DNA of 40,503 nt from Gemmatimonadota bacterium (lineage in GTDB: Bacteria > Gemmatimonadota > Gemmatimonadetes > Gemmatimonadales > GWC2-71-9): NCBI GenBank assembly GCA_003221895.1, contig QHUJ01000136.1, forward strand, positions 1 through 40,503, read 5' to 3'. Below are positions 1 to 40,503 of the stretch, one piece after another. Below the pieces are notes generated by a model. That model saw nothing but the letters and a program-made list of their open reading frames with translations. It did not search any database and was not told the DNA's origin. The position numbers and the translations under genes were made by a program. Each line of letters begins with the position of its first letter. The first letter of the stretch is position 1.

Positions 1-468
1 TACGGCTGCATCGAAGCCTACGCGTCCGGCCCCGCGATCGCGACGCGCGCGATCGAAGGCATCGAGTCCGGCACTGAGACGTCGCTCGGGCAATACGTCA
101 ACGGCGATCTCACCAAGATCACCGCGCAGATCGTCTACGAGGCCGCGAACGATGGTGACGAGTGGGCGCTCGAGGTCGTGCGGGAAACCGCGTCGCTGCT
201 GGGCGCCGCCGTGGCGAGCTTTCTGAACATCTTCAATCCCGAAGTCGTCGTCATCTGCGGCGGTGTCACCCAGGCCGGAGACCGGCTGTTCAATCCCCTC
301 CGCTGGGAAGTGAAGCGACGCGCGTTCAAGCCGGCGTGGGAAGCCTGTCGCATCGTGCCGGGCACCCTGCCCGGCACCGCCGGTGTGTTTGGCGCCGCCG
401 CCGTCTTCATCCAAAAGCACTGGGGGCTCGGTGGCCGAGGGGGGCAGGGGGGGGAGGGAAAGCGCTGA
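1..468 (+). CDS. ROK family sugar kinase/regulator, C-terminal part (5' end outside window)
   Basis: The frame is open from base 1 to the TGA at 466-468 and gives about 155 residues of a ROK (repressor/ORF/kinase) protein. The first residues read YGCIEAYASG, which is the end of the ROK zinc-site signature (CGCxGC followed by LEAYASG). The last zinc-binding Cys is therefore inside the window and the first ones are outside. Further on, FNPEVVVICGGV followed by a C-terminal GTAGVFGAAA is typical of ROK glucokinases, which phosphorylate glucose or a related hexose with ATP in the cytoplasm. No helix-turn-helix can be judged because the N-terminus is missing. The tail is Gly-rich and its codons contain the purine-rich GGGGAGGG that probably serves as ribosome-binding site for the next gene. 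The stop overlaps the next start as CTGA. ROK membership is clear; the exact substrate is not. Confidence 0.85.
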   Translation, partial: YGCIEAYASGPAIATRAIEGIESGTETSLGQYVNGDLTKITAQIVYEAANDGDEWALEVVRETASLLGAAVASFLNIFNPEVVVICGGVTQAGDRLFNPLRWEVKRRAFKPAWEACRIVPGTLPGTAGVFGAAAVFIQKHWGLGGRGGQGGEGKR

Positions 469-1388
469 AGCGCGTCGGCGTCATCGGGTCGATGGTGTGG
501 GACACGATCTATGGTCGCGATCCCGCGCAGCCGGCGGTCCAGGAGTGGGGCGGCATCTCTTACGCGCTCTCCGCGCTGGATGCCTCGCTATCGGATGACT
601 GGGAGCTCGTGCCGCTCATCAAAGTGGGCCGCGATCTCGCCACGAAAGCGAATGAATTCATTCGCACGCTCCACCACGTGCCACCCGCCGCCCGGTTTGT
701 GGAAGTCCCCGAGCCCAACAACCGCGTGACGCTCCGCTATGAATCGGCGGAGCGGCGGTGCGAGCAGATGAGCGGCGGCGTCTCCCCCTGGACCTGGCCG
801 GAGCTGGGTCCGCTGATTCGCGACGTCGACGCGCTCTACATCAACTTCATCTCGGGTTTCGAGATGACGCTCGAGACGGCCCAGCTGCTGCGACGTGGCT
901 TTCCGGGCTTCATCTACGCGGACCTGCATAGCCTGTTCCTCGGCCGGCAGCCCGACGGCCTGCGTGTTCCGCGGCCGCTGCCTCAGGCTTCCGACTGGTT
1001 CAGCTGCTTCAATGTCGTGCAGCTGAACGAAGACGAAATGGGACAGCTTGGCAGCGATCCGCTGGCCACCGCGGCGGAGGCACTGCGTCAGGGCTGCACG
1101 TCACTGTGCGTGACGCTGGCGTCTCGTGGCGCGGCCTACTTCACCGGCGATCCGATCCGTACCGAACGCATTCCCGCCCCGCCAATAGATCCACCGGCGT
1201 TCACCCAGGTGAATGATCCCACGGGATGTGGGGACGTGTTTGGCGGCGCCGTCGTGGCGGCGCTGCTCTCCGGCGCCCGACTCGCAGACGCGGTGCGCAC
1301 GGGCACCCGACTCGGCACAAGAAACCTGACCCATCGCGGCGCCACCGGGCTCCGTGATCATCTCATGGGAAAGCTCTCGGTGGCATGA
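465..1388 (+). CDS. PfkB-family carbohydrate kinase, probable CTG start
   Basis: A 307-residue ribokinase/PfkB-fold sugar kinase, likely cytosolic and ATP-dependent. The N-terminus reads VGVIGSMVWDTI, the first beta strand of the fold. The C-terminal signature NDPTGCGDVFGG contains the catalytic Asp at about residue 257; the usual Ala of TGAGD is Cys here. The first strand begins directly after codon 465, and no ATG, GTG or TTG lies in a suitable place. The frame's ATG at 492 would cut into the strand, and the upstream ATG at 162 would add about 100 residues that are only the antiphase reading of the ROK gene. CTG at 465 overlaps the ROK stop as CTGA and sits about 7 nt after GGAGGG. The stop overlaps the next gene as ATGA. 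The substrate is unknown; pairing with a ROK kinase suggests sugar phosphorylation. Confidence 0.85.
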   Translation: MKRVGVIGSMVWDTIYGRDPAQPAVQEWGGISYALSALDASLSDDWELVPLIKVGRDLATKANEFIRTLHHVPPAARFVEVPEPNNRVTLRYESAERRCEQMSGGVSPWTWPELGPLIRDVDALYINFISGFEMTLETAQLLRRGFPGFIYADLHSLFLGRQPDGLRVPRPLPQASDWFSCFNVVQLNEDEMGQLGSDPLATAAEALRQGCTSLCVTLASRGAAYFTGDPIRTERIPAPPIDPPAFTQVNDPTGCGDVFGGAVVAALLSGARLADAVRTGTRLGTRNLTHRGATGLRDHLMGKLSVA

Positions 1389-2296
1389 CGCGACTCGTCG
1401 AGGTGCCGACGCAGTTTGACGATCGCTCCTTTGACCAATTCGCTGCCGCCTACGCTCAAGCAACCGACGGCGAGCGACTGCTCTTCGACGCGCACGCCGC
1501 CGAGTGGGCGTCACCGTACGGGCTGGTGGGATTGCTGGCGGCGGGCGAGGCCGCGGCGCGCCGCGGCGAGCGGCCCTTGCTGACGGCGCCCGCCAATCCG
1601 GACGTCGTGAGCTACTGGGCACGCGCCGGATTCTTTCGTGAGGCGGGCGACCTGTTCGAAGTCCACGGCAAGGTGCCCAGGACCAAGCCGGCGGTCGAGA
1701 GTGACGTGTTGCTGCCCGTGACACCGGTGCGGGCTGCTGAGGACGTGCACGCCGTCGTCAGCACCATCCAGCAGCGCGCGTCCGCGATCCTGAGCTCCGA
1801 GCTGGGACTCGATCCGAAGGCGACGATGGGATTCGCTATGGCGCTTTCGGAGTCATGTCAGAATATTGTGGAGCACGCCGGCACCGGCGGCTGGGTTGCC
1901 GTGCAGGCGTACAACTGGCGGCGCAAGCTGGCGCGCCGGGTGGTCGTGATTGCAGTCGCAGACGCCGGGGTGGGGTTCCGGCATTCTTTGGAGCCCACGC
2001 AGGCCAAGCGATTCGGCGAGCGGTGGGGCGACGCGGCGGCGCTGGAAGCGGCGTTGATTCAGGGTACGAGCCGATTCCGTGACCCGGGCCGCGGGCAAGG
2101 TCTCGCGGGCATCCGCCGCTATCTCGCCCGCTGGGAAGGCAAGGTCGCGATCCGCAGCGGGACTGCGCGCATCGCGATCGTCCCCCGCTGGGACGACGAC
2201 CTGCCGTTGAAAGATGGGTTGCCGGCGTTTCCGGGTTCGCAGGTCCTGCTGATCATTCCGGAGCAAGAGTCGGGAGGAGGGTCGTCGAAGCAGTGA
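1385..2296 (+). CDS. STAS-like/HATPase protein, anti-sigma-factor type kinase
   Basis: A 303-residue soluble protein. Residues about 1-100 look like an alpha/beta STAS-like domain (ERLLFDAHAAEWASPYGLVGLLA). Residues about 120-290 form a GHKL ATPase: N-box ALSESCQNIVEHA (Glu156, Asn160), G1 box VADAGVGF (about 191-198) and a glycine lid GRGQGL (235-240). No His-phosphotransfer domain or membrane segment is seen, so it resembles SpoIIAB/RsbW anti-sigma kinases more than sensor kinases. The next gene encodes a separate STAS-like protein, which fits a kinase/antagonist pair. ATG at 1385 overlaps the PfkB stop (ATGA), and the stop overlaps the next start (GTGA). No sigma factor lies in the window, so the target is unknown. 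Confidence 0.75.
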   Translation: MTRLVEVPTQFDDRSFDQFAAAYAQATDGERLLFDAHAAEWASPYGLVGLLAAGEAAARRGERPLLTAPANPDVVSYWARAGFFREAGDLFEVHGKVPRTKPAVESDVLLPVTPVRAAEDVHAVVSTIQQRASAILSSELGLDPKATMGFAMALSESCQNIVEHAGTGGWVAVQAYNWRRKLARRVVVIAVADAGVGFRHSLEPTQAKRFGERWGDAAALEAALIQGTSRFRDPGRGQGLAGIRRYLARWEGKVAIRSGTARIAIVPRWDDDLPLKDGLPAFPGSQVLLIIPEQESGGGSSKQ

Positions 2297-2721
2297 TTCC
2301 TCATATCATGGTTCAGGCCGTTCTCCAGCAATCGGTCTCCGGGTTCTATACCGACCTCGTCACACGGCCCACCGGACGCGCAGTTCGTGAGAACATCGAG
2401 CGAGAGCTCGCTCCCGGCACCGTCGCGGTGATGGACTTCACCGGCGTTGGCTGCCTCGATTACTCGTGCGCCGATGAGATCGTCGCGAAGCTGGTGCGCG
2501 ACAAGGTGAAAGTGCTGCTCCTGCGCGGGCTCACGGAGGCTCACCGCGAGGCCATCCAGCCCGTCCTGGCGGGTGCCGGCCTCGCGGTGCTCTGCGAGCG
2601 GGACGGGGTGCTCGAAGGCCTGGGGGCGAGTGAACCGGCGCCGGCCCTGCTGGACGAGCTGGTCGAGCGGCGACTGGCCGCGCGCAACCCCGGAGGCTCC
2701 ATCCGCTTCACCGCGGCGTGA
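2293..2721 (+). CDS. STAS-like (DUF4325-type) protein
   Basis: A 142-residue soluble protein. The central stretch TVAVMDFTGVGCLDYSCADEIVAKL resembles the STAS-like DUF4325 family, where a strand with the pattern DF.gV is followed by a Ser-containing loop and ADE. Ser in DYSCADE would be the candidate phospho-acceptor if this works like an anti-anti-sigma factor; that is inference. It follows the HATPase gene with a GTGA overlap, so the two are probably made together. GTG at 2293 is chosen for the coupling; ATG at 2308 is possible and would remove five residues. The C-terminal 40 residues (GASEPAPALLDELVERRL) are probably helical and not assigned. It ends with a GTGA overlap into the PLP enzyme gene. 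Confidence 0.65.
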   Translation: MIPHIMVQAVLQQSVSGFYTDLVTRPTGRAVRENIERELAPGTVAVMDFTGVGCLDYSCADEIVAKLVRDKVKVLLLRGLTEAHREAIQPVLAGAGLAVLCERDGVLEGLGASEPAPALLDELVERRLAARNPGGSIRFTAA

Positions 2722-3875
2722 AACGCCGTCGGCTGGGCCTCTCCACCCGCGCCATTCACGGGGACCCGAAGGCCCTCGCCGACTGGACCGCCGTCGCACC
2801 GCCGCTGTATCAAAGCTCCACATTCACCAACCCAGTCGGCTCGACCGCCGAAGTGCTCTACAGCCGCTACGGCAACAACCCCAACCAGGTCGCTATAGGC
2901 AAGAAGCTCGCGCTGCTGGAGGGTGCCGATGCGGCGCTGTTCCTGGCGAGCGGCATGGGCGCGGTGGCGCTCGCGCATCTCGCCGTGCTCCGGCCGGGCG
3001 ACCACCTGCTCGCGAGCGAATGGATCTACGGCGGCGTGTACCGCCTGTTCCGCGAGGAGTTCGGCAAACTCGGCATCGACGTGTCGTTCGTGAATCCCAC
3101 GCAGCAGCGCACATGGAAGCGCGCGATGCGCAAGACCACGCGCGCGGTGTTCCTCGAGACGCCCACCAACCCGTTGATGCGCGTCATCGACCTCGAGCCG
3201 ATCGCGGCGCTGTGCAAGGAAGAAGGACTGGCGCTCATCGTCGATTCGACGTTCGCCTCGCCGGTGAACCTGCGCCCGCTCGAGCATGGAGCCGACCTCG
3301 TCATCCATTCCGCGACGAAATACCTGAACGGCCATACCGACGTCATTGCGGGCGCCGTCGCCGGCACCGACCAGGTCGTGGAGGAGGTGCGGCGGCTGAT
3401 GCAGGTGTGGGGGCAGGCCCTCGACCCGTTCGCGGCCTGGCTGATCGACCGCGGCTTGCGGACGCTCACCGTTCGCGTGCACCGGCAGAACGAAATCGGT
3501 GTCGCCGTCGCGGAGTGGTGTGCCAAACAGGACTCGATCACGAAGGTGCATTATCCCGGGTTGCCCAAGCACCCCGATCACGAACTGGCGAAGCGCATCC
3601 TGGGTGGATTCGGCGGCATGCTCGGCATCGAATTGAAGGGCGGCGTGCGCGCGGCGGAGCGGTTCCTCAAGGCGCTGACGATCGCGGCGCACGCGCCGAG
3701 CCTGGGTGGCGTGGAAACGCTCGTATCGGAGCCGCGCCTCACGTCGCACGCGAGTCTCACCGCCGACCAGCGCGCGCAGGCTGGCATTCCCGACGGATTC
3801 CTGAGATTTTCCCTGGGACTGGAGGATCCCGATGATCTCATCGCGGACTTCGCCCAGGCTCTGGCGCGACAGTAA
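2718..3875 (+). CDS. Cys/Met metabolism PLP-dependent enzyme (cystathionine gamma-synthase/lyase family)
   Basis: A 385-residue cytosolic enzyme of the trans-sulfuration family, fold-type I PLP. The N-terminal STRAIHGD and PPLYQSSTF, then YSRYGNNPN, ASGMGA, ETPTNP, IVDSTFASP and SATKYLNGHTDVI are all standard family blocks. Lys201 in SATKY is the expected PLP Schiff-base residue. Members act as cystathionine gamma-synthase, cystathionine beta- or gamma-lyase, O-acetylhomoserine sulfhydrylase or methionine gamma-lyase; sequence by eye does not separate these. Length is normal. GTG at 2718 overlaps the previous stop (GTGA), and the next gene (ftsE) starts directly after the TAA. Its placement between a regulatory pair and cell-division genes looks like operon packing rather than a shared pathway. 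Confidence 0.88.
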   Translation: MKRRRLGLSTRAIHGDPKALADWTAVAPPLYQSSTFTNPVGSTAEVLYSRYGNNPNQVAIGKKLALLEGADAALFLASGMGAVALAHLAVLRPGDHLLASEWIYGGVYRLFREEFGKLGIDVSFVNPTQQRTWKRAMRKTTRAVFLETPTNPLMRVIDLEPIAALCKEEGLALIVDSTFASPVNLRPLEHGADLVIHSATKYLNGHTDVIAGAVAGTDQVVEEVRRLMQVWGQALDPFAAWLIDRGLRTLTVRVHRQNEIGVAVAEWCAKQDSITKVHYPGLPKHPDHELAKRILGGFGGMLGIELKGGVRAAERFLKALTIAAHAPSLGGVETLVSEPRLTSHASLTADQRAQAGIPDGFLRFSLGLEDPDDLIADFAQALARQ

Positions 3876-4571
3876 GTGATCAAGTTCACGAACGTCTTCA
3901 AGGCCTTCCCGAAGGGGGGCCTGGCGCTCAAGGACGTCTCCTTCCACGTCGCCAAAGGCGAATTCGCCTTTCTCACCGGTCACTCCGGCGCCGGGAAGTC
4001 GACGGTCATGAAGCTCATTTACGCCGACGAGCGCCCCACGTCGGGCGAGGTCCGCGTGTCCGGGTACAACGTGAACGAGATGCGCCCGCGCGACGTCCCC
4101 CTGCTCCGCCGCAAGCTCGGCATCGTCTTTCAGGATTTCCGGCTGCTCGAGGATCGCACCGCCGAAGAGAACGTCGCGTTTGCGCTCGAGGTCACCAGCG
4201 CGCGCAGCTCCACGATCGCGGCGCGCGTGATGCGCGTGCTCACGCAGGTCGGCCTGGCCGCCAAGGCGCAGGCTTACCCACGCGAGCTCTCTGGCGGGGA
4301 GCAGCAGCGCGTCGCCATCGCCCGCGCCCTCGTGAATGAGCCGACCGTGCTGCTCGCGGACGAGCCGACCGGCAACCTCGACGAGCGCGCCACCCGTGGC
4401 GTCTTCCAGCTGCTGCGCGACATCAACGCGAGCGGCACGGCCGTCGTCATGGCGACGCACGATCTCGACCTCGTGCGCCAGGCACCCTACCGCGTGATCG
4501 AGCTCCAGGAAGGAGCGCTGGTCTACGACTCCGCGGTAGATGAACCGCGCGACCAGGCTGCGGCGCCATGA
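3876..4571 (+). CDS. ftsE: Cell division ATP-binding protein FtsE
   Basis: A 231-residue ABC ATPase. Walker A is GHSGAGKST (35-43), the Q-loop lies in IVFQDFRLL (about 83-91), the signature is LSGGEQQR (138-145) and Walker B is [13 protein letters not shown] (158-170), followed by ATHD. The phrases HSGAGKST and FQDFRLL are typical of FtsE rather than of generic ABC proteins. FtsE binds FtsX at the inner membrane and couples ATP hydrolysis to activation of septal murein hydrolases. GTG at 3876 follows the previous TAA without a gap. The stop overlaps ftsX as ATGA, and the EnvC-like partner follows ftsX, giving a complete FtsE-FtsX-activator set. Confidence 0.95.
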
Positions 4572-5425
4572 ACCTCACCCTGCGGGAAGCGATGCTCACA
4601 TTCAAGCGGGCTCCGCTCCTCTCCGCGCTCTCGGTCACGACGATCGCGTTCTCGCTCTTCGTCCTCGGCTTGTTCGGGCTCGTCGTCGTGAACCTCCAGG
4701 ACGCCCTGCGGGCCATCGAGGAGCGCGTCGAGATCGTCGCCTATATCCTCCCGGGAACGCCGGCCGAAGCCACGGCGCAGGCGCTCAAGGACATCCAGGC
4801 CTTTCCCGAAGTGCAGGGGGCCAACTACGTGTCGGAGGATGACGCGCTCGTCCGCGCGCGTGCGGAGCTCGTGGAGCTCCGGGATGTGATGGAGGAGTTG
4901 GAGCGCAATCCCCTGCCCGCGTCGATCGAAGTGAAGCTCAAGCCGGGATTTCGCGACGCCGATCACGTCAGCATCGTGGCGGAGCGGATGCGTGGCTTTG
5001 GATTCGTGGACGATGTCCGGTTTGGCCGCGACTGGGTGGAAAACGTCGACCGCTTGCGTGGCCTTGCCGCCGCGGTGGGGATCGTCGTCGGCGCGGCATT
5101 CGCGGTGGTGGCGATTATCATCATCGGCACGACGATCCGCATGGCGGTGCTGCAGCGCAGCCGCGAGATCGCGATCATGCGGCTCGTGGGCGCGACCGAC
5201 GGGTTCATCCGCCGCCCGTTCCTGCTGCAGGGCGCCATCAAGGGGCTGCTCGGTGGGCTGGTCGCGGTCGGCCTCTCCTTTGGCGCCTACCTCCTGATCA
5301 ATCGGTATCTGCTGCAATCGGCCTTCTTCACAAATGGGCAGGCTCTCGCAATCGTCGGTTTCGGCGCGGTGATCGGATTGCTCGGAAGCGCCACGAGCGT
5401 GGGTCGACACCTCAAGCGCGTATGA
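4568..5425 (+). CDS. ftsX: Cell division permease-like protein FtsX
   Basis: A 285-residue inner-membrane protein. The cytoplasmic N-terminus (REAMLTFKRAPLLSALSV) is followed by TM1 (about 19-42) and an extracytoplasmic domain (about 45-160) with the FtsX patterns VEIVAYILPGTP and YVSEDDAL. Three more membrane segments lie in the C-terminal 120 residues, and the cytoplasmic loop LQRSREIAIMRLVGATDGFIRRPFLLQG is the hallmark of FtsX. It transmits the FtsE ATPase cycle to a periplasmic hydrolase activator. ATG 4568 overlaps the ftsE stop (ATGA), and its own stop overlaps the envC-like start (ATGA), so all three are translationally coupled. Length is normal. Confidence 0.95.
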   Translation: MNLTLREAMLTFKRAPLLSALSVTTIAFSLFVLGLFGLVVVNLQDALRAIEERVEIVAYILPGTPAEATAQALKDIQAFPEVQGANYVSEDDALVRARAELVELRDVMEELERNPLPASIEVKLKPGFRDADHVSIVAERMRGFGFVDDVRFGRDWVENVDRLRGLAAAVGIVVGAAFAVVAIIIIGTTIRMAVLQRSREIAIMRLVGATDGFIRRPFLLQGAIKGLLGGLVAVGLSFGAYLLINRYLLQSAFFTNGQALAIVGFGAVIGLLGSATSVGRHLKRV

Positions 5426-6639
5426 GAATGCGCGTGGTGCGTGGTGCGTGGTGCGTGGCCGCGATGCTCGTCGTACGCCCAGTCGCCGCGCAACGGCCGA
5501 CCTATCAGCAGCAGATGCAGGACAACCAGCGCCGTCTCGAGGACATCAAACGCGAGCGGTCGGAAGTCGAGCAAGAGCTGGCGCGGTTGCGCACGCAAGC
5601 CCACTCGCTCACCGATGAGATCTCCAACATCGAGCAGCAGAAGCAGAGCACCAATCGCATCGTCAACGAATTGGACCGCCAGATCACCGGCCTCGGCGGA
5701 CAAATCGATCAGATCACTGTCGATCTCTTGATCGCGCAGGATGCGTTGCTCGAGAAGCGCGCGGTCCTGGAACGCCGCTTCGTCGATATCTACAAGCGCG
5801 GGCCGCTCTACAGCTGGCAGGTGTTGTTCGCAGCGGCGAGCTTCGGCGATCTGTTGTCGCGCTACAAGTACCTCTTCCTGGTGAGCCGGCAGGACCGGCT
5901 GCTCAACAACGACATGCACAAGCTGCAGGACCGGGTGGCGCGGCAGCGTCAGCTGCTCGTCGAGGCGCGCGAGGCGCTGGCCAGGCGGCGGCGCGAGCGG
6001 ACGGACGAGCTTGGCCGCTACCTCACGCTCGAGCAGGAGCGGGAAGCGAACCTGCGCGAAACGCGCCGCAGCGCCCGTCAGGCCGAGCAGCGGCTCTCGC
6101 GGCTCGAGAAGGACGAGCGCGCGCTGAATGACCGGATCGAAGCGCTCGAGCGGGCGCGCCGGGAAGCCGAGTCCCGCGGCGCGGCGACCGCCACGGGGTC
6201 GATTACGACCGCCGACCTGGGAGGACTCGATTGGCCCGTCGAGGGGATGATCATCTATCCGTTCGGCACGACGACCGGCCCCAACAACACGCGCATTCCG
6301 CGCCACGGTATCGGCATCAGGGCGCCAGTGGGCACCGCGGTTCGGGCCGTCGCGCCGGGTACGGTGAGTCTCTCTGGATCACTCGGTCTCTATCTCACGT
6401 CCGTGCTGATCGACCATGGCGGCGGGTACTACACGGTCTACGCGTATCTCAACGACGCGACAGTCAAGCAGGGTGATCGCGTGATCCGCGGGCAGGTCAT
6501 CGGTCATGTCGGTGGCGAATCGAGCGATGAAGGTCCGCATTTACACTTCGAGATCCGGGGCCAAGGCGGCATAGCGCTGGATCCGGGCAACTGGCTACGG
6601 CGCCCCTCTCGCTCCGCTCGGCCCTCTACTCCACGCTAG
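5422..6639 (+). CDS. envC: EnvC-like murein hydrolase activator with degenerate LytM (M23) domain
   Basis: A 405-residue exported protein. The signal sequence ends near VRPVAAQ (about residue 24). A long coiled coil rich in Glu, Arg and Gln runs from about 28 to 250, and a C-terminal LytM/M23 domain from about 270 to 395. The peptidase site is degraded. Where active M23 enzymes have HxGxD, this one has RHGIG, with Arg294 and Gly298 in the two ligand positions. The catalytic His of YAHL is Tyr342. Only the HLH pair (373-375) remains. E. coli EnvC shows the same kind of loss and acts as an amidase activator under FtsEX control, so that role is inferred here, in the periplasm at the septum. ATG 5422 overlaps the ftsX stop. 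The signal sequence contains a 7-bp tandem repeat (5432-5458). Confidence 0.85.
   Translation: MRMRVVRGAWCVAAMLVVRPVAAQRPTYQQQMQDNQRRLEDIKRERSEVEQELARLRTQAHSLTDEISNIEQQKQSTNRIVNELDRQITGLGGQIDQITVDLLIAQDALLEKRAVLERRFVDIYKRGPLYSWQVLFAAASFGDLLSRYKYLFLVSRQDRLLNNDMHKLQDRVARQRQLLVEAREALARRRRERTDELGRYLTLEQEREANLRETRRSARQAEQRLSRLEKDERALNDRIEALERARREAESRGAATATGSITTADLGGLDWPVEGMIIYPFGTTTGPNNTRIPRHGIGIRAPVGTAVRAVAPGTVSLSGSLGLYLTSVLIDHGGGYYTVYAYLNDATVKQGDRVIRGQVIGHVGGESSDEGPHLHFEIRGQGGIALDPGNWLRRPSRSARPSTPR
5432..5458 (+). repeat. 7-bp tandem repeat, nearly four copies, in the envC signal-peptide codons
   Basis: The unit GCGTGGT occurs at 5432, 5439 and 5446, and a fourth copy at 5453 matches six of seven bases. 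It begins eight bases after the envC ATG. Because 7 is not a multiple of 3, gain or loss of one unit would shift the frame. Confidence 0.9.
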
Positions 6640-7484
6640 CGGTCGCGGCCGCCGCCCTGCTGGCCGCATGCGGTGACGCGAGCAGTGTCCTCACGGTGGC
6701 CGGCACGGTCGAAATCCGCGAAGTCCGGCTCAGTCCTCTCGCGTCAGGCCGCCTGGAGCGCCTGCTCAAGGATGAAGGCGACTCGGTCCGCGCCGGCGAT
6801 ACCGTCGCGGTGCTCGACCAGCCGGGGCTCGAGGCCATGATCGCACAGCGCCGCGCGCTCGCCGGCGCGGCGTCTGCGCGAACTGCGGAGATCCGTGCCG
6901 CCGTGGCGGACAGTGAACGCGCGGCGAACGATCTCGCGCGCGCCCGCGTGCTGCGGGCTCAGGGCATTACCTCCCCTCAGGATTTGGACCGCGCGCAGAG
7001 CGCCGCCTCGGCAACCGCCGCCCGGCTTCAATCGGTCCGGGCCGCGGTACGCGAATCGCAAGCTGCGCGCGCGGCCGTCCAGGTCACGGAGTCAATCCGC
7101 GATCAACTGGTCTTGATCGCGCCGTCTGACGGGATCGTCCTGACGCGTTTCGCCGAGCGCGGGGAGATGATCGCCGCCGGGGTCCCCGTCGTTTCGATCG
7201 GCCTGGTCAGGAGCCCGTGGATCCGCGCCTACGTGGGCGAGCGGTTCGTCGCTCGGCTCAAGACCGGCATGGCCGTACAGGTGCATGTCGACGGCTATCC
7301 CAAGACACCGTTCGGCGGACACGTGACGGAAATCGCGCCGCGCGCCGAATTCACGCCGCGCGCCGCCCTGACCGAGCGGGAGCGCGCGGATCTCGTGTTC
7401 GGAATCAAAGTCGCGATCGATGACACGGGTGGACGCCTGAAGGCCGGTATGCCGGTACGCGTCGAAATACCGCTCCTGCCGTGA
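6591..7484 (+). CDS. HlyD-family periplasmic adaptor lipoprotein of an ABC efflux system (probable CTG start)
   Basis: The conserved adaptor begins with VAGTVEIREVRLSPLASGRLERLLKDEGD, a biotinyl-lipoyl-like half-motif. An alpha-helical hairpin follows (about residues 80-165), then the second lipoyl half (LIAPSDGIVLTRFAERGEMI) and a beta-barrel region. Such adaptors link an inner-membrane ABC exporter to the outer membrane. In the same frame upstream of GTG 6696 lies a good lipoprotein signal: Arg in the n-region, then LAVAAAALLAAC with the lipobox Cys encoded at 6669. The frame is closed by a stop at 6528, and between that stop and 6696 there is no ATG, GTG or TTG. CTG 6591 is the best start and overlaps envC by 49 bases. 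A caller limited to NTG starts without CTG would begin at 6696 and lose the signal. The stop overlaps the ABC gene (GTGA). Confidence 0.8.
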   Translation: MATAPLSLRSALYSTLAVAAAALLAACGDASSVLTVAGTVEIREVRLSPLASGRLERLLKDEGDSVRAGDTVAVLDQPGLEAMIAQRRALAGAASARTAEIRAAVADSERAANDLARARVLRAQGITSPQDLDRAQSAASATAARLQSVRAAVRESQAARAAVQVTESIRDQLVLIAPSDGIVLTRFAERGEMIAAGVPVVSIGLVRSPWIRAYVGERFVARLKTGMAVQVHVDGYPKTPFGGHVTEIAPRAEFTPRAALTERERADLVFGIKVAIDDTGGRLKAGMPVRVEIPLLP

Positions 7485-8230
7485 ACGACGTCGCAGTCGA
7501 GACTCGCCACCTCACCCGCCGTTTCGGTCCCGTCGTCGCCGTCCGCGATCTGAATCTCAGCATTGCAAAGGGCGAGGTCTTCGGCCTGCTCGGCCCCAAC
7601 GGCTCGGGCAAGACGACGACCATTCGGATGCTGTGCGGCCTGATCGCCCCCACCGAGGGAACGGCCATCGTCGCCGGCGTAGACGTCCGCGAAGCCCCCG
7701 ACAGGATCAAAGAGCTGATCGGCTACATGTCGCAGCGGTTCGGGCTGTACGAGGACCTGACGGTCGCCGAGAACATGGATTTCTACGGCGGGATCTACGG
7801 GCTGGAAGGCCCCAGCCGCCGCGGCCGCATCGCCGAGGTGGTCGCGTTTCTCGGATTGGACCGCCGTCTCGATCAGCTCGGCGGGACGCTGTCAGGCGGT
7901 TGGAAGCAGCGGCTGGGATTGGCGTGTGCCCTCATGCACCAACCCAGCGTGCTGTTCCTCGACGAGCCGACCGCGGGCGTCGACCCCGCGGCCCGCCGCG
8001 GCTTCTGGCAGACCATCCATCGGCTGGCTACGGAACAAGGCACAACCGTGATCGTCACGACCCATTACATGGACGAGGCGGGTCGGTGCGGGCGCGTGGC
8101 CTTGCTCAGCCAGGGGCATCTGATCGCGCTGGGGACGCCAGAGGAAGTCGCGAAGCAGGTCGGCGGCCAGAGCCTCGAGGATGCGTTCATCATTCTGCAG
8201 CAGCGGGACGAGCAGGAGCAGCAAGCGTGA
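7481..8230 (+). CDS. ABC exporter ATP-binding protein (YbhF/DrrA-like)
   Basis: A 249-residue ABC ATPase of the multidrug/ABC-2 type. Walker A is GPNGSGKTT (38-46), the Q-loop is in GYMSQRFGLYEDL, the signature is the variant LSGGWKQRLGLA, Walker B is VLFLDEPTAGVDP, and the switch His is in VTTHYMDEAGRC. The GWKQR signature is common in ATPases that work with YbhR/YbhS-type permeases. It sits between a HlyD adaptor and an ABC-2 permease with GTGA overlaps on both sides, so the three genes form one tripartite efflux unit. No TolC-like outer-membrane channel lies in the window. The substrate is unknown. Confidence 0.92.
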   Translation: MNDVAVETRHLTRRFGPVVAVRDLNLSIAKGEVFGLLGPNGSGKTTTIRMLCGLIAPTEGTAIVAGVDVREAPDRIKELIGYMSQRFGLYEDLTVAENMDFYGGIYGLEGPSRRGRIAEVVAFLGLDRRLDQLGGTLSGGWKQRLGLACALMHQPSVLFLDEPTAGVDPAARRGFWQTIHRLATEQGTTVIVTTHYMDEAGRCGRVALLSQGHLIALGTPEEVAKQVGGQSLEDAFIILQQRDEQEQQA

Positions 8231-9336
8231 GACTCTTCATCCCGATGTTCCGCAAGGAATTCATCCAGATGCGTCGCGACCGGCTCACGCTGGGCATCAT
8301 GGTCGGCATCCCCGTCATCCAGCTGATGATGTTTGGATTCGCTATCCAGACCGACGTGCGTCACATCCCGACCGTCGTCTTGGACGAATCGCGTACGCCG
8401 ACCAGCCGCGACCTGATCGCCGCATTCGAAAACACGGGCAACTTCCGCATCGTGGCGCACGTGGACGGACGCGACGCGCTCGACGAGTGGATCGCCCGGG
8501 GCGACGCGCAGGCGGGCATCGCGATTCCGTACGACTTTCCGCGCGATCTCGCCCGCGGGACGACCGCGACGATCCAGGTCGTCGTTGACGCCTCCGATCC
8601 GTTGTCGTCCCAGGCCGCCCTGGCGGCGGCGGCCGGCGTGGCACAGATCCGCAATCTCGCGATCCTGTCGGCCGCGGCGCACCGCACCGAGCTGCCGCTC
8701 GAAACGCGGGTACGGCCGCGTTACAACCCGGGCTTACGCAGCCCGAACTACATCGTGCCGGGCCTGGTCGGCGTGATTCTCACCATCACGATGGTCCTGG
8801 TGACCGCCATGGCGATCGTGCGCGAGCGCGAGCGCGGCACGCTGGAACAGCTCATCGTCACACCGATCACAAAGACCGAGCTCATGCTCGGCAAGATCGC
8901 GCCCTACATCGGCGTGGGACTGGTGCAGATGACCACGGTGCTGCTGCTCGGCCGATTCGTGTTCGACGTGCCGCTGACCGGCAACGTCCTGATACTGTAT
9001 GCGATCGCGCTCATATTTATCGTCGCGAGTCTCGCGATGGGGCTGTTTGTCTCGACGCTCGTACGCACGCAGCAGCAGGCGATGCAGGCCAGCTTCTTTT
9101 TCGTCCTGCCGAATATTCTGCTGTCGGGATTCATGTTTCCGCGCCAGGCGATGCCAGCCGTGTTTCAATGGATTGGCGCGCTCCTGCCGCTGACGCATTT
9201 CCTCAAGGTGCTGCGCGGAATCCTGCTGAAGGGTGTCGGCGTGCCCGAGCTGTGGCGGGAGATCGCGATCCTGCTGTCCATCGCGACGCTGCTCTTTGCG
9301 GTTTCGGTGAGGCGATTCCATAAGACGCTGGATTAA
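8227..9336 (+). CDS. ABC-2 type transporter permease (YbhR/YhhJ-like)
   Basis: A 369-residue inner-membrane protein. The N-terminal FRKEFIQMRRDRLTLGIMVGIPVIQLMMFGFAI gives TM1. A large periplasmic domain (about 40-170) follows, then five hydrophobic segments between about 175 and 360. The loop ERERGTLEQLIVTPITKTELMLGKIAPY is the diagnostic ABC-2 motif of YbhS/YbhR/YhhJ exporters. GTG 8227 is chosen because it overlaps the ATPase stop (GTGA); the longer open frame upstream is antiphase reading of the ATPase gene. The gene ends at TAA 9334-9336, sharing a TTAA palindrome with the stop of the convergent diguanylate cyclase gene. Confidence 0.92.
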   Translation: MRLFIPMFRKEFIQMRRDRLTLGIMVGIPVIQLMMFGFAIQTDVRHIPTVVLDESRTPTSRDLIAAFENTGNFRIVAHVDGRDALDEWIARGDAQAGIAIPYDFPRDLARGTTATIQVVVDASDPLSSQAALAAAAGVAQIRNLAILSAAAHRTELPLETRVRPRYNPGLRSPNYIVPGLVGVILTITMVLVTAMAIVRERERGTLEQLIVTPITKTELMLGKIAPYIGVGLVQMTTVLLLGRFVFDVPLTGNVLILYAIALIFIVASLAMGLFVSTLVRTQQQAMQASFFFVLPNILLSGFMFPRQAMPAVFQWIGALLPLTHFLKVLRGILLKGVGVPELWREIAILLSIATLLFAVSVRRFHKTLD

Positions 9337-10745
9337 CCTGTGTCCCCCACGACCGAGACCCGGTCCGCCGCGTCCTTGGCTTTCTGGAGCGCGCCTTCCC
9401 CGAGCGTGAACAGATCCTCGGGCCGGAGCACCTCGCTATGGGGATACGCCACGACACCGGCGGAGATCGTCGGCGTCTTGGTGGGACCGAGATCCGCAAA
9501 CGTGTGCCGGGTGAAAACCTGGCGCAGCCGTTCGATGAACCGGCGGCCACCGGGTCCGTCCGTCTCCGGAAGCACACAGGCGAACTCGTCACCACCGTAG
9601 CGAGCGACGAAGTCGGGAGCCCGCAGCTCACGCTGCAGAATCGCGCCGATCTCACCGAGCACGCGATCGCCGGCGGGCTGGCCCAGACGCTCGTTGATGT
9701 CCCGCAGGCGGTCGATGTCGATCAGCGCGAGTGCGAAATGGAGCGAGTAGCGGCGCGCGCGCTCGAATTCATCCCGCAGCCGCCGATCGAGCGCGTCCAG
9801 TGAGGCACACCCGGTCAGTTCATCGGTGGTTCCCGCGCTGATCTGGCGGCGATAAATCGCCGACCGCCGCTCTTCGTTCTCGAGCACCCGCGCCGCGGCC
9901 TGCGCGATCGTATTCGCGAAGGCGACGTCCCCCGCCCTGAGCTGCGGATCGCCCTTCTCGGTGCGCAAAAAGAACACGCCGGCCGCACGCCCCTGCACGA
10001 ATACGGGCAGCGCCACAGCGGCCTGCACGTTCACCTCGACGTGCTGCTGGCTCCAATGCTGCCGGATCGTCGCGAACAGCGGATCCTCGTGCACATTGTG
10101 GATGACGACCGGACGTTCGGTGCGGATCGCCTCTTGAATTTCGGGATAGCGTGCAAGGTCGACGCGCAGATCGCGAATCGCCGGGTTCTCGTACACCGCC
10201 ACGACTCTGCCCTTGTCCTCCCCCGGCGCGGTCAGCACGAACGAGCAGTGCGACAGGCCAAACGCCTGGCCGACGCGGCGCACCAGTGTTTGAAAGATCT
10301 CATCGGCGCGGAGCGCCGAGGACACTTCCTGAAAAATGTCGAACAGCAGATCGCGGGCGCGCAGGGCTTCCTGCGCCTCTCGGACCTCGGTGCGCATGCG
10401 AATGTGGACGTCCAGTCGCGCGCGCAGCTCGGGGAGGTGAATTGGAGCAACCAGGGCGTCGCGCGCGCCGGCCAGCAGCGCTTCAGTCGCGGTGGTGAAG
10501 CGGCCCTCGCCCAGCAGCACGAACAGCGGCGCGCCGCCGTACTCCGGCCGCGTCACCAGCGCGCGCACTTCATCGGCGATGCTGGTGAGCCCGGGATCGG
10601 GAGTGTAGAGCAGGAAATCGGGCGGAGAACCGGCCGCCGTTTCTGTTACCTGGAAACCGCCGCCGACAAGCACGCGCTCGAGACCCTCGGGCCGGCTCGT
10701 GGGATTCCCGAGCAGGACAATGCGATGACGAAACAGGTCCGGCAC
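9333..10745 (-). CDS. Diguanylate cyclase with pseudo-receiver, GAF and GGDEF domains
   Basis: A 470-residue soluble protein. Residues 1-120 resemble a response-regulator fold but lack a clear phospho-acceptor Asp (FLLYTPDPG where LLD is expected), so it is probably a pseudo-receiver. Residues about 135-300 form a GAF domain with typical VALPVFVQGRAAGVFFL. Residues about 310-470 form a GGDEF domain with DIDRLRDINERLG and an intact GGDEF (384-388). RxxD at 375-378, five residues before GGDEF, is the c-di-GMP inhibitory I-site. It should make c-di-GMP from two GTP, with product feedback. The GAF ligand is unknown. The start is GTG 10745, with AGAG shortly upstream. It is divergent from pcm, separated by 46 bases. 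Confidence 0.92.
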   Translation of the reverse strand: MPDLFRHRIVLLGNPTSRPEGLERVLVGGGFQVTETAAGSPPDFLLYTPDPGLTSIADEVRALVTRPEYGGAPLFVLLGEGRFTTATEALLAGARDALVAPIHLPELRARLDVHIRMRTEVREAQEALRARDLLFDIFQEVSSALRADEIFQTLVRRVGQAFGLSHCSFVLTAPGEDKGRVVAVYENPAIRDLRVDLARYPEIQEAIRTERPVVIHNVHEDPLFATIRQHWSQQHVEVNVQAAVALPVFVQGRAAGVFFLRTEKGDPQLRAGDVAFANTIAQAAARVLENEERRSAIYRRQISAGTTDELTGCASLDALDRRLRDEFERARRYSLHFALALIDIDRLRDINERLGQPAGDRVLGEIGAILQRELRAPDFVARYGGDEFACVLPETDGPGGRRFIERLRQVFTRHTFADLGPTKTPTISAGVVAYPHSEVLRPEDLFTLGEGALQKAKDAADRVSVVGDTG

Positions 10746-10778
10746 GGCATCTCTCGCGCGCAGAGGGCGGGGCCAAGC

Positions 10779-10784
10779 TATAGT
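10779..10784 (+). promoter_or_regulatory. -10 box of pcm, leaderless spacing
   Basis: TATAGT lies seven bases before the pcm ATG (10792), so transcription would begin at or next to the start codon. No Shine-Dalgarno sequence is visible and no good -35 is seen 17 bp upstream. Confidence 0.5.
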
Positions 10785-10791
10785 TCAGCAC

Positions 10792-11475
10792 ATGCCCGGG
10801 CAAGCACACCCCGCGTTGGAGACGCTCGACGCCCGCACCCGGATGGTCATGCGCCAGCTCGCGGGCCGGGGAATCCGGGATCAGCGGGTACTGGCCGCGA
10901 TGCGGTGGGTGCCCCGCGAATGGTTCCTGCCGCCTCACCTTGCCGCCGAGGCCTACAGCGACGCGCCCCTCCCCATCGGGAACGGGCAAACGATTTCACA
11001 GCCCTACGTTGTCGCGCTCATGACCCACGAGCTCACCCCTCGGCGCTCGGACCGCATCCTCGAAATCGGCACGGGCTCGGGATATCAAACGGCCGTGCTG
11101 TCGCGCCTCGTCCCCTCGGGCAAGATCTTCACGATCGAGCGCCTTCCCGATCTGCTGGTGGAAGCGGAAGAACGCTTTCGCAGGCTGGGGCTCACCAACG
11201 TCGAGACGAAGCTCGCCGATGGCGCCCAGGGCTGGCCGGAGCAAGCGCCATTTGACGGAATCATCGTGGCGGCTGCGGCGCCCCGGATCCCCGGACCCCT
11301 CGTCACTCAACTCGCACCCGGAGGCCGCCTGGTTATCCCCATCGGTGACCTCTCAGCTCAAGAGCTGGTCATCCTGGAACGGCCGACGAATGGCGGTGCT
11401 GTGCAACAGCGCGGAGCCGGTGGAGTTCGGTTCGTACCGCTGATCTCCCGGCTCGCGTTCACGGACGAGCTGTGA
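10792..11475 (+). CDS. pcm: Protein-L-isoaspartate O-methyltransferase
   Basis: A 227-residue cytosolic SAM-dependent enzyme that methylates isoaspartyl residues to start repair of aged proteins. Family features are MRWVPREWFLPP, AYSDAPLPIGNGQTISQPYVVALM, the SAM motif LEIGTGSGYQTAVLS (about 83-97), then FDGIIVAAAAPRIP and APGGRLVIPIGD. Length is normal with a modest C-terminal extension. The start has no Shine-Dalgarno sequence but a TATAGT box seven bases upstream, suggesting a leaderless mRNA. The stop is joined to nfo (TGATG), putting protein repair and DNA repair in one transcript. Confidence 0.93.
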   Translation: MPGQAHPALETLDARTRMVMRQLAGRGIRDQRVLAAMRWVPREWFLPPHLAAEAYSDAPLPIGNGQTISQPYVVALMTHELTPRRSDRILEIGTGSGYQTAVLSRLVPSGKIFTIERLPDLLVEAEERFRRLGLTNVETKLADGAQGWPEQAPFDGIIVAAAAPRIPGPLVTQLAPGGRLVIPIGDLSAQELVILERPTNGGAVQQRGAGGVRFVPLISRLAFTDEL

Positions 11476-12338
11476 TGCTCGGGGCCCACGTCTCGAGCCA
11501 GGGTGGTGTGGCGGCCGCGCCGGCACGCGGCGGCGCGTTGCGCGCCACCGCGATCCAGCTCTTCACCAAGACGCCGAACCAGTGGCGCGAACCGGCGCTC
11601 ACGACGGCAACGGTCGAGCAATTCAGGAGTGAGGTCAGTCGACATCGCTTGGAGGCGGTCGTCGCACACGACAGCTACTTGATCAATCTGGCCTCGCCCG
11701 ACGCCGTGTTGCGCGCGCGCAGCATGCAGAGCTTCACGAACGAGTTGGACCGATCGCGCGCGCTGGGCCTGCGCGCGGTCGTGTCGCATCCGGGGAACTA
11801 CATGGACGATCGGGATGCCGGTCTTGAGCGAAACGCGCGCGCGTACGCAGAATGTCTGGCTGCGGTGCCCGGTGACGTGGAGGTTTGGATCGAAGGCACG
11901 GCGGGATCGGGGACCGCGTTGGGCGCGACGTTCGAGCAGCTGCGTGACCTGCGCAACGCGCTGCCTGACGCATTCCGGACGCGCGTGGGATTCTGCCTCG
12001 ACACGGCGCATTTGCACGCGGTGGGCTATGACTTGGCGCAGGTGGAACGGGTGTGGGAGGAATTCGATCGTGTGATCGGGTTGGAATTGCTTAAGTGCTT
12101 GCATCTCAACGACTCACGTGCGGCGGGAGGCTCGCGGGTGGATCGCCACGAATGGATCGCAGAAGGCAAGATCGGACCCGAGCCATTCCGGCGGATCATG
12201 CGAGACCCTGATCTCTGGGGAGTCATTAAGATTATCGAAACGCCAAAGCGGGATGACCCGCTGCGGCACGACCGACGGATGCTGCGGCGGCTGCGCGCGT
12301 ACGCGCGAGGCAACACACGCGCCGCCGCGGGCGTATGA
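11475..12338 (+). CDS. nfo: Endonuclease IV (apurinic/apyrimidinic endonuclease)
   Basis: A 287-residue zinc-dependent AP endonuclease of the TIM-barrel type, cleaving 5' of abasic sites. The metal-binding blocks are all present: GAHVSSQGG, SHPGNY, IEGTAG (Glu of the ENTAG block), GFCLDTAHLHAVGYD, HLNDSR, DRHEWIAEGKIG and IIETP. ATG 11475 overlaps the pcm stop as TGATG; GTG three bases earlier is possible. The gene ends at TGA 12336-12338, and AAGGAGG overlaps this stop just before the next gene. Length is normal. Confidence 0.93.
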   Translation: MLGAHVSSQGGVAAAPARGGALRATAIQLFTKTPNQWREPALTTATVEQFRSEVSRHRLEAVVAHDSYLINLASPDAVLRARSMQSFTNELDRSRALGLRAVVSHPGNYMDDRDAGLERNARAYAECLAAVPGDVEVWIEGTAGSGTALGATFEQLRDLRNALPDAFRTRVGFCLDTAHLHAVGYDLAQVERVWEEFDRVIGLELLKCLHLNDSRAAGGSRVDRHEWIAEGKIGPEPFRRIMRDPDLWGVIKIIETPKRDDPLRHDRRMLRRLRAYARGNTRAAAGV

Positions 12339-12345
12339 AGGAGGC

Positions 12346-12669
12346 ATGCTGAAACGCATTGCGCTGGCGATGCTTCTCGCGATTCAGGTGCTGGGCGGCG
12401 GCGCCGTCACGCTCGCGCACGCGCGCGACGTCGTGGCGGCACCCCCCGGTGTCGAAGCGAGCCACACCGCGCGGTGTGCCATCCTGCACGACGAGCTGCG
12501 CTGCGCGCTCTGCCAATATGCGAACGCGCATATCGTGTCGCAGCAGGTTTTCACCGTCGAGATCCCACTCGCCGGGGTGCGATTTACCCATACTCAGCCG
12601 TCTGTATCGGTCCGCTCGGTTTCCAGGCTAGCGGCCCCCGCTCGAGCCCCACCCACGCTCCTCTCCTGA
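12346..12669 (+). CDS. Small exported Cys/His protein (DUF2946-like), copy 1
   Basis: A 107-residue protein. Residues 1-26 are a signal peptide (MLKR, then a hydrophobic stretch ending TLAHA). The mature part has a compact CxxxHxxxxCxxC cluster (Cys44, His48, Cys53, Cys56, plus His40) that could bind a metal, and it ends ARAPPTLLS. Exported proteins of the DUF2946 type often pair a short Cys cluster with a C-terminal R(A/G)PP and lie next to outer-membrane metal receptors; the likeness is from memory. A related protein lies at 21376-21714 (-). The next gene encodes an outer-membrane protein and then metal-transport genes. AAGGAGG (12338-12344) is only one base from ATG 12346 but four from CTG 12349, so the exact start is uncertain. 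Confidence 0.7.
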   Translation: MLKRIALAMLLAIQVLGGGAVTLAHARDVVAAPPGVEASHTARCAILHDELRCALCQYANAHIVSQQVFTVEIPLAGVRFTHTQPSVSVRSVSRLAAPARAPPTLLS

Positions 12670-12742
12670 CGTCGTCGTGACCGCTTCGCAGGCTCGCGGA
12701 GCGCTCAGCAGTCCTTCGTAATCACAGGAGAGGACAGTGAAC

Positions 12743-13996
12743 ATGACACGCACGCTATGCGCGGCGTTGCTGGCAGCCGCGTGTTGGACCACACAGCTGG
12801 GGGCGCAGCAGCCGCCCACCCAGCGCCAGCTCGATTCGCTGGCGGCGCAAGTTCGGCAGCTGCGCACGCGGGTGGACAGCCTGCTCGCGGCGAGTCGCGC
12901 AGGCGGCGGCGTGCAACCCGCCGCCGCAGCGCCGGGTGACGAGCTTGCTCGATTGCGGGCCGCAGCGAGCCAGGCCGCCGGAGGAGGAGCGCGCGACACC
13001 ACGCCTGCAGCCGATACGATGGCTCGAGCGATCGGCCGGGAGCGCAATCAGGCGCAGCTCAATCCTGAAATCGGCGCAACGGGCGACGTGCGAGTGTACG
13101 CCACGACCGCCGGGGTTCAACAAGACAACTTTGAGCCACGCGAATTCGAAGTCGGGTTTCAATCCGCGCTCGATCCATACTCGCACACCAAGATCTTCCT
13201 CTCATTCGAGAACGACCACGTGGGCGTCGAGGAGGGATATCTCTACTGGATCGGGCTTCCCGGCCACATGCGGCTGGACCTCGGCAAATACCGGCAGCAA
13301 TTCGGCGAGCTGAACCGCTGGCATCTCCACGCGGTACCCGAGACGGAGTACCCGCTCGCGCTGACGAGCTACTTCGGTGCAGACGGTCTCGCGGGTACGG
13401 GATTGTCGTTGTACCGAGCGTTCGGCGGGTTCGGCACCCACGAGCTGACGCTGCAAGTGACGGGCAGCGAGAGCGACGCCGAGTTGTTCGGCAACAGCGG
13501 CCGGATCACGTACCTCGGACATCTGCTCAACTTCTGGCAGCTGAGCCGCTCAACATATATGCAGCTTGGATTCAGCGGCTTGTACGGCACGAATCCGGAT
13601 TCAGCCATGAAAACGGGTGTCGGTGGACTCGACTTCCGGCTCACCTGGCGGCCGCCGGCCGAAGCGTTGTATCGCGAATGGACGCTGCGTGGCGAGCTCG
13701 TGGCCCTGCACAAACAGATCGCCGGAACGGGACCGACGCGCCTCGGCGGCTACGTCAGTAGTACCTACAAGCTCAATCAGCGCTGGATTGCCGGGGTACG
13801 CTACGATTACGTGGAGTCGCCGGAGTTCGGCCAAATCACTCAGCAGATCATCCCGACGCTCACCCTGTGGGAGAGCGAGTGGGTGTTCCTGCGCGGTCAA
13901 TATCGGTGGCAAAGAGTCGCCGGCGAGACGGCGACGAACCAGTTCGCGATTCAAGCGGTCTGGGCCATCGGTCCACACAAACACGAGACCTACTAA
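12743..13996 (+). CDS. Outer-membrane porin-like protein with N-terminal coiled coil
   Basis: About 417 residues. A signal peptide ends near QLGAQQ. Residues about 25-60 form a short coiled coil (QRQLDSLAAQVRQLRTRVDSLLA), then an Ala/Gly-rich linker to about 100. From about 115 on, alternating amphipathic strands rich in aromatic residues suggest a beta-barrel (GYLYWIGLPGHMRLDLGKYRQQFG and later repeats). The C-terminus is AVWAIGPHKHETY with two His near the end. This layout resembles trimeric porins of the OprO/OprP type, but no diagnostic motif was found. It sits between a small Cys/His exported protein and the metal-binding protein, so metal uptake across the outer membrane is the likely role by context. 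AGGAGAGGA precedes the start; GTG 12737 is an alternative. Confidence 0.75.
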   Translation: MTRTLCAALLAAACWTTQLGAQQPPTQRQLDSLAAQVRQLRTRVDSLLAASRAGGGVQPAAAAPGDELARLRAAASQAAGGGARDTTPAADTMARAIGRERNQAQLNPEIGATGDVRVYATTAGVQQDNFEPREFEVGFQSALDPYSHTKIFLSFENDHVGVEEGYLYWIGLPGHMRLDLGKYRQQFGELNRWHLHAVPETEYPLALTSYFGADGLAGTGLSLYRAFGGFGTHELTLQVTGSESDAELFGNSGRITYLGHLLNFWQLSRSTYMQLGFSGLYGTNPDSAMKTGVGGLDFRLTWRPPAEALYREWTLRGELVALHKQIAGTGPTRLGGYVSSTYKLNQRWIAGVRYDYVESPEFGQITQQIIPTLTLWESEWVFLRGQYRWQRVAGETATNQFAIQAVWAIGPHKHETY

Positions 13997-15033
13997 TGCT
14001 ACACATCATTTCCCTCCTGCTCGGCCTGTCCGGCGCCCACACTCCCGCACCGGCTGCTCCGGTGAAGGTCGTCACGTCGCTCACCTCCTACGCTGCGATC
14101 GCTACGGAAATCGTGGGGGACCGCGGCAAGGTGAGCTCCATCGCGGTCGGCGACGAGAACCCGCACTACGTGCAGCCGAAGCCGAGCTTCGTGCCGACGC
14201 TGGCGCAGGCGGACGTCTTCGTAACCACGGGGCTCGATCTCGAGCTGTGGGTTCCGGCCCTGCTCGATAAGGCCAACAACCCGAAGATCACCGAGGGTGG
14301 ACCGGGGTACGTGGCGGCCTATCAGGGGATCAACCTGCTCGATGTGCCCGCCAACCTGTCGCGCTCGCAGGGCGACATTCACGTCTACGGCAATCCGCAC
14401 ATCTGGACCGATCCGCTCAACGCGGTGCTGATCGCGCGCAACATTCTGCGCGGCCTCAAGCGCGTGTCACCCCAGGACGCCGATTACTTCACCACGCGCG
14501 AGAAGGACTTCGAGGATCGAATCTACCGCGCGTTGTTCGGGGACGAGCTGGTAAAGCTGCTTGGCGGTGAGTCGCTGGCCGATCTCGATCGCCAGGGCAA
14601 GCTGTTGACGTTCCTTGGCTCGCAACAATATCAGGGCGCCCCGCTCATGAATCACCTCGGCGGGTGGCTCAAGCAGGGCATGCCCTTCCGCGGCAAGCTG
14701 GTCGCCTGCTATCACAAGGAGTGGGACTACTTCTCGCGGGAATTCCAGGTCACGTGCTTCGATTACATCGAACCGAAGCCCGGTATCCCCCCCACGCCGC
14801 GGCACGTGCAGGAAATCATCACGGCGATGCGTGACCAGCACATCCAGGTCCTGCTCTCGACCAACTACTATGATCGGAGTCAGGTGATGGACGTCGCCCA
14901 GCGGACGGGCGCCAAGGCGGTCATCGTGCCGTCTAATACCGGAGGCCAGGCGGGTGTGAATACCTACTTCGACCTCATGAATCTCTGGGTCACCGAGCTT
15001 GCCCAGGCTTTCGGCGCGAAGGAGGTTCCGTGA
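13996..15033 (+). CDS. Metal ABC transporter substrate-binding protein (ZnuA/TroA-like)
   Basis: A 345-residue periplasmic cluster A-1 binding protein for zinc or manganese. A short hydrophobic N-terminus (LLHIISLLLGLSGAH-like, residues 2-15) acts as signal. The expected metal ligands are His57 (in ENPHYVQPKPS), His135 (in NPHIWTDP) and His240 (in ACYHKEWDYF), with a C-terminal acidic ligand likely near the end. No His-rich loop of the ZnuA kind is present, and there is a charged insertion at about 180-215 (LVKLLGGESLADLDRQGK). ATG 13996 overlaps the porin stop as TAATG. The permease follows with a GTGA overlap. The ATPase is missing from this locus. Metal specificity cannot be read from sequence alone. 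Confidence 0.88.
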   Translation: MLHIISLLLGLSGAHTPAPAAPVKVVTSLTSYAAIATEIVGDRGKVSSIAVGDENPHYVQPKPSFVPTLAQADVFVTTGLDLELWVPALLDKANNPKITEGGPGYVAAYQGINLLDVPANLSRSQGDIHVYGNPHIWTDPLNAVLIARNILRGLKRVSPQDADYFTTREKDFEDRIYRALFGDELVKLLGGESLADLDRQGKLLTFLGSQQYQGAPLMNHLGGWLKQGMPFRGKLVACYHKEWDYFSREFQVTCFDYIEPKPGIPPTPRHVQEIITAMRDQHIQVLLSTNYYDRSQVMDVAQRTGAKAVIVPSNTGGQAGVNTYFDLMNLWVTELAQAFGAKEVP

Positions 15034-15884
15034 GCGGCCTGGAGTTGATGCTGCCGCCATTCGTCGCATGCATGATCCTGGTGGCCATGTTGTCGTACCT
15101 CGGGCTGCACGTCATCGCGCGTGAGGTGATCTTCGTCGACCTCTCGCTGGCGCAGATGGCCGCGCTGGGCAGCCTGTCAGCCCTGCTGTTCCATGTCGCT
15201 CCGGAGTCGCCGACGACGTATGTGTTCGCCCTGCTGGCGACGGCTGTGGGCGCGTTCCTGTTCGCACTCACCCGCTCCTCCAACCATGGCGGCACCGTCG
15301 GCGCCGGCCGGGTGCCGCAGGAGGCGTTCATCGGCATCGTGTACGTGGTGGCATCGGCCGCTGCCGTGCTGGTCGCGAACAAGGTGCCGGGCGGCGGCGA
15401 GGCCGTGGAGAAGACGCTGGTCGGCAGTCTGCTGTGGGTAACCTGGAAAACGATTCGTAACCTGGCGCTGGCCTATGTGGCGCTCGGAGTCTTTCAGTTC
15501 GCGCTGCGGCGCCGCTTTCTCACGATCTCGTTCCATCCCGAGCAGGCCGAAGCCCAGGGCTGGAAGGTGCGGCTTTGGGACTTTCTCTTCTATCTGTCGT
15601 TCGGTGTTGTGATCACGTTAGCCGTCCCCATCGCGGGAGTGCTGATGGTCTTCAGCTTCCTGGTTGTTCCGGCGGTGATCGCGAACCTGTTCACGGCGGA
15701 CAAACGGAAGCTCACAATCATCGCCTGGAGCTCGGGAGCGCTCGCATCGATTCTCGGCCTGTGGCTTTCGTACACAAAGGATCTGCCGACTGGCCCGCTG
15801 GTCGTGTGCATGTACGGGCTGCTGCTCATCGGCGCGGCAGTGTTGCGGAGGCTTGGGGTGGGGGACAAGGCGGTGGCATCCTGA
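15030..15884 (+). CDS. Metal ABC transporter permease (ZnuB/TroC-like)
   Basis: A 284-residue inner-membrane protein with about eight hydrophobic segments. Family features are FVACMILVAMLSYLGLHVIAREVIFVDLSLAQMAALGSL near the N-terminus and ITLAVPIAGVLMVFSFLVVPAVIANLF in the second half, the ABC-3 permease signature. The loop SFHPEQAEAQGWKVRLWDFLFY corresponds to the EAA-like ATPase contact region. It should carry Zn, Mn or Fe with the binding protein upstream. GTG 15030 overlaps the previous stop (GTGA). No ATPase gene is adjacent; the ZnuC partner must be encoded elsewhere. Its stop overlaps a CTG start as CTGA. Confidence 0.9.
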   Translation: MSGLELMLPPFVACMILVAMLSYLGLHVIAREVIFVDLSLAQMAALGSLSALLFHVAPESPTTYVFALLATAVGAFLFALTRSSNHGGTVGAGRVPQEAFIGIVYVVASAAAVLVANKVPGGGEAVEKTLVGSLLWVTWKTIRNLALAYVALGVFQFALRRRFLTISFHPEQAEAQGWKVRLWDFLFYLSFGVVITLAVPIAGVLMVFSFLVVPAVIANLFTADKRKLTIIAWSSGALASILGLWLSYTKDLPTGPLVVCMYGLLLIGAAVLRRLGVGDKAVAS

Positions 15885-16531
15885 CAGCCGAGCGAGCGGG
15901 CCGGCGGGCGGGCGGCCGGCTGCTTGCGGTGCTGTTGCTGCTACCCACCTGCCCCCTAGCCCGCTTGCCCGCTCAGGTTGCTCTGCACGCCACCGTCGGC
16001 GCCCGCTACACCAGCGCTCTCGTTCACGACTCCATCGTCATTCCCGTCGATGTGCAGCCCGCCATCGGCCCGGCGCTCGCACTGGCGATCAGTCAGCACA
16101 CCAGCAGCCCGTGGACGCCGGACGCCAATCTCGACGTCTCGTGGTCCTCGCTGCAGCGCCACGAGAGCGGTACAACGAGCAAGTTCAATTCGGTGACCAC
16201 GATCGCGTTCACAGTCGGTGTCCGTCGCGAGATCGCCCACGGTCTCACGGCACGCGCGGGTTTCGGCGCCATTAAGCATCTGCCGAGCGAGGACATCGGA
16301 ATGTTTCGGACCGGTACCGGACTGTGGGCACTCGGCACCGCGAGCCTCTATTGGACACCCTCGGCCCTCCGGGGAGTGTCGCGCGACATCGGCCTGTCGC
16401 TGCGCTACGATGTGCACCGGTTCTCTACCGCGGCATTGCACGCCGACGGATTCACCTCGACGCAGCTGGTCCATCGCCTGTCGCTGGGGATCGGGATGCG
16501 CGTTCTCGGGAAAGGCGCAACCGCGCCATGA
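15881..16531 (+). CDS. Small exported beta-rich protein (probable outer-membrane protein), probable CTG start
   Basis: About 216 residues. Read from CTG 15881 the N-terminus is an Arg-rich n-region (TAERAGRRAGGR), a hydrophobic core (LLAVLLLLP) and a cleavage site after RLPA. The mature part alternates polar and apolar residues with Tyr/Trp at turns (HATVGARYTSALVHD, GLWALGTASLYWTP, IGLSLRYDVHRFS) and ends in LSLGIGMRVLGKG, suggesting an 8-10 stranded barrel. I do not recognise a family. No ATG, GTG or TTG is suitably placed; GTG 15929 would remove the charged n-region. CTG overlaps the permease stop as CTGA. The stop overlaps the next start as ATGA. Its place in the metal operon suggests an envelope role. 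Confidence 0.65.
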   Translation: MTAERAGRRAGGRLLAVLLLLPTCPLARLPAQVALHATVGARYTSALVHDSIVIPVDVQPAIGPALALAISQHTSSPWTPDANLDVSWSSLQRHESGTTSKFNSVTTIAFTVGVRREIAHGLTARAGFGAIKHLPSEDIGMFRTGTGLWALGTASLYWTPSALRGVSRDIGLSLRYDVHRFSTAALHADGFTSTQLVHRLSLGIGMRVLGKGATAP

Positions 16532-17160
16532 AACGGCGACTGATCATCGGTGCCGTGCTCCTTGTGGCGTGCAGTGAACCGACTGCGCCTGGCCGTACGG
16601 CATGGTATAGCTTCGACTTCGCAGGGGACGTGTTCCGCTGGCCCGAGAGCCGGGTGCCCGTGCGCTACTATGCCGACACGCGGAGCAACATGCGCGACCT
16701 CGTCGAGCGCGCCATCGGCACGTGGGAGGATCAAGTCCTGTATGGCGAGTTCTCGGGTGAGATGGTCAACGATTCGACCGTGGCCGACGTGATCGTGACG
16801 TGGTTCGACAGCGTGCCGCCGAACGTGCCTCCCCCCCCGGATAACGGCCCGCCCGTGTTCGCGTGCGACGGCGTCACGACCTTACAGCTGGACAGTACGG
16901 GCACGGCGCTCGCGGAACCGATTCACACGCAAATCCGCATCACGACGGCGCAGGTCTACACCGCGGCGCAGGTTGCTGCCTGTTTACGGCGCGTGACGAT
17001 TCATGAGCTGGGGCACACCCTGGGATTGTTACAGGAGAGTCCCGACCAGCAAGACATCATGTATTCCACTGTGCAGGTATCGGCGCCGAGTGCGCGCGAT
17101 CATCAGACGGTGCAGGTGTTGTATCACACCGCCCCGACGATCGCGCCCGCACCCCGCTAG
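16528..17160 (+). CDS. Lipoprotein with metzincin-like protease motif, altered third ligand
   Basis: A 210-residue lipoprotein: KRRLIIGAVLLVAC gives a lipobox with Cys15. The N-terminal half of the mature part carries a matrixin-like strand (VPVRYYADTRSNMRDLVERAIGTWED). The zinc motif is HELGHTLGLLQ at 159-169, followed by DIMYS, which fits a metzincin Met-turn. Metzincins have HExxHxxGxxH/D; here position 169 is Gln. Either a different residue completes the site or activity is altered. Prolines at about 100-110 form a PPNVPPPPDNGPP linker. It is the last gene of the plus-strand metal operon (ATGA overlap with the previous gene). Its TAG shares a CTAG palindrome with the stop of the convergent protease gene. 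Confidence 0.75.
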   Translation: MKRRLIIGAVLLVACSEPTAPGRTAWYSFDFAGDVFRWPESRVPVRYYADTRSNMRDLVERAIGTWEDQVLYGEFSGEMVNDSTVADVIVTWFDSVPPNVPPPPDNGPPVFACDGVTTLQLDSTGTALAEPIHTQIRITTAQVYTAAQVAACLRRVTIHELGHTLGLLQESPDQQDIMYSTVQVSAPSARDHQTVQVLYHTAPTIAPAPR

Positions 17161-18827
17161 CGAATCCGCGCGACCACCAGGCGCGGAACGATCGTCGCCG
17201 AAAGCGACGCGCCTTCGGGGCCGCTGAAATGCAGGGTGAATGCCGCGCCGCCCGGTGCCTGCACCGCTCGCACGTATTCGCCCGATCCGGAGTGGAGCGT
17301 ACCACTGAGATTGACCGCGCTGCCTGCCGATAGGGGAGGCACCAGCGGATACGGCTGTGGAAAGTCCGCTGGGCGCTGGGTGTGCAACGACGCATACGTG
17401 CGACGGAAATGCCACGTCTTGTACTGGAGCTCGGGAGGAGTGGAGAAGCCGACGAGATCGGATACGTAGTTCGCCAAGGCCCACCGGCTTATCGTCTGAT
17501 CGAAGGGCTGGCCTGTCTTTGCTGCGACATTCGCCGCCCCGGTGAGATTGCTCTGCACCAGCTTGCCCGGCAGCGAATCGTTGAACTGATCGACCACATA
17601 GCGCACAAAGAGCCAGCTCGCTCCGATCTCCGCGAGTGAACCGGTGTCCTCGGGAATCAGGAGTGGTGAGCTGCCGGGATCGAGCAGGTACTGGTTTGCA
17701 TCATAGACCGAATTGAAGGCGTAATTGCTGAAGGTTGCCGTGTCTCCTTGGGCGAGATAACTGCGTCCCGCGATCTCTTCCGCATACTTCGAGAGCCCCT
17801 CATCGAGCCACCCCTCCTCGGAGTCCGCCCCCTTCACCCTCACATGCTCCACGAAGTTGATCATGTGCTGGAATTCGTGGGTGAACGTGACCGGCGTAGT
17901 ATGAATGACTTCCTGCGCGGGGTGCGCGCAGCTCAGCGTGCTGTCGGGATCAGCCACAATCGAATAGAAGATTTCGCCGTTGTTGAACTGCGGCGCGGCA
18001 ATGGGATCGAGATCACCGGAGAAAAAGAAGCCCGCGATGTAGCCGCTGCTGTGACAATGCGCCTTGGTGACGAGCTTGTTCACCACACCGGTCATCAGAA
18101 CAATGGCGACAGTGTTCGAATCGATATCGGAAACATGCCCAAACGCCACGGTATCGATTGGATACAGCCGCGTGTCAAAGACTTGCCGCAAAGAGTCGAA
18201 GTCGGCCGTCGCAAGACCGGGCGATGGCGCTGTGGTGTCGACATAGATCGCGATGTGCAGGCCGACTGACTGGACCCGGGCACCGACGCTCGCGAAGCTG
18301 GAGCAGGTGAAATTCGAGCAAACCTTGAACGTCCGCACACTCCCAACTGTCGGGGGACCGGCGGTCGTCGATGGCAGCGGCACCGTGGCCGGCGCTGCTG
18401 CGAACCCCGTGTGCAGCGGGTAGCGCCGCGACCGCGCCATCCCCCGGAGGAAATAGTCGAAGGCCGCTGCCGCCGCGCCATGACTTCCCCCGCCGAATGA
18501 CGCCATCTGCGGAATCGCGATCGACGCGGCCGGCGTCTCTGAGACCAGCGAGAATGGCGCGGAAACGATCGGCGTCGGCGCCGCCGACCACGGGAGCACC
18601 AAGTACTCGGCCGAATCGGTCATCGAAGCGTTAACCGGGAAGTGGACGCATCCGGAGTCGCTCGCGGGATCGAGCACCTGATACGCCGTGACGGCGAGCG
18701 CGATGTCGGTTCCGTGTGCTGTACATGCCAGCGGCCCCGGTCCGGGCGAGTCGTGGACGCATGCGGCGGCTGCGAGCAGCAGCAGGCTCGCGAGCGACCT
18801 GCTCGCGAGACGAGATTGCCAATTCAC
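17157..18827 (-). CDS. Lipoprotein zinc metallopeptidase, M30 (hyicolysin)-like
   Basis: A 556-residue exported protein. The N-terminus SLASLLLLAAAAC is a lipobox signal. The catalytic region has HEFQHMINF (His317, Glu318, His321) and then EEGWLDEGLSKYAEE, where Glu343 is the likely third zinc ligand, as in gluzincins; HE.QHMI.F plus WL.EGLS points to the M30 hyicolysin type. A Cys pair at about 190-195 (CSNFTC) may form a disulfide. The C-terminal ~100 residues look like a beta-sandwich. GTG 18827 is preceded by GGGAG at a usable distance. It lies 110 bases downstream of the TonB receptor gene with a possible promoter of its own. Function is inferred: cell-surface or periplasmic proteolysis. 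Confidence 0.8.
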   Translation of the reverse strand: MNWQSRLASRSLASLLLLAAAACVHDSPGPGPLACTAHGTDIALAVTAYQVLDPASDSGCVHFPVNASMTDSAEYLVLPWSAAPTPIVSAPFSLVSETPAASIAIPQMASFGGGSHGAAAAAFDYFLRGMARSRRYPLHTGFAAAPATVPLPSTTAGPPTVGSVRTFKVCSNFTCSSFASVGARVQSVGLHIAIYVDTTAPSPGLATADFDSLRQVFDTRLYPIDTVAFGHVSDIDSNTVAIVLMTGVVNKLVTKAHCHSSGYIAGFFFSGDLDPIAAPQFNNGEIFYSIVADPDSTLSCAHPAQEVIHTTPVTFTHEFQHMINFVEHVRVKGADSEEGWLDEGLSKYAEEIAGRSYLAQGDTATFSNYAFNSVYDANQYLLDPGSSPLLIPEDTGSLAEIGASWLFVRYVVDQFNDSLPGKLVQSNLTGAANVAAKTGQPFDQTISRWALANYVSDLVGFSTPPELQYKTWHFRRTYASLHTQRPADFPQPYPLVPPLSAGSAVNLSGTLHSGSGEYVRAVQAPGGAAFTLHFSGPEGASLSATIVPRLVVARIR

Positions 18828-18889
18828 TGTGAACGCTCCCGGTTACGCGCCAGCGGTACAGGGGGGACGGCGACGAGTGTGGTACCCCG

Positions 18890-18895
18890 ATTATC
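18890..18895 (-). promoter_or_regulatory. -10 box upstream of the M30-like protease gene
   Basis: GATAAT on the minus strand, five of six bases of the sigma70 consensus, would start transcription about 55 nt before GTG 18827. The -35 region 17 bp upstream is poor. Confidence 0.35.
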
Positions 18896-18937
18896 AAAAA
18901 GCATGCGCATTTTCCGTTCCCCCCTGGGTGTCTGGCC

Positions 18938-21268
18938 TCACATACCGATGGTGAGCTTCAATTGCACGCTGCGGGGACGACCCACCGAAGCGCCGCTGAA
19001 GAATGCGCCCTTGAGCAGATACTTGCTGTCGAAAACGTTATCGACGTACAACTGCGGGCGGAGTATCGTCCGCCCCACTGTAAACGCATATCCGGCGCTC
19101 GCGTTAACGATGAAGTTGGGATCCACGTGCGTGTTCTTGTTGAAGTCGAACAGGCCACGACCGTAGGTCGAATCGGGATCGTTACCGTTGGTCAGGCCGG
19201 TCCCATAGATACCTGTGGCCGACAGATAGAGCCCACGATTGGAGTAGACCGCACTGGCCACCCCAGAGACCCGCTGGTCGTGGTCCAGATCGAAGTATCC
19301 GGGCGAGGAGTCGGGCGGGAAAAAGCCTCCGGTGATCGGGTGGCTCCCGTAGGCGTGGTTGATCGCGACGTTGACATAGCCCGACACGGGCCCGGAGGGG
19401 CGAATCTCGAGTACACCCTCAAGCCCGGTGATGCTGACCTTCGCGATGTTCACGGATGTGACGATCGCGGTCCCCGATACGGTCGCGTCGTCGATTCCCG
19501 GCTCACTCTGCTTCTTGTACGCGGACAACTTGGTCACCAAACCGAACGGAAAGCGATGCACGTATCCGAGCTCGAAGAAATTGTCGCGCTCAGGCAGCGT
19601 CGGCGCGGCGACCACGCCGCCCTGCGACGTGCTCGTGATGGCGCGAAGGTCCTCGACGTTCGTCGGGAGAAACAGCCTGCCGTAGTAGATCCAGAACGTG
19701 TTCCCGGGATCGGGGAGGAAGCTCAGCTTGGCGCGCGGGCTCAGCTGATTCTGATTGCCCGCAAACGGTGCGTTGTGGTTGTCGAAGCGTACGCCGGCCC
19801 GAAACTCCCACTGATCGGTCGGCGCAATGGCGGTCTGCGCGTAACCGCCCACGTCGCTCCCGGTGAGATCGGAATTCGACGACGGTCCAGGCGACCCTGT
19901 GTTCGTCCGGGACGAAAAGTCCTCGTGGCCGCTGGTAAACTGCGCCAGTATGCCGGTCTTGAACTCGAGGCCGTGGTGCGGGCGCAGGGTGTAATCGACC
20001 TTTGCGCCGGTGGTATGGAAGTTCCGATCTTCGGAGATGATGTATGAATTTGAGTCGCCCGGGAACACGAACGTCGCGGAGTCGGTGACTCCGGGCGTGT
20101 AGGTGAGACTGCCGTCGCGGAAGAACCCGCCGAGGAACAGCTCCGAGGTCTTGCCGAGCGCGAGGTTTTCCTCACCGAGCTGATGTCGCCAGCCGACATT
20201 GACGAATCCGTTGACGTCCTGCTGATGGTCGTCGATGATGCCCTCCGCGGAATCGAACGGGACTTCAAAGCGTGTCCGCGAGCGGTTCACTTCGATGTTC
20301 ACGACATCGCGATCCGTGGCGGTGTATTGCAGCTTCGCGAAGCCAAAGACGTCGGAGCCGTTATTGTGAAAGTTCTCGACCACGTTGTTGAGTGTGTCGA
20401 ATACCACCGGCTCGCGGCGCATCTCGCTCGACTGCCGTGATCCGGAGGCGAAAAAGCCCCATCTGCCGCTGTTCGTGCTCAGCGTCAGCGCCTGACCGTT
20501 CGTCGATTGGTTAGTCGATGGGGATCCCGTCTGAAAGGACCCGCCGAAACCCGAGAACTCGCCGTGAAAGCCGCCGCTCGGAATGCGCGTGTTGATGTTG
20601 ACCACGGCCGCGTTCTTATTGCCGAACTCCGCGTCCCAGCCCCCGGTCTGGAATTCGATTTGGTTCACGACCTGCGGGTCGAACAGCTCGTTGAGGCTTC
20701 CCGAAATCCCGGACGGCACGGGGATGCCATCTACATAGTAGGTGTACTCGGCGTGCTGGCCACGGATGTGAACCTCTCCAGTCGGCGCCCGCGCCGCGCC
20801 GACGATGGACTGTTGCAGCAGCTGCGACGTCGTGTTCGTCGGAGCGCCGTGGTAATCGTTCTGTTTGAAGATCTGGTTTCCGGTACGGGTGTCGACGGCC
20901 AACGGAACTGAGGTCTCCACTTCGACGGCTGACAGACTGATCGGCAACGGCACGAGGCGAAAATCCGCCCGGCTGAATTCCTCCGTCGCCCCAACCGACA
21001 CATCGTGCGTCTGCGCGCGGTAGCCGAGAAACCGCACTTCGACGCGATAACTGCCGCTCGGCAGGTTGTGAACCACGAACCGGCCGAACGCATCGGTGAC
21101 AGTGGTCGCAACGACGTTGCCGGACTGCAGAACGCGAACTTCGCCGCCGGCCAGCGGTGTTCCGGCAGCACTGTCGGTGACGCTTCCACCGATGTCCCCG
21201 CTTGGCGGCACGCCTTTCGAGGGCGCAACCGCCAAGACAAATGCACTCAGCAATGTGAGGAAGTGCAT
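18938..21268 (-). CDS. TonB-dependent outer-membrane receptor with carboxypeptidase-regulatory-like N-terminal domain
   Basis: A 776-residue outer-membrane protein. After the signal (MHFLTLLSAFVLAVAPS) comes a beta-sandwich of the CarboxypepD_reg type (about 30-110: GGSVTDSAAGTPLAGGEVRVLQ, GRFVVHNLPSGSYRVEVRFLGY). The plug domain follows (about 125-235: SQLLQQSIVGAARAPTGEVHIRGQHAEYTYYVDGIPV) and then a long beta-barrel ending VQLKLTIGM. The final residue is Met, not the usual aromatic. ATG 21268 has GGGAGAG four bases upstream; a longer open frame upstream is not used. The gene preceding it encodes a small Cys/His exported protein and the one after it a zinc metallopeptidase. The ligand is unknown; metal chelate uptake fits the context but peptide or sugar uptake is possible. 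Confidence 0.9.
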   Translation of the reverse strand: MHFLTLLSAFVLAVAPSKGVPPSGDIGGSVTDSAAGTPLAGGEVRVLQSGNVVATTVTDAFGRFVVHNLPSGSYRVEVRFLGYRAQTHDVSVGATEEFSRADFRLVPLPISLSAVEVETSVPLAVDTRTGNQIFKQNDYHGAPTNTTSQLLQQSIVGAARAPTGEVHIRGQHAEYTYYVDGIPVPSGISGSLNELFDPQVVNQIEFQTGGWDAEFGNKNAAVVNINTRIPSGGFHGEFSGFGGSFQTGSPSTNQSTNGQALTLSTNSGRWGFFASGSRQSSEMRREPVVFDTLNNVVENFHNNGSDVFGFAKLQYTATDRDVVNIEVNRSRTRFEVPFDSAEGIIDDHQQDVNGFVNVGWRHQLGEENLALGKTSELFLGGFFRDGSLTYTPGVTDSATFVFPGDSNSYIISEDRNFHTTGAKVDYTLRPHHGLEFKTGILAQFTSGHEDFSSRTNTGSPGPSSNSDLTGSDVGGYAQTAIAPTDQWEFRAGVRFDNHNAPFAGNQNQLSPRAKLSFLPDPGNTFWIYYGRLFLPTNVEDLRAITSTSQGGVVAAPTLPERDNFFELGYVHRFPFGLVTKLSAYKKQSEPGIDDATVSGTAIVTSVNIAKVSITGLEGVLEIRPSGPVSGYVNVAINHAYGSHPITGGFFPPDSSPGYFDLDHDQRVSGVASAVYSNRGLYLSATGIYGTGLTNGNDPDSTYGRGLFDFNKNTHVDPNFIVNASAGYAFTVGRTILRPQLYVDNVFDSKYLLKGAFFSGASVGRPRSVQLKLTIGM

Positions 21269-21375
21269 GAAACTCTCCCGAAGTGAGCCACACACACACG
21301 CACTCCACCGGTTGAGGAGCCGTGCTATGAGGTCGTGTTTCGAATTGCGGTCGCCGCGGACGGCGGCGCCGTCAC

Positions 21376-21714
21376 TCAGGAAAGCGTGGGAGGAGCGCGG
21401 GAATCGGGGAGAGTGAGGTCGGCTGCTGTCGAGGACCGCTCGACGGCCGACGGCGTCGAGCGGATGCCCTGCCCTTGGCGCGTGCGCCAGACGACCGGCG
21501 CGCTGCGGGCGAACGGCGCCGCAAGGAACCGGTGGAATGCACAGTCTGCCGGGTGAACGCGGGCACAGGCGGCGGTGGAGTGCGACTCGATGTGCGCGGG
21601 ACCGCTGCGGTGCTCGAGGCGAGCGTCCGCCCAAGCAGCGGCGGCCGGGACGCTGAACTGCAACAGCGTCAGGAGAAGCAGCGTCGTGCGAACCACGAGC
21701 GAGCGTTTCCGCAT
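21376..21714 (-). CDS. Small exported Cys/His protein (DUF2946-like), copy 2
   Basis: A 112-residue protein. The signal peptide is MRKRSLVVRTTLLLL followed by a core ending SVPAAAAWA. The mature part carries Cys50-x3-His54-x3-Cys58-x2-His61, with HIESHSTAAC before it, and ends DSRAPPTLS. Aligned with the protein at 12346-12669, the blocks (V/I)E, TAxCAxxH, CAx(C/H) and RAPPTL(L)S match, so the two are probably paralogues, this copy having His in place of the last Cys. It lies 107 bases upstream of the TonB receptor gene on the same strand. ATG 21714 is preceded by TATTAT seven bases upstream, a leaderless-type start; ATG 21723 in frame is less likely. Metal binding is inferred. Confidence 0.7.
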   Translation of the reverse strand: MRKRSLVVRTTLLLLTLLQFSVPAAAAWADARLEHRSGPAHIESHSTAACARVHPADCAFHRFLAAPFARSAPVVWRTRQGQGIRSTPSAVERSSTAADLTLPDSRAPPTLS

Positions 21715-21721
21715 CGGCGGC

Positions 21722-21727
21722 ATAATA
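21722..21727 (-). promoter_or_regulatory. -10 box of the small Cys/His gene, leaderless spacing
   Basis: TATTAT on the minus strand is followed by seven bases and then ATG 21714, the same spacing as at pcm. It would drive the small gene and the TonB receptor gene. Confidence 0.45.
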
Positions 21728-21744
21728 CAATTCGAGACTCGACC

Positions 21745-21774
21745 TTGACAGCCCGAGTCACACCGTCTTAGCAT
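21745..21774 (+). promoter_or_regulatory. Sigma70-type promoter of the malic enzyme gene
   Basis: TTGACA at 21745-21750, an 18-bp spacer and TAGCAT at 21769-21774 (four of six). Transcription would begin near 21781, giving a leader of about 23 nt that contains AAGGA (21790-21794), nine bases before TTG 21804. It is the best promoter in the window. Confidence 0.65.
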
Positions 21775-21803
21775 AACCCCTTCTCAAAAAAGGACTTCTG
21801 TTC

Positions 21804-24083
21804 TTGTCCACCCGCCGCCAGGAGGCCCTCGACTATCACGCCCAGGGCCGCCCTGGGAAGATCCAGGTCACGCCAACAAAGCCGTTCAAGGATCAGCGAG
21901 ACCTTTCCCTCGCGTACACCCCGGGGGTCGCGGAGCCGTGCCTGGAGATCGCCAAACGCCCCGACGATGCCTACGTCTACACCACCAAGGGCAACCTCGT
22001 CGCCGTCGTCACCAATGGTACAGCAGTCCTCGGCCTGGGAAACATCGGCGCGCTGGCAGGAAAGCCGGTAATGGAGGGCAAGGGCATCCTCTTCAAGGCG
22101 TTCGCCGACATCGACGTGTTCGATCTCGAGGTGGGCTCGGAGAACCCGGAGGATGTGATCCGGTTTTGCCAACTCCTCGAGCCGACCGTCGGTGGGATCA
22201 ACCTCGAGGACATCCGCTCGCCCGATTGCTTCTATATCGAGCGGAAGCTCCGGGACACTCTGGGCATTCCCGTTTTCCATGACGACCAGCATGGCACCGC
22301 GATCATCTCCGGAGCAGCGCTGCTCAATGCGTTGACCCTCGTCAAGAAGGACATCGCCAGGATCAAGGTCGTGTTTGCGGGGGCCGGTGCCGCGGCGATC
22401 GCCACTGCCGAGCATTACGTGCGGCTCGGTGTGATCCGTGAGAACATCGTGATGTGCGACCACAAAGGCGTGATCTATGAGGGTCGCGAAGGACTCGACG
22501 AGTTCAAACAGCGCTTTGCCGGCGATACCACAGCGAGGACCCTTGCAGAGGCCTTGCAAGGCGCGGATGTGTTCGTCGGATTGTCGGTGGCGGGGATCGT
22601 GACTGGCGACATGCTGGTGGGCATGGCCAAGCGGCCGGTGATCTTTGCTCTGGCCAATCCGACTCCAGAGATCATGCCGGATGAGGCAAAGAAAGCGCGG
22701 CCCGATGCCATCGTCGCAACGGGCCGCTCGGACTTTCCCAACCAGGTGAACAACGTCCTCGGTTTCCCTTTCATCTTCCGCGGCGCGCTCGACGTGCGCG
22801 CCAAGAAAATCAACGACGAGATGGAGATGGCGGCGACGCGCGCGCTGGCCGCGCTCGCCAAGGAAGAAGTCCCCGAATCGGTCACGCGCGCGTACGGCAT
22901 CGATAAGCTCAAGTTCGGACCCGACTACCTGATTCCCAAGCCGTTCGATCCTCGGGTGCTCCTCTGGGTGGCTCCGGCAGTGGCCTGGGCCGCGGTCGCC
23001 TCCGGCATCGCCGGACGCATCATCGACGTGGAGGAATACCGCGCCGAGCTCGAAGCGCGGCTCGGGCCCGAGCGTCAGGTGATGCGCGGGCTCATCAACC
23101 GGGCACAACAGGATCCGCCGAGCATCGTGTTTCCGGAGGGCGACGACCCCCGCATCCTGCGCGCGGCGCGCATTCTCGCCGACGAAGGCATCGCGCGGCC
23201 GATTCTCCTGGGCGACGTCGACGCGATTCGTCGCCAGGCCGACGACGCCTCGCTCACGCTCGAGGATCTCGAGCTGGTCAACCCGGCGACCGCCGCCGAC
23301 CGCGAGGCGATGGGAAGGGAGCTGTGGCAGCGGCGCCAGCGGCGCGGCATGACGCAGCGGGAGGCGCAGCGGCGCGTGCTCGACCCGATGTATTACGGGT
23401 TGCTGATGCTGCGCGGCGGTCGCGCCGACGCCCTCGTCGCCGGTGAGGAGATCGACTATCCCGACGCGGTGCGCCCTGCCCTCGAGGTGATCGGCGTCGA
23501 GCCCGGACGCAAGCATGCCAGCGGCATCTACATGATGATCGTCCGCCAGCAGACGTTTTTCTTCGCCGACACGACCGTCAATATCGAACCGGACGCCGAA
23601 ACCCTGGCCGAGATCGCTTCGGCGACCGCCAAGTTCGTGTCCAAGCTGGGCGTCGAGCCGCGGGTCGCTATGCTGTCGTTCTCGAACTTCGGGTCGGTAA
23701 AGCACCCCGCTGCAGCAAAAGTGCAGCGCGCCGTCGCACTTCTGCAGGAACGCGAGCCCGACCTCCAGGTAGATGGCGAAATGCAAGCGGATACGGCCGT
23801 GGTCGAGCGAATCCTGACCCGGGTGTATCCGTTCGCCAGGCTGCGGGGCCCAGCTAACGTATTGATTTTCCCTGACTTAGATGCCGCGAACATCGCGTAC
23901 AAGCTGCTTGCCCGGCTTGGCGACGCCCAGGCTATCGGGCCTATCCTTGTGGGAATGGACCAACCGGTCCATGTCTTGCAAAGGTTGTCAGAAGTCCCCG
24001 ATATCGTAAACATGGCGGTGATTGCCGCCGTGGACGCCTTAGAGCATCGCCGCCAGGCGCGGCCAACCACCGAGCGAGCGTGA
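21804..24083 (+). CDS. maeB: NADP-dependent malic enzyme, MaeB type (malic enzyme + phosphotransacetylase-like domain)
   Basis: A 759-residue two-domain enzyme that decarboxylates malate to pyruvate with NAD(P)+. Residues 1 to about 430 are the malic enzyme: [56 protein letters not shown] and [12 protein letters not shown] for the dinucleotide. Residues about 440-759 are a phosphotransacetylase-like domain ([31 protein letters not shown]). In MaeB the latter is regulatory, binding acetyl-CoA, rather than catalytic. Length is normal. TTG 21804 is chosen because of AAGGA at correct distance and the [20 protein letters not shown] start typical of the family. The stop overlaps PEP carboxykinase (GTGA), coupling the two C4/C3 enzymes. 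Confidence 0.93.
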
Positions 24084-25636
24084 CGATTTCTCTCGAGCAG
24101 CGCGTCTATAGGAACCTGACGCCCTCCCAGTTGTACGAGCACGCCCTCAGGCGCCGGGAGGGCGTCGTCACGCCATCCGGTCCGTTTGCCGCGGTGACGT
24201 CGCCGCACACCGGCCGCAGCCCGAACGACAAGTTCATCGTGCGGGAGCCCGAATCGAGCGACCAGATCTGGTGGGGCAAGGTCAACCAACCGCTCGATCC
24301 GAAGCAGTTCGAGCGACTCAAGGCGGATGTCCAAGCGCACCTGCAGGGCCAGGAGTTCTTCATTCGCGACGTGTACGCCGGCGCGGATCCCGACTACCGC
24401 TTGCCGATCCGGTTCATCACGCCGAATGCGTGGCACGCGCTATTCGTCTACAACATGTTCCTGCGTCCCAGCGACGGCGATCTGTCCCGCTTCAAGCCGG
24501 GATTCGAAGTGCTCCACGCTCCGGAATTCCATGCCGACCCCGCTGTGCATGGCACCAAGTCGGGGACGTTCATCATCGTCAGCCTGGCGCACCGCACGAT
24601 CCTGATCGGGGGCACCCGCTACGCCGGTGAGCTGAAGAAGTCGATCTTCACGATCCTCAACTACCTCTTGCCGCAGCAGGGCGTGCTTTCGATGCACTGC
24701 TCGGCAAACGTTGGTCGGGATGGCGACACGGCCCTCTTCTTCGGCCTCTCCGGCACCGGCAAAACCACTCTTTCAGCGGATCCTGAACGCCAGTTGATAG
24801 GCGATGACGAACATGGATGGTCGGACGAGGGGATCTTCAACTTCGAAGGCGGCTGCTACGCCAAGGTCATCAAGCTGTCGCGCGACGGCGAGCCGGAGAT
24901 CTACGCGACCACCGAGATGTTCGGAACCGTGCTGGAGAACGTCGACATCGACCCGCGCAGCGGCGCGATCGACCTCAATTCAGCACGCATCACCGAGAAT
25001 ACCCGCGCCTCGTATCCGATCCACTACATCCCGAACCACGTGCCGGAGGGAATGGCGGGACACCCGCGCCACGTCGTTTTCCTCACGTGCGATGCTTTCG
25101 GGGTGATGCCGCCGATTGCGAAGCTCACACCCGAGCAGGCGATGTATCACTTCCTCTCCGGCTATACCGCCAAAGTCGCGGGCACGGAGCGCGGCGTCAC
25201 GGAGCCTAAGGAGACATTCTCGGCCTGCTTCGGCGCGCCGTTCCTGCCGCTGCCTCCGGCCGTCTACGCCAGGATGCTCGGGGAGCGGATCGAGCGGCAC
25301 AGGGTGCAGTGCTGGCTGGTCAATACCGGGTGGACCTGCGGACCCTACGGCATCGGGCGCCGCATGGATTTGAAGAGCACACGGGCGATGATTCGCGCCG
25401 CCCTCGCAGGCCAGCTCGACAAGGTGCCCACGCGACGTGAGCCGGTGTTCGGACTCGAGGTGCCGCAGCACGTTGCGGGAGTGTCCGACGAGTTACTCGA
25501 TCCACGCAAGACCTGGAAGGACCCCGCCGCCTACGATGCTCAAGCCCGGAAGCTGACGGCGCTCTTCCGCAAGAATTTTGAGCAATTCGCCGATTCGGTC
25601 TCGCAAAAGGTTCGAGGTGCTGGCCCAATCTCTTAG
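24080..25636 (+). CDS. pckA: Phosphoenolpyruvate carboxykinase (ATP)
   Basis: A 518-residue cytosolic enzyme converting oxaloacetate and ATP to PEP and CO2, the entry step of gluconeogenesis. Motifs: [10 protein letters not shown] near residue 46, [20 protein letters not shown] with the P-loop at 222-230, then DDEHGW and [12 protein letters not shown] for metal and substrate, and TENTRASYP. This is the ATP-type (bacterial/plant) enzyme, not the GTP type. GTG 24080 overlaps the malic enzyme stop (GTGA). With MaeB it gives malate/oxaloacetate to pyruvate/PEP exchange from one promoter, consistent with growth on acids or amino acids. Length is slightly below the E. coli enzyme, as is usual. Confidence 0.96.
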
Positions 25637-25667
25637 GCGCTCAGACCCTTAGCCCCCCCTTCGCCGC

Positions 25668-26861
25668 TTGTCTTTCGAGGTCGTTCGCGACCCGCTCTGG
25701 AACAACATCCGCCTCGAGCCTGAGGCTCTCGCCGTAATCGATACGCCGGCGTTTCAACGCCTGCGGTACGTGCGGCAGCTCGGGCACGCCTTCCTCGTCT
25801 ATCCCGGCGCGACGCATACGCGGTTCGAGCATGCGCTCGGCACCTATCACCTGGCGGGTCGAGTGACCCCGGATCGCGACATCAGGCTCGCCGCGTTGCT
25901 GCACGATATCGGCCACTATCCGTTTTCACACGCGCTCGAGGAAGCGGGCTTACCCCGCCACGAAGGGCTGGCGACCCGGCATTTGCGGACCGGCCCACTT
26001 GCCGCCGCGCTCGAGGGCCTCGGCGTCTCAGTCGAGCGGGTCCTGCAGCTGATTCAAGGCAGCAGCACTTCGCCACTTGCCGGCGTTGTAGCGGGGTCAC
26101 TGGACGTCGACAAGCTCGATTACCTCTCGCGCGACGCGACTATGTGCGGCGTGCCGTATGGCGTGATCGACGTCGACCGATTGTTGACGTCCCTGACCGT
26201 GACACCCCAGGGCGTTGCTCTGCACGGCAAGGGGCTCGCCGCGCTCGAGTCGCTGTTGTTCGCCAAATACCAGATGTACCGCAATGTCTACTGGCATCAC
26301 GCGGTGCGCAGCGCGACCGCGATGTTCAAGCGGCTCGTACGCCGGGCCATTGCCGCGCGTCGGGTATCTCCGGACGAGATCGCGCTGGGAACCGATGATG
26401 GGTTGAGCCACGAGCTGCAATTGAGCGACGAGACCGGGCTCGCGCGCGCGTTGCGCGAACGCCGGCTCGCAAAGCGCGGCCTCGACATTCCGGCGACGGA
26501 GCTTCCTGCAGAGACGGCTGACTGGCCGTCACGCGATCCCGATCTGCTGGAACGGGTGGAAGAGCGTCTGGCACGCGAACTGGGACTCGGCCCCGATCAC
26601 CTGTTTCTCGATTTCCCGTCGAAGCCCGATATGCTCGAGGTGGCCGTGCCCGTTGTCGGCCGGCCCGGCAGCGCCACCGAACACCTGGGCCTGCCCCGCG
26701 TCGCGACCGAGCTGCATCGTTCGGCGCAGCGCCTGCGGGTGTTCGTGCTGGAGCCGGTGGAGATTCCGGCGCGGGCGATCGTGGAGCTGGTGACGTGGCC
26801 GCGCGACGAGGTGGAAGCGCGGCTGAATGCCGATCAGGGCTTGTTGCGCGTCGGGGCCTGA
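25668..26861 (+). CDS. HD-domain phosphohydrolase (dNTPase/SAMHD1-like)
   Basis: A 397-residue soluble protein. VIDTPAFQRLRYVRQLGHAFLVYPGATHTRFEHALGTYHLA followed by LAALLHDIGHYPFSHALE is the HD signature of the dGTPase/SAMHD1-like branch: His in TRFEH, HD in LLHDIGH, and a later Asp in SLDVDKLDYLSRDA. A metal-dependent phosphohydrolase acting on nucleotides is expected; the substrate is not known. TTG 25668 is the only near start, without a clear Shine-Dalgarno sequence and 31 bases after pckA, so it may be read from the same transcript. Its last 28 bases overlap the end of the convergent PP2C gene. Confidence 0.85.
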   Translation: MSFEVVRDPLWNNIRLEPEALAVIDTPAFQRLRYVRQLGHAFLVYPGATHTRFEHALGTYHLAGRVTPDRDIRLAALLHDIGHYPFSHALEEAGLPRHEGLATRHLRTGPLAAALEGLGVSVERVLQLIQGSSTSPLAGVVAGSLDVDKLDYLSRDATMCGVPYGVIDVDRLLTSLTVTPQGVALHGKGLAALESLLFAKYQMYRNVYWHHAVRSATAMFKRLVRRAIAARRVSPDEIALGTDDGLSHELQLSDETGLARALRERRLAKRGLDIPATELPAETADWPSRDPDLLERVEERLARELGLGPDHLFLDFPSKPDMLEVAVPVVGRPGSATEHLGLPRVATELHRSAQRLRVFVLEPVEIPARAIVELVTWPRDEVEARLNADQGLLRVGA

Positions 26862-27619
26862 GTCTTTACGTCTTCCTGCGGCGCCGGATCGACCGAATCG
26901 ACCCGTACGATGATCGCCGTGATGTTGTCCAGCCCACCATGCCGATTGGCCTCCGTGATCAGCGCGTCCACCTCGTCCTGCGGCATGCGTTCGGGCGACA
27001 ACAGATCCTGAAGCTGATAGTCATCCAGCATCCCTGTGAGACCGTCGGACGCCAATAGGAACACGTCCTTCGGCTTGACCGTGCCGACGTAGATGTCAGG
27101 CATCACATCGCTGTTCGCGCCCACGCAGCGCGTGATCACGTTGCTGTACGGATGGGTCCGCGCCTGCTCCGGCGTCAGGTATCCGGCATCCACCTGCTCT
27201 TGGACGTAGGAATGATCTTTCGTGAGCTGGCTGAGGCGGCTATCGCGCAACAGGTACGCACGACTGTCGCCTACCTGCCCGATGAGGAATCGCGTCTCGA
27301 ACAGCGTCAGCACTGTGACCGTGGTCCCCATGCCGCGCTTGTCGTGCTCGGTGAGTGTGCGCTGGAAGATCGCGCCGTTGGCGGCGCGGATCGCCCCCCG
27401 CATCCGCTCTGCTACCTGCTCGTCGCCCAGCCCGCGCAGCGAGTCGAGCTCTCGCGCCACGAAGCGCACGGCCATTTCACTGGCCACTTCGCCCGCAGCG
27501 TGCCCACCCATGCCGTCGGCAACGACGAAGATGCCGCGGTCGGGTACCATGAGGTAGCTATCCTCATTCCCCGACCGGATGACGCCGACATCGGTGCGCC
27601 CAGCAGATGTGATATGCAC
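26834..27619 (-). CDS. PP2C-family Ser/Thr protein phosphatase
   Basis: A 261-residue cytosolic metal-dependent phosphatase. Motifs: VGVIRSGNEDSYLM (Arg/Asn/Asp metal site), VVADGMGGHAAGE, GTTVTVL, QVGDSRAYLLRD, LASDGLTGMLDD and GGLDNITAIIV. All metal-binding Asp residues expected for a PP2C/Stp1-type enzyme are visible. It removes phosphate from Ser/Thr, typically opposing a Hanks-type kinase. GTG 27619 follows the FHA gene by seven bases on the same strand, so phosphatase and phospho-Thr readers are co-transcribed. No kinase gene is in the window. The C-terminal tail is short and variable. Confidence 0.93.
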   Translation of the reverse strand: MHITSAGRTDVGVIRSGNEDSYLMVPDRGIFVVADGMGGHAAGEVASEMAVRFVARELDSLRGLGDEQVAERMRGAIRAANGAIFQRTLTEHDKRGMGTTVTVLTLFETRFLIGQVGDSRAYLLRDSRLSQLTKDHSYVQEQVDAGYLTPEQARTHPYSNVITRCVGANSDVMPDIYVGTVKPKDVFLLASDGLTGMLDDYQLQDLLSPERMPQDEVDALITEANRHGGLDNITAIIVRVDSVDPAPQEDVKTQAPTRNKP

Positions 27620-27626
27620 GTGATGC

Positions 27627-28091
27627 CTAGATGAACACCCAGTAGACCAATCCGACTATCATCAGGAGAAGTAGGGCGGCACTGCCACCACAGCCGCTGC
27701 CTTTCTTTTGCTGAGCGACCGGCGCCTTTGCTCCCTTCGGTTTTGCGGCGGCAGGCTTTCCCGCCACAGGTTTTGCCGCTACCGGCCTTGGCGCTGCAGG
27801 CTTCGGTGCGGGCGGCTGCGCCTTGGGCTTCGGCGCGGGCTCCATCGTCATGACTTCCATCATCCGGGTGCTGCCGCCCTTGGCGACCGCCGCGGCGTCA
27901 TCCGTCGGCTCGAACACCAACCCGATTTCGCCGAACCGGACGCTCGCCCCAGGCGCGAGTGGCATCTCGCCCTTCACCTGGTCCCCATCGACGAATGTCC
28001 CGTTGGTCGAGTCGAGGTCTACCAACACCCATACACCTTCGCGACGCTGCAGCTTCGCATGCGTCGTGGAGACGGACTCATGGGATGCCAT
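27627..28091 (-). CDS. Tail-anchored FHA protein, probably the 3' part of a frameshifted FHA gene
   Basis: A 154-residue reading from ATG 28091. It begins inside an FHA domain: SHESVSTTHAKLQRREGVWVLVDLDSTNGTFVDGD has the SxxH and STNG phosphothreonine-contact motifs, but the preceding strands with the GR motif are absent. An Ala/Pro/Lys-rich linker (about 75-125) follows, then a single C-terminal membrane segment (AALLLLMIVGLVYWVF) that would anchor it in the inner membrane with the FHA part inside. It overlaps the upstream FHA gene by 14 bases in another frame. A one-base change in the short run at 28082-28084 would join the two frames so that AGRLRETVHGI leads into HESVSTTHAKL. It is either a real separate gene or a frameshifted half. 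Confidence 0.6.
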   Translation of the reverse strand: MASHESVSTTHAKLQRREGVWVLVDLDSTNGTFVDGDQVKGEMPLAPGASVRFGEIGLVFEPTDDAAAVAKGGSTRMMEVMTMEPAPKPKAQPPAPKPAAPRPVAAKPVAGKPAAAKPKGAKAPVAQQKKGSGCGGSAALLLLMIVGLVYWVFI

Positions 28092-28881
28092 GCACGGTTT
28101 CGCGGAGGCGCCCGGCGTCCGGGGGAGGAGGCACGACGGGCGGGACGGGCGGGACGGGCGGCAGGGGATTCGAGGTCTGGCCGACCGGTGGGGCTGCCTC
28201 AGCCACGACCAGCGTATCGGCATAGAACCGGAACTTCTCTTCTCCGATCGTGATCACGTCGGCTCGCGCCAGCACGCGCTGCCCCTCGAGTCGAACGTCG
28301 TTGACCGACGTCCCGTTCGTGCTCGAATCGACCAGCAAGTATCCCTTTGGAGTCTGGACGATCTCGGCATGGCGGCGGGAAACGTCCTTGCCCGGAACAA
28401 CCACATCGCACGAGGCGTCACGACCGAACACCAGCGACGACCCCGTGATCGCGTACTCGCGGCCGTCCGTCAGCGATACGACGCGACCACCCGTGTTGCC
28501 GGTGGCCTTGCCTCCTTTTCCCGCCCCCCCCCCTTTGGCCTGTGCCTGGGACGTGCTCATCGCCTTCACGTACTGCGTGCTACCGCTGCGCCGCTCATCG
28601 ACGAACGTCAGCTCCTGGCCTCCCACTTCCACCTTGTCGCCATGCAACAGGGGGGTGGGCTCGGCGCCCAGGCGGACGCCGTTGATGAGCACCTCGGCCT
28701 CCGGAACTGCCTTGCTGATGACGACTTGTCCATCGGATTGGGTTTTGAATTTGGCGTGACGCGGGAGGACACCTGGAACGGCTAACGGGATGGCGCAGGA
28801 AGGATCTGCACCGAGTAACACCTCGCCCTGCGGGAGTGGAAACTTTTGGCCCCCCCGCCCTCCCAACTCAAGCAACGCCAT
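28078..28881 (-). CDS. Double FHA-domain protein
   Basis: A 267-residue soluble protein. FHA-like domain 1 (about 1-95: EVLLGADPSCAIPL, LPRHAKF, VLINGVRLG) lacks the canonical Arg (LGAD instead of GRS). FHA domain 2 (about 120-215) is canonical: VFGRDASCDVVVPGKDVSRRHAEI and DSSTNGTSVNDVRL. A Pro-rich linker (LPPVPPVPPVVPPPP) ends in DAGRLRETVHGIP and then a stop. The linker DNA has three 9-bp repeats (28135-28161). FHA domains read phosphothreonine, and the downstream PP2C gene fits. ATG 28881 begins MALLELGG; GGAGG lies about 11 bases upstream. The tail may belong to a third FHA domain continued in the next frame. Confidence 0.8.
   Translation of the reverse strand: MALLELGGRGGQKFPLPQGEVLLGADPSCAIPLAVPGVLPRHAKFKTQSDGQVVISKAVPEAEVLINGVRLGAEPTPLLHGDKVEVGGQELTFVDERRSGSTQYVKAMSTSQAQAKGGGAGKGGKATGNTGGRVVSLTDGREYAITGSSLVFGRDASCDVVVPGKDVSRRHAEIVQTPKGYLLVDSSTNGTSVNDVRLEGQRVLARADVITIGEEKFRFYADTLVVAEAAPPVGQTSNPLPPVPPVPPVVPPPPDAGRLRETVHGIP
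28135..28161 (+). repeat. Three perfect 9-bp tandem repeats in the FHA linker
   Basis: The unit GACGGGCGG occurs three times in a row and encodes the Pro-Pro-Val repeats of the linker on the minus strand. Unit length is a multiple of three, so copy-number change would keep the frame. Confidence 0.85.
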
Positions 28882-28957
28882 GCAAGCTCGCCCCCTCCGT
28901 GGCCAGGCCCGAGAAGTTACGCCCGAGCCTATAACTGGGCAAGGAACCACAAGTTAG

Positions 28958-28990
28958 GTGACCCCTACAAAGATGTTATGTGATCCCTAC
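28958..28990. repeat. Pair of 11-bp direct repeats, 22 bp apart
   Basis: GTGACCCCTAC (28958-28968) and GTGATCCCTAC (28980-28990) differ at one base and are offset by 22 bp, two helical turns. They lie upstream of the FHA gene start on the minus strand and overlap the end of the flippase-like gene. They could be a regulator site or chance. Confidence 0.4.
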
Positions 28991-30058
28991 CGATTCTTCA
29001 CGTCCGATGAGCCCGCTGCGCAGCCAGTACCAGAAGATCAGAGAGCCGACTATGACCGTCGCGTAGCTGTTGATGAATCGCCAGATCAGCGTGTAGCTCG
29101 GTGTCAGCTCGCGCGGGACGTAGAGCGACATGACGGCGGCGGAGGTCAATTCCGCGAGTCCCGACGCTCCCGGCGTGGGAGCAAAGTACAGCAGGAACGA
29201 GATGAGGGTCTGCAGGAGGAGGATGTCAGCAAAGTTCGCCGGAATCCCCAGGATCCGCATGGTGACATAGCCGGCCAGCAACTTATTTGCGTGTGACGGC
29301 GCCGAGATGACGACCGCGAGGAGCAGCGTGAGCAGTCCTTTCGGCGATCCGAAAGCGACCATGCAGTCGTGGGCCCGGTCCACGCCGACCGAAAGCTTCT
29401 CCATTCGTGCCGCGGCGCGCGCGTTCCGGCGACCGATCCGCGTGGCGAGTCGCTGAATGACGCGCTTCACGAAGCCTGGAAAGACGACGGCCATGAACAT
29501 CAGGACGCCGATGATGCCGAAGATCGTGAGGCTGGTTTTGAATAGGTCGTAGAGGGTGATGCCGAGGACGAGTCCGTGCTGCGCTAATGACTTCCCGGCG
29601 CCGAACCAGACTGCGAGTGGACCGGCGATCGCAAAAAAAGCCACCGTCGCGATGAATGTCACGAAGATGGCGCTCAAGGCGACGGGTACGGGGACCCCGG
29701 CGCGCTTCATGACCCACATCGACATCGGGGCCGAGCCCGACTGAAACGGCGTGAGATAGGCACCGTAGGCGCCGAAGCCGCCTGCCACGATCATGTTCCG
29801 CAGCCGCACGCCCGGATAGATGTAGCGCGTGCAAACCCACAGCCGCAGACCGCCGCCCACCCAGTCCATCGACGCCAGGACCAACCCAACGGCCACCCAA
29901 CTCCAATGGAGCCGCAGGAACGGCGCGAGGAAGACGTCCACCCGATCGCCGAACCGAATGAGATAGTAGCCAACGAGGAGGGCGACCCCGCACAGGGAGA
30001 TGATGGCGAACAGCTCGAGGCCTCGACGGAGGAGGCGGGGGGTCAGGGCGAGAGCCAC
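28976..30058 (-). CDS. Flippase-like membrane protein (lysylphosphatidylglycerol synthase TM region/UPF0104 family)
   Basis: A 360-residue integral inner-membrane protein with about seven or eight hydrophobic segments (for example FAIISLCGVALLVGYYLI, SLTIFGIIGVLMFMAVVF, VIVGSLIFWYWL). Family features are the central GGFGAYGAYLTPFQSGSAPMSMWVM and the late FAPTPGASGLAELTSAAVM, which match the conserved TPg..G and P..G..E blocks of UPF0104/AglD-like proteins. Members are linked to lipid or polyprenyl-glycan transfer; the substrate is unknown. GTG 30058. The FHA/PP2C genes follow on the same strand after 94 bases, so it could lead that operon. It is divergent from uvrA. Confidence 0.82.
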   Translation of the reverse strand: MALALTPRLLRRGLELFAIISLCGVALLVGYYLIRFGDRVDVFLAPFLRLHWSWVAVGLVLASMDWVGGGLRLWVCTRYIYPGVRLRNMIVAGGFGAYGAYLTPFQSGSAPMSMWVMKRAGVPVPVALSAIFVTFIATVAFFAIAGPLAVWFGAGKSLAQHGLVLGITLYDLFKTSLTIFGIIGVLMFMAVVFPGFVKRVIQRLATRIGRRNARAAARMEKLSVGVDRAHDCMVAFGSPKGLLTLLLAVVISAPSHANKLLAGYVTMRILGIPANFADILLLQTLISFLLYFAPTPGASGLAELTSAAVMSLYVPRELTPSYTLIWRFINSYATVIVGSLIFWYWLRSGLIGREESVGIT

Positions 30059-30098
30059 GGCGCGAAACTAGGAGGGATTGGGCGAGTTGGACAGATGT

Positions 30099-30144
30099 CA
30101 GGTGTCTGGTGCCAGGGGGCCGCGGATACCAGACACCTGGCACC
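30099..30144. repeat. Overlapping inverted repeats between the flippase-like gene and uvrA
   Basis: CAGGTGTCTGGT (30099-30110) is the exact reverse complement of ACCAGACACCTG (30128-30139), a 12-bp stem with a 17-base loop. GGTGCCAGG (30108-30116) is the reverse complement of CCTGGCACC (30136-30144). The two pairings share bases and cannot form together. Confidence 0.8.
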
Positions 30145-30153
30145 TATCCTGGT

Positions 30154-30159
30154 TATGTT
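30154..30159 (+). promoter_or_regulatory. Possible -10 box of uvrA
   Basis: TATGTT lies eight bases before ATG 30168, and no Shine-Dalgarno sequence precedes the start. This would give a leaderless or nearly leaderless mRNA. Confidence 0.3.
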
Positions 30160-30167
30160 AGCTGGTT

Positions 30168-33017
30168 ATGCGTATGCCTCCGCGCAGCATCGTTCTCCGC
30201 AACGTACGCCAGCATAATCTGAAGGGGATCACGGTCGAGTTCCCGCGCCGGGCGCTGTCGGTGGTCACGGGTCCATCGGGCTCGGGAAAGAGCTCGCTCG
30301 CGTTCGATACCCTCTACGCGGAGGGCCAGCGGCGCTACATCGAATCGCTCTCGACGTACGCGAAGCAATTCCTCGAGCGGATGCCCAAACCCCTGGTCGA
30401 TTCGATGGAAGGCATTTCGCCGGCGGTCGCGATCGAACAAAAAAACCCCACGACGTCAAGCCGATCCACCGTCGGTACAGCCACCGAAATTGCTGATTTC
30501 CTGCGCTTGCTGTGGGCCCGCGCCGGAACGCAAAGCTGCCTGCAATGCGGTCACGAAGTGAAACGCGATACGGTGCAGGAAGCGGTTGACGACGTACTGT
30601 CGGCAAACGGGTCTGGAGAACCGGGGCACGGCAAACGGGATACGGGAAACGTGATCGTCGCATTCCCCCTGCCCCAATCCGCCCAACGTCCTGATGTCGA
30701 GATTGCCGCGCAACTGCGTGCGGCCGGATTCGTGCGCGCCCAGGTCGATGGCAATGTCGTGCGTCTCGATGAGGAGGGCGCGGAAGGACGGGTGCGGACG
30801 GGCACGGACGTTCTCGTGCTGGTCGATCGAATCGCGCCAACCCTGGAGAATCGCGGCCGCCTGGCCGATGCGATCGCCACGGCCTTCAGCGAAGGCGAGG
30901 GCGTCGCAGTGGCGCTCAACAATGGCGACCGGCGGCGCTTCTCCGAGCACCCAGCATGCTCATCCTGCGGCTGCCCGGCCCCCCTGCTGACCCCGACGCT
31001 CTTTTCCTTTAATAATCCGCGCGGCGCGTGTCCGACCTGCAACGGCTTCGGCGCAGTGCTCGAGTACGACGAGTCGCTCATCGTGCCCGATCGGGGCCGC
31101 TCCCTCGCCGACGGCGCGCTCGATCCCTGGACGAAGCCACGGTACGAAGGAAGGCGGCGACTGCTGCGCGAGACGGCCCGTGCCCGGAGCATCGACTTCG
31201 ACGCGTCCTGGCGCGACATCCCGGCGCGCGACCGCCACTTCCTGCTGCATAACAAGGGTGGCCGCTATCTCGGGATCTTCCCGTTCCTTGAGCGGCTCGA
31301 AGAAAAACGCTACAAGCAGTACATCCGCGTCTTCCTGCGGCAGTACCAGCTCGCCAAGACATGCCCCGTCTGCAATGGCTCACGGTTGAAGCCTGAATCG
31401 CTCGCCGTGCGAGTCGCCGGAAAGACGATTGCCGAAGCCGCCGCCCTGACAGCTGCTGATCTCGCCGCTTGGATGGAGCAGCTCCAATTACCCTCGTTCC
31501 AGCAACACGTGGCTGACCACATCCTCGGCGAGCTGCGAGGCCGTGTGGGCTTCGTGAACGACGTCGGCCTCGGCTATCTCACGCTCGACCGGCTGACGCG
31601 CACGCTCTCCGGCGGCGAGGCGCAGCGTATCGCGCTCTCCAACGCACTCGGCTCGCATCTCGTCGACACGCTCTATGTGCTCGACGAGCCGTCGATCGGC
31701 CTGCATCCCGCCGACGTCGATCGCCTGCTCGGGCTGTTGCGCCGGCTCTCAGGCGCCGGGAATACCGTCGTCGTCGTGGAGCACGATCCGGCCGCCATGC
31801 GCGCCGCCGACTGGATGGTAGAGCTCGGACCCGCGAGTGGCGTGGCCGGTGGTCAGCTCGTCTATCAGGGTCCCGCCGCCGCCGTGCGCGAGGCGGGCAC
31901 ACTCACCGGGCAGTATCTGTCGGGCGAAAAGCTGATCGGTGTGCCGTCGGCACGGCGGCCCGCGGCGCGCTGGCTCGAGATCAAGGGGGCGCGGCTGCAC
32001 AATCTTGCCGGCGTGGACGTTCGCATTCCGCTCGGCACCTTCACGGCTGTGACGGGCGTATCGGGCTCGGGCAAGTCGACGCTCGTCCATGACGTCCTGT
32101 ACCGGCAGCTCGAAGCGCGCCTCAAGGGCGAGCACACCGCCAAACGGCACCTTGGCGAGCCCGTCGGCATGATCAAAGAGTTGAAGGGGTGGGAGGCGCT
32201 CGAGGATGTGGTCTGCATCGATCAAGCCCCCATCGGTCGCACGCCGCGGTCGAATCCCGTGACCTACGTGAAAGCGTTCGACGAGCTGCGGGCGCTGTTC
32301 GCCAGCGAGCCGCTGGCGAGAGCGCGCGGCTATGCGCCGAGCACGTTCTCATTCAATGTGGCGGGTGGACGGTGCGAGGCCTGTGAAGGCGCCGGGCACG
32401 TCATCATCGAAATGGTATTCCTGGCCAACGTCTTCGTGCCCTGCGAGGTGTGCGGCGGGACGCGCTTCAAGCGCGAGGTGCTCGATGTCAAGCTGCAGGG
32501 TGGGAGCGTCAACATCGCGCAGGCGCTCGACTGGACGGTCGATCAGGCGATGCAAAAACTCCACCGCCACCCACGACTGGCGCGGTGCCTGTGGTATTTG
32601 CAACAGGTGGGCCTGGGATATTTGCACCTGGGCCAATCCGCGACGACACTCTCGGGTGGCGAAGCACAGCGTCTCAAGATCGCACGTGAGCTGTCCCAGG
32701 CCGGCAGCAGCAAGCGCTCGGGCGGAAAACGCAAGCTCTACATTCTCGACGAGCCCACGACCGGACTGCACCTCGATGACGTGCGGGTGCTCTGCCGGGT
32801 GCTCGATCGGCTGGTGGACGCCGGCCATACGCTAGTGGTGATCGAGCACAATCTCGACGTGATCAAACGCGCCGACTGGGTGATCGACCTCGGCCCCGGC
32901 GCGGGTGATCAGGGAGGAAAGGTGGTCGCCGCCGGCACCCCCGAAGACGTCGCGGCGATCCCCGAATCACCGACCGGACGCTTTCTCCGCGATCTGACGC
33001 TGGCGAGCGCGGTTTGA
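30168..33017 (+). CDS. uvrA: Excinuclease ABC subunit A
   Basis: A 949-residue damage-recognition ATPase of nucleotide excision repair. Both ABC modules are complete. The first has Walker A GPSGSGKSSLAFDTLYAEGQ (about 33-52), the signature LSGGEAQRIALS and DEPSIGLHP. The second has GVSGSGKSTL, LSGGEAQRLKIA and DEPTTGLHLDD. The insertion domain is present, with CSSCG and CPTCNGFG zinc Cys. The C-terminal zinc finger is CEACEGAGH to CEVCGG. It works as a dimer with UvrB in the cytoplasm. ATG 30168 (or 30174) starts without a Shine-Dalgarno sequence. Its TGA overlaps the next gene as TTGA. Confidence 0.97.
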   Translation: MRMPPRSIVLRNVRQHNLKGITVEFPRRALSVVTGPSGSGKSSLAFDTLYAEGQRRYIESLSTYAKQFLERMPKPLVDSMEGISPAVAIEQKNPTTSSRSTVGTATEIADFLRLLWARAGTQSCLQCGHEVKRDTVQEAVDDVLSANGSGEPGHGKRDTGNVIVAFPLPQSAQRPDVEIAAQLRAAGFVRAQVDGNVVRLDEEGAEGRVRTGTDVLVLVDRIAPTLENRGRLADAIATAFSEGEGVAVALNNGDRRRFSEHPACSSCGCPAPLLTPTLFSFNNPRGACPTCNGFGAVLEYDESLIVPDRGRSLADGALDPWTKPRYEGRRRLLRETARARSIDFDASWRDIPARDRHFLLHNKGGRYLGIFPFLERLEEKRYKQYIRVFLRQYQLAKTCPVCNGSRLKPESLAVRVAGKTIAEAAALTAADLAAWMEQLQLPSFQQHVADHILGELRGRVGFVNDVGLGYLTLDRLTRTLSGGEAQRIALSNALGSHLVDTLYVLDEPSIGLHPADVDRLLGLLRRLSGAGNTVVVVEHDPAAMRAADWMVELGPASGVAGGQLVYQGPAAAVREAGTLTGQYLSGEKLIGVPSARRPAARWLEIKGARLHNLAGVDVRIPLGTFTAVTGVSGSGKSTLVHDVLYRQLEARLKGEHTAKRHLGEPVGMIKELKGWEALEDVVCIDQAPIGRTPRSNPVTYVKAFDELRALFASEPLARARGYAPSTFSFNVAGGRCEACEGAGHVIIEMVFLANVFVPCEVCGGTRFKREVLDVKLQGGSVNIAQALDWTVDQAMQKLHRHPRLARCLWYLQQVGLGYLHLGQSATTLSGGEAQRLKIARELSQAGSSKRSGGKRKLYILDEPTTGLHLDDVRVLCRVLDRLVDAGHTLVVIEHNLDVIKRADWVIDLGPGAGDQGGKVVAAGTPEDVAAIPESPTGRFLRDLTLASAV

Positions 33018-33919
33018 CCGGCCGCCAGCCCGCCGGGACGCCCGCCCGCGGGGCCGACGCACTACTCATCGCCGCCACCCTCACGTGGGGCGTGAGTTTT
33101 GTCATCGTCAAACAGGCGCTCAGCGCCAGTACGCCACTCGCCTTCCTCAGTATCCGATTCGCGTTGGCAACTCTCGCCCTTACCCCGTTCGTTGACTTTC
33201 GCGCGCCATGGTCCCGTGGCGAGCTGCGCGGCGGATTGCTGCTCACCCTCTTGCTCGCGACCGGCTTCGCCTGCCAGGCCGTCGGTTTGCAGTATACGAC
33301 GCCAGCGCGCTCCGCCTTTATCGTTGCCTTGTCATCAGTGCTCGCCCCGCTCGTTGCGCTGATCGTCCTCCGCCATCGCACCGGATGGATGGTGCTCATT
33401 GCACTCGCCATCGCGGGTGTCGGCATTTACTTCCTCACATCGCCAGACGCCGGCGGGTTGAATCGCGGGGATCTCTGGACGATGATCACGGCGGTCGTGT
33501 TTGGCGGCCACATCGTTGCGGTCACCGAGCTGTCGAAACACTACGAGGCACGCCGCCTCGTGTGGTTGCAGATCGCGGGGACAACGGTGGGAGTCTCGAT
33601 CGCGACCCTCCTGCTCGAGCCTGTTCGGATTGCGTGGTCGGCGGGCTTGATCGCGGCATTGGTCTTCACCGGGGTCATCGCGACTGCATTGGCTCTGGTT
33701 TGGCAGATGCGAGCGCAGCGACACATGTCTTCGGCGCGCGCGTCGCTGCTGCTCTGCTTGGAACCCGTCGTCGCCGCGGTGACATCCTGGTTTTACTGGG
33801 GCGAAGAGCTGTCGCTGACGCAGGCGCTTGGCGCAGCTCTCATTTTCGTCGGGATGGTGCTTGCCGTGCTGGGCGAGGCGCGGGACCTCGCCGCTCAGCC
33901 GGTCAGGCCGGAGACCTAG
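33014..33919 (+). CDS. EamA/DMT-family transporter
   Basis: A 301-residue inner-membrane protein of the drug/metabolite transporter superfamily with ten hydrophobic segments in two EamA repeats. The first repeat has LLIAATLTWGVSFVIVKQAL and FACQAVGLQYTTPARSAFIVALSSVLAPLVALI. The second has GDLWTMITAVVFGGHIVAVTELSK and RASLLLCLEPVVAAVTSWFYWGE. Such proteins export amino acids or other metabolites; the substrate is unknown. TTG 33014 overlaps the uvrA stop (TTGA) and is the only start that keeps the complete first segment. The 95 bases after its stop hold only the tRNA promoter. Confidence 0.88.
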   Translation: MTGRQPAGTPARGADALLIAATLTWGVSFVIVKQALSASTPLAFLSIRFALATLALTPFVDFRAPWSRGELRGGLLLTLLLATGFACQAVGLQYTTPARSAFIVALSSVLAPLVALIVLRHRTGWMVLIALAIAGVGIYFLTSPDAGGLNRGDLWTMITAVVFGGHIVAVTELSKHYEARRLVWLQIAGTTVGVSIATLLLEPVRIAWSAGLIAALVFTGVIATALALVWQMRAQRHMSSARASLLLCLEPVVAAVTSWFYWGEELSLTQALGAALIFVGMVLAVLGEARDLAAQPVRPET

Positions 33920-33974
33920 ACAGCGAGGGCGAGCGGGAGAGGCAGTTCGCGCTTCCAAGGCCGCCGACTGCCGG

Positions 33975-34003
33975 TTTCATCCCGACCGAGTCTCGTCTAT
34001 ATT
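33975..34003 (+). promoter_or_regulatory. Promoter of tRNA-Asn
   Basis: TTTCAT (33975-33980), a 17-bp spacer and TATATT (33998-34003) end 11 bases before the tRNA. The -10 matches five of six bases; the -35 is weak. Confidence 0.5.
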
Positions 34004-34014
34004 CCGCCCTTCAT

Positions 34015-34087
34015 TCCCGAGTAGCTCAGTTGGTAGAGCAGCCGGCTGTTAACCGGCGGGTCGCAGGTTCGAGTCCTGCCTCGGGAG
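34015..34087 (+). tRNA. tRNA-Asn (anticodon GTT)
   Basis: A 73-base cloverleaf. Acceptor TCCCGAG pairs with CTCGGGA (34080-34086) and the discriminator base is G. The D-arm is GCTC/GAGC, the anticodon stem is GCCGG/CCGGC with loop CTGTTAA (anticodon GTT at 34048-34050), and the T-arm is GCAGG-TTCGAGT-CCTGC. CCA is not encoded. A minus-strand reading frame ends inside it. Confidence 0.97.
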
Positions 34088-34865
34088 CTTCCCAACTCTC
34101 AGCACCCCGATCGCTTTCCGACGCCCAGTTTTCGCCCTCCGGCGCTGGTGACGGTTTGGTGACGGTTTCGGGTTCCCCTTCGGGGGTGGGGACGGCCCAC
34201 GCCCGGTCGAGCATCGCGACCGCGCCGTCGAGCGCATCCTCACGCTCTTGCACGTATTCCGCGATCCGGTCGGGGTCGCGATCACCGATAACGAACCCCC
34301 ATTTCGTTCGGCAATTGACCGTCAGATACAGCGCGCCTCCAGTGCGGAGCGCGCGCTGCAACTCGCGCATGCCGGCATGCATGTCGCGAACGTGATCGAT
34401 GCAGTTCTCGATGATGGCGAGGTCGTAATGCCCGCTCTCGCACGGCAGCGCCTCCACCGATCCCTCGCGATAGTCCACGGCCGGGTCACGGAGCGCTGCG
34501 AGCGGCGTTGGTGGCGTAGTACGTTCGAGGGGATCGACGGCCATGCGTTCCGCGGCCGGGAAGAACGCTGCGACGCCGACCGGTCCACACCCGACCTCGA
34601 TGACGCGCGCGCCCCGGTTGACCAGACGCTCCAGGCCGAGAGCCCGCAGCCGCAGCACGAGTTGCTCGGCCCGCCAGCGATACCAGTCCAACTGCGATGT
34701 GGAGCCATCAGCGATGCGAGTGGCGAGCGACGCCCAATAGCCCCGTTCGTATTGCTGGGCGCGTTGCCAGCGGGCAGTACTCACCATGTCGCTGCCCTGC
34801 TGCAAAAGCGGAGCCACCCTTGACCCTATGATGCGCTCGGTCGGCGGGACACCGGACTGTTGCAT
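34026..34865 (-). CDS. Class I SAM-dependent methyltransferase whose frame ends inside tRNA-Asn
   Basis: A 279-residue reading. Residues about 25-215 are a methyltransferase: RWQRAQQYERGYW near the start, the SAM motif ARVIEVGCGPVGVAAFFP, a VDPL acidic strand, GHYDLAIIENCIDHVRD and LRTGGALYLTVN. The last ~50 residues have no family features, and the final 16 (EAGLEPATRRLTAGCS region) are simply the antisense translation of the tRNA, so the natural stop has probably been lost. ATG 34865 is preceded by AGGAGG ten bases upstream; ATG 34787 is an alternative start. A likely role is methylation of a sugar or lipid in the glycan cluster to its right; that is inference. Confidence 0.75.
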   Translation of the reverse strand: MQQSGVPPTERIIGSRVAPLLQQGSDMVSTARWQRAQQYERGYWASLATRIADGSTSQLDWYRWRAEQLVLRLRALGLERLVNRGARVIEVGCGPVGVAAFFPAAERMAVDPLERTTPPTPLAALRDPAVDYREGSVEALPCESGHYDLAIIENCIDHVRDMHAGMRELQRALRTGGALYLTVNCRTKWGFVIGDRDPDRIAEYVQEREDALDGAVAMLDRAWAVPTPEGEPETVTKPSPAPEGENWASESDRGAESWEAPEAGLEPATRRLTAGCSTN

Positions 34866-35091
34866 GGACGCAACGCCTCCTGTACCTGCGTCTCACGCGC
34901 TCGCGGGAGAATCTGCATCTGGAGCCGAGTGCGGGCTCCCGCCTCCGGGCACTACTCGACTTTCTGCGGGTCGACCTCAGCGTGATCGCGAGGAGGTCTG
35001 GCGTTGGCGCGACCCGGGTCCCTTCCTGGTCGAAGCGCTCCGGTGGTTCGGCGTGCTCCGGCGTGACGCTCCCGGTCACCGGCGCGCGTAA
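34866..35091 (+). pseudogene. Possible remnant coding sequence (low confidence)
   Basis: No intact gene covers these 226 bases. On the plus strand one frame reads LLYLRLTRSRENLHLEPSAG and continues to LLDFLRVDLS. A second frame, from about 34980, reads VWRWRDPGPFLVEALRWFGV and ends at TAA 35089-35091. Together they look like the C-terminus of a protein broken by a frameshift. No family is recognised and the composition alone could produce this. Confidence 0.25.
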
Positions 35092-37118
35092 TGGACGACG
35101 CGCTCGGCGGACGGCGCCCACGCCCGCGCGGCCGCGAGCAGGCCGGCCGAGACGGACGTGTCGTAGCGCCGCGGCCGGAAGATGCCCCACACCGCGAAGC
35201 GCGCCGGCCGGTGTAGCGTCAGCACGCCGATCGCGAGGCGGGCGGCGGAGAACAACAAGGCGAAAAGCGGGATCGGCATCCACACCATGCGCCCCCGCCA
35301 GCCGCCGGCCCGGAACGCCGCGAGCAGGCGGCCGCGCGTCGGGATCGCATCGTCGATCAGGTTCACGACGGGGGGCGCGGTGTCGAAATGCTCGGTGCAC
35401 CAGGCGACCACGGTCGCGGCGTCGCCCACGTCGCAGACCGAGAACGGCAGGCCGGGGCGGCCCAGGCCGAGGTGCCAGCGGCCGAACAGCCGTCGGCCAA
35501 CGAGCCCGGGCAGATCGGGATTGCCGCGGCTCACGAGCGCCGCGGGCCGCAGGATGCGGGTCGCGACGCCGCGCCCGGGCGCCTCATTGCTCACCACCCG
35601 CTCGGCTTCGGTCTTCCCCCAGGCGTACGCGCCGAACCGCCGCGCGTCGGGCGGCGCCAGCGGGGTACGCTCGTCCTGTCGCTCCCACGGAGTGCGCGGC
35701 GGGCGCAGCACCGACAGACTGCTCACGTAGACGAGCTGGCGGCAGTCCGCCGCCTGCATCGCCGCCAGCACGTTGCGGGTCGCGTCGATCGTGTTGCGCT
35801 GGTGGCCGGCATAGCCGCCGGCTGCTTCCACCGCGGCGTGGATCACAACCGACGCGCCCGCGAACACGTCGGGCGGCACCGGGCGACCCAGGTCCACCGC
35901 GCGCCACTCGTGCACATTGGGATCGTCCAAGTCGGGCGAGCGGGTGACGCCGCGGACGCGGAATCCGCGCGATGCGAGTGAGCGCGCGATTTCCTTCCCG
36001 AAGAATCCGCGCGCGCCGGTCAGGACCGCGAGCGGTGCCGTGGGCGACGGCGGCCGCTGCTCGGGGCGCTGCACGACGACCCGCTCGACCGCTCCCCGGA
36101 CGTGCGTCGCCAGCACCTCGTACATGGCCGTCAAACGCTGCAGGTGGTCGGGCGCGAACGGCGACGGGCGGTGGCGCGCGACCGCCGAGTAGAAGTCGCC
36201 GATCAACTCGGCGACGCCCGGGTAGTTGCCACCGGTGATCAGCCGCCGGCTGACGCCCGCGACCGCGCCCGCCGCCATCTGCCACCCTTCGACGATCGGA
36301 TTGAACACCTTCTCGATGGGACCGGTCCCGGGATTGGCGGCACCCGTCACACTCGTGCGGATGAAGTCGGCGGTCAGTGCGCCGCCCCGCCCGGTGACCG
36401 TGAGAGTGGAGGCCACCGGTCGCGCGCGCAGGCTCACCGTGAGGGAGCCGAGTACGTCGCCCGCCCGCAGGAGCGCGTAGAGCTCGGTCGGCTCAGCGAC
36501 GACCGCTGCGACGTCGATCGCCGCCCCATCGCCGTTCACCTGCTCGAGCGCTGACATCAGACTCGACAGGGGATGCGGGAGGATGTCGAGCAATTGGGTC
36601 GCCAGCGCGCGCGGGCCCAGGGTCACGGTCCCCGGATTGAATGTGAAGCGGCTGTCCACCTGCACGATTTCGCCGAGCGCGGAGACCCGCTGCATCAGCG
36701 CGAGGTACGCTGGGTCGCGCACCTGCTGATGGCCGGCGCAGAGAATCAGTCCGCGGGCGCGTGCGGCGACGAGGAGATCGCGCGCCTCGCGCTCCGTTTC
36801 GACGAAGGGTTTTTCGACGAAAACGTTGGCGCCCGCTTCGAGCGCGGTTCGCGCGGGCTCGAAATGAGTGCCCGCGGGCGTGCACACGTGCACCAGTTGG
36901 GGGCGCGCATCGCCCAGCAGTGTGGCGAGCGACGTATAGGGGATTGCCCCCGCCAGTGCCGCGAGCTCGCGCGCGGCTGCTTCCTGCGTGTCGCACACGG
37001 CGACCACGCTATGGGGGGTCGGGACGCGCCTGAGGGCCTTGAGGTGCAGGTGCGCCATGCGACCCGCGCCGACTACGGCGACGCGCAGTCGTCCGGTGCT
37101 GGATTGCGGTGGGATCAT
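35076..37118 (-). CDS. Fusion protein: Gfo/Idh/MocA oxidoreductase + NAD-dependent epimerase/dehydratase (SDR)
   Basis: A 680-residue cytosolic two-enzyme chain. Residues about 10-365 are Gfo/Idh/MocA: LRVAVVGAGRMAHLHLKAL for NAD(P), VHVCTPAGTHFEPARTALEAG, VFVEKPF (EKP motif) and a C-terminal beta-sheet domain. Residues about 380-680 are an extended SDR: LAVLTGARGFFGKEIARSL (GxxGxxG), YVSSLSVL with the catalytic Ser, and YAWGKTEAE with the YxxxK pair. Both active sites look intact, so two consecutive nucleotide-sugar steps are possible. ATG 37118 is chosen because family similarity starts there; the open frame upstream to 37295 has no matching features. No strong Shine-Dalgarno sequence. Neighbours point to surface glycan synthesis. 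Confidence 0.85.
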   Translation of the reverse strand: MIPPQSSTGRLRVAVVGAGRMAHLHLKALRRVPTPHSVVAVCDTQEAAARELAALAGAIPYTSLATLLGDARPQLVHVCTPAGTHFEPARTALEAGANVFVEKPFVETEREARDLLVAARARGLILCAGHQQVRDPAYLALMQRVSALGEIVQVDSRFTFNPGTVTLGPRALATQLLDILPHPLSSLMSALEQVNGDGAAIDVAAVVAEPTELYALLRAGDVLGSLTVSLRARPVASTLTVTGRGGALTADFIRTSVTGAANPGTGPIEKVFNPIVEGWQMAAGAVAGVSRRLITGGNYPGVAELIGDFYSAVARHRPSPFAPDHLQRLTAMYEVLATHVRGAVERVVVQRPEQRPPSPTAPLAVLTGARGFFGKEIARSLASRGFRVRGVTRSPDLDDPNVHEWRAVDLGRPVPPDVFAGASVVIHAAVEAAGGYAGHQRNTIDATRNVLAAMQAADCRQLVYVSSLSVLRPPRTPWERQDERTPLAPPDARRFGAYAWGKTEAERVVSNEAPGRGVATRILRPAALVSRGNPDLPGLVGRRLFGRWHLGLGRPGLPFSVCDVGDAATVVAWCTEHFDTAPPVVNLIDDAIPTRGRLLAAFRAGGWRGRMVWMPIPLFALLFSAARLAIGVLTLHRPARFAVWGIFRPRRYDTSVSAGLLAAARAWAPSAERVVHYARR

Positions 37119-37288
37119 GCTCGAATGGGCTTGCAAGACGAGCGCCAGAGTATCACGGCGTCGGGGTGGGCCTAGATGTCGCTCGGTCGCAACAATCGGA
37201 CGCACGCTGCACCGCATGGCGCCACGACCGCGCAACACTGCGCGTGCGCGGCGGTGGCACGCTTCTGTCAGTAAAGGGCAGCCGAAGC
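37119..37288. other. Divergent intergenic region of 170 bases
   Basis: It should hold promoters for the fusion enzyme (-) and the deacetylase (+). The only -10 candidate seen is GATACT on the minus strand (37149-37154). A 7-bp inverted repeat, CCGCGCA (37228-37234) with TGCGCGG (37245-37251), could be a regulatory site. Confidence 0.3.
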
Positions 37289-38131
37289 ATGACACACACC
37301 TCAGCAGGGGTCCCAGCCCGTTTCGTCGCGCTCGTCTATCACGACGTGCATCCCGGCGAGACGTTCGACTATGGGCGCCTGGGGCGCTCGGCGACGATGT
37401 ATCACGTCCCCGAACGCGCGTTCCGATCGCAGCTCGACGTGATCGAGGGTTCCGGACTCCGCTGCTTGGACGCGGCTGCGGTGCGGGCCTGCTTGGCGGG
37501 CCAGGGCACGCCCGGTGAAGTTGGCGTGGTGATCACTTTCGATGACGGCTGGCGTGGCGCCGTCGAGCGCGCGGCGCGCGCGGTGGCCGAGCGCCGCATG
37601 CCGGCGTTCTTTTTCGTCGCCACGGGTCTCATCGGCCGGCGCTATTTCGCCGGCGAGCTCGAATGGCGCCAGCTGGATCCAACGCTCTTCACGATCGGGT
37701 CGCACGGCGTGACCCATCGGATGCTGAGCGACCTGCCGTCCGGTGAGATCCTGGCTGAGCTGCGAGACTCGCGCCGGCGGTTGGAGGATCTGCTCGACCG
37801 GCCGGTGCGCTGGCTCAGTATTCCGGGTGGCGCGGTGAGCCGGCGCGTGATCCAGAGTGCGGAAGCGGCGGGCTACGACCACATTTTTTCGTCGGAGGTG
37901 GGGACGAACCCCACTGGTCTGGGCCGACGCAATATCGCGCGGGTCGGGATGAAACGCGCCACCGATCTCGCGGCCCTCGGCCGGTGGCTCGGAGGCGACT
38001 TGCGCCGCGAAAAAGCGCGCGCGGCGATCCTGGCGCTCCCGAAACGTCTGTTGGGCATGCGCAGGTACTCGAAGGTCCGACGCGCGCTGTTAGGAGAGGC
38101 CGCCGGCAGTGAGCACTTCTTCGAGCCCTGA
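37289..38131 (+). CDS. Polysaccharide deacetylase (NodB/CE4 family)
   Basis: A 280-residue protein. ALVYHDVHPGE opens the fold; VVITFDDGWRGAVERA carries the Asp-Asp pair, SHGVTHRML the metal-binding HxxxH, and LSIPGGAVSRRV the later (R/K)xPxG-like block. These are the CE4 motifs of enzymes that remove N- or O-acetyl groups from sugars. No signal peptide is seen, so it may act in the cytoplasm on a lipid- or nucleotide-linked sugar, or be exported otherwise. ATG 37289 has AAAGGG upstream with a long spacing of about 11. The gene overlaps the formyltransferase-like gene by 23 bases. Confidence 0.9.
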   Translation: MTHTSAGVPARFVALVYHDVHPGETFDYGRLGRSATMYHVPERAFRSQLDVIEGSGLRCLDAAAVRACLAGQGTPGEVGVVITFDDGWRGAVERAARAVAERRMPAFFFVATGLIGRRYFAGELEWRQLDPTLFTIGSHGVTHRMLSDLPSGEILAELRDSRRRLEDLLDRPVRWLSIPGGAVSRRVIQSAEAAGYDHIFSSEVGTNPTGLGRRNIARVGMKRATDLAALGRWLGGDLRREKARAAILALPKRLLGMRRYSKVRRALLGEAAGSEHFFEP

Positions 38132-38945
38132 CTTCATTCGACCCGGCCCCCGCCGGCCGCACCGCGTGATCGCGTTGTGCTCCGATGGTCCGCTCGAGCG
38201 CAACACCTGCGCGACCTTGGTGCGTGCCGGCGTGAACCTCGTCGGCATCGCATGGTGCGCGCGCCCGGGTCTGGCCGCGCGGGCGCGGTTTCTGTGGCGT
38301 TGGGTGGGCCGCCATGGCGCGCTCCATACGGCGGGCCAGATTCTCGGCCGGTTCTACGACCGCGCGCGCAACGGACGCCACGACGCCCGCATGCTCGCGC
38401 GGCTGGTCGATGAAGGAGCCGATCGCGCGGCGCTGGCATCGGCGACGCCCATCCACACCGATTCGTACTCGCGGCCGGAGACGCGCGCGGCGCTGGCGCG
38501 ACTCGATCCCGACATCTTCGTCGTGCATACCAAATACATCGTCGGACCGACGGTTCGCGCGCTCGCACCGGTGGCGGTGATCGGCGGTCACCCGGGCATC
38601 ACGCCGTGCTACCGCGGCATGGACTCGACGTTCTGGGCGGTGCTGCACGGGCGGCCCGAGATGGTGGGGTACAGCGTGTTTCTGCTCGACGACGGCATCG
38701 ACACCGGCCCGGTGCTGCACCAGGGGCGCATCGACGTCGTGCCGGGCGAGGACAGTCATGGCACGCTGGAATGGAAGGGCATGCAGCGGCAGAGCGCGCT
38801 GCAGGCCGCGGCGATTCTGCGGCTCGACGCGGGCGAGTGCGTGCCGCTGCGCCGAATCGAGTGCGTGCCCGACGACTCTTACTTCACTCTGCCCACCCTG
38901 ACCGACTTCCTACGCTACCGGCGACGCCAGCGACTCGTGCGGTGA
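38109..38945 (+). CDS. Formyltransferase-family protein with altered catalytic Asn
   Basis: A 278-residue protein. The second half has the formyltransferase core VIGGHPGITPCYRGMDSTFWAVLHG followed by LLDDGIDTGPVLHQG. His161 and Asp198 are in place, but the first member of the Asn-His-Asp triad, NxH in Fmt, PurN and sugar formyltransferases, is Gly159. The N-terminal part has RVIALCSDGPLERNTCATL, a Rossmann-like start. In glycan clusters these enzymes formylate amino sugars using N10-formyl-THF; the changed triad leaves activity open. GTG 38109 overlaps the deacetylase gene, so a deacetylate-then-modify sequence is suggested. The last 62 bases overlap the convergent asparagine synthetase-like gene. 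Confidence 0.82.
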   Translation: MSTSSSPDFIRPGPRRPHRVIALCSDGPLERNTCATLVRAGVNLVGIAWCARPGLAARARFLWRWVGRHGALHTAGQILGRFYDRARNGRHDARMLARLVDEGADRAALASATPIHTDSYSRPETRAALARLDPDIFVVHTKYIVGPTVRALAPVAVIGGHPGITPCYRGMDSTFWAVLHGRPEMVGYSVFLLDDGIDTGPVLHQGRIDVVPGEDSHGTLEWKGMQRQSALQAAAILRLDAGECVPLRRIECVPDDSYFTLPTLTDFLRYRRRQRLVR

Positions 38946-40503
38946 TGTCGGGGGCGGGCGCCGCCTGCTCGACGAACAGCCGGTGCCAGGTCGAGAAGCA
39001 CAACAGCGCCCAGAGAATTCCTTCGCGATTGTGCCGCTGCGAGAAATGGTCGTCCAGCAAGCCCGCGACGATCTTCGGGTTGAAATAGCCCAGGCGCACG
39101 AGGCGGGCCGGCGACAGCTCGTCCTGCAGCATGCCGCGGAGCTCCCGGCGTAGCCACGCCGCTGTCGGACCGACGAACCCACGTTTCGGGGCCCGGTAGT
39201 GCTGCGCCGGGAGTCGCTCACGCAGCGCTCGCTTGAGCAGCGCCTTGAGCCGCCAGCGCCGGATCTTGAGCTGGGCGGGCAGCGGAAACACGCGCTCGAT
39301 CAGCGCGTGATCCACGAGTGGCACGCGGATCTCGAGCGAGTGGGCCATCGACAGCCGGTCCGACAGCGCGAGGATATCGTCGGCCAAGTACGTCTTGTAG
39401 TCGAGGTAGAGCGCCGCCGCGAGTCCCCCGCGCGCTCCGCCGCGACCATCGAGCTGCCGGAAGCGCTCCCGCTCGGCGTTCCTGGCGACCACGCTTCGCA
39501 GAGCGGGCGCCGCCGCGCCGCGGAGGGCGCGGGGCAAGCGGCCGTAGCGCTCCGCAACGAGCAGGCCGGCGTGCCGGCGGTATCCCGCGAACAACTCGTC
39601 CCCGCCGATTCCGGTGAGCGCGACTTTGTACGATCCGCCCACGATCTGCGACAGCGACCACGTGGGAATCGCCGAGTCGTCCGCCAGCGGCTCGTCGAGC
39701 GCGTGCACGATTGGCTCGACCACGTCGCGGATGTCGGGTTGGATGTCCACGACCGTCAGGCGCACGCCGTAGCGATCGGCAAGCCGGCGCGCCAGGTCGG
39801 TCTCGTCGGCTCGTGCCGCGTCCGAGCCATGGTAGCGCGCGGTGAAGGCATGGGGGACGTCTCCACCGTGGCGGCTGGCCCACGCGGCCATGCTCGCCAC
39901 CACAGCGGACGAGTCCAGCCCCCCCGACAGAAACGCCGCGACCGGTACGTCGCTCACGAGGTGCGCGGCGACCGCGTCGTCGATCCACTCCACCACCTGG
40001 TGCTCTACGTCGAGCGGTGCGGGCGCGGGCTCCGCCGGGAGGTCCCAGTACGGGCGGATCGTCACCTCGCCGTCGGTGCGCCACTGCAGCCAGTGGCCGG
40101 GTTCGAGCTTGCGGATGTCGCGGAACGGGCTGGCGGGCGCCGGCACATAGCCGAGCTGGAAGTAGGCATCGAGCGCGGGCCAGTCGAGGTCGCCGGCGGT
40201 CAGTCGCGCGGCCACCAGCGCCTTGAGCTCCGATGCGAATGCGATGCCCCATGGGGCGGTGATGACATACAGGGGCTTGATCCCCAGGCGGTCGCGCGCG
40301 AGCAGCAGGGTCTCGCTCGACGCATCCCAGATCGCGAACGCGAACATGCCGCGCAGTTGCTTCACGCAGTCGGGGCCGAGGTCCTCGTATAGGTGCAGCA
40401 CCGTCTCGGTATCGCCGTGCGTCCGCAGCCTGTGTCCCCGCGCCGTCAGACCGCGACGCAGTTCCTGGTAGTTGTAGATCTCGCCGTTGAAGACGATGAG
40501 CTT
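38884..40503 (-). CDS. asnB: Asparagine synthetase (glutamine-hydrolysing)-like amidotransferase, N-terminus outside window
   Basis: 539 residues are visible and the frame is open at the right edge. It begins KLIVFNGEIYNYQELR, inside the class II glutaminase domain, followed by GDTETVLHLYE, GMFAFAIWD and LLARDRLGIKPLY. The catalytic N-terminal Cys is just outside. The synthetase domain has the pyrophosphatase loop AAFLSGGLDSSAVVA, then TGIGGDELFAGYRRH, SMAHSLEIRVPLVDH and APKRGFVGP. Such AsnB-like enzymes are common in exopolysaccharide clusters, where they may amidate sugars rather than make asparagine. The nearby glycan enzymes favour that reading. It ends 62 bases inside the formyltransferase-like gene. 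Confidence 0.93.
   Translation of the reverse strand, partial: KLIVFNGEIYNYQELRRGLTARGHRLRTHGDTETVLHLYEDLGPDCVKQLRGMFAFAIWDASSETLLLARDRLGIKPLYVITAPWGIAFASELKALVAARLTAGDLDWPALDAYFQLGYVPAPASPFRDIRKLEPGHWLQWRTDGEVTIRPYWDLPAEPAPAPLDVEHQVVEWIDDAVAAHLVSDVPVAAFLSGGLDSSAVVASMAAWASRHGGDVPHAFTARYHGSDAARADETDLARRLADRYGVRLTVVDIQPDIRDVVEPIVHALDEPLADDSAIPTWSLSQIVGGSYKVALTGIGGDELFAGYRRHAGLLVAERYGRLPRALRGAAAPALRSVVARNAERERFRQLDGRGGARGGLAAALYLDYKTYLADDILALSDRLSMAHSLEIRVPLVDHALIERVFPLPAQLKIRRWRLKALLKRALRERLPAQHYRAPKRGFVGPTAAWLRRELRGMLQDELSPARLVRLGYFNPKIVAGLLDDHFSQRHNREGILWALLCFSTWHRLFVEQAAPAPDITARVAGVAGSVGSRSGWAE

Follow-up and report, generated by a model that had tools for sequence, protein, structure and literature searches.

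What do two small exported Cys/His proteins do at the head of two gene units for outer-membrane proteins? The question is raised by the window, i.e., the whole stretch of 40,503 nucleotides analysed here, which is contig 172 of a 3.7 Mb, 97% complete Gemmatimonadota genome. The two proteins, called small A and small B, lie in convergent units (Table 1). A preliminary description had listed the small proteins, the outer-membrane proteins, the lipobox proteases, the binding protein and the permease of these units, all of which are indeed present, and had taken the small proteins for metal carriers or sensors serving the adjacent receptor.

Table 1. Features of the two units, with their positions in the window
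Feature	Coordinates	Strand	Basis or remark
uORF A (small A), 107-aa exported Cys/His protein, end RAPPTLLS, heads porin-znuA-znuB	12346..12669	+	homologues in most genus members, RAPP conserved
Metal-type motif of uORF A, E37...C44-x3-H48-x4-C53-A-L-C56	12454..12513	+	E37, H48, C53 invariant in 33 members
RAPP codons of uORF A (putative arrest motif)	12643..12654	+	family conservation; arrest motif per PMC10951233, PMC12992588
Anti-Shine-Dalgarno (anti-SD) UCCUCUCCUG, last codons of uORF A	12659..12668	+	10-bp complement of porin SD
SD region CAGGAGAGGA of porin gene	12725..12734	+	pairing analysis
Porin-like outer-membrane beta-barrel, N-terminal helical segment	12743..13996	+	low-confidence barrel model; relative L170 weakly matches Porin_O_P
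ZnuA-family metal-binding protein	13993..15033	+	PF01297, E 4.5e-42
ZnuB-like ABC-3 permease	15030..15884	+	PF00950, E 1.3e-30; sole one found in genome
Small outer-membrane-like protein (omp6), accessory	15881..16531	+	no family match; in some relatives
Matrixin-type zinc protease with lipobox, accessory	16528..17160	+	PF00413, E 3.7e-8
HExxH peptidase-like protein with lipobox (pepMA), TonB-unit accessory	17157..18827	-	weak Peptidase_MA_2, E 0.11; after tonB in several genera
TonB-dependent receptor with carboxypeptidase-regulatory-like domain (tonB)	18938..21268	-	PF00593, E 5e-19; start (likely ~21268) picked by SD
SD region UCGGGAGAGU of TonB receptor gene	21272..21281	-	pairing analysis
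Anti-SD GCUUUCCUGA, last codons and stop of uORF B	21376..21385	-	10-bp complement counting G.U pairs
RAPP codons of uORF B (putative arrest motif)	21388..21399	-	family conservation
Metal-type motif of uORF B, E46-x-H48...C53-x3-H57-x3-C61-A-F-H64	21532..21588	-	family alignment
uORF B (small B), 115-aa exported Cys/His protein, end RAPPTLS, heads tonB-pepMA	21376..21723	-	homologues in relatives

The locus and its relatives

A search with the closer family alignment returned 14 closest named loci, all from Gemmatimonadetes/Gemmatimonadales MAGs, and the sample names of many of these give depths (30cm, 40cm), which suggests soil. Small A starts 8 nt past nfo, directly after the pcm-nfo pair, and small B is the first gene of its unit; the borders of the locus, pcm-nfo and the malic enzyme gene malE, were found by neighbourhood comparison to be kept in most relatives of the genus. 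The same comparison gave A-porin-znuA-znuB and B-tonB(-pepMA) as the stable pieces, with the matrixin and omp6 as optional genes that are present together in some relatives only. The matched convergent layout, to which the preliminary description had attached significance, was rejected as a conserved architecture: several sister genera carry A-porin-znuA-znuB-B-tonB on one strand, the convergent form is one of two arrangements among relatives, and the conserved feature lies elsewhere. No support was found, either, for the proposed role of the proteases in using or releasing metal at the cell surface, these being variable accessories that come and go across relatives.

The porin-like protein and its relatives have a conserved N-terminal helical, coiled-coil-like segment ahead of the barrel (12743-13000 in the window). 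Its structure model is of low confidence (pLDDT 50.7), and porin folds are the best structural matches, with a TM below 0.5.

A family of small exported proteins

Small A and small B have in common a Glu, the cluster C-x3-H-x3/4-C-A-x-(C/H) and the C-terminal RAPPTL(L)S. When the two were run separately as queries on 61 relatives they arrived at common loci, and query A retrieved B orthologues in two genomes (E 0.002-0.01); on these grounds the two proteins are, as judged from their sequences, homologous, and the relationship that had been suspected between them holds. By profile search, 174 of the order's 288 genomes have the family, which also occurs elsewhere in the phylum, in other families of Gemmatimonadota. 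Its members carry signal peptides, and an alignment of 33 of them has invariant E37, H48, C53, R100, P102 and P103; A has CxxC and B has CxxH (CAFH, with a Cys replaced by His). The AlphaFold2 model of small A is of low confidence (mean pLDDT 57.7) and mostly unstructured past the signal helix and two short helices.

A link to DUF2946 (PF11162, cut-off 23.7 bits) had also been suggested. The hint was apt insofar as 17 of the 33 members match this model weakly (best E 1.2e-4, with two members scored singly at 20.1 and 19.3 bits), but neither window protein matches it, nor does any other protein of the same genome. Since the window proteins fail the model and the matches of their relatives stay below its threshold, the family seems best placed inside the RAPP metal-uORF kind, as a sister group that is divergent and zinc-linked.

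The C-terminal RAPP and its nearly fixed spacing

All 33 first-round members close with R(A/G)PP and 2-5 further residues. Among 66 held-out members from the order, which leave out a 67th match that was weak and antisense on L145, R(A/G)PP was present in 65 and RPPP in one. The profile used for that search contained RAPP itself, and a further search was made with an N-terminal-only profile that is blind to the C-terminus; outside the order it gave 21 matches, 19 with R(A/G)PP and two with RPPP. The background of the motif is about 2% of the long ORF ends in all fetched loci, family members counted in. Both window proteins, as products of short exported uORFs, carry the C-terminal RAPP/RGPP motif in its RAPP form. 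The rare RPPP, a naturally occurring alternative to RAPP, was seen in L137, L266 and L254 (G065 A, G449 and G382), and L254 has two family members in tandem before one TonB receptor, with the ends RPPP and RGPP.

The last motif Cys precedes the Arg of RAPP by 43-46 residues (about 44) in 64 of 65 held-out members; the invariant His precedes it by 51-54 residues in the first set. The linker of about 40 residues in between is unconserved, with a mean majority fraction of 0.30 vs 0.98 for RAPP. Such conservation of length but not of sequence suits a chain that runs through the exit tunnel, its metal site lying just beyond, and does not suit a folded carrier. ApdA and ApdP have RAPP as their established arrest motif (PMC10951233). 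The motif also ends CruR, the product of a DUF2946 uORF that puts a TonB receptor in Bordetella under copper control, in which the Cys motif and RAPP are 45 residues apart, a distance kept to one or two residues (PMC9426467). CruR was later shown to arrest in vitro with RAP in the P site, the two Pro codons occupying the P and A sites (PMC12992588).

Complementarity between the uORF end and the next gene

Over 10 bp the porin SD region is matched in reverse complement by the codons that close small A (...CTC CTC TCC TGA), and the end of small B forms 10 pairs, G.U included, with the SD region of tonB. In relatives the sequence varies and the complementarity stays, as in CUCCCGUUC/GAACGGGAG of G034 and UGAGCUGA/UCAGCUCA of G051. 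Matched partners in the first set paired at -17.0 kcal/mol vs -13.4 for swapped partners; the corresponding values were -15.6 vs -12.3 for the 17 members without the common TCTCCTGA and -15.3 vs -12.7 for the held-out set (z -7.4), and in each of these comparisons 0 of 20,000 permutations were as strong. When an 18-nt segment was slid along the uORF, z was about -9 at the stop and |z| about 1 or less upstream, the signal being confined to segments that end within ~15 nt of the uORF stop. Pairing is common and not universal: at least 7 contiguous pairs are formed by 46% of matched vs 18% of swapped pairs, and in the f2 members L162, L165, L171, L173 and L176 it is weak or absent.

A ribosome that stalls on RAPP would have the anti-SD segment inside its footprint or adjoining it. 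When this footprint was blocked in a folding model, the mean predicted SD accessibility of 33 members rose from 0.08 to 0.34 (p 3e-5). For uORF A the predicted value went from 0.00 to 0.47. That for uORF B hardly moved (0.00 to 0.05), since the model finds an alternative partner, so that the fold lends no support to unmasking by B.

Downstream genes and the question of the metal

The preliminary description had also linked the small proteins to outer-membrane proteins, and the neighbourhoods of relatives bear this out, as the gene directly next encodes an outer-membrane protein in 111 of the 117 members with a downstream ORF (~95%). It is the porin of a ZnuA/ZnuB unit in 41 cases, a TonB receptor of the window type in 29, a ZnuD-like receptor in 35 and a TolC/OEP channel in 6, the remaining 6 being unclassified, in part through a doubtful choice of start. 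The ZnuD-like receptors, a second type found in f2 and different from the window receptor, have ZnuD NF038289 as their best NCBIfam family, at 177-239 bits and under the cut-off of 950. The TolC/OEP efflux channels follow family members in L143, L144, L146 and L182, and the TolC-heading members of genus g42 have a His-rich motif, HYSHDEANCAVC, with the first Cys absent.

The A unit has the binding protein and the permease of a ZnuABC system, and no ZnuC ATPase was found in the operon, here or in f1 relatives, nor a dedicated one in the genome, where the best ATPase adjoins a BtuC/FecC-type permease. An ATPase of the window (7481-8230) was dropped as a candidate ZnuC, as it scores under this BtuC/FecC-linked one. 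In some f2 relatives (L155, L159, L166, L170) the ZnuC ATPase sits between znuA and znuB. The solved structures nearest to the ZnuA-like protein are Fe, Mn and Zn binders, including YfeA. With structural neighbours of such mixed metals, the assignment of zinc as the sensed metal rests on gene neighbourhood and ligand set.

Proposed mechanism and comparison with known systems

Small A and small B are probably cis-acting uORFs for exported nascent-chain metal sensors, zinc-linked relatives of CruR and CutF (DUF2946-like), which would arrest at RAPP and, when stalled, unmask the next SD. When metal is scarce, the ribosome would stall at the C-terminal RAPP and cover the final 3-4 uORF codons, where most of the anti-SD lies; the SD of the next gene would thereby be freed, that of porin-znuA-znuB for A and that of the TonB receptor for B, and the uptake proteins would be made. 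Ample metal would bind the Glu/His/Cys cluster, just out of the exit tunnel and ~44 residues upstream, and folding or pulling would then lift the arrest, whereupon translation would be completed and the anti-SD would pair again and shut off the next gene. Homology, conservation of motif and spacing, co-varying anti-SD/SD pairing and gene neighbourhood are results of the computation; from these we infer that the ribosome arrests, that metal is bound, that this metal is zinc, and which sign the response has. Activation at low metal is proposed because of the analogy with CruR and the logic of uptake genes. For members that head TolC-type efflux genes, which count against the model, the sign should, by analogy, be opposite to that of the uptake model, and perhaps it is.

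CruR (BP2923 of Bordetella pertussis, DUF2946; PMC9426467) is like the family in being a small exported uORF protein that heads a TonB receptor operon, in its Cys motif ~45 residues before a C-terminal RAPP, in its long intergenic region and in its C>G bubble; it is, however, a copper sensor that acts via Rho, whereas the window family has zinc-type importers as neighbours. Of the features of CruR, the family here shares RAPP with the ~45-residue spacing (43-46) and the place before TonB or metal genes; of the two window proteins, A alone has CxxC. The family differs from CruR in its invariant Glu and His, in CxxH for CxxC in B, in window proteins that miss the DUF2946 model, and in the anti-SD of the terminal codons, of which the excerpts of PMC9426467 make no mention for CruR. 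CutF of Rhodobacter capsulatus (PMC9973294) is likewise an exported nascent sensor with a Pro-rich C-terminus and an mRNA structure that masks the downstream SD, but it reads copper through CxxxC and switches on a multicopper oxidase, a detoxification gene, with copper enhancing the stalling, whereas the model proposed for the present family has activation at low metal. In ApdA, ApdP and SecM the C-terminal arrest is of the same RAPP/RAGP kind, with SecM-type unmasking of a downstream SD; they monitor protein export, whereas the present family combines a metal-type motif with neighbours for metal transport. The ZnuABC/ZnuD system of zinc uptake resembles the locus in ZnuA, ZnuB and the ZnuD-like receptors of relatives, and differs in that no Zur was found and the window operon has no ZnuC. 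RAPP/RGPP uORFs before TonB receptors form a general class across Gram-negative bacteria that was surveyed in PMC12992588, a text in which a term search found no occurrence of zinc or Gemmatimonad. To this known kind the present analysis adds the anti-SD coupling and the porin-ZnuAB class.

Alternative explanations

The points against SD unmasking are the weak or absent pairing in several f2 members, the small opening for uORF B and a C>G bubble, which both uORFs have at their 3' end (C of 0.46-0.49, G of 0.21-0.24). The bubble resembles that described for CruR, and together with the members that miss strong anti-SD pairing it would suit a model in which the same nascent-chain arrest is read out by Rho-dependent attenuation of transcription before the next gene, the SD pairing being secondary. 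We consider such an output unlikely, as a pure Rho model leaves the co-varying and position-specific complementarity without a role, although a Rho component as in CruR is possible. The metal, too, may be questioned: the weak similarity to DUF2946, the CruR-like spacing, the CXXC of many members and the close solved ZnuA relatives that bind Mn or Fe would fit an ordinary CruR family that senses copper, or metals generally, and not zinc. This we hold to be rather improbable, though somewhat less so than the Rho output, since the neighbours are ZnuA/ZnuB and ZnuD-like receptors and not the PepSY, PCuAC and Sco genes reported beside CruR homologues. Moreover, the invariant His and Glu, and the Cys-to-His replacement in the CAFH of B, suit Zn(II) better than Cu(I).

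It is very unlikely that the peptides, like SecM, monitor export (the load on Sec or on OMP assembly) and that their Cys/His residues have another role, e.g., in a disulfide. The members do have signal peptides, and many RAPP peptides monitor Sec/YidC (excerpts of PMC7897499 and PMC10987492), but His and Glu are invariant alongside the Cys residues, and the genes that follow belong to metal uptake or to efflux channels and are neither sec nor bam. As for the view of the preliminary description, its sensor half is well supported, in the sense of sensors for the adjacent receptor. That the small proteins act on this receptor as mature periplasmic carriers or sensors, as the signal peptide and metal-type residues would allow, is highly improbable: RAPP is the most conserved part and nearly invariant, the linker is unconserved yet nearly constant in length, the model is mostly disordered, and the last codons pair at the level of RNA. 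Cis-acting uORF products are thus more likely than periplasmic carriers.

The missing repressor and the meaning of the family

In the 97%-complete window genome no FUR-family protein (Fur/Zur/PerR) was found at E<=0.001, a level reached by a FUR-family match in 214 of the 288 genomes of the order; most members of the genus have no FUR match or only a weak one (~1e-4). In family f1 a strong match was present in 6 of 23 genomes with both uORFs vs 59 of 79 others (p 4e-5, with kinship ignored). The absence of Fur is confounded with phylogeny and with the incompleteness of MAGs, and it was rejected as proof of substitution, given that the negative association in f1 ignores phylogeny. A zinc-responsive nascent-peptide switch, in which the chain senses and the last codons of the uORF supply the anti-SD, might replace the missing Zur-type repressor in the control of zinc uptake in these Gemmatimonadota, a tentative suggestion towards which we lean more to doubt than to belief.

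A search of the openly licensed literature found no report of a zinc-responsive uORF of the CruR/CutF kind, the characterised ones that were found being for copper. The family would tie the same kind of arrest peptide, over a large part of a phylum, to importers of the zinc type, and it offers a testable molecular output in an anti-SD at the ribosome footprint, with a natural set of compensatory changes. Its nearly constant spacing of ~44 residues may make it a natural assay for force-released arrest, and the family also suggests a way in which zinc uptake might be controlled in bacteria that have no detectable Fur/Zur repressor.
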